From the NCBI GenBank assembly GCA_022072455.1, contig JAJVHY010000024.1, forward strand, positions 83,804-147,803: a stretch of 64,000 nucleotides of DNA, in the 5' to 3' direction. The position numbers and the translations under genes were made by a program. The stretch is from Verrucomicrobiia bacterium (lineage in GTDB: Bacteria; Verrucomicrobiota; Verrucomicrobiia; Palsa-1439). Positions 1 to 64,000 of the stretch are shown here, piece by piece. The first letter of the stretch is position 1. Every line of letters begins with the position of its first letter. The notes below the pieces were generated by a model that did no database searches, was not told where the DNA came from, and was given only the letters and a program-made list of their open reading frames with translations.

Positions 1-1
1 G

Positions 2-1093
2 TGCGGGGAATCGACTGGGTTCGGCTGGCAGTGGTTCCGGGTGAATTGGTGGTTGATGCTAACGAAACTCACGGGGCCCGGGTTGTTTTTCGTATTCCCG
101 CTGAGTGTGGCCGGGCTCGGGTACTTGGTGACCCACGACCGGCCGCGGGCAATGCTGCTGGGGTTGTGGATTGTGCCGCCCTGGTTGTTGTACACGGCGT
201 ACTATTGGGCGCCGGATTGGGATTGGACCGTGCCGGTGTATCTGCGGTTTTTCATGAGTTTGTTCCCGGCGTTGATCATCTGTGCGTTGATCCTTCTACT
301 GGAAGTAGTCAAGCCGAAGCCGGCCTGGTCGGTTGGGGTCGGGGTGTTCGTGGCGATGACGGCGACGTTCAATTTGCGGACGGCGGTGGGGGAATTGGGC
401 AAGTGGTCCGAGAAACTGCAGGGGATCCAGACGATGGGTGAGCGGGTGCGCCGGCACGTGCCCGATGGCGCGATTCTGGTGTCGAGCGCCGATGTCCTCA
501 ATAGCCTCGAATTTGTGGGGAACTATGAACTGTATTCCGTGCAGACGTTTGACCGGAATTTGCTCACCTGGCGCACGGGGACGTTGACGAAGCCGGGGCC
601 GCATCCGTTTCAGGCGCGGAAAGCCCAGTACTTGGTGGACACGCTCGGCCATTTGAGCAATCGGCAATTGGCCGCGTTGCAGCAGTCGCTTCTCGCCAGC
701 AACTTGGCGGCGGGACGGGAGATCGCGGTGGTCACGACGCCGGAAGGGTTACGGCAGTTGCGGGGACGGATGGGGGAGGCGTTTCGCTACCATTCGCTGA
801 CCGAGTGGTATCAAGTCGCCTTCGGCAAGAACGGGGAAATGCGGCCGACGGCGGTCGCGCTATACCGACTGGAGCCGCGGGGTTCACATAGGCCGGCCCC
901 GGAAAGTCGCGCGGCCTTGGAAGAGCAGGTGGATTGGCTACAGTTTCGCGTCCAAATGCTCCGCGAAGAGTATGACGACAAATATCCCGGCGCTCGCCAG
1001 AAGTGGGAAGTGGTCATCTCCGGCGAGCAACAACTGCGGGAACTGTGTGTCAAGACCCAGCAGTTAAATGCGCGCCAGCCAGAATCGAGATAG
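2..1093 (+). CDS. C-terminal part of a multi-TM membrane protein (glycosyltransferase/ArnT-like family suspected), truncated at window start
   Basis: Frame open to window edge; hydrophobic segments LFFVFPLSVAGLGYLVTH and FFMSLFPALIICALILLLE followed by soluble C-terminal domain. Confidence 0.5.
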   Translation, partial: CGESTGFGWQWFRVNWWLMLTKLTGPGLFFVFPLSVAGLGYLVTHDRPRAMLLGLWIVPPWLLYTAYYWAPDWDWTVPVYLRFFMSLFPALIICALILLLEVVKPKPAWSVGVGVFVAMTATFNLRTAVGELGKWSEKLQGIQTMGERVRRHVPDGAILVSSADVLNSLEFVGNYELYSVQTFDRNLLTWRTGTLTKPGPHPFQARKAQYLVDTLGHLSNRQLAALQQSLLASNLAAGREIAVVTTPEGLRQLRGRMGEAFRYHSLTEWYQVAFGKNGEMRPTAVALYRLEPRGSHRPAPESRAALEEQVDWLQFRVQMLREEYDDKYPGARQKWEVVISGEQQLRELCVKTQQLNARQPESR

Positions 1094-1122
1094 CACGGCG
1101 GCCATTAGCACCAATCCCTAAA

Positions 1123-1201
1123 CTCGTGGGAGCGGCGTCACTTCCGCGACCGGCAACGATTTTCAGCAGCACCGGTCGCGGCGGGACGTCGCTCCCACGA
1201 G
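1123..1201. repeat. Long imperfect inverted repeat (REP/MITE-like or bidirectional terminator) between convergent genes
   Basis: CTCGTGGGAGCGGCGTC (1123-1139) vs GACGTCGCTCCCACGAG (1185-1201), 16/17 complementary; inner arms CCGCGACCGG (1144-1153) / CCGGTCGCGG (1172-1181) perfect. Confidence 0.8.
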
Positions 1202-1241
1202 GAATTCCTCCGCCAACCCCCGGTGGTTTTGGGATGGGTTC

Positions 1242-4200
1242 TTACTTGAACGGGAATTCGTCTTTCAAGACGACTTGACGGATCGGGGAGGGTTTGGATT
1301 CCTTGCCGTTGGCATCCACGTAGGTAACGAAGAAGTACAGCGGGGTGGCCGGCTTCAGGCCGTCGAATAACAATTGATTGGGCGATTTAATCAGGGCAAC
1401 TCGCCGGTGTTTGGAGTTTTTGTCCACGCCCAAGGGTAGTGCGCCGCGTCCGTCCGAGTACACGGCGACGTAGCCTTTGTAGCTTGTCGCTCCTTCGACC
1501 GGGGTGATGTCAATGAGCAGTCGGTTGCCTTCGTACTGGGGTTCGTCGGTGGGCGACAGTTTCGCGATGGTCGGAGCGGTGCCGACGCCTTGTTCCTGCA
1601 AAACTGCGTGCGGATTGGGCAGTGGCGCAAGTTCGCCTTTCAGCAACACATCCGCGGCGGCCATCTGCACTTTGACTGGAGTGTCGGTCATGTCTTCGGG
1701 GCGGGCGTATTCAACGGTGAGATCGTCCAACTCGATGGCGAGATCGATGACCGGCAGCATTTGATCCACGTAAATCATCTGCGGACGCATCTCGATCATG
1801 ATTTTAGTGATCTTCACCGGCAAGTCCACGATGCCCTCGGCATCGGCACCCCACCAGACGGTATCGGCTTCGCGGAAGTTGTCGCCGGGGGCGTTGCCGG
1901 GGAGTGGGAAACGGAGGTACCGCCAGCCGTCGTGATTAACGGACGACCATGAATGAATGTCGTCGCAGTTCCATGCATCTTTTGTCCCGCAACTGAGCCA
2001 TCTCTCGCCTTTGGCGTCGGTAATCTCGTAGATGAACCGGTTCCATGCCGACCGGCCGTTGACCCACAGGCCAAGCGCGCAGCCTTTGCCAGGGATCGCG
2101 ATGGGCTGGGGCGGCGTGTAGACGCCGTAGAAGCCGACCATCGGTTTTTTCTGATCGGGCTTGGTCAACTCGACGCGGAAAACAATTGAATTGCGGGTCG
2201 CGTTACGGGTGCGCTCGGCGCGCATCTGCCCGGGTTCGCGGGGCATGTCCCAATGGTTGTTCTGGTAGCGCTCGAAGATGCCGGCATCGTACGTCCAGTC
2301 GGTGGACTCGAAATCCTCCAGCAATTTCCGATGGACGGCCGGCGCTTCGGTATAGGTGGGTTCGCCAACAGCGGCGGATTGGATCGTGCCGTTGCGGACG
2401 ACGATCCACTGAGGCGTCGGCGAAAGTGTCACGGTGGCTTGCCGGTCTTTGATATCGACCGGGTGGGCGTTGCCGTTTTGGTCGTACCGGGTGGCGGTGC
2501 CGTCGAGTGTCAACGTGAGCGGACGGGTGCCGCGGAAGGTCCAGACGGCGTAGACCAACCGGTTCGTGTCTTTGAAGCGGACACAGTACGCGCTGCGCGA
2601 GCCGGTCTCCAACCAGCCGTCGTACTTGGCGAGGTCGAGCACTTGAGACATGGTCGCGTAGGCGGCGGCGGCGGGTTTGGGATTCGCTTCTGGTTCGCGG
2701 TCAAACACGCCCGCCCGGCCGTAGTGTGACGATCCCCAGCCGTCCCCGGAGGTTTGGTCGGACCAAGTGCGGAGGAATTTAGTGGTTCCCAACGACAGCG
2801 ATAACACGGCGGTGCGAACGATGCTGTTGGCCTGTTCCTGTTCTGTCAGTGCGAGCGGGCCGCTGGGCGGGAAATAACTTTCGAGGTGGACGATTTCTTT
2901 TTTTCCGAGCAGCCCTTTTTCCTTGAGTTGGTGGTTGAGGAAATACAACAAGCTCGGCTCCGTGGCGCGCGGCTGGCGTTCCGGCATGCGCTCGAACTGC
3001 GGCAAGTCCATGCCGAATCCGTCGAACAAATCGTTGTCCCAATCCGGGAGCATGAAGAATGGTTGCGCGAAGTTGCCGGCCCCGTGGCCGAAGAGGAATT
3101 TTAGTTTTGGCGCGTGTTGGCGGACGCCGGCGACGGCGGCCTTGGCAGTCTGCCAATGTTCGCGGATGCGTTTGGTTTCGCGTTCATCCAATTCAAACCA
3201 CGGTTGTCCCATCGCCCAAGGGGACAGGCCGTGCGTGACACGCAACGAGATCGCATTTTCGGCGAAGACGTTGACGTATTGGAGGTCGGGATGCTCCCGG
3301 AGTTGTTCGGCGGCTTCTTTGCCTTTGCGGTCCGCATAGGCTCGGACTTGATCGGGATCGGGTGTGACGGCGCTGCTCCACGCCGGTAAGTTCCTTCCTT
3401 CGAGCCGGTAATGTTCGGGGGCAATGCCATATTTCTGGCGGAGCGGAGCGAGGCTGACGGCTGGTTCTTTAGGGTTGGGCCGGTCGTCCAATTGGAACGA
3501 GTTGATGGCGCCGAGGGCCTTGAGATTTCGGAGATTATCTTCCGTGGTCGGGTGGGTCTTGTGAGTGCCGTTCCAAGACCACAGCCCCCACGGACTGTTG
3601 ACCGGTGTTGCTTGGCGTGTATTCGGTGGCAAACGCAGGAATGTGCCGGTGCGCGATTGCTGGAAGTCGCCGGCCTTGACCGTCGTTTGCACTGTGTACA
3701 AGCCGTAGGCTGGCGCGGGTGGTTGAATGCTGATGGTTTGTTTGGGCGAATTGGCGGCAAGGGTGACGCGTTGGGGATGCACGGAGCTCTTGCCGGCGGG
3801 ATCGGTCACGGTGACTTGGATGTCCGCGTCCACCGGTCGGGCTGTGAGATTGCGGAGCAGGACGCGCCAGATTGGTTTTTCGGGATCTTGATACAAATTG
3901 GCTTTTTGTGTGCCGGTGCCGCGCGCCCAGACCGGCGCCTCTTCAAGCGTCAGTCCGTAGACCCGAACGCTGCTGGGCAAGCCACCGGGAAATGAGCCAT
4001 AATACGCCGGATCCGGATGGCCCCGGTAGGGGTAAATCTCTTTGGTGATTTCGAGACAATCCATCGGATCAGCTGCGAGCGCGGCGGCATCGAGTTCGAC
4101 CGGGATCAACCAGAGCGAATTGCCGGCGCGGAGTCCAACCCGGCGCGCCTGACCAGGAGCGGAAGTGGCTTTGTATTCGGGGACCGACGTGACAGCGTCC

Positions 4201-5276
4201 ACAGCCCAGCAAGTTTTCGGCGTGTAAAAGCGCACCGTCAACACCGGCGCGGAATTCGGTTCGCCGTCGGCCGCCGCCAAGACCCACGCGCGCCGATACG
4301 TCCGTTTGGGCACGCGCATCGTGAAACGGGTCATTTCGATCTCTTCCGGTGGGGCGACGCTTTCGCGGGCGTCGCCCTCGCGGAACGTTCCCATGCGGAT
4401 GGTGCTGACGCTGGCGCCGACATCGAGGTGATCCTCGCCTTTGAAGCCGGCTGAAGCGATGATGGGCACGCCATGAATCGGTGCGATCTGGCCGCGTTGC
4501 GCCGGCCAAGCCGCGGGGCCGGTCGCGTTGTAGAAGTCATCGAGCGGGACTGGCACGAACGACGCGGCAAACTCTTCGAGCGGGCGGGCGCGCAGGCTCA
4601 ACAACCGGGCGTCATCCGTCAAAGTCAGGCTGGCGCGGCCGGTCGAACTGGCCGGCGGATAATCGCCGACGAGCCGGCCATTGACGTAGAATCGGGTGCT
4701 GTCGGCGCGAAGTTCGAGGCGCAACCGGTGGAAGCGCAGATGGGCGAGGGGCAGTTGCTGCACAGTGCGTTCGAGGACGAGCCGGACGTTGTCGTCCATC
4801 AGCGGTGAGATACTGGCGAGGGTGTAGCGCGGTTTGAAAGTGATGGGCCGGCTTTCGGTCCGGGAACTGACGGTAACCATATAGCCGTGGTCGTCGCGTG
4901 GCCGGCCGCGCTGGAATGTCAGGGTATGTGCGTTGGTGGAATCCGATTCGATAAAGCTGAGGATGGCCTTGGCGCGTGGGATGGTTTTTTCCAACGTGGA
5001 AGTTTGCAGCGGCAAGCGGACTTCCGCTTCAATGACCGCCGGAATCCGGAGGGGTTCCGGCAGGATAAATTCGAGTTTCTGATCCTTGCCGCGGACGGGC
5101 CGCATTTGCAATGTCGCGGCGTTGGCCACTGTGTCGGTGACGATTTGCGCGCGTGCCGCGTCAAAATGCCAGGAGCCGGCGACCGGCTCGGGACTTATGG
5201 TCAATACTGATTCCGCGAAAATTGCGAGCGAGGGGGAAATGAAAATGGCAATGAGCAGCAACCGGAAATTTTTCAT
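1242..5276 (-). CDS. Large secreted protein, glycoside-hydrolase-like, with C-terminal fibronectin-III-like segment
   Basis: 1344 aa ORF, N-terminal signal peptide MKNFRLLLIAIFISPSLAIFAES; C-terminal ITPVEGATSYKGYVAVYSDG...LKPATPLYFFVTYVDANGKESKPS resembles FN3. Confidence 0.6.
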   Translation of the reverse strand: MKNFRLLLIAIFISPSLAIFAESVLTISPEPVAGSWHFDAARAQIVTDTVANAATLQMRPVRGKDQKLEFILPEPLRIPAVIEAEVRLPLQTSTLEKTIPRAKAILSFIESDSTNAHTLTFQRGRPRDDHGYMVTVSSRTESRPITFKPRYTLASISPLMDDNVRLVLERTVQQLPLAHLRFHRLRLELRADSTRFYVNGRLVGDYPPASSTGRASLTLTDDARLLSLRARPLEEFAASFVPVPLDDFYNATGPAAWPAQRGQIAPIHGVPIIASAGFKGEDHLDVGASVSTIRMGTFREGDARESVAPPEEIEMTRFTMRVPKRTYRRAWVLAAADGEPNSAPVLTVRFYTPKTCWAVDAVTSVPEYKATSAPGQARRVGLRAGNSLWLIPVELDAAALAADPMDCLEITKEIYPYRGHPDPAYYGSFPGGLPSSVRVYGLTLEEAPVWARGTGTQKANLYQDPEKPIWRVLLRNLTARPVDADIQVTVTDPAGKSSVHPQRVTLAANSPKQTISIQPPAPAYGLYTVQTTVKAGDFQQSRTGTFLRLPPNTRQATPVNSPWGLWSWNGTHKTHPTTEDNLRNLKALGAINSFQLDDRPNPKEPAVSLAPLRQKYGIAPEHYRLEGRNLPAWSSAVTPDPDQVRAYADRKGKEAAEQLREHPDLQYVNVFAENAISLRVTHGLSPWAMGQPWFELDERETKRIREHWQTAKAAVAGVRQHAPKLKFLFGHGAGNFAQPFFMLPDWDNDLFDGFGMDLPQFERMPERQPRATEPSLLYFLNHQLKEKGLLGKKEIVHLESYFPPSGPLALTEQEQANSIVRTAVLSLSLGTTKFLRTWSDQTSGDGWGSSHYGRAGVFDREPEANPKPAAAAYATMSQVLDLAKYDGWLETGSRSAYCVRFKDTNRLVYAVWTFRGTRPLTLTLDGTATRYDQNGNAHPVDIKDRQATVTLSPTPQWIVVRNGTIQSAAVGEPTYTEAPAVHRKLLEDFESTDWTYDAGIFERYQNNHWDMPREPGQMRAERTRNATRNSIVFRVELTKPDQKKPMVGFYGVYTPPQPIAIPGKGCALGLWVNGRSAWNRFIYEITDAKGERWLSCGTKDAWNCDDIHSWSSVNHDGWRYLRFPLPGNAPGDNFREADTVWWGADAEGIVDLPVKITKIMIEMRPQMIYVDQMLPVIDLAIELDDLTVEYARPEDMTDTPVKVQMAAADVLLKGELAPLPNPHAVLQEQGVGTAPTIAKLSPTDEPQYEGNRLLIDITPVEGATSYKGYVAVYSDGRGALPLGVDKNSKHRRVALIKSPNQLLFDGLKPATPLYFFVTYVDANGKESKPSPIRQVVLKDEFPFK

Positions 5277-5324
5277 AAGGTAATATAATAACGTTGTGAT
5301 TACTAATTGCTATGCATTTAACCG

Positions 5325-5978
5325 GTGCGAAATTACCAAAAATTGCACTCCGCCATCTGTCGCAGTATTCTATTCCGCATGTGGCGGCACCTACTGATAT
5401 TGATCGTTGGTTTGAATTGGGGGACAAATGGTATGAGCGACACGAACGAAGTCATCACACTTGGCGGCGGTTGTTTTTGGTGCACCGACGCCATCTTTGA
5501 ACAACTCCAAGGCGTGGTGAAAGTCGAGTCCGGCTACTCTGGCGGTACCGTGCCGAACCCGACCTACCGGCAAGTATGCGGCGGGGATACCGGCCATGCT
5601 GAGGTCAGCCAGATCACGTTCGACCCGAAAGTCATTTCGCTGCGGGAAATTCTTGAGGTGTTTTTTACCGTTCACAATCCGACAACCCTGAACCGGCAAG
5701 GCAACGATGTCGGCCCCCAATACCGGTCTGTCATTTTCTACCGGAACGACGCGCAAAAAGTCACGGCGGAGGAAGTCATCAAGGCCATTTCCGCTGCGAA
5801 GATTTGGGACGGCAAGATTGTGACGGAGGTGACGGCGTTCAAAGCGTTCTACAAAGCTGAGGACTACCATCAAGGCTATTACCGGCTGAATGGCCGGCAA
5901 CCCTATTGTCAGGCGGTCATTGCGCCGAAAGTGAGCAAATTCCGCGAGAAATACCGGATGAAACTCAAAGCCGAATAG
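5325..5978 (+). CDS. msrA: Peptide-methionine (S)-S-oxide reductase MsrA
   Basis: GGGCFWCTDAIFEQLQGVVKVESGYSGG active-site motif and HNPTTLNRQGNDVGPQYRS. Confidence 0.95.
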   Translation: MRNYQKLHSAICRSILFRMWRHLLILIVGLNWGTNGMSDTNEVITLGGGCFWCTDAIFEQLQGVVKVESGYSGGTVPNPTYRQVCGGDTGHAEVSQITFDPKVISLREILEVFFTVHNPTTLNRQGNDVGPQYRSVIFYRNDAQKVTAEEVIKAISAAKIWDGKIVTEVTAFKAFYKAEDYHQGYYRLNGRQPYCQAVIAPKVSKFREKYRMKLKAE

Positions 5979-5987
5979 CGTGACGCA

Positions 5988-7016
5988 ATGCTTCTTGATC
6001 TAGCTCATCGTTCCTTGACGCTGCCAACCGCACCGTATCACGAACACGCAGTCCGCGATTTCGTCGAGGCGTTTGCCCGGCAACTGGGCTTGCCGCCGGA
6101 GCGCGACGCCGCCGGTAACGTGATTGTGAAATACCGGCGGGGGATGACCGGGACGCCGTTGGTTTTTGTGGCGCATATGGATCATCCCGGGTTTGTCGCA
6201 CTCGGCGGGCGGCGCGCTGAGTTTCTCGGTGGGGTGCCGAAAGAATGGTTTCCCGGCGCGCGGGTCAAATTTGGCACGGTGCGGACCCATGTTCGCCGGG
6301 TCGCGTCGGGATGGCCGAAACGGAAGGTGGTGGAACTGGCGAACGCGGTGCCGTGCGGCGAATTGGGGATGTGGGATGTGCCGCGGTGCCATGTGCGCGC
6401 CGGCAAACTGCACGCGTTGGCGATTGACGATGTATTGAGTGTGGCGGTGATACTGGCGACACTGGCCGAGGTGAAACGCCGGCAACTGACCACGCACGTA
6501 TGGGGCGTGTTCACGCGGGCGGAGGAGGTCGGATTTCACGGTGCAATCGAGATCGCCAAAGCCGGCAAGATCCCGCGGGGGGCGGTGATTGTGTCGCTCG
6601 AGATGAGCCGGGCGCGGCCGTGGGCCAAAATCGGGAACGGGCCGGTGGTGCGTGTGGGTGATCGGTTGACGACATTCGATGCGGCGGGGGTGTATTTTTT
6701 GCAGGAAGTGGCCCGGCGGTCAGCGCTTCCGGTGCAACGTTGTCTAATGGACGGTGGTGCTTGTGAAGCGACGGCGTTCAATGGATTGGGATATCGCGCT
6801 TGCGGTTTGTGTCTGCCCTTGGGTAATTATCACAACATCGGGGCGAAACGGCAGATTCGGGCCGAGTACGTCAGTCTGCGCGATTTGGTTGGGTTGGGAA
6901 AGTTGACGGTCGCTGCCGCTCGGGAGTGGCGGAATTATCCCGTCATTGTCGCTAGTCTGCGGAAAACGGTGGAGCGGATCCGGGCGAATTTGACCCGCGA
7001 GTTGAAGAACATATGA
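5988..7016 (+). CDS. M42/M20-like metallo-aminopeptidase
   Basis: FVAHMDHPGFVALGG, AIDDVLSVAVILA, TRAEEVGFHGA and MDGGACEATAFNGLGY motifs. Confidence 0.75.
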   Translation: MLLDLAHRSLTLPTAPYHEHAVRDFVEAFARQLGLPPERDAAGNVIVKYRRGMTGTPLVFVAHMDHPGFVALGGRRAEFLGGVPKEWFPGARVKFGTVRTHVRRVASGWPKRKVVELANAVPCGELGMWDVPRCHVRAGKLHALAIDDVLSVAVILATLAEVKRRQLTTHVWGVFTRAEEVGFHGAIEIAKAGKIPRGAVIVSLEMSRARPWAKIGNGPVVRVGDRLTTFDAAGVYFLQEVARRSALPVQRCLMDGGACEATAFNGLGYRACGLCLPLGNYHNIGAKRQIRAEYVSLRDLVGLGKLTVAAAREWRNYPVIVASLRKTVERIRANLTRELKNI

Positions 7017-8101
7017 AACGATTCATGATCAGTATGATCGGCGCCGGCTGGTTGGGGTTGGCCGGAATTACGGGGGCCGATGAGGCACCGGCATTCGATC
7101 CGAACGAGCAGTTCATGCTTGGAGTGCGGGCGATTCAGGAGCGCAAGTTTGCAAGCGCCGCGGAATGTTTTGAGCGCGCGGTGAAAGCCCAGCCGGTGTT
7201 TCCCGATGCGTATAATAATTGGGGCATCGCGCTCGTGCAGATGGGCCGGCAGACGGTGGCGCTTGACCAGCAACTGTTGTTGTATCAGCAGGCCGCCGAC
7301 AAATTCAGCAAGGCCGCCGACCAAAATCCGAAGGAACGGTTGACGTTTTTGTTATGGAGTGAAGTGTTGGTGTTGATCGGTGACATGCCGGTGGATGGTC
7401 GGGTGCGACTAGGCTGTTATCAGGGCGCGGTGGACAAGTGTAAACGGGCGGCAGCACTGGCGCCGACCGAGTGGGAGACCTACAACAAGTGGGGCGCAAT
7501 TCTTTCCAACAAGCTGCCCGACTTTGCGACGGATGACAAGACGCGGGTCCAACTGTACCGGGAAGCGGCGGAGTTGTTCGCGAAGGCTGCGAAAAATGCG
7601 CGCTTCAGCAGCGAGGTGGCGCCGTTGTACACGAACTGGGGCAGCGCATTGGTGCGGGCGGCCCGGCTGGCGATCAACCCGGACGACAAAGTCAAAATGC
7701 TGACGGACGCCTGTGAAAAATTTGAGCGCGCCGCCAAAATGATTCCCGGCGCGGCGGCGTCCTATCTGATGTGGGGGAATGCGTTGATTGAACGCGGCAA
7801 GTTGACGCGGATGCGCAGTGATTATCGAGATGCGATTGACCGGCTCAACACCTGCATTTCGCTAAACCCGAAGGAGAACGCCGCGTACTACAATCTGGCC
7901 CGGGTTTACGCGGTGCAAGGCAACAACGTGCTCGCGAAGGAGACGCTTAAAAAACTGGCGACCCGCGACCCGCAACGGGTGATGCTGATTGAAGCAGCGC
8001 GTGATCCGGATTTTGCTGGGATGGGGAAAGACGCGGAGTTTATCGAGTTGGTCAATCCCGGCGGCACCGCCGGTTTTCCTGGTACGGCGCCGCGGCGGTA
8101 G
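7013..8101 (+). CDS. TPR-repeat protein, probably secreted/periplasmic
   Basis: Repeated AYNNWGIAL/ETYNKWGAIL/PLYTNWGSAL TPR-like units after an N-terminal hydrophobic segment; overlaps previous stop. Confidence 0.65.
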   Translation: MKRFMISMIGAGWLGLAGITGADEAPAFDPNEQFMLGVRAIQERKFASAAECFERAVKAQPVFPDAYNNWGIALVQMGRQTVALDQQLLLYQQAADKFSKAADQNPKERLTFLLWSEVLVLIGDMPVDGRVRLGCYQGAVDKCKRAAALAPTEWETYNKWGAILSNKLPDFATDDKTRVQLYREAAELFAKAAKNARFSSEVAPLYTNWGSALVRAARLAINPDDKVKMLTDACEKFERAAKMIPGAAASYLMWGNALIERGKLTRMRSDYRDAIDRLNTCISLNPKENAAYYNLARVYAVQGNNVLAKETLKKLATRDPQRVMLIEAARDPDFAGMGKDAEFIELVNPGGTAGFPGTAPRR

Positions 8102-8155
8102 TCTTTGCGGTTGCCAAATGGAACGAATTGGTTATAGTCACGCCGCTTTGCCGGA

Positions 8156-8233
8156 GACCCCATCGTCTAGCCTGGTCTAGGACATCGCCCTTTCACGGCG
8201 GTAACGCGGGTTCGAATCCCGCTGGGGTCGCCA
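8156..8233 (+). tRNA. tRNA-Glu (UUC)
   Basis: Acceptor GACCCCA/TGGGGTC, anticodon loop CTTTCAC, T-arm GGGTTCGAATCCC, encoded CCA. Confidence 0.95.
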
Positions 8234-8349
8234 TCTCAATTTTCCTCTGCAAAATTGCATTCATCAAAGCGCTGCTTTTTTAAGTCATAACGTCTGTCCA
8301 TGACAACTTTGGTTGGATTCAAAAGAGACGCACTTCGCAAGCGGGATGG

Positions 8350-10062
8350 TTAGTGACCATCGCCGGTCACACGGAGGACTTCATCAAGGGAGGTCAGGCC
8401 GGCTTTGGCTTTGGCAAAACCAGCACGGGTGAGGGTGCGCATGCCCTCACGGAGGGCGAGGTCTTTGATGACCTTCGCGCTGGAGTCGAGGAGGATTTGT
8501 TCGCGGAGTGCTTCAGAAATCGAGAGAATTTCGAGGATGGCCAATCGGCCGAGGAATCCGGTTTCTTTGCAGCGGCCACAGCCCCGGCCTCGATAGAATT
8601 GCTGGCCGTCAACTTCTTCGGGCTTGAGTCCGAGCCGGTGGATGACATCGGCGGGAACTTGGAAGGATTCTTTGCAGTGGGGACAGATTTTGCGCATCAA
8701 ACGCTGGGCGCAGATGAGGAGAACGGAGGAACTGATCAGGAATGGTTCGATGCCCATGTCCACCATGCGCGCGATGGCCCCGGGGGCGTCGTTGGTATGG
8801 AGTGTGGAGAGCACAAGGTGGCCGGTAAGCGCGGCTTTGACGGCGATGTCGGCGGTTTCGGAGTCGCGGATTTCACCGACCATGACGACATCGGGGTCTT
8901 GCCGGAGGATGGAGCGGAGGGCGTCGGCGAAGGTCAGGCCGATGTCGGGTTTGACCTGAACTTGGTTGACACCCATCATCTGGTATTCGACCGGGTCTTC
9001 GACGGTGACGATGTTTAGGTCGGGGGTGTTGAGCTGGGTGAGGACGGCGTACAAGGTGGAGGTTTTGCCAGAGCCGGTCGGGCCGGTCATGAGGATCATG
9101 CCGTGGGGCGCGTCAATGGCGCGCTTGAATTTCATCAAGTCGTCTGGTTCCAAGCCAAGTTGGTCAAGATTGGGAACGAGGTTGCCTTTGTCGAGGACGC
9201 GCATGACGATTTTTTCGCCATGGACAGTCGGTAAGATCGAGATACGCAAGTCCACGTCGCGCCCAGCCAGTTTGATACGGAAGCGACCATCCTGCGGCAG
9301 TCGCCGTTCGGCGATGTCGAGGCTGGCCATGATTTTGATGCGCGAGGAGAGAGCGGATTGGAGCGACTTCGGAGGCGCGGTGGAATCGTAGAGGACGCCG
9401 TCAATGCGGTAACGCAGACGGAGCGCTTTTTCAAACGGTTCCAGATGGATGTCGCTGGCCCGGTCTTTGATTGCCTGCATGAGGACGAGGTTGACGAGTT
9501 TGATGACCGGGCCTTCTTCACTGCTTTCGACTAGCTTATCGAGGTTGACCTCTTCGGCTTTATCTTCCTGAAGCTCGACTTCACTGGTGTCAACATCCTT
9601 CAGGATTTCTTCCATGCCGCCGGTCACGGCGTTGTTGGCGTTGTTGTGGAAGTCAACGATCGCCTTTTCTGTCGTGATCAGGGGCACGATTTCGAGGTTG
9701 GGGCGGACCCGGCGAATATCGTCAAGGGCCAACACGTTGAGCGGGTCGGCCATCACGACGTAGAGCTTTTTGCCGAGCCGTGCCACCGGCACGAGCTTGT
9801 ACATCTGCGCCATGTCCTTGGGAATCAGTTCGGTGATGTCGGATGCCGGATGCATCTTGGTCAGGGTGATTGGTGGCGTGTTGAGGGTGCGGGCCATGGC
9901 GACCATCAGGTCGTTTTCGGTCACGAACTGACGTTCGGTCAGGAGCTTGAGGAGGCGGCCGCCTTGTTTTTTCTGGGTTTCCTGGGCTTCGCTTAACTGT
10001 TTTTGCGACAGCAGGCCGTCTGCGATCAGCAAGTCCGCGATGCGTTCACCGAAAGATTTCAT
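8350..10062 (-). CDS. Type II secretion/type IV pilus assembly ATPase (GspE/PilB family)
   Basis: GPTGSGKTSTLYAVL Walker A, VTVEDPVEYQMMGVNQVQV, LRQDPDVVMVGEIRDSETA, CPHCKESF...GRGCGRCKETGF zinc motif. Confidence 0.92.
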   Translation of the reverse strand: MKSFGERIADLLIADGLLSQKQLSEAQETQKKQGGRLLKLLTERQFVTENDLMVAMARTLNTPPITLTKMHPASDITELIPKDMAQMYKLVPVARLGKKLYVVMADPLNVLALDDIRRVRPNLEIVPLITTEKAIVDFHNNANNAVTGGMEEILKDVDTSEVELQEDKAEEVNLDKLVESSEEGPVIKLVNLVLMQAIKDRASDIHLEPFEKALRLRYRIDGVLYDSTAPPKSLQSALSSRIKIMASLDIAERRLPQDGRFRIKLAGRDVDLRISILPTVHGEKIVMRVLDKGNLVPNLDQLGLEPDDLMKFKRAIDAPHGMILMTGPTGSGKTSTLYAVLTQLNTPDLNIVTVEDPVEYQMMGVNQVQVKPDIGLTFADALRSILRQDPDVVMVGEIRDSETADIAVKAALTGHLVLSTLHTNDAPGAIARMVDMGIEPFLISSSVLLICAQRLMRKICPHCKESFQVPADVIHRLGLKPEEVDGQQFYRGRGCGRCKETGFLGRLAILEILSISEALREQILLDSSAKVIKDLALREGMRTLTRAGFAKAKAGLTSLDEVLRVTGDGH

Positions 10063-10952
10063 GTGAGGCCCGCCGGTTTCTTGTTATCCAACCCATAGGC
10101 GCGTCGTAAGACGGCCACGATATCGGCCGGTGGGCTAACGAACCAGAACACATGCAAGTCGAGCATCGCTTCCACTTGTTTGCGTGCCGCCTGATCAAAC
10201 GGATTGGCGGTGGCGAGCAGAATGGACCGGCTGATGACATCAAACGGCACCAGACAATGCTGCCAACAGATGTCTTGCGGGACTTGGCGGACGATCTCAC
10301 GATCTGCATCGTAGATCCCCAACGGCATGAATGGCAGACGGGATTTCTCGATCAAGACCATGAGCAGATCGTCGAGCTTGGCCAGTTGTTCGGCGACGAG
10401 GAGTGGGATGATTGACAATGGCTCGGTCGAATCACCGCTGGCTTGGCGCATGGTCCGGAGTTTTTCCAGGAGTGGCTCGACGGCTTGCGTCGTAATCACT
10501 TTTTCCGCAACCAACAATTGCGACAACGCCAAGTCGCCATCCTCGGGCCGTGCCCGGAATACGGAAACGGGGCGCACCCCCGCTGGCACACCAGCAGGTG
10601 CTTGAGTTGGCTTGGAGTTCTCAGCCAACGGGGGTGCAGAGGTTCCGCTCGTCGGAGTGGTTTGGGTTTCCAACTGCGCAAGAGCGGTCGTAACTTCGCC
10701 GTCGTTCGGATACTCTTGGGCAAGTCCCTCGTATTCGAGCACGGCTTGCGAAATCTGGCCAACCTTGATGTAAGCTTTGGCGAGACGTTTGGACACAGCA
10801 CACGCTTCGGCTTTACGGTCAAGTTTTGTGTAGGCCTCTTTAAGGATCTCAAGCGATTGATAGTCGTCAGTCTGGTGCTCCGCAATTGCCTCGAACATCT
10901 CAATCGTCCGGAGAAGCTGCTGGCTTTCCTCTTCTGAAATTTTGGCTGCCAT
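10059..10952 (-). CDS. TPR protein with C-terminal GspE/MshE N-terminal-like domain
   Basis: N-terminal TPR-like helices; C-terminal LPFMPLGIYDADREIVRQVPQDICWQHCLVPFDVISRSILLATANPFD resembles GspE-N. Confidence 0.6.
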   Translation of the reverse strand: MAAKISEEESQQLLRTIEMFEAIAEHQTDDYQSLEILKEAYTKLDRKAEACAVSKRLAKAYIKVGQISQAVLEYEGLAQEYPNDGEVTTALAQLETQTTPTSGTSAPPLAENSKPTQAPAGVPAGVRPVSVFRARPEDGDLALSQLLVAEKVITTQAVEPLLEKLRTMRQASGDSTEPLSIIPLLVAEQLAKLDDLLMVLIEKSRLPFMPLGIYDADREIVRQVPQDICWQHCLVPFDVISRSILLATANPFDQAARKQVEAMLDLHVFWFVSPPADIVAVLRRAYGLDNKKPAGLT

Positions 10953-11004
10953 ATCCACTGAGCACTCCAAGCTCAGTGACCCTTTAAGCAGCCGATATGC
11001 CACC

Positions 11005-11577
11005 CTATCGAAGGTGGCGAGGCAGGAGATGCCGGAGGTCAGAGGGGGCTTTAATAGGCTGTTTTGGATTTATCGGCGGCTGAGTCGGCGGGGCTGACTT
11101 ATTTGCCGGCGTGGCGGACGTTTTTGTCTGCGGTGACATGACCAGTGCGGATTCAGATGTCACTCGCCGAATACTGCTCAGCTGGCCGTCGGTAAACGTT
11201 AGTGCGACCTGCGCGTCGCCCCCGGGGGTTGCGGACCAGTAACCAGGTGCCCGCCAAACTGTCCAGATTTCAATGGTGGCGTTGGTGGTGGCGGCAGTCT
11301 GACTAGTTATGGAGCTTTCCAAAAGATCCATCGCGACTTGTGCCTGAATTTTGTCCATTCCAACCACCAGATAGCGATTGTCAACCGCCTGACGTATGTC
11401 GCGCGGCCAGTTTGCGTAGTGTTCTTTCCGGAGTGAATCGGTTGGGCGTGCCGGGGTGACTTGAGTCTCGTTATTTTGCGATTGTGATTTTGAAAAAAGA
11501 TTGGCGCAGCCGGTCAGCAGGATGCCGAACAATGTCACAGCTGCAAGTTGTCGGAAGAATTCCCGCATATAAATCAT
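11005..11577 (-). CDS. Putative lipoprotein of unknown function
   Basis: Lipobox LFGILLTGCANL; longer ORF start would overlap tRNA-Gln, so internal Met preferred. Confidence 0.55.
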   Translation of the reverse strand: MIYMREFFRQLAAVTLFGILLTGCANLFSKSQSQNNETQVTPARPTDSLRKEHYANWPRDIRQAVDNRYLVVGMDKIQAQVAMDLLESSITSQTAATTNATIEIWTVWRAPGYWSATPGGDAQVALTFTDGQLSSIRRVTSESALVMSPQTKTSATPANKSAPPTQPPINPKQPIKAPSDLRHLLPRHLR

Positions 11578-11586
11578 GAAGAAAGT

Positions 11587-11660
11587 TGGCTCCCCGGCCT
11601 GGACTCGAACCAGGAAATACGGCTCCAAAGGCCGTTGTGTTACCATTACACTACCGGGGA
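11587..11660 (-). tRNA. tRNA-Gln (UUG)
   Basis: Reverse complement TCCCCGG...GGCCTTTGGAGCC...GGTTCGAGTCC...CCGGGGAGCCA; anticodon TTG, encoded CCA. Confidence 0.94.
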
Positions 11661-11661
11661 G

Positions 11662-12540
11662 TCAGACGGCTGACTCGGCAAACTTTGCCACTTGCGTCCA
11701 CATGCTCGGACCGAATTCGCGACGAATTTCTACCCCGCAGGTTTCTGCTTTGCCGGCGTCGGCGAATAATCCGAAAACTGTCGCGCCACTGCCACTCATC
11801 AACGCGCCGCGCGCTCCATGAGCGCGCAGGGTATCCTTCAACAATTGCAGCACCGGAAATTTTCCAACCGAAGGCGCTTCAAGCGAATTGAACAACGCGT
11901 CACTGACTCCATTCAAATCGTCTGCGGCCAACGCACGGGCGAGCACAGTAACTGCCGGATGCGTCTCTGTCAACTTCGCCCAATTGTCATAAGCCCACTT
12001 TGTTGAAATTCCAAACCCGGGATTGATCAGCAGCACTGCGGCACTCAGCCGGCAGGGAATCGGCGCGGTCTGTTCACCGCGGCCCCGGCATACGGCGGTT
12101 GTGCCGGTCAGAAAAAAGTTGATGTCCGAACCCATGCCGGCGGCGAGTTCGTCGAGGGTGGCGCGCGGAGCGTCGAGCTGCCAGAGTTTATTCAAAGCTT
12201 GCAGCACCATGGCCGCGTTGCTGCTGCCACCACCCAGTCCCGCGGCCAGCGGCGTTCGTTTCCGTAAAATGATTCGCGCGCCTTGTGTGACACCGCAGCG
12301 CTCCGCGAGTCGTTTTGCGGCCCGCAAGGCAAGGTTCCGGTCATCGGTCGGCAAGTCGGGTTGATCACACTCCAAGGTCAGGCCGGTCGCCCGCCATTGA
12401 CAGACAATTTCATCGCCAAAATTGAGCGGCAGCATCACCGTTTCGAGATCGTGATAGCCGTCCGCCCGCTTGCCAAGGATGCGCAAGTACAGATTGATCT
12501 TCGCCGGCGAAAAGACCGTCAGTTCCGCTTGAGTTGTCAC
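11662..12540 (-). CDS. ispE: 4-diphosphocytidyl-2-C-methyl-D-erythritol kinase
   Basis: SPAKINLYLRILGKRADGYHDLETVM and TPLAAGLGGGSSNAAMVL GHMP motif. Confidence 0.93.
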   Translation of the reverse strand: MTTQAELTVFSPAKINLYLRILGKRADGYHDLETVMLPLNFGDEIVCQWRATGLTLECDQPDLPTDDRNLALRAAKRLAERCGVTQGARIILRKRTPLAAGLGGGSSNAAMVLQALNKLWQLDAPRATLDELAAGMGSDINFFLTGTTAVCRGRGEQTAPIPCRLSAAVLLINPGFGISTKWAYDNWAKLTETHPAVTVLARALAADDLNGVSDALFNSLEAPSVGKFPVLQLLKDTLRAHGARGALMSGSGATVFGLFADAGKAETCGVEIRREFGPSMWTQVAKFAESAV

Positions 12541-12555
12541 GTAGGTTTCCCTAGC

Positions 12556-13218
12556 ATGCCGCGCTGCATGAAATCAAAACTTATCGTGGCGTTGGACGTG
12601 GACACATTCGCGGAAGCCGCCGCCCTCGTCAACGATCTCAGTCCAGTCGTCGAAATCTTCAAGGTCGGCAGCCAACTCTTCACCCGGGTCGGTCCGCGCA
12701 TGCTCGATCACATCCACCAAACCGGCCGGCAGGTTTTCCTCGACCTAAAGTTTCACGACATTCCCAACACTGTCGCCAAGGCGGTTGCGGCGGCAGCGGC
12801 TCACAAGGTTTTCATGTTGACCGTCCACGCCAGCGGCGGCGCGGAAATGTTACAAGCCGCGGCGCAAGTTACCGGTCGTCCAATGATCGTGGGCGTGACT
12901 GTCCTCACGAGTGTGGCCGGTGATGTCCAAGCGGAAGTCTTGAGCCGCGCGCGATTATGTCAGACAGCCGGCTTGGATGGAGTGGTGGCGTCCCCGCAAG
13001 AGCTGCCGGCGTTACGGCAGAAGTATGGTGAGCAGTTTGTGATCGTCACCCCGGGTATCCGCCCGGCGTGGGCCGCAACCGGGGACCAGAAACGTATCAT
13101 GACTCCGGCCGAAGCGATCGCGGCGGGGGCAACGTACCTTGTCGTCGGACGGCCGATTCTTGCGGCTGCAGATCGCAAGGAGGCCGCCGAACGCGTGCTG
13201 GCGGAGATGGGGAGTTAG
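12556..13218 (+). CDS. pyrF: Orotidine 5'-phosphate decarboxylase
   Basis: LIVALDVDTFAEA, VFLDLKFHDIPNTVAKA, VTPGIRPAW, TYLVVGRPI. Confidence 0.93.
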   Translation: MPRCMKSKLIVALDVDTFAEAAALVNDLSPVVEIFKVGSQLFTRVGPRMLDHIHQTGRQVFLDLKFHDIPNTVAKAVAAAAAHKVFMLTVHASGGAEMLQAAAQVTGRPMIVGVTVLTSVAGDVQAEVLSRARLCQTAGLDGVVASPQELPALRQKYGEQFVIVTPGIRPAWAATGDQKRIMTPAEAIAAGATYLVVGRPILAAADRKEAAERVLAEMGS

Positions 13219-13445
13219 CTCGACCGGCGCCGCAACGCCCCGATCTGAACCTTGATCTCTTCGAGCTGCTTGAGGATTTCTGCCTGCTGTTTGAGAATCT
13301 GTTGGTTTTGTTCCAACAGCTTGCCAATGCGCTCGTCGCCCGCCGGCGCGGCGGATTTCGCACTGGTGCCTTGTTGGGCGCTGGTCAGACCCGCGCCGCC
13401 AATCAGACCGGCAATACAAACCGCCAGCAGAAGTTTCTTATTCAT
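13215..13445 (-). CDS. Small secreted coiled-coil protein
   Basis: MNKKLLLAVCIAGLIGGAGLTSAQ signal peptide then QNQQILKQQAEILKQLEEIKVQIGAL heptads. Confidence 0.5.
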   Translation of the reverse strand: MNKKLLLAVCIAGLIGGAGLTSAQQGTSAKSAAPAGDERIGKLLEQNQQILKQQAEILKQLEEIKVQIGALRRRSS

Positions 13446-13453
13446 CTGTAGCC

Positions 13454-13681
13454 TCATGAGTTATTGACCATTTTAAGCAGTTCCCGTTCCCTGACAAAGT
13501 GCCGGGCAATCTCCAAACCGTCAAGCAGGATGACCGGAATGTCGGCTCCATACCGGCTTTCGAGGTCGGGGTTGCCGGTGATATCAACGACCGTGTAGTG
13601 CAGCCGGCACCGCTCGACTACTTCCTTCGCCCGGTCACAGAGGTGACAGCCGGGCTTTGAATAGATCGTGATCGCCGGCAT
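13454..13681 (-). CDS. Glutaredoxin-like (thioredoxin-fold) protein
   Basis: MPAITIYSKPGCHLCDRAKEVVERCRLHYTVVDI...IPVILLDG; CxxC redox motif. Confidence 0.8.
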   Translation of the reverse strand: MPAITIYSKPGCHLCDRAKEVVERCRLHYTVVDITGNPDLESRYGADIPVILLDGLEIARHFVRERELLKMVNNS

Positions 13682-13685
13682 CCCC

Positions 13686-14840
13686 TCACACCCGGAATTC
13701 CGCGTTCGGCTTGTTCCAGATGATGCGAACCGCCCAAATTGTGTTGTCGCTCCCATACTTTTCACAACCAATCGGCTGCATCCATTCCGCCACAAACATC
13801 CAGGTTTCATTCGCGCTGACATGCGTCACCGAAAAATTACCGGTGCGGGCGCCGCGATTCGGTGTCAACTCGCATTCGGTCTCGCGCAACACCACGAGCC
13901 GGTCGGGATCCACCTGCGCCATCATGACCGGCGCGCGATGGCGAAAGACATGGTCGTTATTCAACCCCCGGCGCGTGTAGACGAGGAATAAGCGCTCGTG
14001 ATGGGTCACCCAATGTTGCTGGGTGTTGTAACTCCCCAGCTCGGTGCCGTCGTCAAATGTCCACGGTCGGGGTGCCGAAAAGTGCAGTCCGTCTGTTCCG
14101 CTGGCCACATACCCGCGCACGTCGTTGCGCATCGTGAGATAATACCGGCCTTGAAACCGGGTAATGGACGGTTCGCATAAACCGCGCGGCTCCGGCACCG
14201 TCAACTCGCTCCCATGTTCCAGATAGCGCAGTTCCCGGCCATCGAACGCGCAGCGCATGACGGTCGTGCTCATGACTGCATGCCAGTTGTCGGAAACCGG
14301 CTTGAACGAGAACGGGAGCAGGATCGTGCCATCCTCCAAATCATAGCGCTGTGCACAACCAGCGCCGGTATTGATGAAATCAGGGCGGTCGGGAAGGTTC
14401 ACGATCGCCCACGGCGCCCACGTCCGCGCGCTGGCATCGTAGACGGAGTAGGTGCTTTGTCGGGCGGACGCGATGATCGGATGTTTGTCGTCGTGATACC
14501 GGACCGTGTGGCCGGTCGTCAGCAGTTTGCCGGTTGCGGCGTGCCAGCCGGGCGTCATGTCGCAGATCCCGACTTCAACACCAGTGGATTCAGGGCGGCG
14601 GCCAAGTTGCGCGGAATGATCGACCGGCCCGGCCCACGTCGCGCCGAGATCTGCCGAACGCCATTCACTCAAGCCGTAGAAAACATCGGAGCCGGTCAAG
14701 AGCAGTGGTTGCGCCGTGACGACAACGACCGGCGGCTGGTCACCGACTGCCGGTAAGGCACCGCCACGGGCTTGTACCCAACAAGTCTTCCCGTCAAATC
14801 CGCGACGGACCACGCACCGCTGAATCCGAAACCCGCTCAA
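13686..14840 (-). CDS. Sialidase/BNR-like exo-glycosidase family protein
   Basis: [10 protein letters not shown] Asp-box-like and [20 protein letters not shown] blade sequence. Confidence 0.6.
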
Positions 14841-16306
14841 TACCGGTAATGCTCCGGCTTGTAGGGGCCATCGACCGGTACGCCGAGATAGTCAGCTTGC
14901 GCTTTCGTGAGCTTGGTGAGCTTCACGCCGATCTTTTCGAGGTGCAGCCGTGCGACTTCTTCATCGAGCTTCTTGGGCAACCGGTACACGCCGATTTTGT
15001 TTGTCTCGCGGTTCTTCCACAAATCCAACTGCGCGAGGCATTGGTTGGTGAAACTGTTGGACATCACGAAGCTCGGATGGCCGGTCGCGCAACCCAGGTT
15101 CACAAGCCGGCCTTCGGCGAGCATGTAGATGCTGTTGCCGGAGGGGAAGGTGTACTTGTCCACTTGCGGCTTGATGTTCAGCTTCTTCACGCCGGGCGCT
15201 TTGTTGAGCCGGTCGACCTGAATCTCGTTGTCGAAGTGGCCGATGTTGCAGACGATGGCTTGGTCTTTCATCTTCGCCATGTGTTCGAGCGTGATGATGT
15301 CCTTGTTGCCCGTGGTCGTGACGTAGAGGTCGGCGGTGCCGAGGGTGTCTTCGACGGTGGTGACTTCAAAACCTTCCATCGCGGCCTGCAAGGCGTTGAT
15401 CGGATCAATCTCGGTAACAATGACGCGGGCGCCGAATCCACGCAGCGAGTGCGCGCTGCCTTTGCCGACATCGCCATACCCGCACACGCAGGCAACTTTA
15501 CCGGCAACCATCACGTCGGTCGCGCGTTTGATGCCGTCGGCGAGGGACTCCCGGCAACCGTAGAGATTGTCGAATTTCGATTTCGTGACGGAATCGTTCA
15601 CGTTGATGGCCGGCACGAGCAGCTTGCCGGCTTCGAGCATCTGGTAGAGGCGATGTACGCCGGTCGTGGTTTCTTCGGAGACGCCTTTCCAATCCTTGAC
15701 GACGGTATGCCAGAAACCGGGGCGTTCCTTGGCGACGCGCTTAAGTAAATTCTTGATCACCGCGACTTCGTGGTTGTCGCTGGGGGTGTTGACCCAGTTG
15801 TCGCCGTTTTCGAGTTCATAGCCTTTGTGAATGAGCAACGTCGCGTCACCGCCGTCGTCCACAATGAGCTGCGGACCTTTCTGGCCGGGGAAGGTGAGGG
15901 CGCAGAGCGTCAAATCCCAGTACTCTTCCAACGTCTCGCCTTTCCACGCGAACACCGGGATGCCGGCTTTCGCGATGGCGGCCGCGGCATGGTCTTGCGT
16001 GGAGAAGATGTTGCAGCTCGCCCAGCGCACCGACGCGCCGAGTTCCGCGAGGGTCTCAATGAGGATCGCCGTCTCGATGGTCATGTGCAGCGACCCGGTA
16101 ATGCGGACGCCTTTGAGCGGTTTGCTGGGGCCGTACTTCTTGCGAATCGCCATCAGCCCTGGCATTTCGTGTTCGGAAACTTGGATAGTCTTGCGGCCCC
16201 ATTCGGCCAGTGAAAGATCGCGGACTTTGAAATCGCCTTTGGCGGCACCGTTGCCATTGGTTTTCGCGAGCTTGGCGCGGGCCGGAGGAAGTTTGATGGT
16301 TGCCAT
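14837..16306 (-). CDS. ahcY: Adenosylhomocysteinase
   Basis: [47 protein letters not shown]-terminal YKPEHYRY. Confidence 0.97.
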
Positions 16307-16385
16307 GGTTGTCTCCTGAATGGTTCGGTTAAAGGTCGCGCACAGTAGTCATGAAAAGTGGGCAAATCAAATGAAAATTGGCTGG

Positions 16386-17534
16386 CTATTTCTTCCACAC
16401 ATAACGGTTCCAAATGGCGCGCAACGCAGCGGCCAGCGGAATCGCCAAAATTCCTCCGACGATGCCGCCGAGCAGGGCGGTACCCACTAATACCGCGATG
16501 ATCACTGCTACCGGATGCAAGCCCACCCGGGTGCCGATGATGCGCGGTGAGAGGACGAATCCCTCAATCGCCTGCACCGCACCGAATATCGCCAAGACCA
16601 AGACCGGATGCAGCCAGTCGCCAAACTGCAATGCCGCCAGCGCCAACGCGATCACCAGACTGACCGCCGAGCCCAGATACGGAATAATCCCCAGTACCGC
16701 CGCCAACACCCCCAGCAATACCGCATAGTTCAACCCCAACACCCCAAACCCAATCGTCAGCAACACGCCGACCCCCAGTGCCACCAATACCTGCCCGCGG
16801 AAGAAAACGATCAGCGCATCATTGATCGCCGTCAGCACAAACACGACCTCCTCTTTGATGCGCGATTTCTGCAACGGCAGAAATTCGGTCCACCGCGCTT
16901 GAATGTCCGCCTTGTGCGCCAAAAAGTAGAACAGGTAAAACGGCACCAACACCATGCCGATCACCATCCCCAAACCCGACATCAATCCGCCCAGGCGTTC
17001 CAGCAACCACGTCCCGATGGCCGGCGCCGTCTCCGCCAACCACGTCCGCACCCGGTCGCCCGTCGCCGACTCCCAGGTCTCCCGCGCCCGCAATCCCCAC
17101 GGCGACTGCGCGAGCCATTCGCTGACGCTGGTCCGCACCTGCGTGACATAATCCGGCACGCGCGCCGCCAGTTGCGTGGTTTCGACAACCAACCGCGGCA
17201 CCACCAATCCCACCACCAGCACCGCCGCCGCCGCCAAGAAAATGAACACCCACCATATCGCGCGTTGCCGGGACATCTTCCGTTGCACCAACCAATCCAC
17301 GACCGGGTCGAGCACATACGCGACGATGCCGGCCAGCGCCAACGGCACCAGCACCGCGGCGAGTTGATTGAGCAACCACCCCAGCGCCCAGAGGATAAAG
17401 CCGGTCGCCGCCAACAACACCGCCACCGCCAACGTCGTCGCCGCTGTCCACAGCAACCGCGCCTGTTTTTCGCTCGGAGGAGGAAGAATCATCCCGAAAA
17501 GATGTAGCAGGCCGACCGCTGACCGGCGATGCAA
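16386..17534 (-). CDS. AI-2E family transporter (PerM-like)
   Basis: LVPLALAGIVAYVLDPVVDWL, LGIIPYLGSAVSLVIALALA, HPVAVIIAVLVGTALLGGIVGGILAIPLAA. Confidence 0.85.
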   Translation of the reverse strand: MHRRSAVGLLHLFGMILPPPSEKQARLLWTAATTLAVAVLLAATGFILWALGWLLNQLAAVLVPLALAGIVAYVLDPVVDWLVQRKMSRQRAIWWVFIFLAAAAVLVVGLVVPRLVVETTQLAARVPDYVTQVRTSVSEWLAQSPWGLRARETWESATGDRVRTWLAETAPAIGTWLLERLGGLMSGLGMVIGMVLVPFYLFYFLAHKADIQARWTEFLPLQKSRIKEEVVFVLTAINDALIVFFRGQVLVALGVGVLLTIGFGVLGLNYAVLLGVLAAVLGIIPYLGSAVSLVIALALAALQFGDWLHPVLVLAIFGAVQAIEGFVLSPRIIGTRVGLHPVAVIIAVLVGTALLGGIVGGILAIPLAAALRAIWNRYVWKK

Positions 17535-17595
17535 TTTTCGGGCGAGTGCGATTCGTGGTTGTCCTGCGCCAGAACCCTCGCGTACAAATTGCCGG

Positions 17596-18564
17596 GTGAC
17601 TCAACTCATTGACATGCACGTTCACATCGTCGGCAACGGCGCGCGCGGCTCGGGGTGCTGGTTGCGGCCGACGGGCTGGTATTCGCTGCTCGGCCGGTTT
17701 ATGTGCCACCATATCGGGTTGAAAGTCCGCACCTTTGCCGACCCGGATTTTGACGAGCGATATCTCGCCCGTTTGCTCGAATTGCTCCGCGCGTCCTCGC
17801 TGCAACAGGCGGTCATTCTTGCCAACGATCAGGTCTATCACGCCGATGGCCGCCTGATGGAGGGGGCCGGGACGTTTTATGTGCCGAACGATTACGTGCT
17901 CAAGCTGGCGCACCAGCACCCGGAATTCTTGCCGGCGTGCTCGATTCACCCGGCGCGACCGGATGCGTTGGAGGAGTTGGAGCGTTGTGTGGCCGGTGGC
18001 GCGGTGCTGATGAAGTGTCTGCCGAACTGCCACAACATTGACGGCAACGACCCGCGTTACCGGAAATTCTGGGAGCGGATGGCGGCGCTCAAGTTGCCCT
18101 TGCTGGCGCATACCGGCGGGGAGCATACGTTGCAGATCATCGAACCGAAATACGCCGACCCGCGCGTCTTGACCTTGCCGCTGGAATGTGGCGTGACCTG
18201 CATCGCGGCGCATTGCGGGGGCCGGGGATTTGTTGACCCGGAATATTTTCACGTCTTTGCTGGGATGTTAAGCCGGTACCCGAATCTGTACGGCGACATC
18301 AGTGCGTTCAACATCCCGATTCGGAGTCAGCATTTCCGGGAATGTCTTCAGCTGGAGCGACTCGTTCACGGCAGCGATTATCCGGTGCCGGTGTTCGCGC
18401 ATTGGGCGTGGCTGCGCGGGTTGCTCGATTGGGAGCAGTTCCGGCAGTGCCAACGGATCGCGAATCCCATTGAACGCGATTATCAGATCAAACGCGCGAT
18501 TGGATTTTCGGAGGATGTGTTTACGCGCGTTGGTGGATTGTTCCCGGCCAAACCCTCACCCTGA
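17596..18564 (+). CDS. Amidohydrolase (TIM-barrel metal-dependent hydrolase)
   Basis: VTQLIDMHVHIVG (HxH), LPLLAHTGGEHT, VHGSDYPVPV. Confidence 0.75.
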   Translation: MTQLIDMHVHIVGNGARGSGCWLRPTGWYSLLGRFMCHHIGLKVRTFADPDFDERYLARLLELLRASSLQQAVILANDQVYHADGRLMEGAGTFYVPNDYVLKLAHQHPEFLPACSIHPARPDALEELERCVAGGAVLMKCLPNCHNIDGNDPRYRKFWERMAALKLPLLAHTGGEHTLQIIEPKYADPRVLTLPLECGVTCIAAHCGGRGFVDPEYFHVFAGMLSRYPNLYGDISAFNIPIRSQHFRECLQLERLVHGSDYPVPVFAHWAWLRGLLDWEQFRQCQRIANPIERDYQIKRAIGFSEDVFTRVGGLFPAKPSP

Positions 18565-18574
18565 CGTTTTGGTC

Positions 18575-18598
18575 TCCTCTCCCGCTGGCGGGAGAGGA
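18575..18598. repeat. Perfect hairpin in a dispersed-repeat-like block
   Basis: TCCTCTCCCGC-TG-GCGGGAGAGGA, 11-bp stem, 2-nt loop. Confidence 0.85.
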
Positions 18599-18783
18599 TT
18601 AAGGCGAGGGGCAGCGGCCGACTTTTCTGTGATATGTCGCGCGACCGCATGCAACGAGCTAATCACGGCGGAGCGTAGCTAGCCGAGTTGCCGGACCGCC
18701 TGCTGTTTCACGTGGCAAAAGCAGAATTGCAAACGCGGTCTTCCGCAACTATCGCCGTTGTTGTTCTTGCTGGCGACGAACGT

Positions 18784-19392
18784 TCAAGGTGAGCCGCGAG
18801 CGCCCGGCAGCGCGCGAGTTGGCTCAACCGAATTGATGGGCGCATTCACGTCCCGCTTCGGTGCAATCTCCACCCAATATACTTGATAATCCTTCTCCCA
18901 ATCATCCCCGAACGTTGGAAGCTGCGCTTCAACGGGCAGGAACGCTGCGGTCCGGAGGAAAGTGATGTTGTAACGTGGGCTCAGCTGCAAGCTCTGCTCG
19001 ATGAACAGTGGTAGCCTTGGCGGACTGGGAAGCGGTTTGGCGGCTGAGTTCAACTGTAGGCCCACCGAGAATTCGGCTCGTTGGCTATCACCTGGCGAAA
19101 TGAAGGAGAAAGCAATGGCGGATGGCGCTCCGCGGAGACGTACCAAGTCGATGCCGATGTCCTTGGAAACCTTACCGAGAGCGCTGGGGTATTTGACCGA
19201 CTTCAGCTTATGGGAGAACAACACAGCCTCATCGTCTGTGTAGAGTCGTCTAGGGGCCCTAATCTGGAGTTCGGTTTTCGCAACAGCACTGAACTCGTTC
19301 GTGGCAGCGCTCGTGAAGCGCGGAATGCATAGCAGTGCAGCGAACAAGTAAAAATGTGCGCTTCTCATTTGGCCCAACATTAGTATTAGCAC
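18784..19392 (-). CDS. Hypothetical secreted protein with repeat-derived-looking C-terminal tail
   Basis: N-terminal hydrophobic FYLFAALLCIPRFTSA; tail NSVEPTRALPGARGSP lies in a palindrome-rich region. Confidence 0.45.
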   Translation of the reverse strand: MLILMLGQMRSAHFYLFAALLCIPRFTSAATNEFSAVAKTELQIRAPRRLYTDDEAVLFSHKLKSVKYPSALGKVSKDIGIDLVRLRGAPSAIAFSFISPGDSQRAEFSVGLQLNSAAKPLPSPPRLPLFIEQSLQLSPRYNITFLRTAAFLPVEAQLPTFGDDWEKDYQVYWVEIAPKRDVNAPINSVEPTRALPGARGSP

Positions 19393-19711
19393 TAACTCAG
19401 CGGAGTATGCCGGTGATGTTGAAGGGCTGTCTTCACGGCCAAAGTGTAGAACTGGCTTCCCATCGCGTCAATCGCCTTCACAGGCATTTGCGTGTCTGCT
19501 TCGAGTCGGATTCGATTCCGCCTGTCACCGCTCTGTCGGCGGTTCTCATCAATGAGTGCGCTGCGATAGTCCAGCGGTTCAACTCGAAGCTTTGGTCAAA
19601 CAGGACAGGCGTGACGCCTGTTCCAAAACATGATAACTCGTAGCCGCACCGTTGCCGGGCACGGCGTCTCGTCCGACTCGGCTTACGGGTGCGTGGAATG
19701 GATCCGTCGAT

Positions 19712-19783
19712 AACGCAGGCGTAAAGCCTGCGGCTACAGTTTTGGGATGGGTTCTAAGTGGATAACGCAGGCGTTAAGCCTGC
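19712..19783. repeat. Two direct copies of a REP-like palindromic unit
   Basis: GATAACGCAGGCGTAAAGCCTGCGGC and GATAACGCAGGCGTTAAGCCTGCGGC separated by TTTTGGGATGGGTTCT; the related ACAGGCGTGACGCCTGT lies at ~19608. Confidence 0.85.
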
Positions 19784-20433
19784 GGCAACTTGTTTTTGGG
19801 AGAGGAAGGCGAGGGGGCGACTTTTTTGTATTCTGTCTCGCGGAGATAGATCGGCTCCAGCGGTAACTGTGAAGCGCGGTGCCGGCCAAGCCAACCCAAA
19901 GCCGCCGCGCTGGGGAACACCGGCTCGTGGCAGATCGTCGCGAAGCCGCCGAAGGTTTCGCGGAGCGCGTCTCGGTATTTTTCCATCTCGGCGCTGATGA
20001 ACCAAATCGGGTTGTGGATTTCGATTTCCTCCAGCGCGCCCAGCCGGCAGGGGTGGGTGGGGTTGGCGTTCCGGTCGTAGAGCGCGAAATAGACTTCGTC
20101 GCGACGCGCGTCGGCCAGGACGCAGATCTGCGGGCAATCGCGCGGTAGGTGCGGGAGCGCGGTCAACGCGAGTGCATCGAAGCTGCTGATGGCTTTGACC
20201 GGTAATCGTCCCGGCAAGGCGAGGCCTTTGGCAGCGGCAATGCCGGCACGGATACCGGTGAAGGAACCGGGGCCGACGCCGACGACGATGGATTCAAACT
20301 GGCCGGGGTTGAGTTTTTCGAGCGCGGGGAACAGGCCGTCGCGGCCGAAGTGTTCTTCGCCGACGGGCCGGTCGTCGTGGAGGACGGCGACAGCACCGCG
20401 CGTGGTGGAGGTGTCGATGGCGAGGGTGATCAT
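19774..20433 (-). CDS. tsaB: tRNA threonylcarbamoyladenosine biosynthesis protein TsaB
   Basis: MITLAIDTSTTRGAVAVLHDDRPVGEE, GVGPGSFTGIRAGIAAAKGLAL. Confidence 0.92.
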   Translation of the reverse strand: MITLAIDTSTTRGAVAVLHDDRPVGEEHFGRDGLFPALEKLNPGQFESIVVGVGPGSFTGIRAGIAAAKGLALPGRLPVKAISSFDALALTALPHLPRDCPQICVLADARRDEVYFALYDRNANPTHPCRLGALEEIEIHNPIWFISAEMEKYRDALRETFGGFATICHEPVFPSAAALGWLGRHRASQLPLEPIYLRETEYKKVAPSPSSPKNKLPQA

Positions 20434-20822
20434 TCGACCTCGATCTGCCGGGTGGTGTCGTCCACGACGGTAAGACGAATGTGCTTGGTGTGGGCCGGCA
20501 GGAGTGCGGCGCACCGGTCAGCCCATTCGATGACGGTGATCCACGGGGCGTCGAGATAATCTTCGAGGCCGATACCGGCGGCGGAGTCCAGACGGTAGAG
20601 GTCGACGTGCGCCAGCGGCGGGTATTCGTGGATGAGGGTGAAGGTGGGGCTGGTGACGGCTTGGGTGATGCCGAGGCCGGCGGCGATGCCTTTGACGAGA
20701 CAGGTTTTGCCGGCCCCGAGGTCGCCGCTGAGGGCGAGGACGTCACCAGGCTTCAACGTGGCGGCGAGTTGCCGGCCGAACTGGAGGGTGTCAGCGGCGC
20801 TGTGCGAAATGATCGTAGCCAT
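20430..20822 (-). CDS. tsaE: tRNA threonylcarbamoyladenosine biosynthesis ATPase TsaE
   Basis: LKPGDVLALSGDLGAGKTCLVKGIAAGLG, VTSPTFTLIHEY, HVDLYRLD. Confidence 0.93.
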   Translation of the reverse strand: MATIISHSAADTLQFGRQLAATLKPGDVLALSGDLGAGKTCLVKGIAAGLGITQAVTSPTFTLIHEYPPLAHVDLYRLDSAAGIGLEDYLDAPWITVIEWADRCAALLPAHTKHIRLTVVDDTTRQIEVE

Positions 20823-21618
20823 GGGCTTCGAGTGGTTGACCGTCGAGGAGGACGACCGGTTTTTTGATGACGCGGCCGATCTCGGAATATTTTTTGCGGA
20901 GCTTACCGGCGTGGCGGGGCGCGACGGTGAAAAGGAGTTCGAAGTCTTCGCCATCGGTCAACGCGCCCGGCAATTTCCCCGGAATTTTGGCGGAGTCGAT
21001 GGCGAAGCCGACATGGCTGGATTCGACGAGCCGGTAGAGGTCGCTGGCAAGACCGTCGCTGATGTCCATCATCGCATGGGCGTACCGGGCGAGTTGCCGG
21101 CCTTCGCGGAGGCGCGGGGTGAAGGTGAGGTGTTTGCCGGAAGCGAATGAGCCACCGAGTTTGCCGGTCACAAAGACGATGTCGCCGGGTTTGGCGCCGG
21201 AACGGCGGACGGGTTTGGCGGCGTGGCCGAGGAGGGTGACGACGACGAATTGTTCGCGCCGGGTGTGGGCGGTGTCGCCGCCGACGATTTCACAGCCGAA
21301 CTTTTTCGCGGCGGCATGGAGGCCGGTATAGAGTTGGCGAACCCAGCGGACTGGAGTAGCCGGGCGGAGGCCGAGGCTGACGACGGCGTAGCGCGGGGTG
21401 CCGCCCATGGCGGCGATGTCGCTGAGGTTGCGGGCCATGGCTTTCCAGCCGACTTGCCGGGCCGGGGTGGTGGGGAGAAAATGGATGCCTTCGATGACCG
21501 GGTCGCAGGTGAGGAGGAGGCCGCCCGGCAGGACGGCGCAATCGTCGCCGGCCAGGGGGATTTTTTCCTGGAGTTGCCGGATGAGGCCGAATTCGCCAAT
21601 GGCCTGGATCGTTTTCAT
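20791..21618 (-). CDS. thiL: Thiamine-monophosphate kinase
   Basis: MKTIQAIGEFGLIRQL, LAGDDCAVLPGG, VGWKAMARNLSDIAAMGGTPRYAVVSLGL, GDTAHTRREQ, MDISDGLASDLYRL. Confidence 0.92.
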   Translation of the reverse strand: MKTIQAIGEFGLIRQLQEKIPLAGDDCAVLPGGLLLTCDPVIEGIHFLPTTPARQVGWKAMARNLSDIAAMGGTPRYAVVSLGLRPATPVRWVRQLYTGLHAAAKKFGCEIVGGDTAHTRREQFVVVTLLGHAAKPVRRSGAKPGDIVFVTGKLGGSFASGKHLTFTPRLREGRQLARYAHAMMDISDGLASDLYRLVESSHVGFAIDSAKIPGKLPGALTDGEDFELLFTVAPRHAGKLRKKYSEIGRVIKKPVVLLDGQPLEAHGYDHFAQRR

Positions 21619-22472
21619 GGGTGGGCGCGTTGGTGGAAGATTTGGGCGAGCATGACGGAATTGAAGACGGCATGCATGGTAATCGGCGCGAGGAGTGAGC
21701 CGGTGAGTTCGTAGGCGAAGGTCAGTCCAATGGCGAGGACGAAGAGCGGAAGGAAGGCGGGGGCGTGGAAGTGGGTGAGGGCGAAGGCAAGCGAAACGAG
21801 CAGGAGCGCGGGGAGGGTGCCAAGGCGTTGTTTCAAGGCCGGGTAGGCGAAACCGCGAAAGAGGAATTCTTCGAAGATTGGGGCAAGGACAATGGCAAAC
21901 AGGACGAGCAGGATGAGCAGGGGTTGGGAGTCGGTGTTGAGGATAAATTCGACAATCGGTTGTTGGCTCGGTTCGAGGCGGAAAAGCCGGTAGACGGCAT
22001 TGGTGAGGAAGATGATGACGCCGACCGGCGGGAAGATCGCGAGGGCAAAAGCGGCGCCCCAAGCGACGGCTTTTCGGGCCGGGATTTTGTCGAAGCCGAG
22101 GGCCGGCCGCAGGGAGATTTGGCGGCGGCGAAAGTAGGTGTCGAAGCCGGCCAGCAGGGCAAGGCGGAGGATGAATTCGATGGGAATGATGAGCGGGGTG
22201 AGAGCGGCGATGTCGACTTGCCGGCGGATGGCGAGGGCGGTGTAGAAGGCGTTGCTGAAGAGGAAGAGGCCGGCGAAGGCGGCGATGCTGTAGCCGAGTT
22301 GGCGCATTCCCCACGGTTTGTCGTCCACGAGAAAGCGGGGGGCGGGCAGGAATCGGGCAATGATCAAGGCGTCACAGGCCAGGCCGAGCACGATCAGGAC
22401 TGCCCCGGCCAGCAGCACGGGGTTGAGATCCAAGCTGGCGGTCGTGGTTGAAAGAATGAGTAGGCCGAACAT
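21615..22472 (-). CDS. CPBP family intramembrane metalloprotease
   Basis: LAPIFEEFLFRGFAYPAL (EExxxR) and FALTHFHAPAFLPLFVLAIGLTFAYELTGSLLAPITMHAVFN. Confidence 0.88.
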   Translation of the reverse strand: MFGLLILSTTTASLDLNPVLLAGAVLIVLGLACDALIIARFLPAPRFLVDDKPWGMRQLGYSIAAFAGLFLFSNAFYTALAIRRQVDIAALTPLIIPIEFILRLALLAGFDTYFRRRQISLRPALGFDKIPARKAVAWGAAFALAIFPPVGVIIFLTNAVYRLFRLEPSQQPIVEFILNTDSQPLLILLVLFAIVLAPIFEEFLFRGFAYPALKQRLGTLPALLLVSLAFALTHFHAPAFLPLFVLAIGLTFAYELTGSLLAPITMHAVFNSVMLAQIFHQRAHP

Positions 22473-22587
22473 TGGGAGTGTCAAATGACGGTGCGACTTT
22501 ATGGATGCTGGGAGGGATTGCAACCTCTTTGACACACGGAACCCGTTCGGCTAGTATCAGCGGCGGTAATTAAATGGAGAATATTTG

Positions 22588-23619
22588 ATGAAACTTCAGG
22601 TGTTCGCAGTTCTGGCGGCGGTGGGAATTTTGGCGGTGAATTGTCCGGCCGACGAGGCGGCCAAGGGCGTCCCGAAGATTGCGTTTGATAGACTGGTTTA
22701 CGATTTCGGCAAGACCTCGCTGGTGACGAAGTTGGAGGGCGTCTTTATCATTTCCAATGCCGGCGACGCGCCGTTGGAGAAACTCCAGGTGAAAGTCAGT
22801 TGCGGCTGCACTAGCGCGCCGTTGAAGACGGACAAGCTCGCGCCAGGCGAGAAAACCGAGTTGGCATTCACGCTCAGCGTCAACGCCATGATGCGCGGGG
22901 TGATGGCCAAGCATATTACCGTCACATCCAATGACCCGCAGCAACCCAGTGTCAACCTGACGTTGAAGGCCGAGGTGGTGCCGGTTTACGAATACAATCC
23001 GCAAGTGGTGAACCTCAGCGATCTGCGCGGCGGATCGACCACCAACGTCGCGGTAACAGTCAAACGGACCGACGGGAAGCCGGTCGGCTTGACGAAAGCG
23101 GAGGGGGCCACGCCGCAGGTTCGGGCGAGTTTGGCGCCCAGTGAAGGTGCTGCCGAGAGCGCCACGATCCAGATTGAAGTGGCGGGCGAAGGCAGCCCGC
23201 GGCGGTTCAATGATTCGGTTCGCGTATTCGGCGAGAATGCGACGCAGCCGTTGTTCGTTATTCCGGTCACGGGCCGGATTGTGGGCGATCTGGCGTTGTC
23301 GCAGGAAATGTTGTTCTGGGGCGTGGCGGATCGTGATAACTGGCCGGGGCCGCGCGGTGAAATCGCGACCACGCGCAAGATCGCCGTTTCTTCATCCGTT
23401 GCCGAACCACAATTGGAGTTGTCGCATCTCACCAGTTCGGTGCCGGAGTTAAAAGTCGAGTTGCGGCCGGTGACCGCAGGCAAAGCGTATGAATTGATCG
23501 CGGTGCTGGACAAACTTCCGAAGGAATCCACGAGCGGCACGATCAAATTCGACACGAATCTCAAGTCCCAACCCACGGTCGAGATCAAAGTCACCATCAA
23601 CATTCTCAAACGCGGTTGA
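22588..23619 (+). CDS. DUF1573-domain secreted protein
   Basis: FDFGKT-like FDRLVYDFGKTSLVTKLEGVFIISNAGDAPLEKLQVKVSCGCTSAPL. Confidence 0.75.
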   Translation: MKLQVFAVLAAVGILAVNCPADEAAKGVPKIAFDRLVYDFGKTSLVTKLEGVFIISNAGDAPLEKLQVKVSCGCTSAPLKTDKLAPGEKTELAFTLSVNAMMRGVMAKHITVTSNDPQQPSVNLTLKAEVVPVYEYNPQVVNLSDLRGGSTTNVAVTVKRTDGKPVGLTKAEGATPQVRASLAPSEGAAESATIQIEVAGEGSPRRFNDSVRVFGENATQPLFVIPVTGRIVGDLALSQEMLFWGVADRDNWPGPRGEIATTRKIAVSSSVAEPQLELSHLTSSVPELKVELRPVTAGKAYELIAVLDKLPKESTSGTIKFDTNLKSQPTVEIKVTINILKRG

Positions 23620-24083
23620 TGTGGCGCATGGTGCAACGGGCGGTGGTGCTGACCCTTGCCGGCGCGGTGTTGGGGTTGGTTGCCAATGCGGTATCGCCCC
23701 GCGGAATTCCCTACCGGACGCCGCCGAAGGTTGTCGCCCCGCCCGGTGATTACATTCCGTTCGCGGAAGCCCGGCAACTCTGGGAAGAGGGCGTCGCCGT
23801 TTTTTTGGATGCCCGGTCTCACGCCGACTACATGGCCGGCCACATTGCGAATGCGTTCTCACTCCCGACCGACGAATTTGAGGCCCGGTATCCCGAGGTG
23901 GCCGGCATGTTGGCGCCGGATTCGCCGATCGTCGCCTATTGCGATGGCGCTGATTGTGATCTGAGTCATCATCTTGCCAAACGCCTGCGCGACCTCGGTT
24001 TTCGCGACGTACGGATCCTGAAGAACGGGTGGACCGAATGGCGCAAGGCGGCGTTGGCGACCAGTACCGGAGCGCAGCCATGA
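23616..24083 (+). CDS. Rhodanese-domain membrane-anchored protein
   Basis: VFLDARSHADYMAGHIANAFSLP and IVAYCDGADCDLSHHLAKRL active-site Cys. Confidence 0.82.
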   Translation: MMWRMVQRAVVLTLAGAVLGLVANAVSPRGIPYRTPPKVVAPPGDYIPFAEARQLWEEGVAVFLDARSHADYMAGHIANAFSLPTDEFEARYPEVAGMLAPDSPIVAYCDGADCDLSHHLAKRLRDLGFRDVRILKNGWTEWRKAALATSTGAQP

Positions 24084-24484
24084 AGTGGCTCAATCTGGTT
24101 CTGCGTTGGTTGTTGGGTGGTTTTTTTGTGTACGCCGGCGTGGCGAAGATCATCGACCCGGCCGGCTTCGCCAAGAACATCGCAAACTACCAGATGTTGC
24201 CGCACGACTATGTCAATCTGCTGGCGATCACCTTGCCGTGGATCGAGGTGGTGCCGGGATTGTTGCTCATGGCCGGGATTTGGCGCCGACCGAGTGCGTT
24301 GGCGATTGCCGGGATGTTGGTGGTATTCATCATCGCGATTGGCTCCGCGCTATCACGCGGCTTAAATATCAACTGCGGCTGTACCGGCACCGTCGGCGGG
24401 GCCACGATTGGCCTGACCAAAATTGCCGAAAACATCGGCTGGTTCGCCATGGCCATCTGGTTAATCTGGAAGGAGCGGGATTAG
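24080..24484 (+). CDS. DoxX/MauE-family membrane protein
   Basis: LRWLLGGFFVYAGVAKIIDPAGFAKNIANYQMLP, four predicted TM helices; ATGA overlap with rhodanese gene. Confidence 0.8.
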   Translation: MKWLNLVLRWLLGGFFVYAGVAKIIDPAGFAKNIANYQMLPHDYVNLLAITLPWIEVVPGLLLMAGIWRRPSALAIAGMLVVFIIAIGSALSRGLNINCGCTGTVGGATIGLTKIAENIGWFAMAIWLIWKERD

Positions 24485-24485
24485 A

Positions 24486-24866
24486 ATGAATAAATCAATC
24501 GTAGTTACTCCCAATGCGCCGCAAGCCATTGGGCCGTATTCGCAAGCCGTGTGGGTGAGCGATCTGCTGTTTTGTTCGGGTCAGATACCGCTCGATCCCG
24601 CGACGGGCGGGCTGGTAACCGGCGGCATCGTGGAACAAACCCAACGTGTCCTCGAAAACATCCAGGCGCTGTTGAATTCGCAGGGGCTACAATTTGCGAA
24701 CGTGATTAAGACTACCGTCTTTCTCAGCGACATGGCGCACTTCGCGGCGATGAACGAAGTCTACAGCAAGTATTTCACGCGCGACTACCCGGCGCGTTCG
24801 ACGGTGCAAGTTGCCCGGTTGCCGAAGGATGCGCTTGTGGAAATTGAGGTCCTCGCGGCCCGGTAG
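24486..24866 (+). CDS. RidA family enamine/imine deaminase
   Basis: APQAIGPYSQAVWVSDLLFCSGQIPLDPATG; YPARSTVQVARLPKDALVEIEVLA. Confidence 0.93.
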   Translation: MNKSIVVTPNAPQAIGPYSQAVWVSDLLFCSGQIPLDPATGGLVTGGIVEQTQRVLENIQALLNSQGLQFANVIKTTVFLSDMAHFAAMNEVYSKYFTRDYPARSTVQVARLPKDALVEIEVLAAR

Positions 24867-24916
24867 TCTTTCGCTTGCTGGGGGAGCGGGCGGTGTGTTA
24901 GCGTCCGCGGCATTCT

Positions 24917-27097
24917 ATGTGGTGTTGGGGGAAATTTCTAGGGCCGGTCCTGCTCGTTTTGTCATTGCTGCCGGCACACGCGGCGGAGAAAAACGAGCCG
25001 GCCATCATTGATGCGCGCGAACTGAACTTCGACAAGCCGCGCAATCTGGCGTTTGGCAAAGGCGAGGTGCTCATTCGCTATCAGGATGCAACGTTGCGGG
25101 CCGATGAAGTCAAATTCAACACGCTGACCAAGGAAGCTTGGGCCACCGGCAATGTGCGGCTGAATCGCGGCGGCCAGGAATGGGTCACTCCCAGCGCTTA
25201 TTACCATTTTGAGACGCGGCAACTGAAGGCTGACGAAATCGGTGGCTTCTTCGAGCCGGTCTACCTCCACGCCGAAGACTTGGCGCAAGTCGCCAGCAAC
25301 CAATACTCCGTGGCCCGCGCGACGATTTCGACGTGCGACTACCCCGAGCCGCACTACCGGGTGCAGGCGACACACGCGGAAATCTATCCCCAAGACCGGG
25401 TGGTGCTCTTCAACTGCACACTCTGGCTCGGGCGCGTGCCGGTGTTTTGGCTGCCCGTCATGTCGTGGTCACTAGCCGGCGACCCGCAACTGTTTTCGCT
25501 TAACGTCGGCCATAGTTCGCGGTGGGGATACTATGGACTGCTGACCACGCACTGGCAGTTGAATCCAAATTTCAAACTCGACGTGCACCTTGACGAACGG
25601 TCGGGGCGCGGATTCGGAACGGGGGCCGATTTGATCTACGAGTTTGACCAGAGCACGACCGGCCTGGTGCGCGGATACTACGCCAACGACGCCCGCCCGC
25701 GTGACAGTGAAGACCGCGCGGCCGGGGTCTCGCGTCCCACGCACCGGTATCTCGGCGAGTGGCAGCACAAACAGTTTTTCACCCCTGATCTCAGTCTGAC
25801 GATTGACCTTCACCGGCAAGGGGACACGGATGTCTACGCCGATTTCTTCAGCACGGAGTTTCATCGCAACGTCGAACCCGGTTCGGTCGCGGACCTGACG
25901 CGGCGCGGGCAGAATTACACACTGTCGTTGCAGGTGCGGCCGCAGTTCAACGATTTCTTTGCCGAGGTCGAGCGCTTGCCGGAGGCCAAATGGACGGTCA
26001 ATCGCGTCCGGGTCGGCAGCACACCGGTCTTTTACGAGGGCGAAACCAGTGCCGGTTATTACAGCAACGAACGCGGGAGTACCGGCGATCCACTGTTTAC
26101 GGGCAGCACGGTACGGTTCGACTCGGCTCAGCAACTCGTCGTCCCACACACGTTGTTTGGCTGGTGGGCGCTCGTGCCGCGCGCGGGCGGCCGGTACACC
26201 TATTACACACGCGCGCCGAGCACGGCGGCTGACACTCAGGAAGTGCGCCGGGTGCTTGGCAATCTTGGGGTCGAAACTTCCTTCAAGCTGTCGCGGACAT
26301 GGACGGAATACAAAAACCAGCGCTGGGGGATTGACGGTCTGCGCCATATCATCCAGCCGTTTGCGGATTATTCGTGGGTGCCGACACCGAATGTGACCAG
26401 CGCTGAGTTGTTCCAGTTTGACACGATCCGGTCAATCACACTGACGAATGGCGAGACGTTCCCGGTCACTCGGTATGTGCCATTGGAGAATCCGGGGTTT
26501 ACCGCGCTGGATGCGATTGACCGCGAAAACACCGTGCGATTTGGCCTCCGGCAAAAGCTCCAGACCCGGCGTGCCGGTCAACCGTGGGATTTGCTCGAAG
26601 TGACCGCGTGGACGGATTTTCACATTGAACAGGATGCCGGCCAAACCGACTTCGCTAATCTCTTCGGGAACATTGCGGCGCGCCCGACAGATTGGCTGAC
26701 CGTCAACACCTTCAGCCGGTATGATTTTCACACTGGTCTGCTGCGCGAACTCAATTCGGAGGCGCGCATCAGTCGCGATGACCGCTGGGCGGTTGGGTTG
26801 GGGACGCGGTATTTGCGGGACGACAGCAATCTGATCGCTGTTAGTCTGACTGGCCGACTGACGCCCCGCTGGGTGGCGCGGGTTTATCAACGCTTTGACA
26901 TGGAAGACGGCCAATGGGAGGAACAAGATTATCAGTTGCGGCAGGAGTTGCATGACTGGTACATCAACTATGGTTTCCGGTATCGCAGTCAGCGCACCCG
27001 ACAGGACGAGAAGGCGATTTATTTCTCCGTGACTCTGAAGGCGTTTCCGGGAACCCAGTTGGGTATCAATCGAGTGGACCTCGGAACGGGAGATTAA
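24917..27097 (+). CDS. lptD: LPS-assembly protein LptD
   Basis: Signal peptide, OstA-like N-terminal domain (ARELNFDKPRNLAFGKGEVLIRYQDATLRADEVKFN), beta-barrel tail. Confidence 0.85.
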   Translation: MWCWGKFLGPVLLVLSLLPAHAAEKNEPAIIDARELNFDKPRNLAFGKGEVLIRYQDATLRADEVKFNTLTKEAWATGNVRLNRGGQEWVTPSAYYHFETRQLKADEIGGFFEPVYLHAEDLAQVASNQYSVARATISTCDYPEPHYRVQATHAEIYPQDRVVLFNCTLWLGRVPVFWLPVMSWSLAGDPQLFSLNVGHSSRWGYYGLLTTHWQLNPNFKLDVHLDERSGRGFGTGADLIYEFDQSTTGLVRGYYANDARPRDSEDRAAGVSRPTHRYLGEWQHKQFFTPDLSLTIDLHRQGDTDVYADFFSTEFHRNVEPGSVADLTRRGQNYTLSLQVRPQFNDFFAEVERLPEAKWTVNRVRVGSTPVFYEGETSAGYYSNERGSTGDPLFTGSTVRFDSAQQLVVPHTLFGWWALVPRAGGRYTYYTRAPSTAADTQEVRRVLGNLGVETSFKLSRTWTEYKNQRWGIDGLRHIIQPFADYSWVPTPNVTSAELFQFDTIRSITLTNGETFPVTRYVPLENPGFTALDAIDRENTVRFGLRQKLQTRRAGQPWDLLEVTAWTDFHIEQDAGQTDFANLFGNIAARPTDWLTVNTFSRYDFHTGLLRELNSEARISRDDRWAVGLGTRYLRDDSNLIAVSLTGRLTPRWVARVYQRFDMEDGQWEEQDYQLRQELHDWYINYGFRYRSQRTRQDEKAIYFSVTLKAFPGTQLGINRVDLGTGD

Positions 27098-28417
27098 ATG
27101 GTCAAGATCAGCATCGTCGGAACAGGATATGTGGGACTGGTCACAGGCGCGTGCTTCGCGGAAGTCGGCCACCAAGTCGTCTGTGTGGACAATGATCAGA
27201 AGAAAGTCGCCTTCCTCCAAGGCGGCGGCATCCCCATTTACGAACCCGGTCTCGAAGAGTTGGTGAAACGGAATGTGACGGCGGGCCGGCTTCGGTTCAC
27301 CGACCAAATTGCGGATGGCGTGGCCCATGCGGAGGTTGTCTTCATTGCGGTGCCGACACCGCCAAAGTCCGACGGCTCGGTGGACATGACCTATGTGGAG
27401 CGGGTCGCCCGCGAGATTGCCGGCGCGATGACCGAGTACAAAATCGTCGTGGATAAATCCACTGTCCCCGTCAAAACTGGTGAGCGCGTCGCGCAAACCA
27501 TCAAACGCTACAATAAAAACAAATGCGAAGTGGATGTTGTCAGCAACCCCGAGTTTCTCCGGGAAGGCTGCGCCGTGGCCGACCTGATGCAGCCTGACCG
27601 GGTTGTAATTGGCGTGGGGGGTGACCGGCCGGTGGCCAAACTGAAAGCAATCTACGAACCTTTTCACGCGCCGATCATCGTCACCGACATCAACTCCGCG
27701 GAATTGATCAAGCATGCGTGCAATTCCTTTCTGGCGCTGAAAATATCGTATGCCAATGCGCTCTCTGTCATCTGTGAAGCCAGCGGGGCCAACATCGCCG
27801 ACGTGGTTCATGGCATGGGGTTGGACAAGCGGATTGGCCGGGCATTCCTTAATGCCGGCTTGGGCTATGGCGGCTCCTGTTTTCCGAAGGACATCAGTGC
27901 GTTCATCCATATTACCCAGGAACTTGGCTATGATTTCCGCTTACTCAGGGAGGTTGAGAGCATCAACCGCGACCAAGCCGAGCGCTTTCTCAAGAAGATT
28001 CACGACACACTCTGGATCGTGAAAGACAAAACCCTCGGCGTCCTCGGCTTGGCGTTCAAACCGAACACCGACGATATGCGGCTCGCTCCGTCGCTCAACA
28101 TCATCCGTCCGTTGCTCAAAGAAGGCGCGAAAATTAAGGCGTTCGATCCGCAAGCGATGGAGAAGGCCAAGGAGTTCCTGCCGGACATCGAATATTGCCA
28201 GGATGCCTACGAAGCGGCGCGCAATGTGGACGGACTGATCATCTGCACCGAATGGGATGAGTTCCGGACTCTCGACCTTGAAAAACTCAAAAACGTCATG
28301 GGGCATCCGACAATTTTCGATGGGCGCAATCTATACGACCCTAAACTGATGAACGACTTGGGCTTCACCTACCTCAGCATTGGTCGGCGATTGTCTCCTG
28401 CGGGACAGTCCGGCTGA
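27098..28417 (+). CDS. ugd: UDP-glucose 6-dehydrogenase
   Basis: MVKISIVGTGYVGLVTGACFAEVGHQV, STVPVKTG, NPEFLREG, GLGYGGSCFPKDI, FKPNTDDMR. Confidence 0.95.
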   Translation: MVKISIVGTGYVGLVTGACFAEVGHQVVCVDNDQKKVAFLQGGGIPIYEPGLEELVKRNVTAGRLRFTDQIADGVAHAEVVFIAVPTPPKSDGSVDMTYVERVAREIAGAMTEYKIVVDKSTVPVKTGERVAQTIKRYNKNKCEVDVVSNPEFLREGCAVADLMQPDRVVIGVGGDRPVAKLKAIYEPFHAPIIVTDINSAELIKHACNSFLALKISYANALSVICEASGANIADVVHGMGLDKRIGRAFLNAGLGYGGSCFPKDISAFIHITQELGYDFRLLREVESINRDQAERFLKKIHDTLWIVKDKTLGVLGLAFKPNTDDMRLAPSLNIIRPLLKEGAKIKAFDPQAMEKAKEFLPDIEYCQDAYEAARNVDGLIICTEWDEFRTLDLEKLKNVMGHPTIFDGRNLYDPKLMNDLGFTYLSIGRRLSPAGQSG

Positions 28418-28570
28418 GCCAGTTTGGATAGCGGGACGCTCTGGTCAATTGCTCCGGCCTGAATTTGGCTCGCGGAGACAGGCAGTTCTTCATTGCCGCT
28501 GGACGGGGGCATTGGTATAGTCCGCCCCCAGAATAGAGTCGTTCATCTGAAATAGTCACATGTGGTGAGC

Positions 28571-28644
28571 GCGGGCGTAGCATAGTGGTAATGCGCCAGC
28601 CTTCCAAGCTGGTGAGGAGGGTTCGATTCCCTTCGCCCGCTCCA
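28571..28644 (+). tRNA. tRNA-Gly (UCC)
   Basis: GCGGGCG/CGCCCGC acceptor, CTTCCAA anticodon loop, GGTTCGATTCC T-arm, encoded CCA. Confidence 0.95.
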
Positions 28645-28678
28645 TTTTTTCGGGGTTGTAAGTCAACGGTGTGGGGGA

Positions 28679-31600
28679 TTGCGCGTGGAAACAAAAATAC
28701 ATCATAGACCATGGAACTTTTTCGTGTTGGCTTTGACACTCGCCACCACAGGACTGGCCGCGGATTTCAGCTGGACGAATACCGTTGCATCTGGCACCGC
28801 CAATTTCTGGACGAATAGCGCCAATTGGTTGCCCACAGCCAATTATCCTGGCCAGACATCAGTTGATAATGTCTACCTGACGAACAGCACGGCGGCCGGC
28901 ACCTCCTATACCAATATTTTAGATGCCGGGTTGGGGTTTACGATAGGGTCACTCGAAATTGCCAATAGCGGTGGCGGTTCCGCGTGGCTGGTGGTTACGA
29001 ACATGAACTTGACGAATTCCACACTGCTGGCCATCAGGACTGGTGGGCGGTTGCGGATTGATGCCGGTGGCGTTGTCACGGGAATTGCCGCTACGCTCAA
29101 TCGGGAAGCAGGACAAGTGTTTGTCAACGGCGGGACCTGGCACAGTGGCGGCACCGAAACTGTTGTCGGGAACGGCGCCTCGAATAATTTGGTTCAAGTT
29201 TACAACGGAGGAATGTGGAATTTAGCAGCGCAAAACTTGAGCATCGGCAGCGGGGCGGCGACGGGGAATGTGCTGCTGATTAGCGGGGGACAGGTCAGCA
29301 ACGTGGGCATCCTCAACGTTGCCGGCAACGCGACAGGGCGGAATACGTTGACACTCACGAATGGCGGCGGATTGGCGGTGCGGAGTCTGCTGGTCACAAA
29401 CAATGTCTATGGTGGCGCAACCAACTCGATCTTCAACTTTGCCGGAGGCACAATCCTCACCACTTCCAACGCCGCCAACCAAGTGGCGTCGCACCTCGTC
29501 ATCACCTCCAATCAGGTATTCGGGATCAACGGCACCTGGAACATGCTCGGCGGCACCAACCTCATCACCTCCACGCTCACTACCAACGGAAACGTTCTGA
29601 ATAGCGCGAATAACTTCCGTGGGTATGTCAATATCGGGAATAATTCCTCGTACGCTACGGTGAATGTCCAGAATGCGGTCTGGGATTTATTGGGGCCGAC
29701 AAACTGGGTCTCGGTTTTGAATGTCGGGACTTTTACCACCGCAGGCGGGACGACCGGTAATGTCCTGACCATCACCGACGGTGGCCAGGTTCTTGCCCCG
29801 ATGTTCCAGATCAGTCGTTTGGGCGACCGCGGGCTGAGTAATAAGATCGTCGTGGCCGGCCCTGGATCGGTACTTAGCAATACCGCAAGTATCTCCTCCA
29901 TGATTGGTGGCGCAGGAATGGGTAATCAATTGATCGTGACCAATGGTGGCACGGTCTACACCGCCAACTTCATTATTGGGAGCGGAACCACCGCGAGTAA
30001 CAATCATGTGCTGGTTAGTGACGTCGGTTCGGCGTGGTACAATACGGTCAACAACGGCAGTTCCATTGGTAGTTCAGGTGTTGGCAATCAGTTGGTCATC
30101 AGTAATGGCGGTTTGGTTACCCTCTTCGGCGGTTCCGGCCTGTTGAACATTGGGAACCTGGCAGGGGCCACCAGCAACTCACTGGTGGTCACGGGCAACG
30201 GTTCCACGTTTTCCAACACCTCCCGGATCCAAGTTGGCAACAATGGCGCCGGTAACTTCATGATCATTCGTGATGGCGCGACAGTGATGTCCGGCAACAC
30301 TTTCATCGGGGCCAATGCACTTGCCACCAATAACATGGTGCTGGTGACCGGCCCGGGCTCCAAGTGGAATATTGCGGGCGCCGCAACCGTTTCCGCTGTC
30401 GGCAGTTTTTCCACCGGCAACTCCCTGATCATTGAGACGGGAGGGAGCATTTCCAACCAGGGAACTTTCAGTATCGGAAGCCAAACCGGCGCGCAGAACA
30501 ATTCGCTGACAATTTCCAACGGTGGGGCGTTGATCACCGTAGGGTTGCTGACGGTTGGAAACACCACCAATGCCAGTGGCAACCGCTACAATGTCGGTGG
30601 CTTGGGGGCATTGAGCTACGCCACCAATGGGTTGATCAGAGTCGGCAACGATGGGGGTGGCTTCAACACAATGACCGTCACGAATGCTAACGCACAGGGC
30701 GCCAGTCTGCTGCTGGGCAATGGCTCGTCCAATAACACCGTCCAAATCCTCTCGCGCGGCCAATTAGCCGTGGCGGGAAGTGTTACCGTCGGATCCGGTG
30801 CGGCCACGGGAAATGTCTTGTTGGTTACCGGCGGCGGCGTACTTGAAGCGAATAGCCTCACGACTGGCGACGGCAGCGGCAACCTCCTCAGCAATTACGC
30901 CGGCATCTTTCAGTTTACGACGGCAACTCCCTTCATCACCAACAACGGTGCCGGCGGCGCCATCAGCATCCACGCTGGCACGATTTCCTTCCGTGCCATC
31001 ACCAATGCCAATGTCTGGGGCAGTCAGGGCGGTTCGACGGCCAACTCGTTGACCAACATCACGTATGTCGGTGAAAACGCTTTCCGGCTGAATGCCGCCT
31101 CAAACACCACCGCCGCCGCCTTCTCGCAAACGTACACCTTCCAAGCCGGCAGCAGCAGCAACTTTACCCGGCTGGAAATGATCAACGGCCGGACTGCTTA
31201 CCGGAATGGGAACGTTACCATTGGCGCGACCGGCGCATTTCTCGCCAGCAACACCTTCGCAACTGTAACCGGCACATTTACAAATCAGGGCTTGGCCGAC
31301 ATTGTTCAGGCGACAGTCGAATTTCAGAGCGCATTGGTCGTGGCGGGAACATTGAGTTTGACTGATGGCTACGTGATTGGCGGCGGTTCCAAAACGATTG
31401 CCGGCACCTTGCGTGGTTCTGGGAGCGTGGTCGGTGATGCAACTGTGACCGGGACAATCGCGCCAGGATTAAGTCTGGGAACACTCGTCTTTAGCAACAA
31501 TCTCACGTTAAGCGGAACCTACGCCGCGGAACTCGACGGCACGGGAACCGGTAACGCTGATCGGTTGATCGTGCACGACCTGCTGACACTGACTGGGGCG

Positions 31601-31843
31601 ACTCTGGATCTGAGTGAAATTGTCTCCGCCGATGACCAAGCTTACGTGATTGCCGAGTATGGGACTCTGGCGGGTACTTTTGCCACAGTGACCGGTATGC
31701 CGGGCGGGTACCAGCTTGACTACAACTACCAGAACGCAAACCTGATTGCGGTGGTCATTCCCGAACCCGGCACGCTCATACTGGTGGGGGTGGGGCTAAG
31801 CGGACTCTGGTTGATCAATCGGCGGCGCCGGTCATTTTCTTGA
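28679..31843 (+). CDS. PEP-CTERM secreted beta-helix/autotransporter-passenger-like repeat protein
   Basis: N-terminal signal, many GNxLxITNGG-type repeats, C-terminal VIPEPGTLILVGVGLSGLWLINRRRRSFS. Confidence 0.88.
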   Translation: MRVETKIHHRPWNFFVLALTLATTGLAADFSWTNTVASGTANFWTNSANWLPTANYPGQTSVDNVYLTNSTAAGTSYTNILDAGLGFTIGSLEIANSGGGSAWLVVTNMNLTNSTLLAIRTGGRLRIDAGGVVTGIAATLNREAGQVFVNGGTWHSGGTETVVGNGASNNLVQVYNGGMWNLAAQNLSIGSGAATGNVLLISGGQVSNVGILNVAGNATGRNTLTLTNGGGLAVRSLLVTNNVYGGATNSIFNFAGGTILTTSNAANQVASHLVITSNQVFGINGTWNMLGGTNLITSTLTTNGNVLNSANNFRGYVNIGNNSSYATVNVQNAVWDLLGPTNWVSVLNVGTFTTAGGTTGNVLTITDGGQVLAPMFQISRLGDRGLSNKIVVAGPGSVLSNTASISSMIGGAGMGNQLIVTNGGTVYTANFIIGSGTTASNNHVLVSDVGSAWYNTVNNGSSIGSSGVGNQLVISNGGLVTLFGGSGLLNIGNLAGATSNSLVVTGNGSTFSNTSRIQVGNNGAGNFMIIRDGATVMSGNTFIGANALATNNMVLVTGPGSKWNIAGAATVSAVGSFSTGNSLIIETGGSISNQGTFSIGSQTGAQNNSLTISNGGALITVGLLTVGNTTNASGNRYNVGGLGALSYATNGLIRVGNDGGGFNTMTVTNANAQGASLLLGNGSSNNTVQILSRGQLAVAGSVTVGSGAATGNVLLVTGGGVLEANSLTTGDGSGNLLSNYAGIFQFTTATPFITNNGAGGAISIHAGTISFRAITNANVWGSQGGSTANSLTNITYVGENAFRLNAASNTTAAAFSQTYTFQAGSSSNFTRLEMINGRTAYRNGNVTIGATGAFLASNTFATVTGTFTNQGLADIVQATVEFQSALVVAGTLSLTDGYVIGGGSKTIAGTLRGSGSVVGDATVTGTIAPGLSLGTLVFSNNLTLSGTYAAELDGTGTGNADRLIVHDLLTLTGATLDLSEIVSADDQAYVIAEYGTLAGTFATVTGMPGGYQLDYNYQNANLIAVVIPEPGTLILVGVGLSGLWLINRRRRSFS

Positions 31844-31903
31844 AATTCGCGGTTGCGAAAAACGGCAGAATCTTGCAGGATTCGCCGTGTTCACTCCGAG
31901 GTT

Positions 31904-31989
31904 GGGGAGGTACCGAAGTGGCCAAACGGGGCAGACTGTAAATCTGCTGGCTTATGCCTTCAATGGTTCGAATCCATTCCTCCCCACCA
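31904..31989 (+). tRNA. tRNA-Tyr (GUA), integration target
   Basis: GGGGAGG/CCTCCCC acceptor, CAGACTGTAAATCTG anticodon arm, long variable arm, encoded CCA. Confidence 0.95.
31936..31989 (+). repeat. attL core (54 bp)
   Basis: CTGTAAATCTGCTGGCTTATGCCTTCAATGGTTCGAATCCATTCCTCCCCACCA identical to 39606-39659. Confidence 0.95.
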
Positions 31990-32053
31990 CCTACGCCCGC
32001 AAGGGCTTCTGCAATCCCACCACGCTAAACACGCAACGCATCACCGGGCGAAA

Positions 32054-32075
32054 TATACCCGCCCGTATACCCGCC
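32054..32075 (+). repeat. Left arm-type integrase site pair
   Basis: TATACCCGCC-CG-TATACCCGCC, 12-bp period; matches pair at 39465. Confidence 0.7.
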
Positions 32076-32154
32076 GGCATTTTGCTGGCGTGTAATCACA
32101 ACCTTGAAACACCAAGCGACCCGCGAGACAATCACGGGCAAACGATAAGCGGCA

Positions 32155-32230
32155 GCGAGGCGACGGCTTCGCGTAGGGCAGGGCGGGGCTATCTCCCCGC
32201 CCGGCCCACCGCTGCAAACGCTGGAGATAG
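32155..32230 (+). promoter_or_regulatory. Structured 5' leader with mutually exclusive hairpins over putative Shine-Dalgarno
   Basis: GCGAGGC-GACG-GCTTCGC (32155-32172), GGGCGGGG-CTATCT-CCCCGCCC (32181-32202), alternative CTATCTCC (32189-32196)/GGAGATAG (32223-32230). Confidence 0.5.
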
Positions 32231-32238
32231 ACAGCGAC

Positions 32239-33480
32239 ATGAAACGACAACAGAAACCGACCGAGGCGCAAGCTGAGATCATACAGCGAGCCGGGCTTGT
32301 CCCTTCAACCGTAACAGTCACCACCAAGCGCGCGGCGTTACCGCTGGCGATCACCTACCACGGCGACGGCGAGCCGTTGCATTACTGGATTGTGCGCGAG
32401 GGCGGGGCGTTGCGGTTTTCTGATACAAAGCCCACCACGCGCAAGCCCGGCACCACCGAACAAACCGGCGAGCAAGAGCCGGAAGCAATCGAGTTTTCCG
32501 GCGCACGCTACAACCCCGACAAGCTGGAAGCCGACTTGCGGCAATGCGGATTCCGAGCGGCAGAGGCGCGGGCAATCGTGTTGCAAGTTTGCGACGGCGA
32601 CACGGTAAGAGAAGCGGCGGCGAAGATCGGCAAAAGTCACGGCTGGGTAGGTAGCAAACGGATTCAGCGCAAGGTGAAGGCATTGCGGGCGGGCGAACCG
32701 TTGACGGCAACGCGAGCGGGCAGCAACACAGCGACGCCAGAACCCTACACGCCGTCAAGCCTACTTGACGAAGCCCGCTTGCAGTTGTGCATGACGAAAC
32801 GCACAGAAAAGCCGCTACGCTGGCCGTGGGATATTCACAAAGTCACCGGGCAACCACTGGCCGAACATATCGCAACCAGCTTGCGGCACCACCCTGACAG
32901 CCTGCTAATGGTGGAAGGGCGGTATTACGTTGCGGCATTGGTGGACCTACTCGAAGCCGCAAAAGCTGGGCAATGCGCCCACCGTGTGCGCGGCGTTGTG
33001 CCAGAGGGCACACCGGCAGAGAAGGCGGCGGCAGCGCGGCGGGCTTTGTCCATTCTGACAAGCCCGAAGTCCGGGCAATCCTACGAACTACCCACCGGCA
33101 ACCTTGACCTTGTGTTGCACCAATACTTCAAGCGGGTTGTCGAGTTGCAGCGGGAATGGAAAGCGAGTAACGAACCAATCCCCGCACGGCTGGAAAATAT
33201 CCGCGAAGCCCACCGCAAAGAATTGGAAGGCATCACCGACAAGCAATTGCGCGAGCTTATGGCGCACGACCCCTTCAACGGGGCGGCGCGACTGGCCGAG
33301 ATTGCGACCGGCTACAGCCGCGAACTTTTCGAGAAACGCTGCAAGCAAATCTGCACCCGCAAAGGCTTCAAGTCGTTTCTGAAAACCTTGAACGAAGGCA
33401 CCTACGATCACCTTATGCCCGGCTATGGCGCAAACTGGCGCGACCCGAAGCCCGGCAAAGTCCGCACGTTTCCCTACTAA
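32239..33480 (+). CDS. Element-encoded 413-aa protein of unknown function with central HTH-like segment
   Basis: VCDGDTVREAAAKIGKSHGWVGSKRIQRKVKAL resembles an HTH; no family recognised. Confidence 0.7.
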   Translation: MKRQQKPTEAQAEIIQRAGLVPSTVTVTTKRAALPLAITYHGDGEPLHYWIVREGGALRFSDTKPTTRKPGTTEQTGEQEPEAIEFSGARYNPDKLEADLRQCGFRAAEARAIVLQVCDGDTVREAAAKIGKSHGWVGSKRIQRKVKALRAGEPLTATRAGSNTATPEPYTPSSLLDEARLQLCMTKRTEKPLRWPWDIHKVTGQPLAEHIATSLRHHPDSLLMVEGRYYVAALVDLLEAAKAGQCAHRVRGVVPEGTPAEKAAAARRALSILTSPKSGQSYELPTGNLDLVLHQYFKRVVELQREWKASNEPIPARLENIREAHRKELEGITDKQLRELMAHDPFNGAARLAEIATGYSRELFEKRCKQICTRKGFKSFLKTLNEGTYDHLMPGYGANWRDPKPGKVRTFPY

Positions 33481-33508
33481 ACGCTTGTCCATTTTCCCAC
33501 CGTAACCC

Positions 33509-33524
33509 CCCGCCTTGCGGCGGG
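33509..33524 (+). terminator. Possible terminator hairpin after the 413-aa gene, no U-tract
   Basis: CCCGCC-TTGC-GGCGGG. Confidence 0.35.
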
Positions 33525-33582
33525 TGTTGGACGTTTCGCCGTATTGGTGAAAGGCAAGGTTGCCAACATCAAAACGGTGAAC

Positions 33583-33783
33583 ATGAACGACAACGAAAGA
33601 TTGTTGATTGAACGAAGGCGGCGCGGGCTGGCCGGCTGGGAGCTTGCGGCAGCGTCGCATATTTGCCCCACCACATATTCCAAAATCGAGAACGGGCAGC
33701 GCGAGGCGACGCACGACCAGAAACTTGCGATTGCCCGCACCTTAGGCGTTGAACCTGAAAAACTCTTTTCGAGGCTACCGTGA
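33583..33783 (+). CDS. XRE-family HTH regulator
   Basis: NDNERLLIERRRRGLAGWELAAASHICPTTYSKIENGQREATHDQKLAIARTLGVEPEKLF. Confidence 0.85.
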   Translation: MNDNERLLIERRRRGLAGWELAAASHICPTTYSKIENGQREATHDQKLAIARTLGVEPEKLFSRLP

Positions 33784-34031
33784 GTGCCCAGCAAGTTGCG
33801 CCGATACCGGCAGCGACGGCACTCACCGCCCCGCAACCGGAAAGACTTTTCACGCTCGCACAGATTCAAGCGGCGGGCGGCTTTTCACGCTCTACGCTCT
33901 ACCGACTGCGACACGGCGGCGGGCTTCGCGTTGTGACCGTGGGCGGCGTTACCCGTGTGCGGGAAAGCGACTGGCAACGCTTCCTTGACCGCTGGGCAAC
34001 GGCGACAACCGAAGGCGGCGACAATGTTTGA
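33780..34031 (+). CDS. AlpA/excisionase-like HTH protein
   Basis: LFTLAQIQAAGGFSRSTLYRLRHGGGLRVVTVGGVTRVRESDWQRFLDRW; GTGA overlap with XRE stop. Confidence 0.75.
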   Translation: MSAQQVAPIPAATALTAPQPERLFTLAQIQAAGGFSRSTLYRLRHGGGLRVVTVGGVTRVRESDWQRFLDRWATATTEGGDNV

Positions 34032-35892
34032 CCCCGCGACACTACCGAAACGCTCGCAAGACTTTCACGCGGGCAAGGCCGGCAACGGCACGCGCAACCG
34101 CGAGGCTTTCGAGGCCGGCTGCCAATGCCGAGACAGCGGCGCGACCGAAGGCGAAGCCCTTGCCTACGTTGAAACGGGCGCGGCGCGTTGCGGCTTGGAC
34201 TTGCACGAAGCCCGCAACGCCGTCAAATCCGCTTACAAGCAACCGGCCCGCGAGCCGATCACCAAAGGGCACAGCAAGGCCCCGCTTTCACGCCCAGCAA
34301 GCCCGGCAGCGAGCGCGGCGACGGCAGCGGCTACAAAGACCCCAGCGGCGACAGAAACGCCCGGCAAGCGGCGTGTCGTTGCGCGTTACGATTACACTGA
34401 CGCCAACGGCAATTTGCTTTACCAGGTTGAGCGCACCGACCCGAAGGGCTTCCGGCAACGTAGGCCGGACGGCAACGGCGGCTGGATTTACAATCTTGAA
34501 GGCGTGCGCCGCACGCTTTACCGGCTGCCGAAGATGGCCAGTGCGGGCGAAGTGTTGGTTGTCGAGGGCGAGCGCGACGTTGAAACCGCCGAACGGCTGG
34601 GCTTTGTCGCAACGTGTAACAGTGGCGGGGCCGGCAAGTGGCCGCAAGATCACGCGGCGCACTTTGCTGGAAAGCGGGTTGTCATCATCCCCGACGCCGA
34701 CAAGCCCGGACAGGAACACGCGCAAGCGGTTGCCAGAGAGTTGCACGGCGTTGCTGAAAGTGTCCGCGTGTTGCGATTGCCCGAAGGCGTCAAAGACGTT
34801 TCGGCATACGCTGAGACATTCAGCGACACGGCGGAACTTGCAGAGCGGCTTTCCGTTATGGCCGAGGGCGCGGCGTTGTGGACACCGAAGCCCGAAGCCG
34901 ACAAGCCGAGCGGGTTGCTGGTAGTCAACGCGGTTGACCTCCTCGCAACGCCGTTTCCGAAATCCGACGACATCGTTGCGGGCGTATGGCAAACCACAAG
35001 CAAGGCTTCGGCAAGCGCGCCGGCGAAGCTGGGCAAGACTTGTTTCACCACTGGCATATTTCTAGGGGCTGCCACGGGCCGCGACGTAATGGGCTTTCAC
35101 ATTCCGCGAGCGCGGCGGCTTCTATACTTCCAAGCCGAAGTCACCCCGCACAACCTACAAACACGGCTTGCCAAAATGCTGCGGGCGTTTGACGCCGACC
35201 CGGAACAACTGCGGCGCAATCTTCTTTTCTGCAATGACCCGCGCTTGAAGCTGACACGCCGAGCCGACCTTGACGCGATACGCGAAGCGATCAAGCGCAA
35301 CTCGCAAGACGCCCCGCTTGACGCAATCGGGTTTGACCCCGCCTACAAGTATCACGACGGCGACGAAAACAACGTGCAAGACGCAACGCGATTGTTTGAC
35401 GCCGTGGACGAAATCATTGCCGAGTTTGGCGTTGCGGTTTGGCTTGTGCACCATCACGGGAAGGGCAGCGGCGACGGACTGGCGACGCAAGCCCACCGCA
35501 ACCGGGGTTCAAGTGCCTTTGCAGACTGGCCCGACAGTCTGTTGACGTTGACGCCCGAAGATGCCGAAGCGGGCATTGTCAAATTGAGTTTCACGCTTCG
35601 CAACGCTGAAGAGCCGCCCGCAATGGCATTTCAACGCAACCCCGACACGCTTTGGTTTGACCCGTTGCCCGATCACCAGTTTGCCGGCAAGGGCAGCAAG
35701 GCCAAGATCACCGACGCCGAAGTTGCGGGCGTGATTGGCAAGGGCGCGGTTGCGTATCGCCAGCTTGTCGAGAAACTCCGCGAGGCGTTCACCGTGAGCG
35801 ACGGCACCGCACGGGCGACAATCCGCCGGGCGACGCAATCAAACGCAATCCGCAAGAATGAAGGGAGCGGGCTTTATGTTTCAACACGCTGA
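34024..35892 (+). CDS. Toprim primase-type domain fused to RepA/RecA-like ATPase
   Basis: Toprim LVVEGERDVETAERLGF...VVIIPDADKPGQEHA; ATPase APAKLGKTCFTTGIFLG...DAIGFDPAYKYHDGDENN...VWLVHHHGKGSG...GSSAFADWPDSLLTL. Confidence 0.85.
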   Translation: MFDPATLPKRSQDFHAGKAGNGTRNREAFEAGCQCRDSGATEGEALAYVETGAARCGLDLHEARNAVKSAYKQPAREPITKGHSKAPLSRPASPAASAATAAATKTPAATETPGKRRVVARYDYTDANGNLLYQVERTDPKGFRQRRPDGNGGWIYNLEGVRRTLYRLPKMASAGEVLVVEGERDVETAERLGFVATCNSGGAGKWPQDHAAHFAGKRVVIIPDADKPGQEHAQAVARELHGVAESVRVLRLPEGVKDVSAYAETFSDTAELAERLSVMAEGAALWTPKPEADKPSGLLVVNAVDLLATPFPKSDDIVAGVWQTTSKASASAPAKLGKTCFTTGIFLGAATGRDVMGFHIPRARRLLYFQAEVTPHNLQTRLAKMLRAFDADPEQLRRNLLFCNDPRLKLTRRADLDAIREAIKRNSQDAPLDAIGFDPAYKYHDGDENNVQDATRLFDAVDEIIAEFGVAVWLVHHHGKGSGDGLATQAHRNRGSSAFADWPDSLLTLTPEDAEAGIVKLSFTLRNAEEPPAMAFQRNPDTLWFDPLPDHQFAGKGSKAKITDAEVAGVIGKGAVAYRQLVEKLREAFTVSDGTARATIRRATQSNAIRKNEGSGLYVSTR

Positions 35893-35903
35893 CAACCCGG
35901 CGC

Positions 35904-35993
35904 GGTGCAGCGGTGCAACCCCTAAGGGTTGTTGCACCACCTGCACCACCAGTGCGGACGGTGCAGTTGCACCAAACTTGCACCACCTGCACC
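35904..35993. repeat. Iteron-like cluster, candidate replication origin or operator
   Basis: Eight GGTGCA/TGCACC hexamers at 35904, 35912, 35933, 35942, 35960, 35968, 35979, 35988, plus CAACCC-CTAA-GGGTTG hairpin. Confidence 0.75.
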
Positions 35994-36126
35994 AACACAC
36001 CGAGAAAGCAAAGACACACGGCGGCACGCCTAGACCCGCCCCCACAGGGTTCCCCCCTAGCCAAAGCACGCTCCTGCATTTGTGGGTCACAGCTGGCAAA
36101 AATATCTTCGAGGTCTAATTCCGCCA

Positions 36127-36960
36127 ATGAATAACACCACCCGCACCATATTGACCGAGGTACTAGCCGAAACCGACGCCCTGCTATGGCCGCTGCGCCG
36201 TCAAGGCGACGACCCATCGCAAGCTCAACTCGCCGCGCAACACGTCTATTTCCGCAAAGGCTTGCCCTATCGCAAGGCCGGCGACGGCAAGACCAGAATG
36301 GCGTTGCTGCGCGAACTAGAGGCATCCGGGCTTGTCATCGTGACCCGTGAGAATGGCCGCGCATCGCATTGGAAGCTCACCGATCACGCCGACGAAGTTA
36401 CCCGCGCCCTTGTGGGGATGCCGGGGCGCAAGGAATGTTTCACGGTCATGCGTCGCATGGTGAAGCTGGCCGATGCCGGCGACTATCTGCCAGCGACCAC
36501 CAGCGACGGTGCGCGATTTATCCGGGAAACGGATTTAGGCGGATTCACCTACACCGACAAAAGCTATTTAGACGCAGTGTATCGGCAACAAGCGGTACTT
36601 GCTTATGCGTGGCCGCGTGGCTGGGTGACTTCTGCGCTCGCTTGCGGTTATGGCCGGAGCAATTCACCAATGGCGCACGCCTTGACGGATGCCGGGAAAA
36701 CCGCGTTGACGATGCCAGCGACCAAGACCGCACTACCTAAGCGCGATGCCGCCCTTGCCGATCACTACTGCAACCGCACCACCGATCACGGCGAAGCATG
36801 GGAGTCGGCGCGACACAAGGAGCGCATGACGATTTATCTGCAACCGTATTTCGTCGGCTGGGAAACCGTCAACGAACTGAAAACCATTTCCGCCGGCACC
36901 GACGCCAGCGAAAAACCAGAACCAACCCGCCGGCAACCCCGGCAGAAAGCGACCCCATGA
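36127..36960 (+). CDS. Element-encoded protein of unknown function with winged-helix-like N-terminus
   Basis: GDGKTRMALLRELEASGLVIVTRENGRASHWKLTDHADEVTRAL resembles a winged helix; directly downstream of iteron cluster. Confidence 0.65.
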   Translation: MNNTTRTILTEVLAETDALLWPLRRQGDDPSQAQLAAQHVYFRKGLPYRKAGDGKTRMALLRELEASGLVIVTRENGRASHWKLTDHADEVTRALVGMPGRKECFTVMRRMVKLADAGDYLPATTSDGARFIRETDLGGFTYTDKSYLDAVYRQQAVLAYAWPRGWVTSALACGYGRSNSPMAHALTDAGKTALTMPATKTALPKRDAALADHYCNRTTDHGEAWESARHKERMTIYLQPYFVGWETVNELKTISAGTDASEKPEPTRRQPRQKATP

Positions 36961-37223
36961 GTCCGAAAATATCACAACCCCCCAACGCGGCATTTTTGAC
37001 CGCCAGGAACATCGCCCGGCAAATCGCCTGCCATTGCATCGCGTGTTCCCAACCGATGTTGCACGGCCCCGGCGAGCCGGCTTTGTTTCGCGGTGGAAAG
37101 CCAATCTGCCGGAAGTGCGCCGGCCCCGCTGGCACGCGACTGTCAGTTTTACTTTCGGAAGCCCCTAGCATGAACGCCGAAAATTGTCTGGCCGGTGGAT
37201 TGAAACCGCGGAGCCGCGCATGA
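36957..37223 (+). CDS. Small zinc-ribbon-like protein
   Basis: CIAC...CRKC pairs; ATGA overlap with preceding stop. Confidence 0.55.
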   Translation: MSPKISQPPNAAFLTARNIARQIACHCIACSQPMLHGPGEPALFRGGKPICRKCAGPAGTRLSVLLSEAPSMNAENCLAGGLKPRSRA

Positions 37224-37411
37224 TTAACCGCACCGCCTTTGTCCAAGTCGCCTGTACGAAATGCGGACGGCTGGAGAATCTCACGCCCGATCACATCGCC
37301 CGCATGAAGGCCGCTGGCATCCCGTATAGCTGCAAGACCGGCATTGGGTGCTCACTAATCCGAAATCCGAAAAACCAAACCCTAACGAATAAGGAAAATA
37401 ACAAGTTATGA
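37220..37411 (+). CDS. Small zinc-ribbon-like protein
   Basis: MINRTAFVQVACTKCGRLENLTPDHIARMKAAGIPYSCKTGIGC; ATGA overlap with preceding stop. Confidence 0.55.
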   Translation: MINRTAFVQVACTKCGRLENLTPDHIARMKAAGIPYSCKTGIGCSLIRNPKNQTLTNKENNKL

Positions 37412-37878
37412 TTCAACCCCTGAATATCAGTGCAAAAGTATCCCGTGCCGCGCCCACCGTTGCCGAGAAGCGAGCCGCCGCTGCCGCCAAAGCTGCCGAC
37501 GACCGCGCTGCCGAAGCCCGGAAACGCCAGCGCGAGGCCGACGCCGAGGCCGACAAACTGCGGGCCCGGCTTCACACGGTCATTGCCGAAATCGGACAGG
37601 AAAAGGAATGGCAGAACAAAATCCGGCACACTTGCACCCGGTCTGTCGAGTACAACGGCGAGATCGGGGAGATCGAAATTGCCGCCGTGTTGGATGAAGC
37701 ACTTGGCAACGCCCCCGATGCACTCGCCATGCAAAAAGCCGAATCACTCCGAGAGCGACGCAAGGCCATGATTGCCGACGTGAAAAAGTTTGTGAAGCAA
37801 CTTCACGCCGTGCAAGCCAAGATCCCGGCACTCGAAGCCGAACGTCACGAACTCCTGCGACAGCTGGGAGTTTACTAA
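37408..37878 (+). CDS. Coiled-coil protein of unknown function
   Basis: Ala/Glu/Arg-rich heptad region EKRAAAAAKAADDRAAEARKRQREADAEADKLRARL and C-terminal helix; ATGA overlap. Confidence 0.6.
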   Translation: MIQPLNISAKVSRAAPTVAEKRAAAAAKAADDRAAEARKRQREADAEADKLRARLHTVIAEIGQEKEWQNKIRHTCTRSVEYNGEIGEIEIAAVLDEALGNAPDALAMQKAESLRERRKAMIADVKKFVKQLHAVQAKIPALEAERHELLRQLGVY

Positions 37879-37884
37879 CCATGC

Positions 37885-38025
37885 GGGGACGCGACGCGGC
37901 AGGTACAGGGCCCGTTTACCGTGGAGCCAGCTGTGCCGGCGTCGCGCCCCATACCGGGCGGCGGCGGTATTCCGTCGCGTGATAGCTGGCCGGGCGGTTG
38001 ACGGCGAAAGCCCGACGCCCGGCCC
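37885..38025 (+). ncRNA. Candidate structured RNA/structured DNA region between operons
   Basis: GGGGACGCGACGCGGCA (37885-37901)/TGCCGGCGTCGCGCCCC (37934-37950); ATACCG/CGGTAT; GGCCGGGCG/CGCCCGGCC with GGC-GAAA-GCC apex; GCCAGCT (37926-37932)/AGCTGGC (37984-37990). Confidence 0.5.
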
Positions 38026-38041
38026 TGTCACCAACACCGGG

Positions 38042-38070
38042 CTTGAATAGCGTGTGAATCGTGTTACGAT
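38042..38070 (+). promoter_or_regulatory. Candidate promoter overlapping palindromic operator for RHH-int operon
   Basis: CTTGAA-N17-TACGAT and ATCGT-GTT-ACGAT (38058-38070), ~23 bp upstream of RHH start. Confidence 0.45.
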
Positions 38071-38092
38071 ATTGGCGAAGGGAGAAACACGA

Positions 38093-38257
38093 ATGACAAA
38101 ACCAACACGAAGCAAAGAGGGGCCGGTAGTCCGGTTTTCTGTTTCGCTTGCGCCCGAAGTGGCCGCGAAGCTGAAAGCCTACTGCGGCAAACACGAACGC
38201 ACGCAAAGCTGGGTAGTCGAGAAACTGATTGCCCGTTACTTGGAGAAACTAACATGA
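38093..38257 (+). CDS. Ribbon-helix-helix (CopG/Arc-like) regulator
   Basis: VVRFSVSLAPEVAAKLKAYCGKHERTQSWVVEKLIARYLEKL. Confidence 0.75.
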   Translation: MTKPTRSKEGPVVRFSVSLAPEVAAKLKAYCGKHERTQSWVVEKLIARYLEKLT

Positions 38258-39543
38258 GCGCAAGCGGCTTTGAACGCATTGCTGGCGGATTGTACCGGCG
38301 CAACGGGTTGCTTTACGCCCGCGTGCGGGATAATGGAAAACGCACTTGGCGCGGCACCGGCACCAACGACTTGACCACCGCCCGCAAGATTCTGAAAAAG
38401 TGGCGCGAAGAGCAAGTGCTCCAGCGGCACGGTATCGAGACACAAGAAACGGCATTGAACCGCAACCGCTTGACCGTGGCGAAAGTGATTGAGACTTACA
38501 CACTGGCGGGTTGCCCGACTAAGAAGATGCAACCGAAGGCCCCCTACACCGTGCGGAAAGAGGGGCACGCATTGAACCCCGTACGCCGTTACTTTGGCGA
38601 GCGGCTTGCCGTCACGTTGAAGCTTTCCGATTGCGACGAATACCGGCAGTGGCGCAACACGGGCGGCTACAAGATCGAAACGCTGAAAAAAAACGGCGAG
38701 CCGACGAAGCGCAAGGCACGCGGCGGCGACCGGGGCGTTGACTTGGAGTTGACCGCCTTGAGCAACGCTTTCAAGCTGGCCGTGCGCCGTGGCGAGTTGA
38801 AGGCAAACCCGCTGGCGGGGCGAACGCTTTACAGCGTGGCCTCGAACGTGCGCCACTGCCGCGACGTTGCGCCGACGCCCGAAGGCTTGGCGGCGATCAC
38901 CGGCTGGCTACGCAAGAGCAACGAGCCGGCAGTTGCCGACTTCGTGGCGTTTCTCGCCTACAGCGGCTTGCGGATTGGCGAGGCGTTGCCGTTGCCGTGG
39001 GCGGCGGTAAATCTTGGCGAGGGGCTTGTGCAAGTGCGCCGGGAAAAACACGGCTGCAACCCGTGGGTTGCGATCACGCCCGCACTCGAAACACTCTTGC
39101 GCGACATGGAAGGGCGGCGGGGGACTAGTGCGTTGCTGTTTCCGTCACCACACGACCCCAGCAAACCCCGCGATCAAGCGCGCATCAACCGGCGAATCAC
39201 GGCGGCGATTGCGGCGTTGAACAAGACGGCAGAAGCCGAAGGCAAGCCGAAGCTGGGGCACGTCACCCCGCACGGGCTGAGATCGTACTTTGTCACGCAA
39301 GCGCGGCAGAGCGGATTGACCGACGCGGAGATTGCAATGCTGATAGGCGACAAGACCGGCCCCAGCATTATCGCCAGCACCTACGGCGACTTGCGCGACG
39401 ATCACTTACTGGCGCAAGCGCGGCGTATTCGCCACACGTTCAACCCCGGCGAAGGCGTTTCCGGTATACCCGCCGGTATACCCGCGTGCCCCCAAGAGTC
39501 ACCCCGAACCCACACAAGCCCGCTAGTGGCGAAAGTGGCGTAA
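38254..39543 (+). CDS. int: Tyrosine recombinase/integrase
   Basis: YSGLRIGEALPLPW, HGLRSYFVTQARQSGLTDAEIAMLIGD, STYGDLRDDHLLAQARR; R, HxxR and Y catalytic motifs; next to att. Confidence 0.93.
   Translation: MSASGFERIAGGLYRRNGLLYARVRDNGKRTWRGTGTNDLTTARKILKKWREEQVLQRHGIETQETALNRNRLTVAKVIETYTLAGCPTKKMQPKAPYTVRKEGHALNPVRRYFGERLAVTLKLSDCDEYRQWRNTGGYKIETLKKNGEPTKRKARGGDRGVDLELTALSNAFKLAVRRGELKANPLAGRTLYSVASNVRHCRDVAPTPEGLAAITGWLRKSNEPAVADFVAFLAYSGLRIGEALPLPWAAVNLGEGLVQVRREKHGCNPWVAITPALETLLRDMEGRRGTSALLFPSPHDPSKPRDQARINRRITAAIAALNKTAEAEGKPKLGHVTPHGLRSYFVTQARQSGLTDAEIAMLIGDKTGPSIIASTYGDLRDDHLLAQARRIRHTFNPGEGVSGIPAGIPACPQESPRTHTSPLVAKVA
39465..39486 (+). repeat. Right arm-type integrase site pair inside int coding sequence
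   Basis: TATACCCGCC-GG-TATACCCGCG, encodes GIPAGIPA; same 12-bp period as left arm. Confidence 0.7.
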
Positions 39544-39605
39544 GATGCACACGGGCAAAACCATGCGGACTCTACAAGACACGGCGGGGCACGCCCCGCT
39601 TGCCC

Positions 39606-39659
39606 CTGTAAATCTGCTGGCTTATGCCTTCAATGGTTCGAATCCATTCCTCCCCACCA
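39606..39659 (+). repeat. attR core, partial tRNA-Tyr 3' half
   Basis: 54 bp identical to 31936-31989. Confidence 0.95.
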
Positions 39660-39780
39660 GTCTCTTCGCGCAAGTCCAAACGACTGGGCTAAACAATGGC
39701 GCGACTCTCCAACTTCAGCGCGCAGCGGTTGCGATGGTTGTGACTTGCACCGGCCTCCGACCTGCGACACATTCACCGCA

Positions 39781-40953
39781 ATGAAATTTGCTTCTGCGCT
39801 TACGACAAACTTGGACCACGAGTCGGCTGTCGCTGATTTGGTTCACGAAATTCGTTCTGAATTCGGGCCGGAGAAAATTGACCTCGCGCTTGTTTTTGCC
39901 CATCGCGATTACATCACTGACCGCCCAGAATTCATTGCCGCACTACGGCAGGGGTTGGGTGCCCGCCATCTGGTGGGTTGTACCGGCGGGGGAATCATCG
40001 GGGATCGCCGGGAGTGCGAAGGCGAGCCGGCGGTTTCTGTTCTCGTGGCCCAACTGCCGGAAGTGGAAATTGATTTGTTCCATGTCACAGCCGATGAAGT
40101 GGATGAAGCCAGCGGGCCGAAGTTCTGGCATTTCCAGTTGGAGGTGACACCGGAAACGAACCCGAACTTCTTGGTGTTCCTCGAACCGTTCAGCACGAAC
40201 GCCACGGAGTGGGTGGACGCTTTGGGTGCTGCTTATCCGGGAGCAGTGCTGTTGGGCGGGCTGGCCAGCGGGGGCCGGCAACCGGGTGAATGCCTGTTGT
40301 TTTTGGATGATGTGGTGTTGGACGAAGGCGCCGTGGGCGTGGCGTTGGCCGGGAATATCGAGGTGCGCTCGATTGTTTCGCAAGGGTGCCGGCCGATTGG
40401 TCAGCCCCTGACCATAACGCGGGCGGATCGCAATGTGATTTTGGAACTCGCCGGTCAACCGCCGGTCACGGTGTTAAACGAACTGTTGCCCCAATTGCCG
40501 GCGGCTGACCAGAAGTTGGCGCGGACGGCGTTGTTTTTGGGGCGCGTCGTCAACGAATACCAAGAGGAGTTCAGTCGGGGCGACTTTCTGATTCGGAATC
40601 TCGTCGGCCACGATCCGAAATCGGGGGCGTTGGCGGTCGGGGATTTGATGCGGACGGGGCAGACGGTGCAGTTTCAGGTTCGGGATGGTGGGAGTGCCGC
40701 AGAGGATTTGCAGGCGTTGCTGGCCAAGCAATCAGCGCCGGGAGTGCGCGGCGCGGTGGTCTTCAGTTGCCTTGGCCGAGGGGAGGGGATGTACGGTGCG
40801 CCCAATCACGATATCAACGCACTGCAACAGACGCTCGGCCCATTGCCGGCGGCGGGTTTTTTTGCGAACGGCGAGATTGGGCCGGTCGGGGTAAGGCCGT
40901 TTGTGCATGGGTTCACCAGCGTCATCGGATTGTTCGCGGAGGCGCCGCATTGA
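39781..40953 (+). CDS. FIST-domain signal transduction/sensor protein
   Basis: LVGCTGGGIIG, AVLLGGLASGG, SIVSQGCRPIGQPLTITRADRNVILELAGQPPVTVL, FSCLGRG, GFFANGEIGPVG. Confidence 0.85.
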   Translation: MKFASALTTNLDHESAVADLVHEIRSEFGPEKIDLALVFAHRDYITDRPEFIAALRQGLGARHLVGCTGGGIIGDRRECEGEPAVSVLVAQLPEVEIDLFHVTADEVDEASGPKFWHFQLEVTPETNPNFLVFLEPFSTNATEWVDALGAAYPGAVLLGGLASGGRQPGECLLFLDDVVLDEGAVGVALAGNIEVRSIVSQGCRPIGQPLTITRADRNVILELAGQPPVTVLNELLPQLPAADQKLARTALFLGRVVNEYQEEFSRGDFLIRNLVGHDPKSGALAVGDLMRTGQTVQFQVRDGGSAAEDLQALLAKQSAPGVRGAVVFSCLGRGEGMYGAPNHDINALQQTLGPLPAAGFFANGEIGPVGVRPFVHGFTSVIGLFAEAPH

Positions 40954-40963
40954 CGGAAAAATA

Positions 40964-41758
40964 ATGCGCGTCACTTTTTTGGGGACGGGGACAAGTCACG
41001 GCATACCGGTCATTGGCTGCGAATGTGCGGTCTGTTGCTCGCCGGACCCGCGGAATCGGCGCCTCCGACCGGCTGTCTGGGTTGAAACCGCCGGGACGAG
41101 TTTGCTGATTGATGTGCCCCCCGATTTCCGGCAACAAGCTCTCCGCGAGCGGATCGCCAAGGTCGATGCGGTGCTGTTGACGCATTCGCATGCTGACCAT
41201 TTCCTTGGCTTGGATGATTTGCGCGTGTTTACGTGCAAGCAGGGACAGAAGATGCCGATCTATGGCAGCGCCCAGACTGTCGCGGATGTGCAGCGCGTCT
41301 TTTTTTACGCCATGCACGAACGGCCGACATATCCCACCTTGCCGAACTTTGGGGTAAATGTGCTTGAGCCGGATCAGGCGTATGTGATTGGTGATCTGCC
41401 GGTGCGGACGGTTGAGTTGCCCCATGGCCGCAGTAGGGTCTTGGGATTCGTCTTTGGACGGGCGTTTGCGTATCTGACGGACTGCCACGCGGTCCCGCCA
41501 CCAATTATCGAATCGCTCCAGGGCGTTCGCGTTCTGGCGCTCGATGCTCTCCGGGTTCGTTCTCATCCAGCCCACTTGACGCTGGCACAGGCCCGTGAAA
41601 TTGCGGAGCAGGTTGGGGCGGAATTGACCTTCTTTACCCACATGAATCACGAGACGGATCATGCGACAGCGGAGGCGGCGATGCCGGCGCAGATTCGGTT
41701 GGCATATGACGGACTGCAGTTGGAGATCAATGAGACGACTGTCACGAAACTGGCGTAG
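40964..41758 (+). CDS. MBL-fold metallohydrolase (PhnP-like)
   Basis: MRVTFLGTGTSHGIPVIGCECAVC, LLTHSHADHFLGLDDL, FFTHMNHETDH. Confidence 0.87.
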   Translation: MRVTFLGTGTSHGIPVIGCECAVCCSPDPRNRRLRPAVWVETAGTSLLIDVPPDFRQQALRERIAKVDAVLLTHSHADHFLGLDDLRVFTCKQGQKMPIYGSAQTVADVQRVFFYAMHERPTYPTLPNFGVNVLEPDQAYVIGDLPVRTVELPHGRSRVLGFVFGRAFAYLTDCHAVPPPIIESLQGVRVLALDALRVRSHPAHLTLAQAREIAEQVGAELTFFTHMNHETDHATAEAAMPAQIRLAYDGLQLEINETTVTKLA

Positions 41759-43340
41759 TTGGCTGGCCGGCTTGGCGATGACGAGCGTGGCGCTGGCTGC
41801 GGAAGATCCAGCGCGGCGCGTGCTCATTGTCTACAACGCGGCAGAACCGGCCAGTGAGCCACTCGCCCGGTATTATGCCGCGCACCGCAACATCCCCACC
41901 AATCAGATTTGCCGGGTGAATGTTCGGAACGCCGAGACGATCACCCGACGTGAATACAATGAGCAGATTCGTGATCCGTTGTGGAAGTTTCTGGTGGCAG
42001 GCGGTTGGCTGTATGAGTTGGGCGGGAAGGCCATCGAGTGCCGGATTGATTGTCTGGCTCTCATGTATGGGATGCCGTTGCGGATTGATGCCGATCCGAC
42101 CTTGAAGGAGGTAATTCCGGCAACGATGCCGCAGATGCTGCGACGGAATGAGGCTGCGGTTGACAGCGAACTGACCTTGTTACCGGCAGGGGGGTCTCTG
42201 TTGACCGGCTGGGTAGTGAATCCCAATTACAACGCGCGCATTCTCCGGCTGGGGGCGACAATGCTGTTGGTCGGGCGGTTGGACGGCGCCACACCGGCAA
42301 TTGCCCGGCAACTCATTGATGATGCCATCGCCACCGAACAGTATGGGTTGCTGGGCCGCTGTTACTTTGATTCGCGCAATATTCAGGAGCCGGGGTACAA
42401 GATTGGTGATGAATGGTTGAAGACAGCGGCCGGGCTATTTCGCGCCGCCGGGTACGAAACAGAACTCGACGAAAGACCGGAGCTGTTTCCCGCAGATTAT
42501 CCGCTAACCGATGCCGCCGTTTATGCCGGCTGGTATACGGGGGGGGTGACCGGTCCATTCCGTCGCGCGGACTTTCGTTTCCGGCGCGGAGCCGTGGCTT
42601 ATCATATCCATTCCGGCAGTGCTGCGAGTGTTCGCACCGAATCAGCCTATTGGACGGGGCCATTGTTGGCGAAAGGGGCGGCCGTTTCGTTCGGCAACGT
42701 CTACGAACCATACCTGGCATATACACCCCACTTGGACAAGTTCTTCAAACGTTTGTTGGACGGCGCGACCTATCTGGAGGCCGGCTGGTCCAGCCAACCG
42801 GGGTTGAGTTGGCAAACAACATTTCTGGGTGACCCGCTTTACCGGCCCTTTGCCGTGCCGGTAGATGAACAGATCCGCCGGCTCGAACATGATCACCACC
42901 CCGACCGGGAGTGGGCCTATCTCCGTCAGGTGAATCTGCTGCTCACCAGCGGCAAAACAAACGCCGCGGTCAAGCTCTGTCAGAGTCAGGCACTCACGCT
43001 GACCAGTCCTGTCTTGATGGAAAAACTGGCCGATCTCCTGCCGGCCAGCGAGCAGGTTGCCGGCTACGAAGCCGCACTCAAGATTGCCGGCGATTCCTAC
43101 CGGTACTTCCGCATCGCGCTGAAATTGGCCACAGCCTACAGTGCCAATCAGAAACCCAAACAGGCGCTGGCCGTTTATGAGGGGCTGGCGGCAACACATC
43201 CCCAAGGCCGCAATGCCCGGTTGGTGCTGCAGAAAGCGCGCGATCTCGCGAAACTCAGCGGGGCGCCAGACCAGGCGGAAAAATTCCAAAAACAATTGGA
43301 TGCCGTGGTCGCGGCCGAGATGAACGAGAAAAAACAGTAG
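41730..43340 (+). CDS. TIGR03790 family secreted protein with C-terminal TPR-like region
   Basis: RRVLIVYNAAEPASEPLARYYAAHRNIPTNQICRVN...TRREYNEQIRDPL. Confidence 0.75.
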   Translation: MRRLSRNWRSWLAGLAMTSVALAAEDPARRVLIVYNAAEPASEPLARYYAAHRNIPTNQICRVNVRNAETITRREYNEQIRDPLWKFLVAGGWLYELGGKAIECRIDCLALMYGMPLRIDADPTLKEVIPATMPQMLRRNEAAVDSELTLLPAGGSLLTGWVVNPNYNARILRLGATMLLVGRLDGATPAIARQLIDDAIATEQYGLLGRCYFDSRNIQEPGYKIGDEWLKTAAGLFRAAGYETELDERPELFPADYPLTDAAVYAGWYTGGVTGPFRRADFRFRRGAVAYHIHSGSAASVRTESAYWTGPLLAKGAAVSFGNVYEPYLAYTPHLDKFFKRLLDGATYLEAGWSSQPGLSWQTTFLGDPLYRPFAVPVDEQIRRLEHDHHPDREWAYLRQVNLLLTSGKTNAAVKLCQSQALTLTSPVLMEKLADLLPASEQVAGYEAALKIAGDSYRYFRIALKLATAYSANQKPKQALAVYEGLAATHPQGRNARLVLQKARDLAKLSGAPDQAEKFQKQLDAVVAAEMNEKKQ

Positions 43341-43467
43341 TTCAGAAGTGCGGCTCCGCCCGCAGTCGATAACTGGTTCAAGCTGGGTAAAATTTCCCGC
43401 GGACCGAACAGAAAAGTCGCTGACAACACCTCGCCTGTCTGTTATACGCATATTGTTTGATTCGCCT

Positions 43468-44574
43468 ATGAAAATTGGAGTTTTGAAAGAGGTCGTCGTT
43501 GACGAGCATCGGGTGGCGCTCACGCCTGACGCAGTAAAACCATTGGTCAAAGCCGGCAACGAGCTGCTCATCGAAGCCGGGGCTGGTGTGGCGGCGTTCA
43601 TCAGCGACACGGACTATCAACAGGCCGGGGCCAAAATCGTCACTGCAGCCGCTGCCTTGGCCGCCGATGTGGTGGTTAAATTCCATAAACCGACCGCGGG
43701 CGAGATCGACCAACTGCGAGAAGGCGCCGTGCTCGTTGCTTTTCTCTACGCTGCCGCCAATCCGGATTTGGTCGAGAAACTCGCCAGCCGCAAGATCACC
43801 GCGCTGAGCATGGATGCCATTCCCCGCATCAGCCGTGCGCAAAGTCTGGATGCGCTTTCTTCCCAAGCCAACGTCGCCGGCTACAAAGCGGTTCTCCTAG
43901 CGGCGGCGGCACTGCCCAAATTTTTGCCGATGATGACCACGGCTGCCGGGACGATTCGGCCGGCGAAAGTCTTGATCCTCGGTGCCGGTGTGGCCGGCTT
44001 GCAAGCCATCGCTACGGCGCGCCGCCTCGGCGCGGTGGTTTGGGCTTACGACGTGCGCGCTGCGGTCAAAGAGCAGATCGAAAGTCTGGGCGCAAAATTT
44101 CTCGAACTCGAAATCGGCACGAAGGACGCCGAAGGCGCCGGCGGTTACGCCAAAGAGCTTTCGCCCGAAGCCAAACAGAAGCAGCAAGAACAACTCGGGC
44201 AGAAAACCAAAGACTTTGATGTCGTCATCACCACGGCCCTCATTCCCGGTCGACCTGCGCCCCGGTTGGTCACGAAAGAAACGGTCGCCGGTATGCGCCC
44301 CGGCAGTGTCATCGTGGATCTCGCGGCGGAGACGGGCGGCAATTGTGAGTTGACCGAACCCGGTCAGACGGTGGTGAAGCATGGGGTCACGATCATCGGT
44401 CCGGTCAACTTGCCGGCGACGTTGGCGGTGCATGCGAGCCAATTGTACGCGAAGAACGTGACCGAGTTGTTGAAGCTGCTCATCACCAAAGACGGCAAGT
44501 TGAACCTCGATTTCAACGACGAGATCATCAAAGGCGCATGCATCACGCACGCCGGCCAGAAACTCAAGGCGTAA
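43468..44574 (+). CDS. pntA: NAD(P) transhydrogenase subunit alpha part 1
   Basis: MKIGVLKEVVVDEHRVALTPDAVKPLVKAGNELLIEAGAG, VLILGAGVAGLQAIATARRLGAVVWAYDVR, VIVDLAAETGGNCELTEPG. Confidence 0.9.
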   Translation: MKIGVLKEVVVDEHRVALTPDAVKPLVKAGNELLIEAGAGVAAFISDTDYQQAGAKIVTAAAALAADVVVKFHKPTAGEIDQLREGAVLVAFLYAAANPDLVEKLASRKITALSMDAIPRISRAQSLDALSSQANVAGYKAVLLAAAALPKFLPMMTTAAGTIRPAKVLILGAGVAGLQAIATARRLGAVVWAYDVRAAVKEQIESLGAKFLELEIGTKDAEGAGGYAKELSPEAKQKQQEQLGQKTKDFDVVITTALIPGRPAPRLVTKETVAGMRPGSVIVDLAAETGGNCELTEPGQTVVKHGVTIIGPVNLPATLAVHASQLYAKNVTELLKLLITKDGKLNLDFNDEIIKGACITHAGQKLKA

Positions 44575-44581
44575 GCCCGCC

Positions 44582-46228
44582 TTACATCTGTTCGATCACT
44601 TCGATGCCGAGCAGATTCAATCCCTGTTTCATCACATCCGCGGTTCGTCGGCAAAGCGCGAGCCGCGACGAACGGGTTGGCTCGGGCGTTTGGAGGACGG
44701 GACAACTGTCGTAGAAGGCGCTGAATTTGCCGGCCAATTCGTAGAGGTAACTGGTCAACCAGTTGGGTTTGTCGTCGGCCAAGACCGCGTCCAAGGTTTC
44801 GGCGAAGCGCAAAATATGTTTGGCCAGGTCGAGTTCGGCGGGGTGCGTCAATTCAATGTGGCCAAGTACCGCGGGGTTGCCTGCTTTGCGGAAGATGCTT
44901 TGAACGCGGACATAAGCGTATTGCATGTAGGGCGCGGTATTGCCGGTCATGGCCAGCATCTTGGCCCAACTAAATATGTAATCGGTCGTCCGGTTTTGGG
45001 AGAGGTCGGCGTACTTGACGGCGCCAATCCCAACTGCACGGGCAATCTCGCGGCGCGTGGCCTCCGGTAAGTCCGGTTTTGTTTCGGTGACGAACTTGAA
45101 AGCGCGCTCTTCGGCTTCGTCAAGAAGTTGCGCGAGTTTGACTGGCGTCCCTTCGCGGGTTTTCAACGGCTTGCCATCTTCGCCGAGGATTGAGCCGAAA
45201 TAGACGTGTCGGAGATCGGGGACAGACGACAACCATTGTTTACCGGCCGCGAAGACTTGTTGGAAGTGTTGTTTCTGCCGGGCATCGGTGACGTAGATGA
45301 TTTCGTCAGGCTGCCAGTGGTCGAGCCGGTATTTCAGGGTAGCGAGATCGGTGGTGCCGTAGAGGAAAGCGCCGTCGGCTTTCTGGATGATGAGTGGCGC
45401 TTCGCTGCCGGGGACGAAGATGCAGATTGCGCCTTCGCTTTCGGTGGCAATGCCGCGTTGCCGGAGGTCGGCGACCACCCCGGGGAGTTGGGGGTTATAG
45501 AAACTTTCGCCAAGCGTGTGGTCGAAGGTCACGCCGAGGCGTTGATAGGTTTTGGCGAATTCATGTTGGGAGAGTTCGATGATCTTTTGCCAAATCGCAA
45601 GATTCTCGGCGTCGCCTTGTTGGAGTTTGACGAGTTCTGTTTTCGCTTCGTCGCGATCGCCGTGTTCGTTGACGAATTTGTAGAGGCGTTCCAGCTCGGT
45701 GATCGGATCGGCAACCAGTGCGGCGTCGTTGCGGTGTTTTTTCCAGCCGACGATGAGCATGCCAAATTGGGTGCCCCAGTCGCCAATGTGATTGTCAGTG
45801 ATGACACGGTGCCCGAGGAACCGGCCAATCCGGGCGAGGCAGTCGCCGAGGATGGTCGAACGAATGTGGCCGACGTGCATCGGCTTGGCGACATTGGGCG
45901 AACTGAAATCAATGACAATGGTTTTGGGGTTCGCAACCTGCGGGACGGGTTCGCCGGTTAACTGGGATGCCACAAAAGCCGGCTTCAGTTTGAAGTTGAT
46001 AAAACCGGCGCCGGCAACGGTTGGGGGTTCGCAGATGTCGGCGAGATCGAGCTGGGGGATGATCTTCTCAGCGAGCGCTCGCGGATTTTCTTTGCGCTGT
46101 TTGGCGACGGCCATGATGCCGTTGGCTTGGTAATCACCGAATTTGGTGTCGGCGCATGGGCGAATTAGCGCGGGCGCACCGAGGGCGCGTTCGACGACAG
46201 TGGACAGAATCTCGGGGACCGAAGACAT
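44582..46228 (-). CDS. argS: Arginyl-tRNA synthetase
   Basis: IDFSSPNVAKPMHVGHIRSTILGDCLARI (HxGH class), SQNRTTDYIFSWAKMLAMTGNTAPYMQYAYVRVQSI. Confidence 0.96.
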   Translation of the reverse strand: MSSVPEILSTVVERALGAPALIRPCADTKFGDYQANGIMAVAKQRKENPRALAEKIIPQLDLADICEPPTVAGAGFINFKLKPAFVASQLTGEPVPQVANPKTIVIDFSSPNVAKPMHVGHIRSTILGDCLARIGRFLGHRVITDNHIGDWGTQFGMLIVGWKKHRNDAALVADPITELERLYKFVNEHGDRDEAKTELVKLQQGDAENLAIWQKIIELSQHEFAKTYQRLGVTFDHTLGESFYNPQLPGVVADLRQRGIATESEGAICIFVPGSEAPLIIQKADGAFLYGTTDLATLKYRLDHWQPDEIIYVTDARQKQHFQQVFAAGKQWLSSVPDLRHVYFGSILGEDGKPLKTREGTPVKLAQLLDEAEERAFKFVTETKPDLPEATRREIARAVGIGAVKYADLSQNRTTDYIFSWAKMLAMTGNTAPYMQYAYVRVQSIFRKAGNPAVLGHIELTHPAELDLAKHILRFAETLDAVLADDKPNWLTSYLYELAGKFSAFYDSCPVLQTPEPTRSSRLALCRRTADVMKQGLNLLGIEVIEQM

Positions 46229-46237
46229 GAATTAGCT

Positions 46238-46696
46238 TTACGCAGCCGTTTGGAAGACTGCCAGCATTTCTTCGCGGGTCCGGGCGTTGGCGAGTTGGTC
46301 GCGCCGGGTTTTATTGTTGAGGAAGCGGGCGAAGGCGGACAGGGTTTGGAGGTGTTTTTGGGCTTGACCGGCGGGTGTCAGGAGGAGGACGCAGAGGTTG
46401 ACCGGCTGGTCATCCAGCGCTTGAAAATCAACAGGCGGGTTGAGCCGTGCAACCACGGCCAATGGAGCGGTAAGGCAGGCAACACTGGCGTGCGGGATCG
46501 CGAGGCCATATCCAATGCCGGTGCCATTGCTGGTTTCGCGGTCCTTGACGGCTTTCACGACGACCGGGCGATCTTCGGGGCGGATTTTGCCGAGGCGCAC
46601 AAGCAGATCAATCAAAGTATCAATCACACGCCAGCGGTCGGGCGCGGAGACGTTGGGCGCGAATTGGTCAAGATGTAGAATCTCGGCGAGATTCAT
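46238..46696 (-). CDS. PTS EIIA (PtsN-like) domain protein
   Basis: VVKAVKDRETSNGTGIGYGLAIPHASVACL. Confidence 0.85.
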   Translation of the reverse strand: MNLAEILHLDQFAPNVSAPDRWRVIDTLIDLLVRLGKIRPEDRPVVVKAVKDRETSNGTGIGYGLAIPHASVACLTAPLAVVARLNPPVDFQALDDQPVNLCVLLLTPAGQAQKHLQTLSAFARFLNNKTRRDQLANARTREEMLAVFQTAA

Positions 46697-47457
46697 TAGC
46701 GATTGCTCCAAACGACGCGGCCATATTCCCACAGTACGTGCAGCTTGTCGAGAGTCCAAGCGTAGCCTTGCCAGACATTTTTACCGGTGGTGCTCGCGAA
46801 CATTTCCCAGGTCAGCGTTGGGGAGAGAAGCGTAGCGACCACAGTCATGGTGAGAAGGTTCATCAAGTAGATGATCGTAAACGAAAAGAGCACCCCTTGG
46901 GATTCGACATCCGGCTGGCTGACACTGAACAACACCATGATCGTGAACGTGACATGGAAGCTCCAGCCGAAGCCAATCAGAAAGAACAGAACGCCCATAT
47001 ATCCGGACCAATCCCAAATCCAATGACCGAGAAAAAACAGCAGCATGAACAGGATGGCATAAAACGGAAAAAAATACGGCGCGAGCGTGATTGCCCAGTT
47101 GGTCTTACTGGTATGCACCTGACCGCCCGCCTTGCCGACTTTGAGGCCGGAGACCCGCGCCCCCATCAGCCATGCCCACAATGCATGAGTGAGTTCATGG
47201 CCGAGCACGTAGGTGCGGACAGGTTTGGGGAGGAAACAGAAAATCAGCAGCCATAATCCATAACCGGCCCCGAATGCGCCTGCCGTCTGGGCGGTCGTTC
47301 CGGTCAGCAGGACGCGCCCAAGCTGCGCCGTCGCCAGTGTGGCGCCGACGCAAGCCGGCAACAACAGGAGCGCGATGCCGAATTTCAACTTTCTCAATAT
47401 TGCCTCCTCGTGCCGCAGAGACTTACCGAAACTTCCTGTGCTTGGCAATGCCGACAC
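46696..47457 (-). CDS. M50-like membrane metalloprotease-type protein (start uncertain)
   Basis: YVLGHELTHALWAWLMGARVSGLKVGKAGG HExxH motif within multi-TM protein. Confidence 0.6.
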   Translation of the reverse strand: MSALPSTGSFGKSLRHEEAILRKLKFGIALLLLPACVGATLATAQLGRVLLTGTTAQTAGAFGAGYGLWLLIFCFLPKPVRTYVLGHELTHALWAWLMGARVSGLKVGKAGGQVHTSKTNWAITLAPYFFPFYAILFMLLFFLGHWIWDWSGYMGVLFFLIGFGWSFHVTFTIMVLFSVSQPDVESQGVLFSFTIIYLMNLLTMTVVATLLSPTLTWEMFASTTGKNVWQGYAWTLDKLHVLWEYGRVVWSNR

Positions 47458-47555
47458 AGTCGCATTGGCCAGTTGCTGGCCAACGAGAGAATACTGTCAA
47501 AAGATGGCATCATCATGTCGAATCCAATCGTGAACTTGCCCGCGAGTTTTCCCCG

Positions 47556-47583
47556 TTGACATTTGGAGCTTGCCCGGTAAGAT
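47556..47583 (+). promoter_or_regulatory. Sigma70-like promoter for rpsT
   Basis: TTGACA-N16-TAAGAT, about 27 bp upstream of rpsT ATG. Confidence 0.6.
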
Positions 47584-47610
47584 GCGCGCTCTAACAATTC
47601 TAGAACACCT

Positions 47611-47883
47611 ATGCCTAATACTGCTTCTGCTGCCAAACAAGCGCGTGCCAGCCTTCGCCGGCAACGCCACAATAAGTCCATCAAATCGCGCCTCCACACG
47701 CTGGAACGCAAATTCGAAGCTGCCATCGGCGAAAAAAAGTCAGCCGACGCAGTTGCCGCGTTGCGCGATCTATCGTCCGCTCTCGATAAGGCTGCCAAGG
47801 TGCAAGTGATTCACGGGAATACCGCTTCACGAAAGAAGTCGCGACTCGCCGCACGCTTGAAGACCGTTGCCGCTGCGGCGTGA
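47611..47883 (+). CDS. rpsT: 30S ribosomal protein S20
   Basis: MPNTASAAKQARASLRRQRHNKSIKSRLHTLERKFEAAI...VIHGNTASRKKSRLAARL. Confidence 0.93.
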   Translation: MPNTASAAKQARASLRRQRHNKSIKSRLHTLERKFEAAIGEKKSADAVAALRDLSSALDKAAKVQVIHGNTASRKKSRLAARLKTVAAAA

Positions 47884-47896
47884 TTTTCTGGACGGC

Positions 47897-48391
47897 TTAC
47901 CAGCGCTCCGTCAACACTGTCACGACTTGCTTGGCCAGGTCGTCGGCAATCAGCGGCACAGCTTGTGCCTCCGAGCTTTGCAGATCGGTGCCGATAAACG
48001 TCTCCGCCGAGCCTTCCAGCGTGACCGGCTCAAAGAGTAATTTGCCGGCGCGGTCACGGGCTTCGATCCGCGCGGTGATGGTCAGCTTATATTCCCGAGG
48101 TGTGCCGGTGTTGGTTTGCAGGGTGCGCAAAGGACGGCGTTTGTAATTCGTCAGCACGCCGGTTAGCACGACATCGGCATCTGCGACCGACCGGACTTCG
48201 AGGGTGCCGTCGGCTTGGAACCGGCGGATGATCCCGTTACTGATTGGCGCTTCGAGCTGGGGGAACAACGTTTTGTTCTGGAATACCGGCACCGCCACCG
48301 ACCGGTACGGCAATTCCTGCGGTGCGCCCAAACGGTAGCCGGCGCAGCCGGTGAAAAGCAGGGCGACGGCTAAGGCAAAAAGCAGTTTCAT
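47897..48391 (-). CDS. lptE: LPS-assembly lipoprotein LptE
   Basis: LLFTGCAGYRLG lipobox, SVAVPVFQNKTLFPQLEAPISNGIIRRFQADGTLEVRSVADADVVLTGVL. Confidence 0.82.
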   Translation of the reverse strand: MKLLFALAVALLFTGCAGYRLGAPQELPYRSVAVPVFQNKTLFPQLEAPISNGIIRRFQADGTLEVRSVADADVVLTGVLTNYKRRPLRTLQTNTGTPREYKLTITARIEARDRAGKLLFEPVTLEGSAETFIGTDLQSSEAQAVPLIADDLAKQVVTVLTERW

Positions 48392-49353
48392 TTGCTGGCG
48401 GCTTGTTCTTTCGCGAGTGGCGAAACGAGCGCGAGTTTTTGTTGCGCTTGGTTTGCCCAATCGGAGCGAGGATTCTGGCCGATGACTTCGTTGTAGTAGA
48501 TGACGGCGGCTTTGTAGTTCTTGTTTTTCTCGTAGAACGCACCGATTTGGAGCAAGCCTTTGGATTGTTCGCCGCGGAGTTTGGTGCGGAGGTCATAAGC
48601 CTGTTCGGCTTTAGGGCTGGCGGGATATTTGACGAGGAAATCGCTGAACGCACTGATCGCTTGATTGGCATTGTTCTGGTCGTAATCAGCGCGTTGCGCT
48701 TCGACCTGATAGGCCCAGCCGATTTGGAATTGAGCGACTTCGGCAAAAGGTGATTTCGGGTACCGTTCGAGCACTTTTTCGTAGGCATGCACCGCGCTGA
48801 CGTTATCGCGTTGTTTCTCGTAGGTCAGTCCGATATTGAACTGCGCGGCCGCACCGACTTCGCTGTAGGGGCCGTTCTTGACGACCTGTTCAAAAATCGT
48901 GACCGCCTTGTCGTAGCCCTTGAATACGCGGATCCGCCAGAACTTTAGTTTCTCGCCGTTGAGGAACCGCTCACCGATGGCAAACTGCCGTTTCAAGACT
49001 GTCTCAAAATGCGGACTGTTCGGATGTTTCTCGATCAGGTTCTGATATTCCTTGAACGCCTTGAAGAGATAGCCCAAGTCAGTCAACGACTCAGCCAGCC
49101 CCAAGCGCGCATCTTGGGCCGCGAACGAGGTTGGCCATTTGGTAATGAGCCGCCGATAAGCGGCAACAGCGTCATCGTACTGTTTGTCGGCTTGGAATTT
49201 TTGGGCAATCGCCAACATTTCTTTCGGGTTGTTGGCATTGGCAGCGGAAGCGCGTTCGAAGGACCAGCCTTCGCCTTTGCGCCAGATCAACGCGGCGGGG
49301 CTGCTCGACGCGAATACAAACACCGTGGCGCACAGAAATAACAAGAGTTTCAT
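48388..49353 (-). CDS. bamD: Outer membrane assembly lipoprotein BamD-like TPR protein
   Basis: Tandem TPRs YDDAVAAYRRLITKWPTSFAAQDARLGLAESL, AVHAYEKVLERYPKSPFAEVAQFQIGWAY. Confidence 0.75.
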   Translation of the reverse strand: MKLLLFLCATVFVFASSSPAALIWRKGEGWSFERASAANANNPKEMLAIAQKFQADKQYDDAVAAYRRLITKWPTSFAAQDARLGLAESLTDLGYLFKAFKEYQNLIEKHPNSPHFETVLKRQFAIGERFLNGEKLKFWRIRVFKGYDKAVTIFEQVVKNGPYSEVGAAAQFNIGLTYEKQRDNVSAVHAYEKVLERYPKSPFAEVAQFQIGWAYQVEAQRADYDQNNANQAISAFSDFLVKYPASPKAEQAYDLRTKLRGEQSKGLLQIGAFYEKNKNYKAAVIYYNEVIGQNPRSDWANQAQQKLALVSPLAKEQAASK

Positions 49354-49389
49354 GAAGTGGGCGCAGGCTACTAAAAGCACCGGTCAGGG

Positions 49390-49812
49390 TCAAGCAGCGC
49401 ACACGCCGGCCTGACTGACGGCCAAAATATCCAACGCGCGCTGGTCATCGCTGGTCTTGAACACGGCAAAAAATTGGTCGCCACCCGCCGACGATGCGTA
49501 CGAATACAGAATATCAATCCCGGCGTGCCCGAGACGCGCCCCCAACAGAGCGGCGCCGCCGACTTGATCCGTCGCGCCGACCAGAACCACGGAGTTGGCC
49601 CGGCAATCATACCCGGCATCCTGCAGCGCGATTTTCGCGGTGAGTGGATTATCGGTCACGAGCAGCAAAACGCCTTCGCGACGTTCACTGTACGCGCAGT
49701 AAGCCAAGATGTTGACTCCATGTTGCGCAACGAGCGCCAGAACCCGTCCCAGCGCGCCCGCTTCGTTGCCGAGTCTGACAGCCAGCTCTATCTCTTTGCG
49801 AGCTTTCGACAT
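49390..49812 (-). CDS. ACT-domain amino-acid-binding protein
   Basis: IELAVRLGNEAGALGRVLALVAQHGVNILAYCAYSERREGVLLLVTDNP, two ACT-like halves. Confidence 0.8.
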   Translation of the reverse strand: MSKARKEIELAVRLGNEAGALGRVLALVAQHGVNILAYCAYSERREGVLLLVTDNPLTAKIALQDAGYDCRANSVVLVGATDQVGGAALLGARLGHAGIDILYSYASSAGGDQFFAVFKTSDDQRALDILAVSQAGVCAA

Positions 49813-49891
49813 TCCGGCATCCTAGGCACAATCTTACAGTACGCGTTCAGTGATCTGATGCAACCGAAAAGAAAATGACCGGAATGCGTCG

Positions 49892-52642
49892 TTACCGGTT
49901 GTCCGCGTATTCTTCCAGCGGAGCACACGAACAAACCAGATTCCGGTCACCGTACACATTGTCCACCCGCCCGACGGCCGGCCAGAATTTATTTTCGCGT
50001 TGCCACGGTAACGGAAAGGCAGCCACCTCTCGCGGGTAGGGAAGCTCCCATTTGTCGGCGACTACGACTCGGGCAGTGTGTGGCGCATTTTTCAGTACTG
50101 CCGGCGTGGACGCGATCTCGGCGTGGATGGAAATCAGCGCCTCACAAAATCGGTCCAATTCGGCTTTCGACTCACTTTCCGTCGGTTCGACCATCAATGT
50201 CCCCGCGACCGGCCACGACATGGTCGGCGCGTGATAACCATAGTCCATCAACCGTTTGGCAATGTCCTCCACCTCGATGCCGCTCGCGGTTTTGAATTGC
50301 CGGCAATCCAAAATGCACTCGTGCGCCACGAGATTGCCGTGCCCCTTGTACAGCGTCGGGAAACAGCCGGCCAACCGCTGGGAAACATAGTTGGCATTCA
50401 AAATGGCGACCTTTGTGGCGGCAGTGAGCCCGGCCCCGCCCATCATCCGGATGTACATCCAGGAAATCACGAGAATGCTCGCGCTCCCCCACGGGGCCGC
50501 CGCGACCGGGCCGATCGGTGCTTCACCGCCGAGATTCACGACTGAATGACCCGGCAAATAATCCACCAGATGTTCCGCCACGCCAATCGGCCCCATACCA
50601 GGGCCGCCACCGCCATGCGGAATGCAGAACGTCTTGTGCAAATTCAAATGGCAAACATCCGCCCCAATCTGGCCGGGACTCGTCAGCCCGACTTGCGCGT
50701 TCATGTTGGCTCCATCCATGTAAACCTGACCGCCGTGCTGGTGAATGACGGCGCAGATTTCCCGGATGCTCTCCTCGAAAACGCCATGGGTGGAGGGATA
50801 GGTGACCATCAACGCCGCGAGGTTATCGGCATGCTGCGTCGCCTTCGCCCGCAAATCCGTCACGTCAATATTACCGGCGGTGTCGCACGCGACCGGTACG
50901 ACTTTCCAGCCGGCCATTGCTGCGCTGGCGGGATTGGTGCCGTGAGCGGAAAGGGGAATGAGACAAATGTTCCGGTGTCCGTGGCCGCGCTCGAGGTGGT
51001 ACCGGCGGATGACGAGCAGGCCGGCGTATTCACCCTGTGACCCGGCGTTCGGCTGCAACGACACCCCCGCAAAGCCAGTAATCTCGGCCAGCCAGTTTTC
51101 GAGTTGGCGGAAGAGAGTCTGATAACCGGCGGTCTGGTCGAGTGGCGCGAACGGATGCAGCTTGCCGACTTCTGGCCAGGTGACCGGGAACATTTCCGCC
51201 GTCGCGTTCAACTTCATCGTGCATGATCCGAGCGGGATCATAGAATGACAGAGCGACAAGTCGCGCGCTTCGAGGCGTTTGATGTACCGGAGCATCTCAT
51301 GCTCGGTGTGGTACGCGTTGAAAACTTTCGCTGTCAGAAACGGTGAGTTGCGCCGGGGTAATGATGAATCGCTTGGCGTTATGTCTTCGGTCCCGCCAAA
51401 GAGTGCCAAGTCGGTTTCCGTGGTGGTCTCGTCGAGGCTGACGCCGTAGGTGCCGTCGCCAAAGTTGCGAACGTTCACGCCAGCCGGTGGCGTGCCGCGA
51501 ATGCGAAGCGTATCAAAGAACGGCTCGGTGCCGACGCGTTCGACCTTCCCGGCAAGTTGGCGCACAAGATCGTGGATGCGCTGGGCGATGCGTTTCAACC
51601 CGGTGGGCCCGTGATAAACGGCATACATCGCGGCCATGACGGCGAGCAGCACTTGGGCCGTGCAGATGTTGCTGGTGGCTTTGTCGCGGCGGATGTGTTG
51701 TTCGCGAGTTTGCAGAGCAAGCCGCAAGGCCGGGTGGCCTTGTGCGTCTTTGGATACGCCGATGAGGCGGCCCGGCATGTGCCGTTTGTAGGCGTCGCGC
51801 GTCGCAAAAAAGCCGGCATGCGGCCCACCATATCCCAGCGGGACGCCGAAGCGTTGTGCGCTGCCGATTGCCACATCCGCGCCAAATTCGCCGGGCGGTT
51901 TCAAGAGTGTGAGTGCGAGTAAATCAGTAGCAACGCAAACCAAAGCCGAGTGCTGATGTGCCTCCGCGCTGATCGCGGCATAGTCAAAAATCGCGCCATC
52001 GGTGGCCGGGTATTGGAGCAGGATGCCGAAAACGGAACCAGACAGCGGATATTGCCGGTGGTCACCGATGACAACCTGCACTCCGAGAGGCTCCGCGCGG
52101 GTTTGCACGACAGCAATCGTCTGGGGATGACACAACTCAGAGACGAAGAAAACGTTGGCGGCGTCATTTTTGCGGACAGCCAGCGCGAGGTGCATGGCTT
52201 CGGCGGCCGCCGTGGCCTCATCGAGCAGAGAAGCGTTGGCGATGTCGAGCGCGGTCAAGTCCATGACCATCTGCTGGAAGTTCAAGAGTGCTTCCATCCG
52301 TCCTTGCGAAATTTCGGCTTGGTAGGGGGTGTACGCAGTGTACCAGCCGGGATTCTCGAGGATATTGCGCTGAATGACCGGTGGCGTGATGCAATCGTAG
52401 TAACCCATTCCGATGAACGACCGGCAAACTTTGTTCGCCGCCATCATCCTTTTCAGCTCAGTAAGCGCGGCTTCTTCGGTCGTGGCTGCTGGCAGATTTA
52501 AGGGCTGAGTCAGACGTATTTGCGGTGGAACGGCGGCGTCCACCAGAGCATCAAGTGACGAGAAGCCGATGGTGGACAACATCGTTTCATGGTCTTCCGC
52601 TGCGCCGAGATGCCGGCGCACGAACGTATCAGGGGCGTGCAT
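49892..52642 (-). CDS. gcvP: Glycine dehydrogenase (P protein), single-chain form
   Basis: [75 protein letters not shown] lysine motif. Confidence 0.97.
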
Positions 52643-52648
52643 GGAAAA

Positions 52649-53029
52649 CTAGGCACCAATGTGGTGGGCGTAATCGCTCGGTGACAGCATGTCGTTGACT
52701 TCGGCCGGGTCGCTCACCTTGATCTTGAACATCCAACCCTTGCCGAATGGGTCTTGGTTCACGAGTTCGGGCGCGCTGGTAAGTTCGTCATTGATCGCCA
52801 CGACATCGCCGCTGACCGGCGCGTAGATGTCGCTGGCAGCCTTGACACTTTCAACGACGGCGCATTCCTTGCCGGCTTCGACGCGGTCGCCAACTGCCGG
52901 CAACTCGACGTAGACGATGTCGGTCAATTCATGTTGCGCGTGGTCGGTGATGCCGACGACGGCGGTGTCACCCTCGACGCGCACCCATTCGTGGGATTTG
53001 GCATACCGGAGATTTTGTGGAACACTCAT
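52649..53029 (-). CDS. gcvH: Glycine cleavage system H protein
   Basis: [53 protein letters not shown] lipoyl site. Confidence 0.96.
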
Positions 53030-54096
53030 TGGCCTCGCTTGTAAAGTGGTTTTTTCTCAATCGTTGCCGGGAACAGTTTCCCGCGCACTTCAATTTCAAT
53101 CGGCATCCCAACCTCCGCACTGACGGTTTCGACATACCCCAAGCCAATGCCGCAGTGCAACGTCGGTGATTGGGTGCCGCTGGTGACTTCGCCGACGGGG
53201 CGCCCGCCCGCTCGGATCAGGTAATGGCTGCGGGGTGGGGGGCATTTCCCCGGTGCCATCTTAAACGCCACGAGTTTTCGCGCAACGCCTTTTTCGTTCA
53301 TCGCAGTGCGCCCGATGAACTCGCCTTTGTCGAGTGCCACAAACCGCTTCAAGCCTGCTTCCAGCGGCGTGGTCTGTTCCGTGAGGTCGTTCCCGTGCAG
53401 CGGCAGACAGGCTTCCAGCCGTAACGTATCGCGCGCGCCCAACCCGCACGGCATAATTCCGAATTCGGCGCCAAACTCCAAAAATTCATTCCACAACTCT
53501 TCTGCGTCCGCGCTGGCGCAGAGAATCTCGAACCCATCCTCGCCGGTATAACCCGTCCGCGCCACCCAGCAGAGGCAGCCGAACACGCTTTCCCGTTCGA
53601 TGTTGAACGATGGTAAGGCCGCCGAGTTTTCGAGAAACTTTTTCGCAAGCGGTCCCTGCAATGCCAGTGCGGCCGTGCGGTCGCTTTGGTCGTCCACAGT
53701 TACCCCCTGCTGCTCCAGCCAGGCGCGATCCTTGGCGATGTTCGATGCGTTGACGACCAGCAAAAACTTGTCTGCTTCAATCCGGTACGCAATCAAATCG
53801 TCCACCACTCCGCCGGCGGCGTTGCAGAGCAACGTATAGTGCCCCTGACCGACAGCGAGTTTGCGAAGGTCGTTTGTGAAAAGTTGGTTGAGTCGATTGC
53901 TGCCGGTGACGATGAACTCGCCCATGTGCGAAATATCGAACAAGCCCACGCGTTGCCGGACGCTGTGATGCTCTTCGAGGATGCCGCGGTATTGAACAGG
54001 CATTTCCCAGCCGCCAAACGGCACGAGCTTGGCGCCCGCCGCGACATGCGCGGCGTAAAGAGGGGTACGACGAAGAGTTTCACCGGAACTCACCAT
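53026..54096 (-). CDS. gcvT: Glycine cleavage system T protein (aminomethyltransferase)
   Basis: [66 protein letters not shown]. Confidence 0.96.
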
Positions 54097-54203
54097 GCGC
54101 GGCAGACTAGCGACCGCCGCGAGGCGTGTCAAAACCAAACACCAGCAGCCCGCCGGGAAAAGGCGTTCGACTTGCCGGCGGAGGTTCGTTAATAATTTAG
54201 CGT

Positions 54204-56816
54204 ATGCTCGCAACTTCGCACCATGTCCTCCGGTTCTGGTTGGGCTTGTTTCTCGCCGGTAGCGCCTGGGCGAATGAGGTCAGTTTGCTGAACGACTTTT
54301 CGCTGCGGCGCTGGATGGTTGAAGAGGGGTTGCCGGAGAGTGTGATCACCGGGATTCATCAGGGAGAGGACGGTTTTTTGTGGTGTATGACGCCCCGCCA
54401 TACCGTGCGGTTCGATGGGCTGGAATTTGTGGCGGTCGTGCCGGAGCCAGCGGTGCAGGCTGCGTTGCAGCGGCGCCTGGCGTTGGCCACGGCGGTTGAA
54501 TTGCCGGCGGGGATTGCGCATGTCGATGTCGAGCAGGTCGCAGTCGGCGCGGACGGAGTAACGTGGATTACCGTGAAGGGAGAACTGTATCGCCGGCAGG
54601 CGGGCCAGTGGGGACGGATTGAATGGCCGGCACAAGCAGCGTCGGCGACCGCGTTACACGCGGATGCGACAGGCGCGCTGTGGTTGGGGACAGTGGACGG
54701 GGTGTACCGGTGGTCGGGCGGGAGATGGGAGTCGTTGACGCAACGGGACGGGTTGTTGCCCTGGGACGTGCGTTGTCTGGCGGAGGATCGGGAGGGCAAC
54801 ATCTGGGTGGGGACGACCGGGGGCTTGTTGCGGTTACGCGCCAAGTTGCTGGAGGTTTTTCGGACCGGTCTGCCGACCGGGGATGAGGTGATTTCGGCGT
54901 TGTTGGTGGAATCGCGATCGAATTTTTGGGTGGGAGTGGCCGGGTCGGGGCTGGCGCAGGGGCCACCGGAGTCGTTGCGGCCGGTCCGGTTGGCAGGGCT
55001 GCCGGAGCCGGTGACGGTTTCGACGTTGCGCCGGACGCGGGCAGGGACATTGTGGATTGGGACACAGGGAAATGGGTTGTGGCGTTGGCGGGCGACTGGG
55101 CCGGCAGAGCGGGTTGGTGAGGCGCGTGGGATTAGCGCGTTGTTGGAGGACCGCTCCGGGCATTTGTGGGTGGGGACGTGGGAAGGCTTGATGCGCTTGG
55201 ATGATGCGGGGAAGCTGGTGCCGCTCGAAGGCGAGTTGCCGGCGGAGGTGGTGACGGCGTTGTGCGAGGATCGGGCGGGGCAATTGTGGGTGGGATTTCA
55301 AGGGGCGGGGTTGTTGTGCCGGCAGGTGGATGGGGGAATGCGTTGGTTTCGAACAGGGGATGGTTTGCCGGCGGATTCAATTCGGGCCCTGCTGGAGGAC
55401 ACGACCGGCTCGCTCTGGGTGGGCACGACCACCGGGCTGGGACTGTTGCGGGAGGGGAAATGGCACCGGTTCACGGTCAAGAATGGATTACCGGCGAGCG
55501 CGATTCTGCAGATTGTGGAAGATGATCTTGGTTTTCTGTGGCTGGGGACGCGGCGGGGGATTGTGCGGGTCAAGAAGTCGTTGTTCGCCGAGGTGGCGGC
55601 CGGGCAAAAGTTGCTGTTGCCGTTACGGTCGTTTGGGGTGGGTGCCGGGATGGTCGAGGAGGAATGTTCTGGCGGGTTGGGCGCGCTCGTCGCCAAGACG
55701 GCGGATGGCCGGTTGTGGTTTCCGACCATGCATGGAGTCGTGATGGTTGATCCACAGGATATCTTTGTGACGCCGGTGACGCCGACGGTGCAGATTGATG
55801 AGGTGCGGGCGGCCGGGCGGCAGGTGACGGACACGCGGTTGCCGGTGGGCGCGCGAGATGTGGAGTTTGAATTCACTACGCCGGTGTTGACGGTGCCGAG
55901 CCGGCCTCATTTTCGCTACCGGCTGGAAGGATTCGACGCGGATTGGTCGCGGGCCACGACGGAACGGATGGTTCGGTACCCTCGGTTGCCGGCGGGCACG
56001 TATGTGTTCGGGGTCATGGCGCGGGATCGCGACGGTGAGTGGGGGAAACCGGCGACCCGAAGGGTCGTTGTGCCGGCCTTGGTGTGGGAGACGGGATGGT
56101 TTCGTGCGGGGGGTGTGGCGGGCGGGGTTTTGTTGGTGGGTTTTGTTGTGCGCGCGTACGACCGGCGGAAGACCGCCCGGCAACTGGCGGAGTTGGAGCG
56201 ACGGCACGCGCTGGAGAGGGAACGGGCGCGGATTGCCCGGGATATTCATGATGACGTGGGGGCGGGGTTGACTGAGGTGGCGCTCTTGAGTGAATTGGCA
56301 CAGGCTGAACCCGCCGGCAGTGCGGAGCATTTGGAGCGTATTTTTCAGCGGTCGCGGGAGTTGACGCAGTCGCTGGATGAAATCGTGTGGGCGATCAATC
56401 CGCGCAATGACACGTTGGAAGGTTTTTTGGCCTATCTCGGAGATTTTGCGCAGGGTTTTTTAGCGGCGGCGGGGATTGCTTGCCGGTTGGATTTTCCGCG
56501 GGATCCGCCGGTCTTGTCCATCCCAGCCAATTTCCGGCATCAGCTTTGGCTCGCGGTCAAGGAGGCGCTGCACAATATCGTGAAGCACGCGGGGGCGACG
56601 GAGGTGCAGTTGCGGGTGGATTTCCTGCGGGGTGAGTTGTGTGTGACGATCCAGGATAACGGGGTGGGGTTTTCTGAATCGTCCGCGGTAAGCGCCAGTG
56701 GTGATGGGTTGGCGAATCTCGAACTGCGACTGCAGGAGATTGGCGGCCAAGTGCAACGCGCGAGTGCGCCGGAACAAGGGACGCGGCTGCGATTGACGGC
56801 CCGATTGCCTGAATGA
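54204..56816 (+). CDS. Sensor histidine kinase: two-component-regulator propeller, Y_Y_Y domain, HisKA_3/HATPase
   Basis: Repeated GxLWVGTxxG propeller motifs, FRYRLEGFDADWSRA, RARIARDIHDDVGAGLTEVALLSE H-box, ATPase GVGFSESS...GDGLANLELRL. Confidence 0.92.
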   Translation: MLATSHHVLRFWLGLFLAGSAWANEVSLLNDFSLRRWMVEEGLPESVITGIHQGEDGFLWCMTPRHTVRFDGLEFVAVVPEPAVQAALQRRLALATAVELPAGIAHVDVEQVAVGADGVTWITVKGELYRRQAGQWGRIEWPAQAASATALHADATGALWLGTVDGVYRWSGGRWESLTQRDGLLPWDVRCLAEDREGNIWVGTTGGLLRLRAKLLEVFRTGLPTGDEVISALLVESRSNFWVGVAGSGLAQGPPESLRPVRLAGLPEPVTVSTLRRTRAGTLWIGTQGNGLWRWRATGPAERVGEARGISALLEDRSGHLWVGTWEGLMRLDDAGKLVPLEGELPAEVVTALCEDRAGQLWVGFQGAGLLCRQVDGGMRWFRTGDGLPADSIRALLEDTTGSLWVGTTTGLGLLREGKWHRFTVKNGLPASAILQIVEDDLGFLWLGTRRGIVRVKKSLFAEVAAGQKLLLPLRSFGVGAGMVEEECSGGLGALVAKTADGRLWFPTMHGVVMVDPQDIFVTPVTPTVQIDEVRAAGRQVTDTRLPVGARDVEFEFTTPVLTVPSRPHFRYRLEGFDADWSRATTERMVRYPRLPAGTYVFGVMARDRDGEWGKPATRRVVVPALVWETGWFRAGGVAGGVLLVGFVVRAYDRRKTARQLAELERRHALERERARIARDIHDDVGAGLTEVALLSELAQAEPAGSAEHLERIFQRSRELTQSLDEIVWAINPRNDTLEGFLAYLGDFAQGFLAAAGIACRLDFPRDPPVLSIPANFRHQLWLAVKEALHNIVKHAGATEVQLRVDFLRGELCVTIQDNGVGFSESSAVSASGDGLANLELRLQEIGGQVQRASAPEQGTRLRLTARLPE

Positions 56817-57460
56817 GTATTCGGGTTGCCATCGTTGAAGACGACCCGCAAGTCCGGCGGATGTTGGCGGCCATCATCCGCCGTGCGCCGGATTGCGAGT
56901 GCATCGGCGAATATGCCACGGCGGAAGCCGCGTTGGCCGGGATTCCCGCGCAGGCGCCCCAAGTGGTGCTGATGGACATTGATTTGCCGGGGATGAGTGG
57001 GGTGGAGTGCGTACAGCGGCTGGCGGAAAAATCAGCATCCCTGCAAATTCTCATGTTGACGGTGTACAAGGATACCGACTCGATTTTCAATGCATTGGCG
57101 GCAGGGGCGGCCGGTTACCTTGTGAAGCCGGTTCGCGCGGCGCAATTGGTGGACGCGATTCGGGATGTGTACGGTGGGGGCGCGCCGATGACCAGCGGCA
57201 TTGCACGGAAGGTGGTGCAGATGTTTCAGCAGGGCCGGCCGTCACCGCGGGAGGTGGAGAATCTCTCGCCACGCGAGCAGGAGGTGCTCGACTTGCTGGC
57301 GCAAGGTTATCTTTATAAAGAGATCGCGGAGCGAATCGGCGTTAGTTACGCGACCATTCGCACGCACGTCGAACGCATCTACCATAAACTCCACGTTCGA
57401 TCCCGCGCCCAAGCGGTGGCCCGGTATCTCGGGCGGGCAGCTGACCAAGCGGGTCGGTAG
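56813..57460 (+). CDS. NarL/LuxR-family response regulator
   Basis: VVLMDIDLPGMSGVECV receiver; LSPREQEVLDLLAQGYLYKEIAERIGVSYATIRTHVERIYHKL HTH; ATGA overlap with kinase. Confidence 0.94.
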   Translation: MSIRVAIVEDDPQVRRMLAAIIRRAPDCECIGEYATAEAALAGIPAQAPQVVLMDIDLPGMSGVECVQRLAEKSASLQILMLTVYKDTDSIFNALAAGAAGYLVKPVRAAQLVDAIRDVYGGGAPMTSGIARKVVQMFQQGRPSPREVENLSPREQEVLDLLAQGYLYKEIAERIGVSYATIRTHVERIYHKLHVRSRAQAVARYLGRAADQAGR

Positions 57461-57534
57461 TTTTACCGACTGCCCCCGTTCACCCGAGGGCTGTACGTTC
57501 CGCGCCGCTAGCTGCACAAGAGAGGGAGTTTTCT

Positions 57535-59955
57535 ATGCCGATGGAGTTTCGCGCTCCGAGTGTCATCAGCGACCCGGTCGTGCATCAAACGGTTGCTGCG
57601 CCGAGGACCGCCGGGTGGTTGGCCGCCAGTACGGTGTGGCCGCACTGGGGGCACGCGTTGGCTTTGTTCGGTTTGGTCGTGGCAGTGGTGATCTACTATT
57701 TCGACTATCTGACGGGGGCCGGCCATATTTGGGAGGACGCGCTGGCTTATTACTACCCGGCGGTGAATTATGCTTGCACCGCGCTCGCGAGCGGACGGTT
57801 TCCGTTCTGGTTGCCGGGTTTGCTGAATGGGATCCCCCTCTACACCGATTTTCAAACTTCATTATACTATCCAATTCAGTACCTGCTTGTGTTGTTTGTT
57901 CGGGACGGAGAACTGCCGGTGGTTGTTTACCAGTGGTATCTGGTGGCGCACGTGCTTTTCGGCGGGTTGGGGTTGTATGCGTACGCGGTCAGTCAGCGGT
58001 TGCAGCCGGTCGCGGGTTTGGTGGGGGCGCTGACATTTTGTTTTGCGGGATTTGCGGCATTACAGGTGACGCATGTTACGGCGGTCATGGTGTACTCGTG
58101 GTTGCCCGTGCAACTTTACTTGGTGGATCGGGTGGTGGTTCACCGCCGGCGGATGGATTACGGGGCGTTGATGGCGGCCATTCTGGTAGCGGTGTTTGCC
58201 GGCTTTCCGCAAGTGCTGTTGTACAATTCATATTTCCTGATCGCGTATTGGTTGTATCGCGCTTACACGGTCACCGGGGTGCCTTTCAAACTGAGCTGGC
58301 TGGCGCGCGAGGGGCTCCGGGTGGCAGGAGTGTTTGGTGTGGTCTTGCTGTTGGCCGCCATAGCTGTTTTGCCGACCATCGAACACTGGTCTCTGAGTGA
58401 ACGCCAGACCATGGGATTTTCGGCAGCGGCGGCGCAGTCAATGCCATGGCGCAATCTGATCCAGTTTCTCGTGCCGAACTTCCAGGGATTTAGCGCCCAG
58501 TTTGTTAACACTCCGCACCCGTTTTGGGGTGTCACGCCGGCGGTTGAGGCGGGGGCGATCTCAGGCAGTCCGCTACAGTACTTGGAGTTTGGCGCGTATG
58601 CCGGCCAGTTGGGGTGTCTTGCATTCATTGCGGTCGTTATGGATCGGGCCTTTCGCCGTCAACCACTGGTGCGTTTTTTTGCTGTCACTTGGGTTCTGGC
58701 GTTGTGGTTCATGCTCGGGCGATTTGGTGGGTTGTTTGGGGTGCTCTATGATTATCTGCCCGGCATCGCACTGTTTCGGACACCCGCGCGCATGGCATGT
58801 GTTGTCGGCTGTAGTGCGGCAGTCTTGGCAGCTATTTTAGTCGATGCGGTGTGGAAACGAACTGGGGTTCAGGTCTGGCGAAGTTTGGGAGTCGTGTTCG
58901 GATGCTATGTGGTCATCGGAGGCATTTTATTGGTGGCGGGGGCGCGCCTCTACCCTGAACTACAGGAGCCGGGCGTGGCCGCATTCAGTCGCGCCCAGAC
59001 GGTGACCGGGTTGATCTTGCTGGCGGGGATTGCGGTGTGCTTGCTGACGTTGGTCAAGTCACAGCACTGGCTGCTTCGCATGGTCAGCGGGATCGGTTTG
59101 GCCACGTTGACGTTCAGTGATCTCTACAGCGCCTATGCGTTCTTTCACAGCGGAACCGTGAACCCGACCGAATATCTGAATTTTAACAGCAGTGTGATTA
59201 AGCAGCACCGCATGCATGTCGCACAGGTTGGGCCAATTCGTTTTGCACAGATGGTTGATCAGCGTTACGAACAATTCGTGGTGGACTCCAATGCGGCGCT
59301 GTGGCATCGCGATTTGGAAACCCCCCATGGCTATTTTGACCTCATTCCCCGGCACATCGCGGGGATTCTACGATTGACCAATCACACCGCCGCGCTCGAT
59401 CTGCAAAATGTCGGTACCATGCTGCAGGCGGACGCATCCCGAACAGTAATTTCCGGCAAATGGCGGACTGGTTGGCTGCCGCGGGTGAAGTTTTACAAAG
59501 CCGTCCGGGAGTATGAATCACCGGCGGAGGTGCTGCGGGATTTTGATCGCGGAACCCTCGATTATCACAACATCGCCGCCATTCCGGCTGGTCACTTGCG
59601 CACGCCATTGCCGCCAATGACGACCGACCCCGCCACGTACTCCATCAACATCCTCCCCATTGCGCCCGAGTTGTATCGTGTCAACTACAACGTCAACTCG
59701 CCGGGCTTGCTCTTCATCTCGGAGACCCATTATCCCGGCTGGGAGGCTGTGGATGACCGGGGGCGCACACTTCCAATCGTGCCGACGTTCACGGCATTCA
59801 AGGGCGTCCACATCGCGGAAGCCGGGCAAGGCGAAATCTGCTTCCGTTTTCGACCGGCCAGTTTCCGCCTTGGTGCGGCGTTGAGCGGAGTGACAGCGTT
59901 GCTGTTGGTGGGTTGGATCATGCTGGGGTGGTGGCGGGAAGGGAGGCTGGCCTAA
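57535..59955 (+). CDS. YfhO-like multi-TM membrane protein (putative glycosyltransferase-like)
   Basis: N-terminal ALAYYYPAVNYACTALASGRFPFWLPGLLNGIPLYTDFQTSLYYP; C-terminal ISETHYPGWEAVDDRGRTLPIVPTFTAFKGV. Confidence 0.85.
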   Translation: MPMEFRAPSVISDPVVHQTVAAPRTAGWLAASTVWPHWGHALALFGLVVAVVIYYFDYLTGAGHIWEDALAYYYPAVNYACTALASGRFPFWLPGLLNGIPLYTDFQTSLYYPIQYLLVLFVRDGELPVVVYQWYLVAHVLFGGLGLYAYAVSQRLQPVAGLVGALTFCFAGFAALQVTHVTAVMVYSWLPVQLYLVDRVVVHRRRMDYGALMAAILVAVFAGFPQVLLYNSYFLIAYWLYRAYTVTGVPFKLSWLAREGLRVAGVFGVVLLLAAIAVLPTIEHWSLSERQTMGFSAAAAQSMPWRNLIQFLVPNFQGFSAQFVNTPHPFWGVTPAVEAGAISGSPLQYLEFGAYAGQLGCLAFIAVVMDRAFRRQPLVRFFAVTWVLALWFMLGRFGGLFGVLYDYLPGIALFRTPARMACVVGCSAAVLAAILVDAVWKRTGVQVWRSLGVVFGCYVVIGGILLVAGARLYPELQEPGVAAFSRAQTVTGLILLAGIAVCLLTLVKSQHWLLRMVSGIGLATLTFSDLYSAYAFFHSGTVNPTEYLNFNSSVIKQHRMHVAQVGPIRFAQMVDQRYEQFVVDSNAALWHRDLETPHGYFDLIPRHIAGILRLTNHTAALDLQNVGTMLQADASRTVISGKWRTGWLPRVKFYKAVREYESPAEVLRDFDRGTLDYHNIAAIPAGHLRTPLPPMTTDPATYSINILPIAPELYRVNYNVNSPGLLFISETHYPGWEAVDDRGRTLPIVPTFTAFKGVHIAEAGQGEICFRFRPASFRLGAALSGVTALLLVGWIMLGWWREGRLA

Positions 59956-59957
59956 AT

Positions 59958-60689
59958 ATGGACGACGCCGAATACCATCAACTGGCCGCAGTCGAAGACC
60001 GTCACTGGTGGTGCGTCGGCATGGCCGACATCGCCGCGGATTGGCTACAACGCTGGACCGGTGGGCCACCGGCCCGGCTCTTGGACGCGGGATGTGGCAC
60101 CGGTGGCGCGCGGCGGTGGCTGGGGGCGTTCGGGGCCGTGCATAGTCTCGACCGGCATCCGTTGGCATTGGAGTACGCCAGCCGAAGTGACCGCCACCGG
60201 CTTGTCAGCGGGGATGTGAGCGCACTGCCATTTGCCGCTGACAGCTTCGCGATTGTGACGTCATTCGACGTGCTCTACCACCGCAACGTCACGGACGATT
60301 GGACGGCGCTGCGGGAGTTTGCGCGGGTGTTGCAACCGGGAGGATGGCTACTCGTGAGGGTGCCGGCGTATAACTGGTTGCGTGGCGCGCATGACCGGGC
60401 CGTGCAGACGCGGCACCGGTATAGTCGGCGCGAGTTGCGCACCAAACTGGAGGCGCTGGGGTTTCGGCCGGTGCGGACTAGTTATGTCAATTCGGTACTC
60501 TTCCTGCCGTCGTTACTTTGGCGCTTGGTGCAGGTGCGACGACCGGCGGAGAGCGAGTTGCGTCTGCCGCCGGCCCCGATCAACGCGGCGTTGCAAGCGA
60601 TTCTGGCTCTGGAAAGGTGGTGGTTGCGCCGCGGCGATCTACCGGTCGGTCTGAGTGTGCTGGCTTTGGCGCAAAAGGAATGTCGATGA
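59958..60689 (+). CDS. Class I SAM-dependent methyltransferase
   Basis: RHWWCVGMADIAADWLQRW, RLLDAGCGTGGARRWLGAFG, FDVLYHRNVTDDWTALREFARVLQPGGWLLVRVPAY. Confidence 0.9.
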   Translation: MDDAEYHQLAAVEDRHWWCVGMADIAADWLQRWTGGPPARLLDAGCGTGGARRWLGAFGAVHSLDRHPLALEYASRSDRHRLVSGDVSALPFAADSFAIVTSFDVLYHRNVTDDWTALREFARVLQPGGWLLVRVPAYNWLRGAHDRAVQTRHRYSRRELRTKLEALGFRPVRTSYVNSVLFLPSLLWRLVQVRRPAESELRLPPAPINAALQAILALERWWLRRGDLPVGLSVLALAQKECR

Positions 60690-61447
60690 ACCGGCCAACC
60701 TCACTGACTGTGTTTTTCCCGGCCTGCAATGACGGCGGAACCATCGGGAGTCAGGTGCTATCGGCATTGCAACTCCTGCCGCAGATCACCACGGACTATG
60801 AAGTCCTCATCGTCAACGACGGCAGCCGCGATCACACAGCCGACGTACTCGAAGAGCTTTCGCGGCAATATCCGGCTGTGCGGGTCGTGCATCACCCACA
60901 AAACCGGGGCTACGGCGCGGCGTTGCGGACGGGCTTCGCTCACGCACGCAAGGAATGGGTCTTCTACACCGACGGCGATGCGCAATACGATCCGCATGAA
61001 TTGGTGCAACTGCTCGGTGTCTGGAGTCCCGATGTTGATCTGATCACCGGTTACAAAATCCGCCGCCGCGATCCGGTTTACCGCATAGTGTTAGGCTGGA
61101 TTTACAATCGAGTAACGCGGCACGCATTTGGGTTGCGAGTGCGCGATGTGGATTGTGATTTTCGTCTGATTCGCCGGAGCGTTCTGGATGCGGTGGCGCT
61201 GGAATCGGAGACGGGCACGATTTGTGTGGAGATGGTCAAGAAGTTCCAGGATGCCGGTTGCGCGATTTGCGAAGTGCCAGTGCAGCATTATCACCGGACC
61301 TACGGCAAGAGTCAGTTCTTCCAATTCCGCCGGCTGTGCCGAGTGACAGGCCAACTCGTCCGGCTCTGGTGGAAATTGGTCATCCGGCGCGACCACGCAA
61401 AAACACTCAATCCGGCACCGGCGGCCTCGGTGAGGTCCTCATGGTAA
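60680..61447 (+). CDS. Family 2 glycosyltransferase
   Basis: LTVFFPACNDGGTIGSQV, VLIVNDGSRDHTADVLEEL, FYTDGDAQYDPHEL. Confidence 0.92.
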   Translation: MSMNRPTSLTVFFPACNDGGTIGSQVLSALQLLPQITTDYEVLIVNDGSRDHTADVLEELSRQYPAVRVVHHPQNRGYGAALRTGFAHARKEWVFYTDGDAQYDPHELVQLLGVWSPDVDLITGYKIRRRDPVYRIVLGWIYNRVTRHAFGLRVRDVDCDFRLIRRSVLDAVALESETGTICVEMVKKFQDAGCAICEVPVQHYHRTYGKSQFFQFRRLCRVTGQLVRLWWKLVIRRDHAKTLNPAPAASVRSSW

Positions 61448-62436
61448 GTGCGGATCAAGCATTTGCGGGCCGGTCAGTTTTGATTACCGGCGGATTGGGA
61501 TTTATCGGCAGCAATCTGGCGCGCCGGCTGGCCGACGCCGGCGCGCAGGTCACGCTGCTCGATTCGCTGCTACCGCAATTTGGCGGCAACCTCTTCAATC
61601 TGGCCGGCTACGAAGAGCGTGTCCGCGTCAACATCGGCGACCTGCGCGATGAATACAGCATCAACCATCTCGTGCAAGGGCAGGATTTCATCTTCAATCT
61701 TGCCGGGCAGGTCAGTCACCTCGACTCCATGCACAACCCCGACGCCGATTTGGAAATCAATTGCCGGAGTCAACTCTATCTGCTGGAAGCGTGCCGGAAA
61801 CATAATCCCGCCGCGCGCATTCTCTACACCAGCACCCGGCAAGTCTACGGTCGCCCGAAATTTTTGCCGGTGACGGAATCCCATCCGCTCGAGCCGGCCG
61901 ACATCAACGGCATTCACAAGCAAGCTGGTGAATGGTACCACGTGCTGTATCACCGCATTTACGGGCTGCACACGACCTCGTTGCGCCTGACCAATACGTA
62001 CGGCCCGCGGATGCGCGTAGTGGATGCGCGGCAAACTTTTCTCGGCCTCTGGTTGCGCCAGATTCTCAACCACGAGCCGCTCACGATCTACGGGGACGGG
62101 CAACAGAAACGCGATTTCAACTACGTGGATGATGTCGTGGAGGCGCTGCTCCGGGTCGCAGTAACGCCGGCCACTGAAGGGCAAATCTACAATCTGGGAG
62201 CAACCGACCCGGTAAGCCTGCTGGATCTGGCGCGTCAGTTATTATCGTTCGCAGGCACTGGCTCATACCAACTTGTGCCTTTCCCGGCGGAACGTAAGCC
62301 GATCGACATTGGCGACTATTTCGCCGATTTCACCAAAATCCGCACCGCCATCGGCTGGCAACCGGCTGTATCATTGGTGGAGGGTTTGCCGCGGGCACTC
62401 GACTATTACCGGGTTCATCACAAACACTACTGGTAG
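61441..62436 (+). CDS. NAD-dependent epimerase/dehydratase (UDP-glucose 4-epimerase-like)
   Basis: SVLITGGLGFIGSNLARRLADAGAQVTLLDSL, YTSTRQVYG, YHVLYHRIYGLHTTSLRLTNTYGPRM. Confidence 0.93.
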   Translation: MVSADQAFAGRSVLITGGLGFIGSNLARRLADAGAQVTLLDSLLPQFGGNLFNLAGYEERVRVNIGDLRDEYSINHLVQGQDFIFNLAGQVSHLDSMHNPDADLEINCRSQLYLLEACRKHNPAARILYTSTRQVYGRPKFLPVTESHPLEPADINGIHKQAGEWYHVLYHRIYGLHTTSLRLTNTYGPRMRVVDARQTFLGLWLRQILNHEPLTIYGDGQQKRDFNYVDDVVEALLRVAVTPATEGQIYNLGATDPVSLLDLARQLLSFAGTGSYQLVPFPAERKPIDIGDYFADFTKIRTAIGWQPAVSLVEGLPRALDYYRVHHKHYW

Positions 62437-62453
62437 ACGGGGGGGTGGCCAAA

Positions 62454-62924
62454 TTAATGGTGGTGGCCACCGGGGCCGTGGACGTGACCGTGGGAGAGCT
62501 CTTCGGCGGTGGCTTCGCGGACAGCAGTGACTTCGACGTCAAAGGTCAGATCTTGGCCGGCGAGTTCGTGGTTGGCGTCGAGTGTCACGTGGGTGTCGGT
62601 AACTTTGATGACGCGGACAACCGGGGCATGACCATCGTTACCGGCGCGGAACCGGTCGCCGATTTTGATCTGCTTGGCCGGCATTTTTTCGCGGGACACT
62701 TCCATGATGTCGGCCGCGTTGACTTCGCCGTAGGCTTCCTTGGCCGGGACGAGGACTTTGCGTTTCTCGCCGGGTTTCATGGTCTTCAAATGGGTTTCGA
62801 GGCCGGGAATGATCTGGCCGCTGCCTTCGAGGAAGGCGAGGGGATTGCTGCCGGCGGAGGAGTCGAGTTGTTTGCCGGTGTTGTCGGTGAGGGTGTAGTG
62901 AAAGGTGATGACGCGGGTTGACAT
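62454..62924 (-). CDS. FKBP-type peptidyl-prolyl isomerase (SlyD-like)
   Basis: VITFHYTLTDNTGKQLDSSAGSNPLAFLEGSGQIIPGLETHLKTMKPGEKRKVLVPAKEAYGE; His-rich tail HGHVHGPGGHHH. Confidence 0.93.
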   Translation of the reverse strand: MSTRVITFHYTLTDNTGKQLDSSAGSNPLAFLEGSGQIIPGLETHLKTMKPGEKRKVLVPAKEAYGEVNAADIMEVSREKMPAKQIKIGDRFRAGNDGHAPVVRVIKVTDTHVTLDANHELAGQDLTFDVEVTAVREATAEELSHGHVHGPGGHHH

Positions 62925-63042
62925 GGGGGCGAAAGATAGGCGGGCCAGCTGGGATTGTCGAAGAAAAAAAGCGGGCGGGGCGGGCGACTTGAACTAGCCT
63001 TGTATTCAAGGTGTCAAAGGGGTACTAGTTCCTCGAATTTTC

Positions 63043-64000
63043 ATGCCCACTTTTGAATACAAGGCCAAAACCCAGGCCGGTCAACTGGTGACAGGGACGT
63101 TGGCTGCTGGCGACCGGCGTATGGCGTTGGCCGAGCTGGGGCGACGCGGTTATTTTCCGTTGGCGGTGGATGCGGCGAAGGCGAGCGGGGAAGAGAAGCG
63201 CTCAGCGGGACGCGTGAAACGCCGGGATGTGTTGATGTTCACGCAACAGCTTTCCAGTCTGCTGCGTTCCGGTATGTCGTTGAGTGAGGCGATTGGGGTG
63301 TTGGAGCGGCGGACGCAGAAGGCGAGTTTTACGACGGTGTTGACGGCATTGCACAAGGACATCGTCCAAGGGGAGACGTTGTCGAGCGCGCTGGGCCGGC
63401 ATCCGAAGGTATTCAGTAAGTTCTATGTGAATCTCGTTAAAGCCGGTGAGGCCAGCGCTACCTTGGATGAGGTATTGATCCGGCTGGCGAAGTACAGCGA
63501 GCAGGCCAGTGAGATGCGCGAGAAAGTGGTCGGGGCGTTGATTTACCCGGTCATCGTCGTGGTGGCGGGGTTGGGCGCGATCATTTTTTTCATGACGTTC
63601 ATGGTGCCGCGGTTCGTGACGATGTTCAAAGAGATGCAAACGACGATGCCGTTGCCGACGCGGGTGTTGATCGGGATCAGCGGGGCGTTTACGTCGTACT
63701 GGTGGATTGGCGTGGCGTTGCTGGTGATCGCCATCATTTTGTATCGGCAGAAGGCGCGGACGCCGGAAGGCCGGCTGATGTTGGACGGGCTTTATCTGAA
63801 GTTGCCGGTGTTTGGGGGCATCATCACGGCGGCGGCGTTTGGGCAGTTTGCGCGGACCCTGGCGACGTTGTTGGAGAATGGCGTGCCGGTGTTGAACGCG
63901 TTGCAGATCGTCGAGGACACGATGACCAACCGGGTGATCGCCAATGAACTCCGCGAGGCGCGGACGCGGGTGACGGATGGGACGAGCATTTCGCAGCCGT
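63043..64000 (+). CDS. Type II secretion system F/PilC-family inner membrane protein, truncated at window end; missing from supplied ORF track
   Basis: MPTFEYKAKTQAGQLVTGTLAAGDRRMALAELGRRGYFPLAV; FTQQLSSLLRSGMSLSEAIGVLERRT; ALIYPVIVVVAGLGAIIFFMTFMVPRF; no stop before 64000. Confidence 0.93.
   Translation, partial: MPTFEYKAKTQAGQLVTGTLAAGDRRMALAELGRRGYFPLAVDAAKASGEEKRSAGRVKRRDVLMFTQQLSSLLRSGMSLSEAIGVLERRTQKASFTTVLTALHKDIVQGETLSSALGRHPKVFSKFYVNLVKAGEASATLDEVLIRLAKYSEQASEMREKVVGALIYPVIVVVAGLGAIIFFMTFMVPRFVTMFKEMQTTMPLPTRVLIGISGAFTSYWWIGVALLVIAIILYRQKARTPEGRLMLDGLYLKLPVFGGIITAAAFGQFARTLATLLENGVPVLNALQIVEDTMTNRVIANELREARTRVTDGTSISQP

Follow-up and report, generated by a model that had tools for sequence, protein, structure and literature searches.

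The stretch of DNA analysed here (the window; 64,000 nt of an uncultured verrucomicrobial bacterium, GCA_022072455.1, contig JAJVHY010000024.1, positions 83,804-147,803, forward) contains an intact integrative mobile element of 7,670 bp, which is delimited by 54-bp att copies, lies at a tRNA-Tyr gene and belongs to a modular family that is apparently undescribed in Verrucomicrobiota. With respect to its way of life, we lean slightly towards a satellite-like hitchhiker that would be packaged by a helper phage. The features of the element are as follows.

31904..31989, + strand: tRNA-Tyr (gta), the host target gene (ARAGORN)
31936..31989, + strand: attL, perfect 54-bp repeat comprising the 3' part of tRNA-Tyr from about the anticodon onward (repeat comparison)
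32054..32075, + strand: left arm-type sites, a tandem pair of TATACCCGCC 12 bp apart (matches the right arm over 13 bp)
32239..33480, + strand: p413, in the cargo slot (weak DUF6906-like N-terminus and HTH_23)
33547..33783, + strand: XRE-type regulator (HTH_3, E=1.2e-6; PHROG transcriptional regulators)
33780..34031, + strand: AlpA/excisionase-like HTH_17 protein, overlapping the XRE stop by GTGA (HTH_17 above cut-off)
34024..35892, + strand: primase-helicase with N-terminal region, Toprim and RepA-like AAA_25 hexameric helicase (AAA_25 2.8e-26; Toprim)
35902..35995, no strand: iteron cluster, eight TGCACC/GGTGCA in ~90 bp directly downstream of the primase-helicase (repeat search)
36127..36960, + strand: p292 (277 aa from the start used), winged-helix-like, heading a four-gene cassette (relative in L186)
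36957..37223, + strand: p88, small CxxC zinc-ribbon-like protein (sequence reading; overlaps both neighbours by ATGA; p97 takes its position in L186)
37220..37411, + strand: p63, another small CxxC protein (overlaps by ATGA; p86 takes its position in L186)
37408..37878, + strand: p156, coiled-coil-like protein (positional counterpart p172 in L186)
38093..38257, + strand: ribbon-helix-helix (RHH) protein, ATGA overlap with int (RHH_1; Arc-like in PHROGs)
38254..39543, + strand: tyrosine integrase (PF00589 3.5e-11; phrog_1 3.6e-33)
39465..39486, + strand: right arm-type sites, a tandem pair of TATACCCGC 12 bp apart, within the 3' end of int (arm match)
39606..39659, + strand: attR, perfect 54-bp repeat, the displaced 3' part of tRNA-Tyr (repeat comparison)

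The perfect bounding repeat reported in a preliminary description of this DNA was recovered within the 3' part of tRNA-Tyr, and it occurs in exactly two copies in the entire 4.8-Mb genome. A FIST-domain gene adjoins the site; as the same description had proposed to examine, we looked for empty sites, and this tRNA-Tyr/FIST site is indeed empty in two related genomes (G004 and G003), while in a third it is occupied by a different member of 15.5 kb. The AT skew is about 0 to the left of the element, 0.13-0.28 within it and negative to its right. The 13-bp match between the left and the right arm was obtained in none of 200 shuffles, and other complete elements of the clade carry arm-type repeats at both ends in similar positions. 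The integrase residues R240, K265, H340, R343 and Y377 are invariant in 13 relatives, and together the catalytic R/K/H-R/Y set, the duplication of a tRNA 3' end as att and the empty site in relatives identify a tRNA-targeted tyrosine-recombinase integrative element.

The element encodes 10 genes rather than the approximately 11 counted earlier; as had been noted, all are located on the + strand and int comes last, and most are coupled by ATGA overlaps, from which the gene at 36957-37223 was added by hand. The open reading frame at 35858-36118 (listed as "p86") overlaps the iterons and is not counted among the genes. Pfam and PHROGs recovered all of the families previously recognised, i.e. XRE, AlpA/HTH_17, the Toprim and AAA_25 primase-helicase and Phage_integrase, and the AlpA-like protein additionally matches phrog_66 (excisionase and transcriptional regulator, 7.4e-8). 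The reported lack of capsid, terminase, relaxase and T4SS genes was borne out: neither relaxase nor mating-pair formation genes were detected in 31936-39659 by Pfam, PHROGs and NCBIfam, nor structural or lytic genes by Pfam and PHROGs. Promoter and terminator scans remained at chance level.

The primase-helicase corresponds to phrog_239 (DNA primase/helicase, 1.2e-42), is only about 26-32% identical to phage primases, and has an RSF1010-type RepA (1g8y, 8e-4) as its nearest solved structure. The iterons following it reach a repeat score of 21.9, against at most 9.1 across 60 Markov shuffles, and iterons are located beside rep or inside a DnaD/O-like gene in four elements; the cluster is thus a probable, sequence-based candidate for the replication origin, at which hairpin formation is not exceptional (z -1.5).

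Two parts of the element encode proteins of unrecognised family. For p413, no relatives were found in 141 related genomes, viral contigs, phages, plasmids or the PDB, and no match in PADLOC or NCBIfam; its structure model is of poor quality (mean pLDDT 41) and was left unused. For p292, a single clear relative was found among 286 genomes, while viral contigs, phages and plasmids yielded none; this relative, in L186, is 30% identical and likewise follows a RepA-like helicase, with the gene order conserved. Matches of p292 to PadR-like winged helices were weak and not significant, so that this assignment was rejected, and its structure model is likewise poor (pLDDT 40).

The search for syntenic elements at tRNA genes, also proposed beforehand, revealed seven more complete elements of 6.6-15.5 kb with integrases of the same clade, inserted at Tyr, Met, Thr, Cys and Arg tRNAs. 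All eight complete elements share the order tRNA, cargo, XRE/AlpA, replication, Int and att remnant, and att repeats of the corresponding kind are present at eight out of eight. The RHH gene before Int is kept in close relatives, phage-type replication genes have been exchanged between family members, and the cargo slots of the relatives hold type IIG restriction enzymes, helicases/nucleases and toxin-antitoxin genes. No capsid, tail, virion or relaxase families were recognised in the seven complete relatives. The preliminary description had named two findings that would speak against its proposal: orthologues at the same locus of all relatives without att repeats, which does not hold, and genes belonging to a larger known prophage or ICE family. 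Indeed, no larger prophage surrounds the genes; the integrase clade, however, is shared with a 66.7-kb ICE at tRNA-Cys of genome G010 (MobF, TrbI, VirB9-like, TrbL and VirB4-like genes), whose integrase is nested in the tree among those of the small elements. From this we conclude that int, AlpA and primase by themselves are not enough to infer a "satellite", whereas the description of an integrative, replication-competent-looking and apparently undescribed family in this phylum stands.

The satellite reading is based on the relatives, whose genes for defence against phages and, in one of them, for a phage enzyme that packages DNA make travel as a phage hitchhiker probable. The clade member L141 (an IMG/VR contig) encodes TerS and TerL, and the interval from TerL to int is free of virion genes; its left end is cut, so virion genes may lie beyond the contig, and no att sites of its own were observed. 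The window's own genome contains a 7,666-bp tRNA-Thr element consisting only of int-AlpA-rep-TerS-TerL, and G010 has a 12.3-kb element of this kind. However, the window element itself harbors no terminase, packaging or capsid-redirecting gene, which counts against satellite transfer. TerL homology alone is no satellite marker, since TerL relatives in other verrucomicrobial families are partly located in prophage-looking regions. The relatives of the L141 TerL in IMG/VR are weak (~24-32%) and name no helper; nor was a helper prophage identified in the window's genome (MAG ~96% complete), where the sole TerL match is the 7,666-bp mini-element.

If the element travels as a satellite, a signal, probably phage infection, would relieve the XRE repressor, and Int, guided by AlpA and the RHH protein, would excise a circle of 7,670 bp with attP formed by 39605 joined to 31936. 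The primase-helicase would replicate this circle from the iterons, multimeric element DNA would be packaged by a helper phage, and the host would be repaid through the variable slot next to attL, which in relatives contains restriction and toxin-antitoxin genes and here p413 as the putative cargo. More tentatively, the elements might form an undescribed, phylum-specific satellite family of Verrucomicrobiota built as a cassette system, in which one integrase clade is combined with interchangeable replication modules and a defence-gene slot; members with nothing but an integrase, AlpA, a replication gene and a complete terminase (TerS and TerL) would package themselves into helper procapsids, and p413 and the p292-p88-p63-p156 cassette would represent new satellite functions. 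This has a reasonable chance of being correct, but we would not presume it.

Because the clade integrase also serves an ICE and the window element lacks a terminase, conjugative mobilisation has to be considered: an integrative mobilisable element would excise and replicate likewise but exit by conjugation, with a resident ICE or plasmid supplying the MobF relaxase and T4SS that would recognise its oriT. Besides the G010 ICE, a MobF relaxase in the window's own genome (G000:C20) is in line with this, and RHH proteins can act as relaxosome accessories. However, none of the eight complete small elements harbors a relaxase or mobilisation gene, and the mobilisation match of the RHH protein is sub-threshold, the protein being better placed as an int partner because of its ATGA overlap with int; we regard this alternative as fairly unlikely. 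An integrative plasmid that is inserted at some times and a self-replicating circle at others, and that spreads passively by transformation or generalised transduction, with no specific helper, would account for the RepA-like helicase, its RSF1010-type structural neighbour and the candidate iteron origin, but appears improbable: no partition or copy-control genes were recognised in the element, the integrase, p413 and p292 were not found in 72,556 plasmids, and the primase-helicase architecture is widespread among phages. A temperate-phage remnant stripped of virion genes, as the small size and the phage-type primase and regulators might suggest, was rejected as very improbable, since each of the 10 genes has an uninterrupted, tightly coupled reading frame, both ends are intact, and decay would not yield the same gene complement eight times over, in elements inserted independently at five kinds of tRNA gene.

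Most of what is known about satellites and other hitchhiking elements comes from Proteobacteria and Firmicutes. Defence-loaded small replicating tRNA elements in soil and freshwater Verrucomicrobiota would add a large and poorly cultured phylum to the range of hitchhiker biology, and the integrase clade, att, arms, origin and terminase-only relatives provide markers for virome searches. One integrase clade serving both an ICE and small elements also bears on the origin of such elements.

Compared to known systems, the element falls outside PICIs, PICMIs and P4-like satellites. It shares the tRNA 3'-end target and the integrase clade with tRNA-using ICEs/IMEs, most clearly the G010 ICE, which is 9-fold larger and has the MobF relaxase and T4SS that the element lacks. 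With RSF1010 (IncQ) RepA and phage primase-helicases (phrog_239) it has the AAA_25 helicase domain and the Toprim-helicase fusion in common, whereas p292 downstream is not a recognised RepC. Like P4-like satellites (PMC8628076), it combines a tyrosine integrase, an AlpA/Vis-like protein, a primase-helicase and a defence hotspot, but none of the P4-like components psu, delta, sid, epsilon and alpha (PF03288) was found in it by Pfam, PHROGs and NCBIfam. Gram-negative PICIs (PMC6092414) resemble it in their AlpA-type regulator, a replication gene followed by the origin and the absence of structural and lytic genes, and they carry defence cargo like its family, in which some relatives are near 15 kb; in PICIs, however, int is divergent from the replication module, whereas here all genes are co-oriented and int closes the 3' end next to the att remnant, and the element has no TerS. 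PICMIs (phage-inducible chromosomal minimalist islands, Vibrionaceae; PMC10803314) differ in phylum, in their site (fis instead of tRNA-Tyr) and in their primase (DUF3987/DUF5906 in the published detection model instead of Toprim/AAA_25; DUF5906 is present in one relative, L088). Helper-phage induction and concatemer packaging are further traits of PICMIs, as are phage-dependent induction, interference and high-frequency packaging of PICIs. Nevertheless, PICMIs and the window element have in common a size of 6-8 kb, a core of int, AlpA and primase, no capsid remodelling or virion genes, and a small gene overlapping int by ATGA.

The perfect 54-bp direct repeat claimed in the preliminary description was borne out, it occurs exactly twice across the 4.8-Mb genome, and on the left it coincides with the 3' portion of a tRNA-Tyr gene. 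The proposed co-oriented gene set ending in a tyrosine integrase also holds, with the number of genes corrected from about 11 to ten.

Borders and genes of the 7,670-bp window element (31936-39659)
31904-31989: tRNA-Tyr
31936-31989: left 54-bp copy (attL)
Between the repeats, plus strand, in this order: p413, XRE, AlpA/HTH_17, primase-helicase, p292, p88, p63, p156, RHH, tyrosine integrase
39606-39659: right 54-bp copy (attR)

The genes are tightly packed, with a GTGA overlap between XRE and AlpA, ATGA overlaps between p292/p88, p88/p63, p63/p156 and RHH/int, and a further overlap between the AlpA and primase-helicase genes; p88 and p63 are two small CxxC proteins. The AT skew shifts at both borders. 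The data are those of a MAG, and excision of the element is predicted from its sequence.

The right neighbour of attR is a gene for a FIST-domain protein. As the preliminary description had suggested looking for, empty sites exist in two genomes of the same family, G004 and G003, where an intact tRNA-Tyr is directly followed by the FIST gene, and in the related genome G010 the interval is occupied by a different, 15,490-bp element. The integrase of the latter is 79% identical to that of the window element, whereas the FIST protein is 59% identical; RecR of G004, which belongs to the genus of G010, is 72% identical. At window positions 28679-31843, between tRNA-Gly and tRNA-Tyr, lies a gene for a 1054-aa repetitive protein with a PEP-CTERM end, which represents a second insertion at this locus, since the two tRNA genes are adjacent in G003 with nothing between them.

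Integrase relatives at 42-79% identity (values differ slightly between programs) led to eight complete elements, whose att repeats of 45-62 bp are each a tRNA 3' half.

Complete elements of the integrase clade
tRNA-Tyr: window, 7,670 bp; G010, 15,490 bp (att with one mismatch)
tRNA-Met: 10,670 bp
tRNA-Thr: 6,556 bp
tRNA-Cys: 14,804 bp; 7,726 bp
tRNA-Arg: Arg-tcg, 14,531 bp; Arg-cct, 15,082 bp

Additional partial members likewise terminate in the 3' half of a tRNA gene, some 80-230 bp past int. The named integrase matches above 42% are nearly all from Verrucomicrobia MAGs, including Pedosphaera, with a single Pontiellaceae assignment and a single match under an Acidobacteria label; phage and plasmid collections gave no integrase match at E ≤ 1e-5. 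The usual layout, based on gene calls in the relatives from our own script, which may miss small genes, is tRNA, variable region, XRE, AlpA, replication, RHH/XRE and Int. Arm-type repeats are located 52-83 bp in from attL at the left end and 130-186 bp short of attR at the right; they are mainly tandem and exceed shuffled sequences in all elements except the G010 Tyr element (7/8). In two tRNA-Arg elements the first stretch after attL encodes an HTH protein of 72 aa, and the two proteins are related (L072:3125-3340 and L167:75-290).

The variable region on the attL side harbors MmeI-like and Eco57I-like type IIG restriction enzymes in other members, as well as a helicase matching MkoA, a methylase with a ResIII helicase, PIN with Phd/YefM, or a HEPN protein. 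In the window element this slot is occupied by p413, which from its position we would guess to be a defence gene. Next to its MmeI-like restriction gene, the tRNA-Met element contains tandem duplicated 346/348-aa proteins of no known family (L067:4033-6126). The cassette order p292-p88-p63-p156 recurs in G010, downstream of a RepA-like helicase gene, within a tRNA-Leu element of 7,676 bp (L186) that has an integrase of another family; only p292 can be aligned, the other three being matched by position and two of them, corresponding to p88 and p63, also by CxxC motifs.

The primase-helicase of the window element is a fusion of Toprim with an AAA_25 helicase of RepA-like type and is 26-32% identical to phage primase/helicases. 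It is replaced in other members by a PrimPol-PriCT, a phrog_29234-type protein, DUF5906, or DnaD-like/DnaC-like helicase-loader genes. In the window element, eight TGCACC/GGTGCA copies packed into about 90 bp follow the stop codon of the primase-helicase, and no other repeat cluster between the att copies is as strong. A different iteron set is found at the equivalent position in G013 and in a terminase-bearing element on contig C19 of the window's genome, and the Met element has iterons inside a DnaD/O-like gene. The sets of all four elements score above every shuffle, with dinucleotide transition frequencies kept approximately in these shuffles. Of all the evidence, the iteron clusters argue best that the element is a self-contained replicon, which presumably is functional.

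With regard to the route of transfer, the other proteins of the seven complete relatives include no head, tail, terminase, relaxase or T4SS family among the PHROG and Pfam matches listed (25 of 27 PHROG families). The IMG/VR contig L141 (IMGVR_UViG_3300025162_001867), whose integrase belongs to the clade and is 60% identical to that of the window, encodes within 8.4 kb AlpA, a RuvC-like resolvase, primase, a TerS-like protein, TerL, a serine recombinase, RHH and Int; no virion gene follows TerL on this contig, which is incomplete at its left end. The C19 element (G000:C19:60957-68663, L269/L270), 7,666 bp long and located at tRNA-Thr, consists only of int, AlpA, replication genes, an ERCC4-nuclease fragment, TerS and TerL, without virion genes, which makes it a candidate terminase-only mini-satellite. 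G010 harbors a 12.3-kb relative of it at tRNA-Leu (TerL 72% identical). Terminase genes point to mobilisation by phages according to a review (PMC11389934), and L141 on the one hand and the C19 element with its G010 relative on the other are two lines in favour of phage packaging. Four excision lengths from three integrase families are nearly equal (window, 7,670 bp; C19, 7,666 bp; L186, 7,676 bp; L074, 7,726 bp), which was seen post hoc among elements otherwise of 6.6-15.5 kb and possibly reflects a packaging-length constraint or chance.

Evidence pointing the other way comes from G010, in the form of a 66.7-kb element bounded by tRNA-Cys and ending in a clade integrase (G010:C11:58853-125529; L312, L313, L163, L071). 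It encodes a MobF relaxase, TrbI/VirB9/TrbL/VirB4-like genes, a methylase and a helicase, and is a candidate ICE; its integrase is nested among those of the small elements in the tree. Because a clade integrase also ends this MobF/T4SS element, and because a MobF relaxase is present in the window's genome too, the integrase does not settle the route of transfer.

The literature searched, which did not extend to subscription papers and preprints, yielded nothing relevant on verrucomicrobial phage satellites. Among known systems, the window element resembles PICMI (PMC10803314) and minimal PICI in its int, AlpA, primase, origin, small size and a gene overlapping int. It differs from PICMI by the absence of a fis site and of the PICMI primase family, from Gram-negative PICI (PMC6092414) by the absence of a divergent int, and from P4-like satellites (PMC8628076) by the absence of psu, sid and alpha. 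Of the undescribed satellite or plasmid-like family proposed at the outset, the family is retained and a satellite function is inferred; since tested defining features of each of the three systems are absent, our classification of the window element goes no further than a new family of replicating integrative elements that target tRNA genes.
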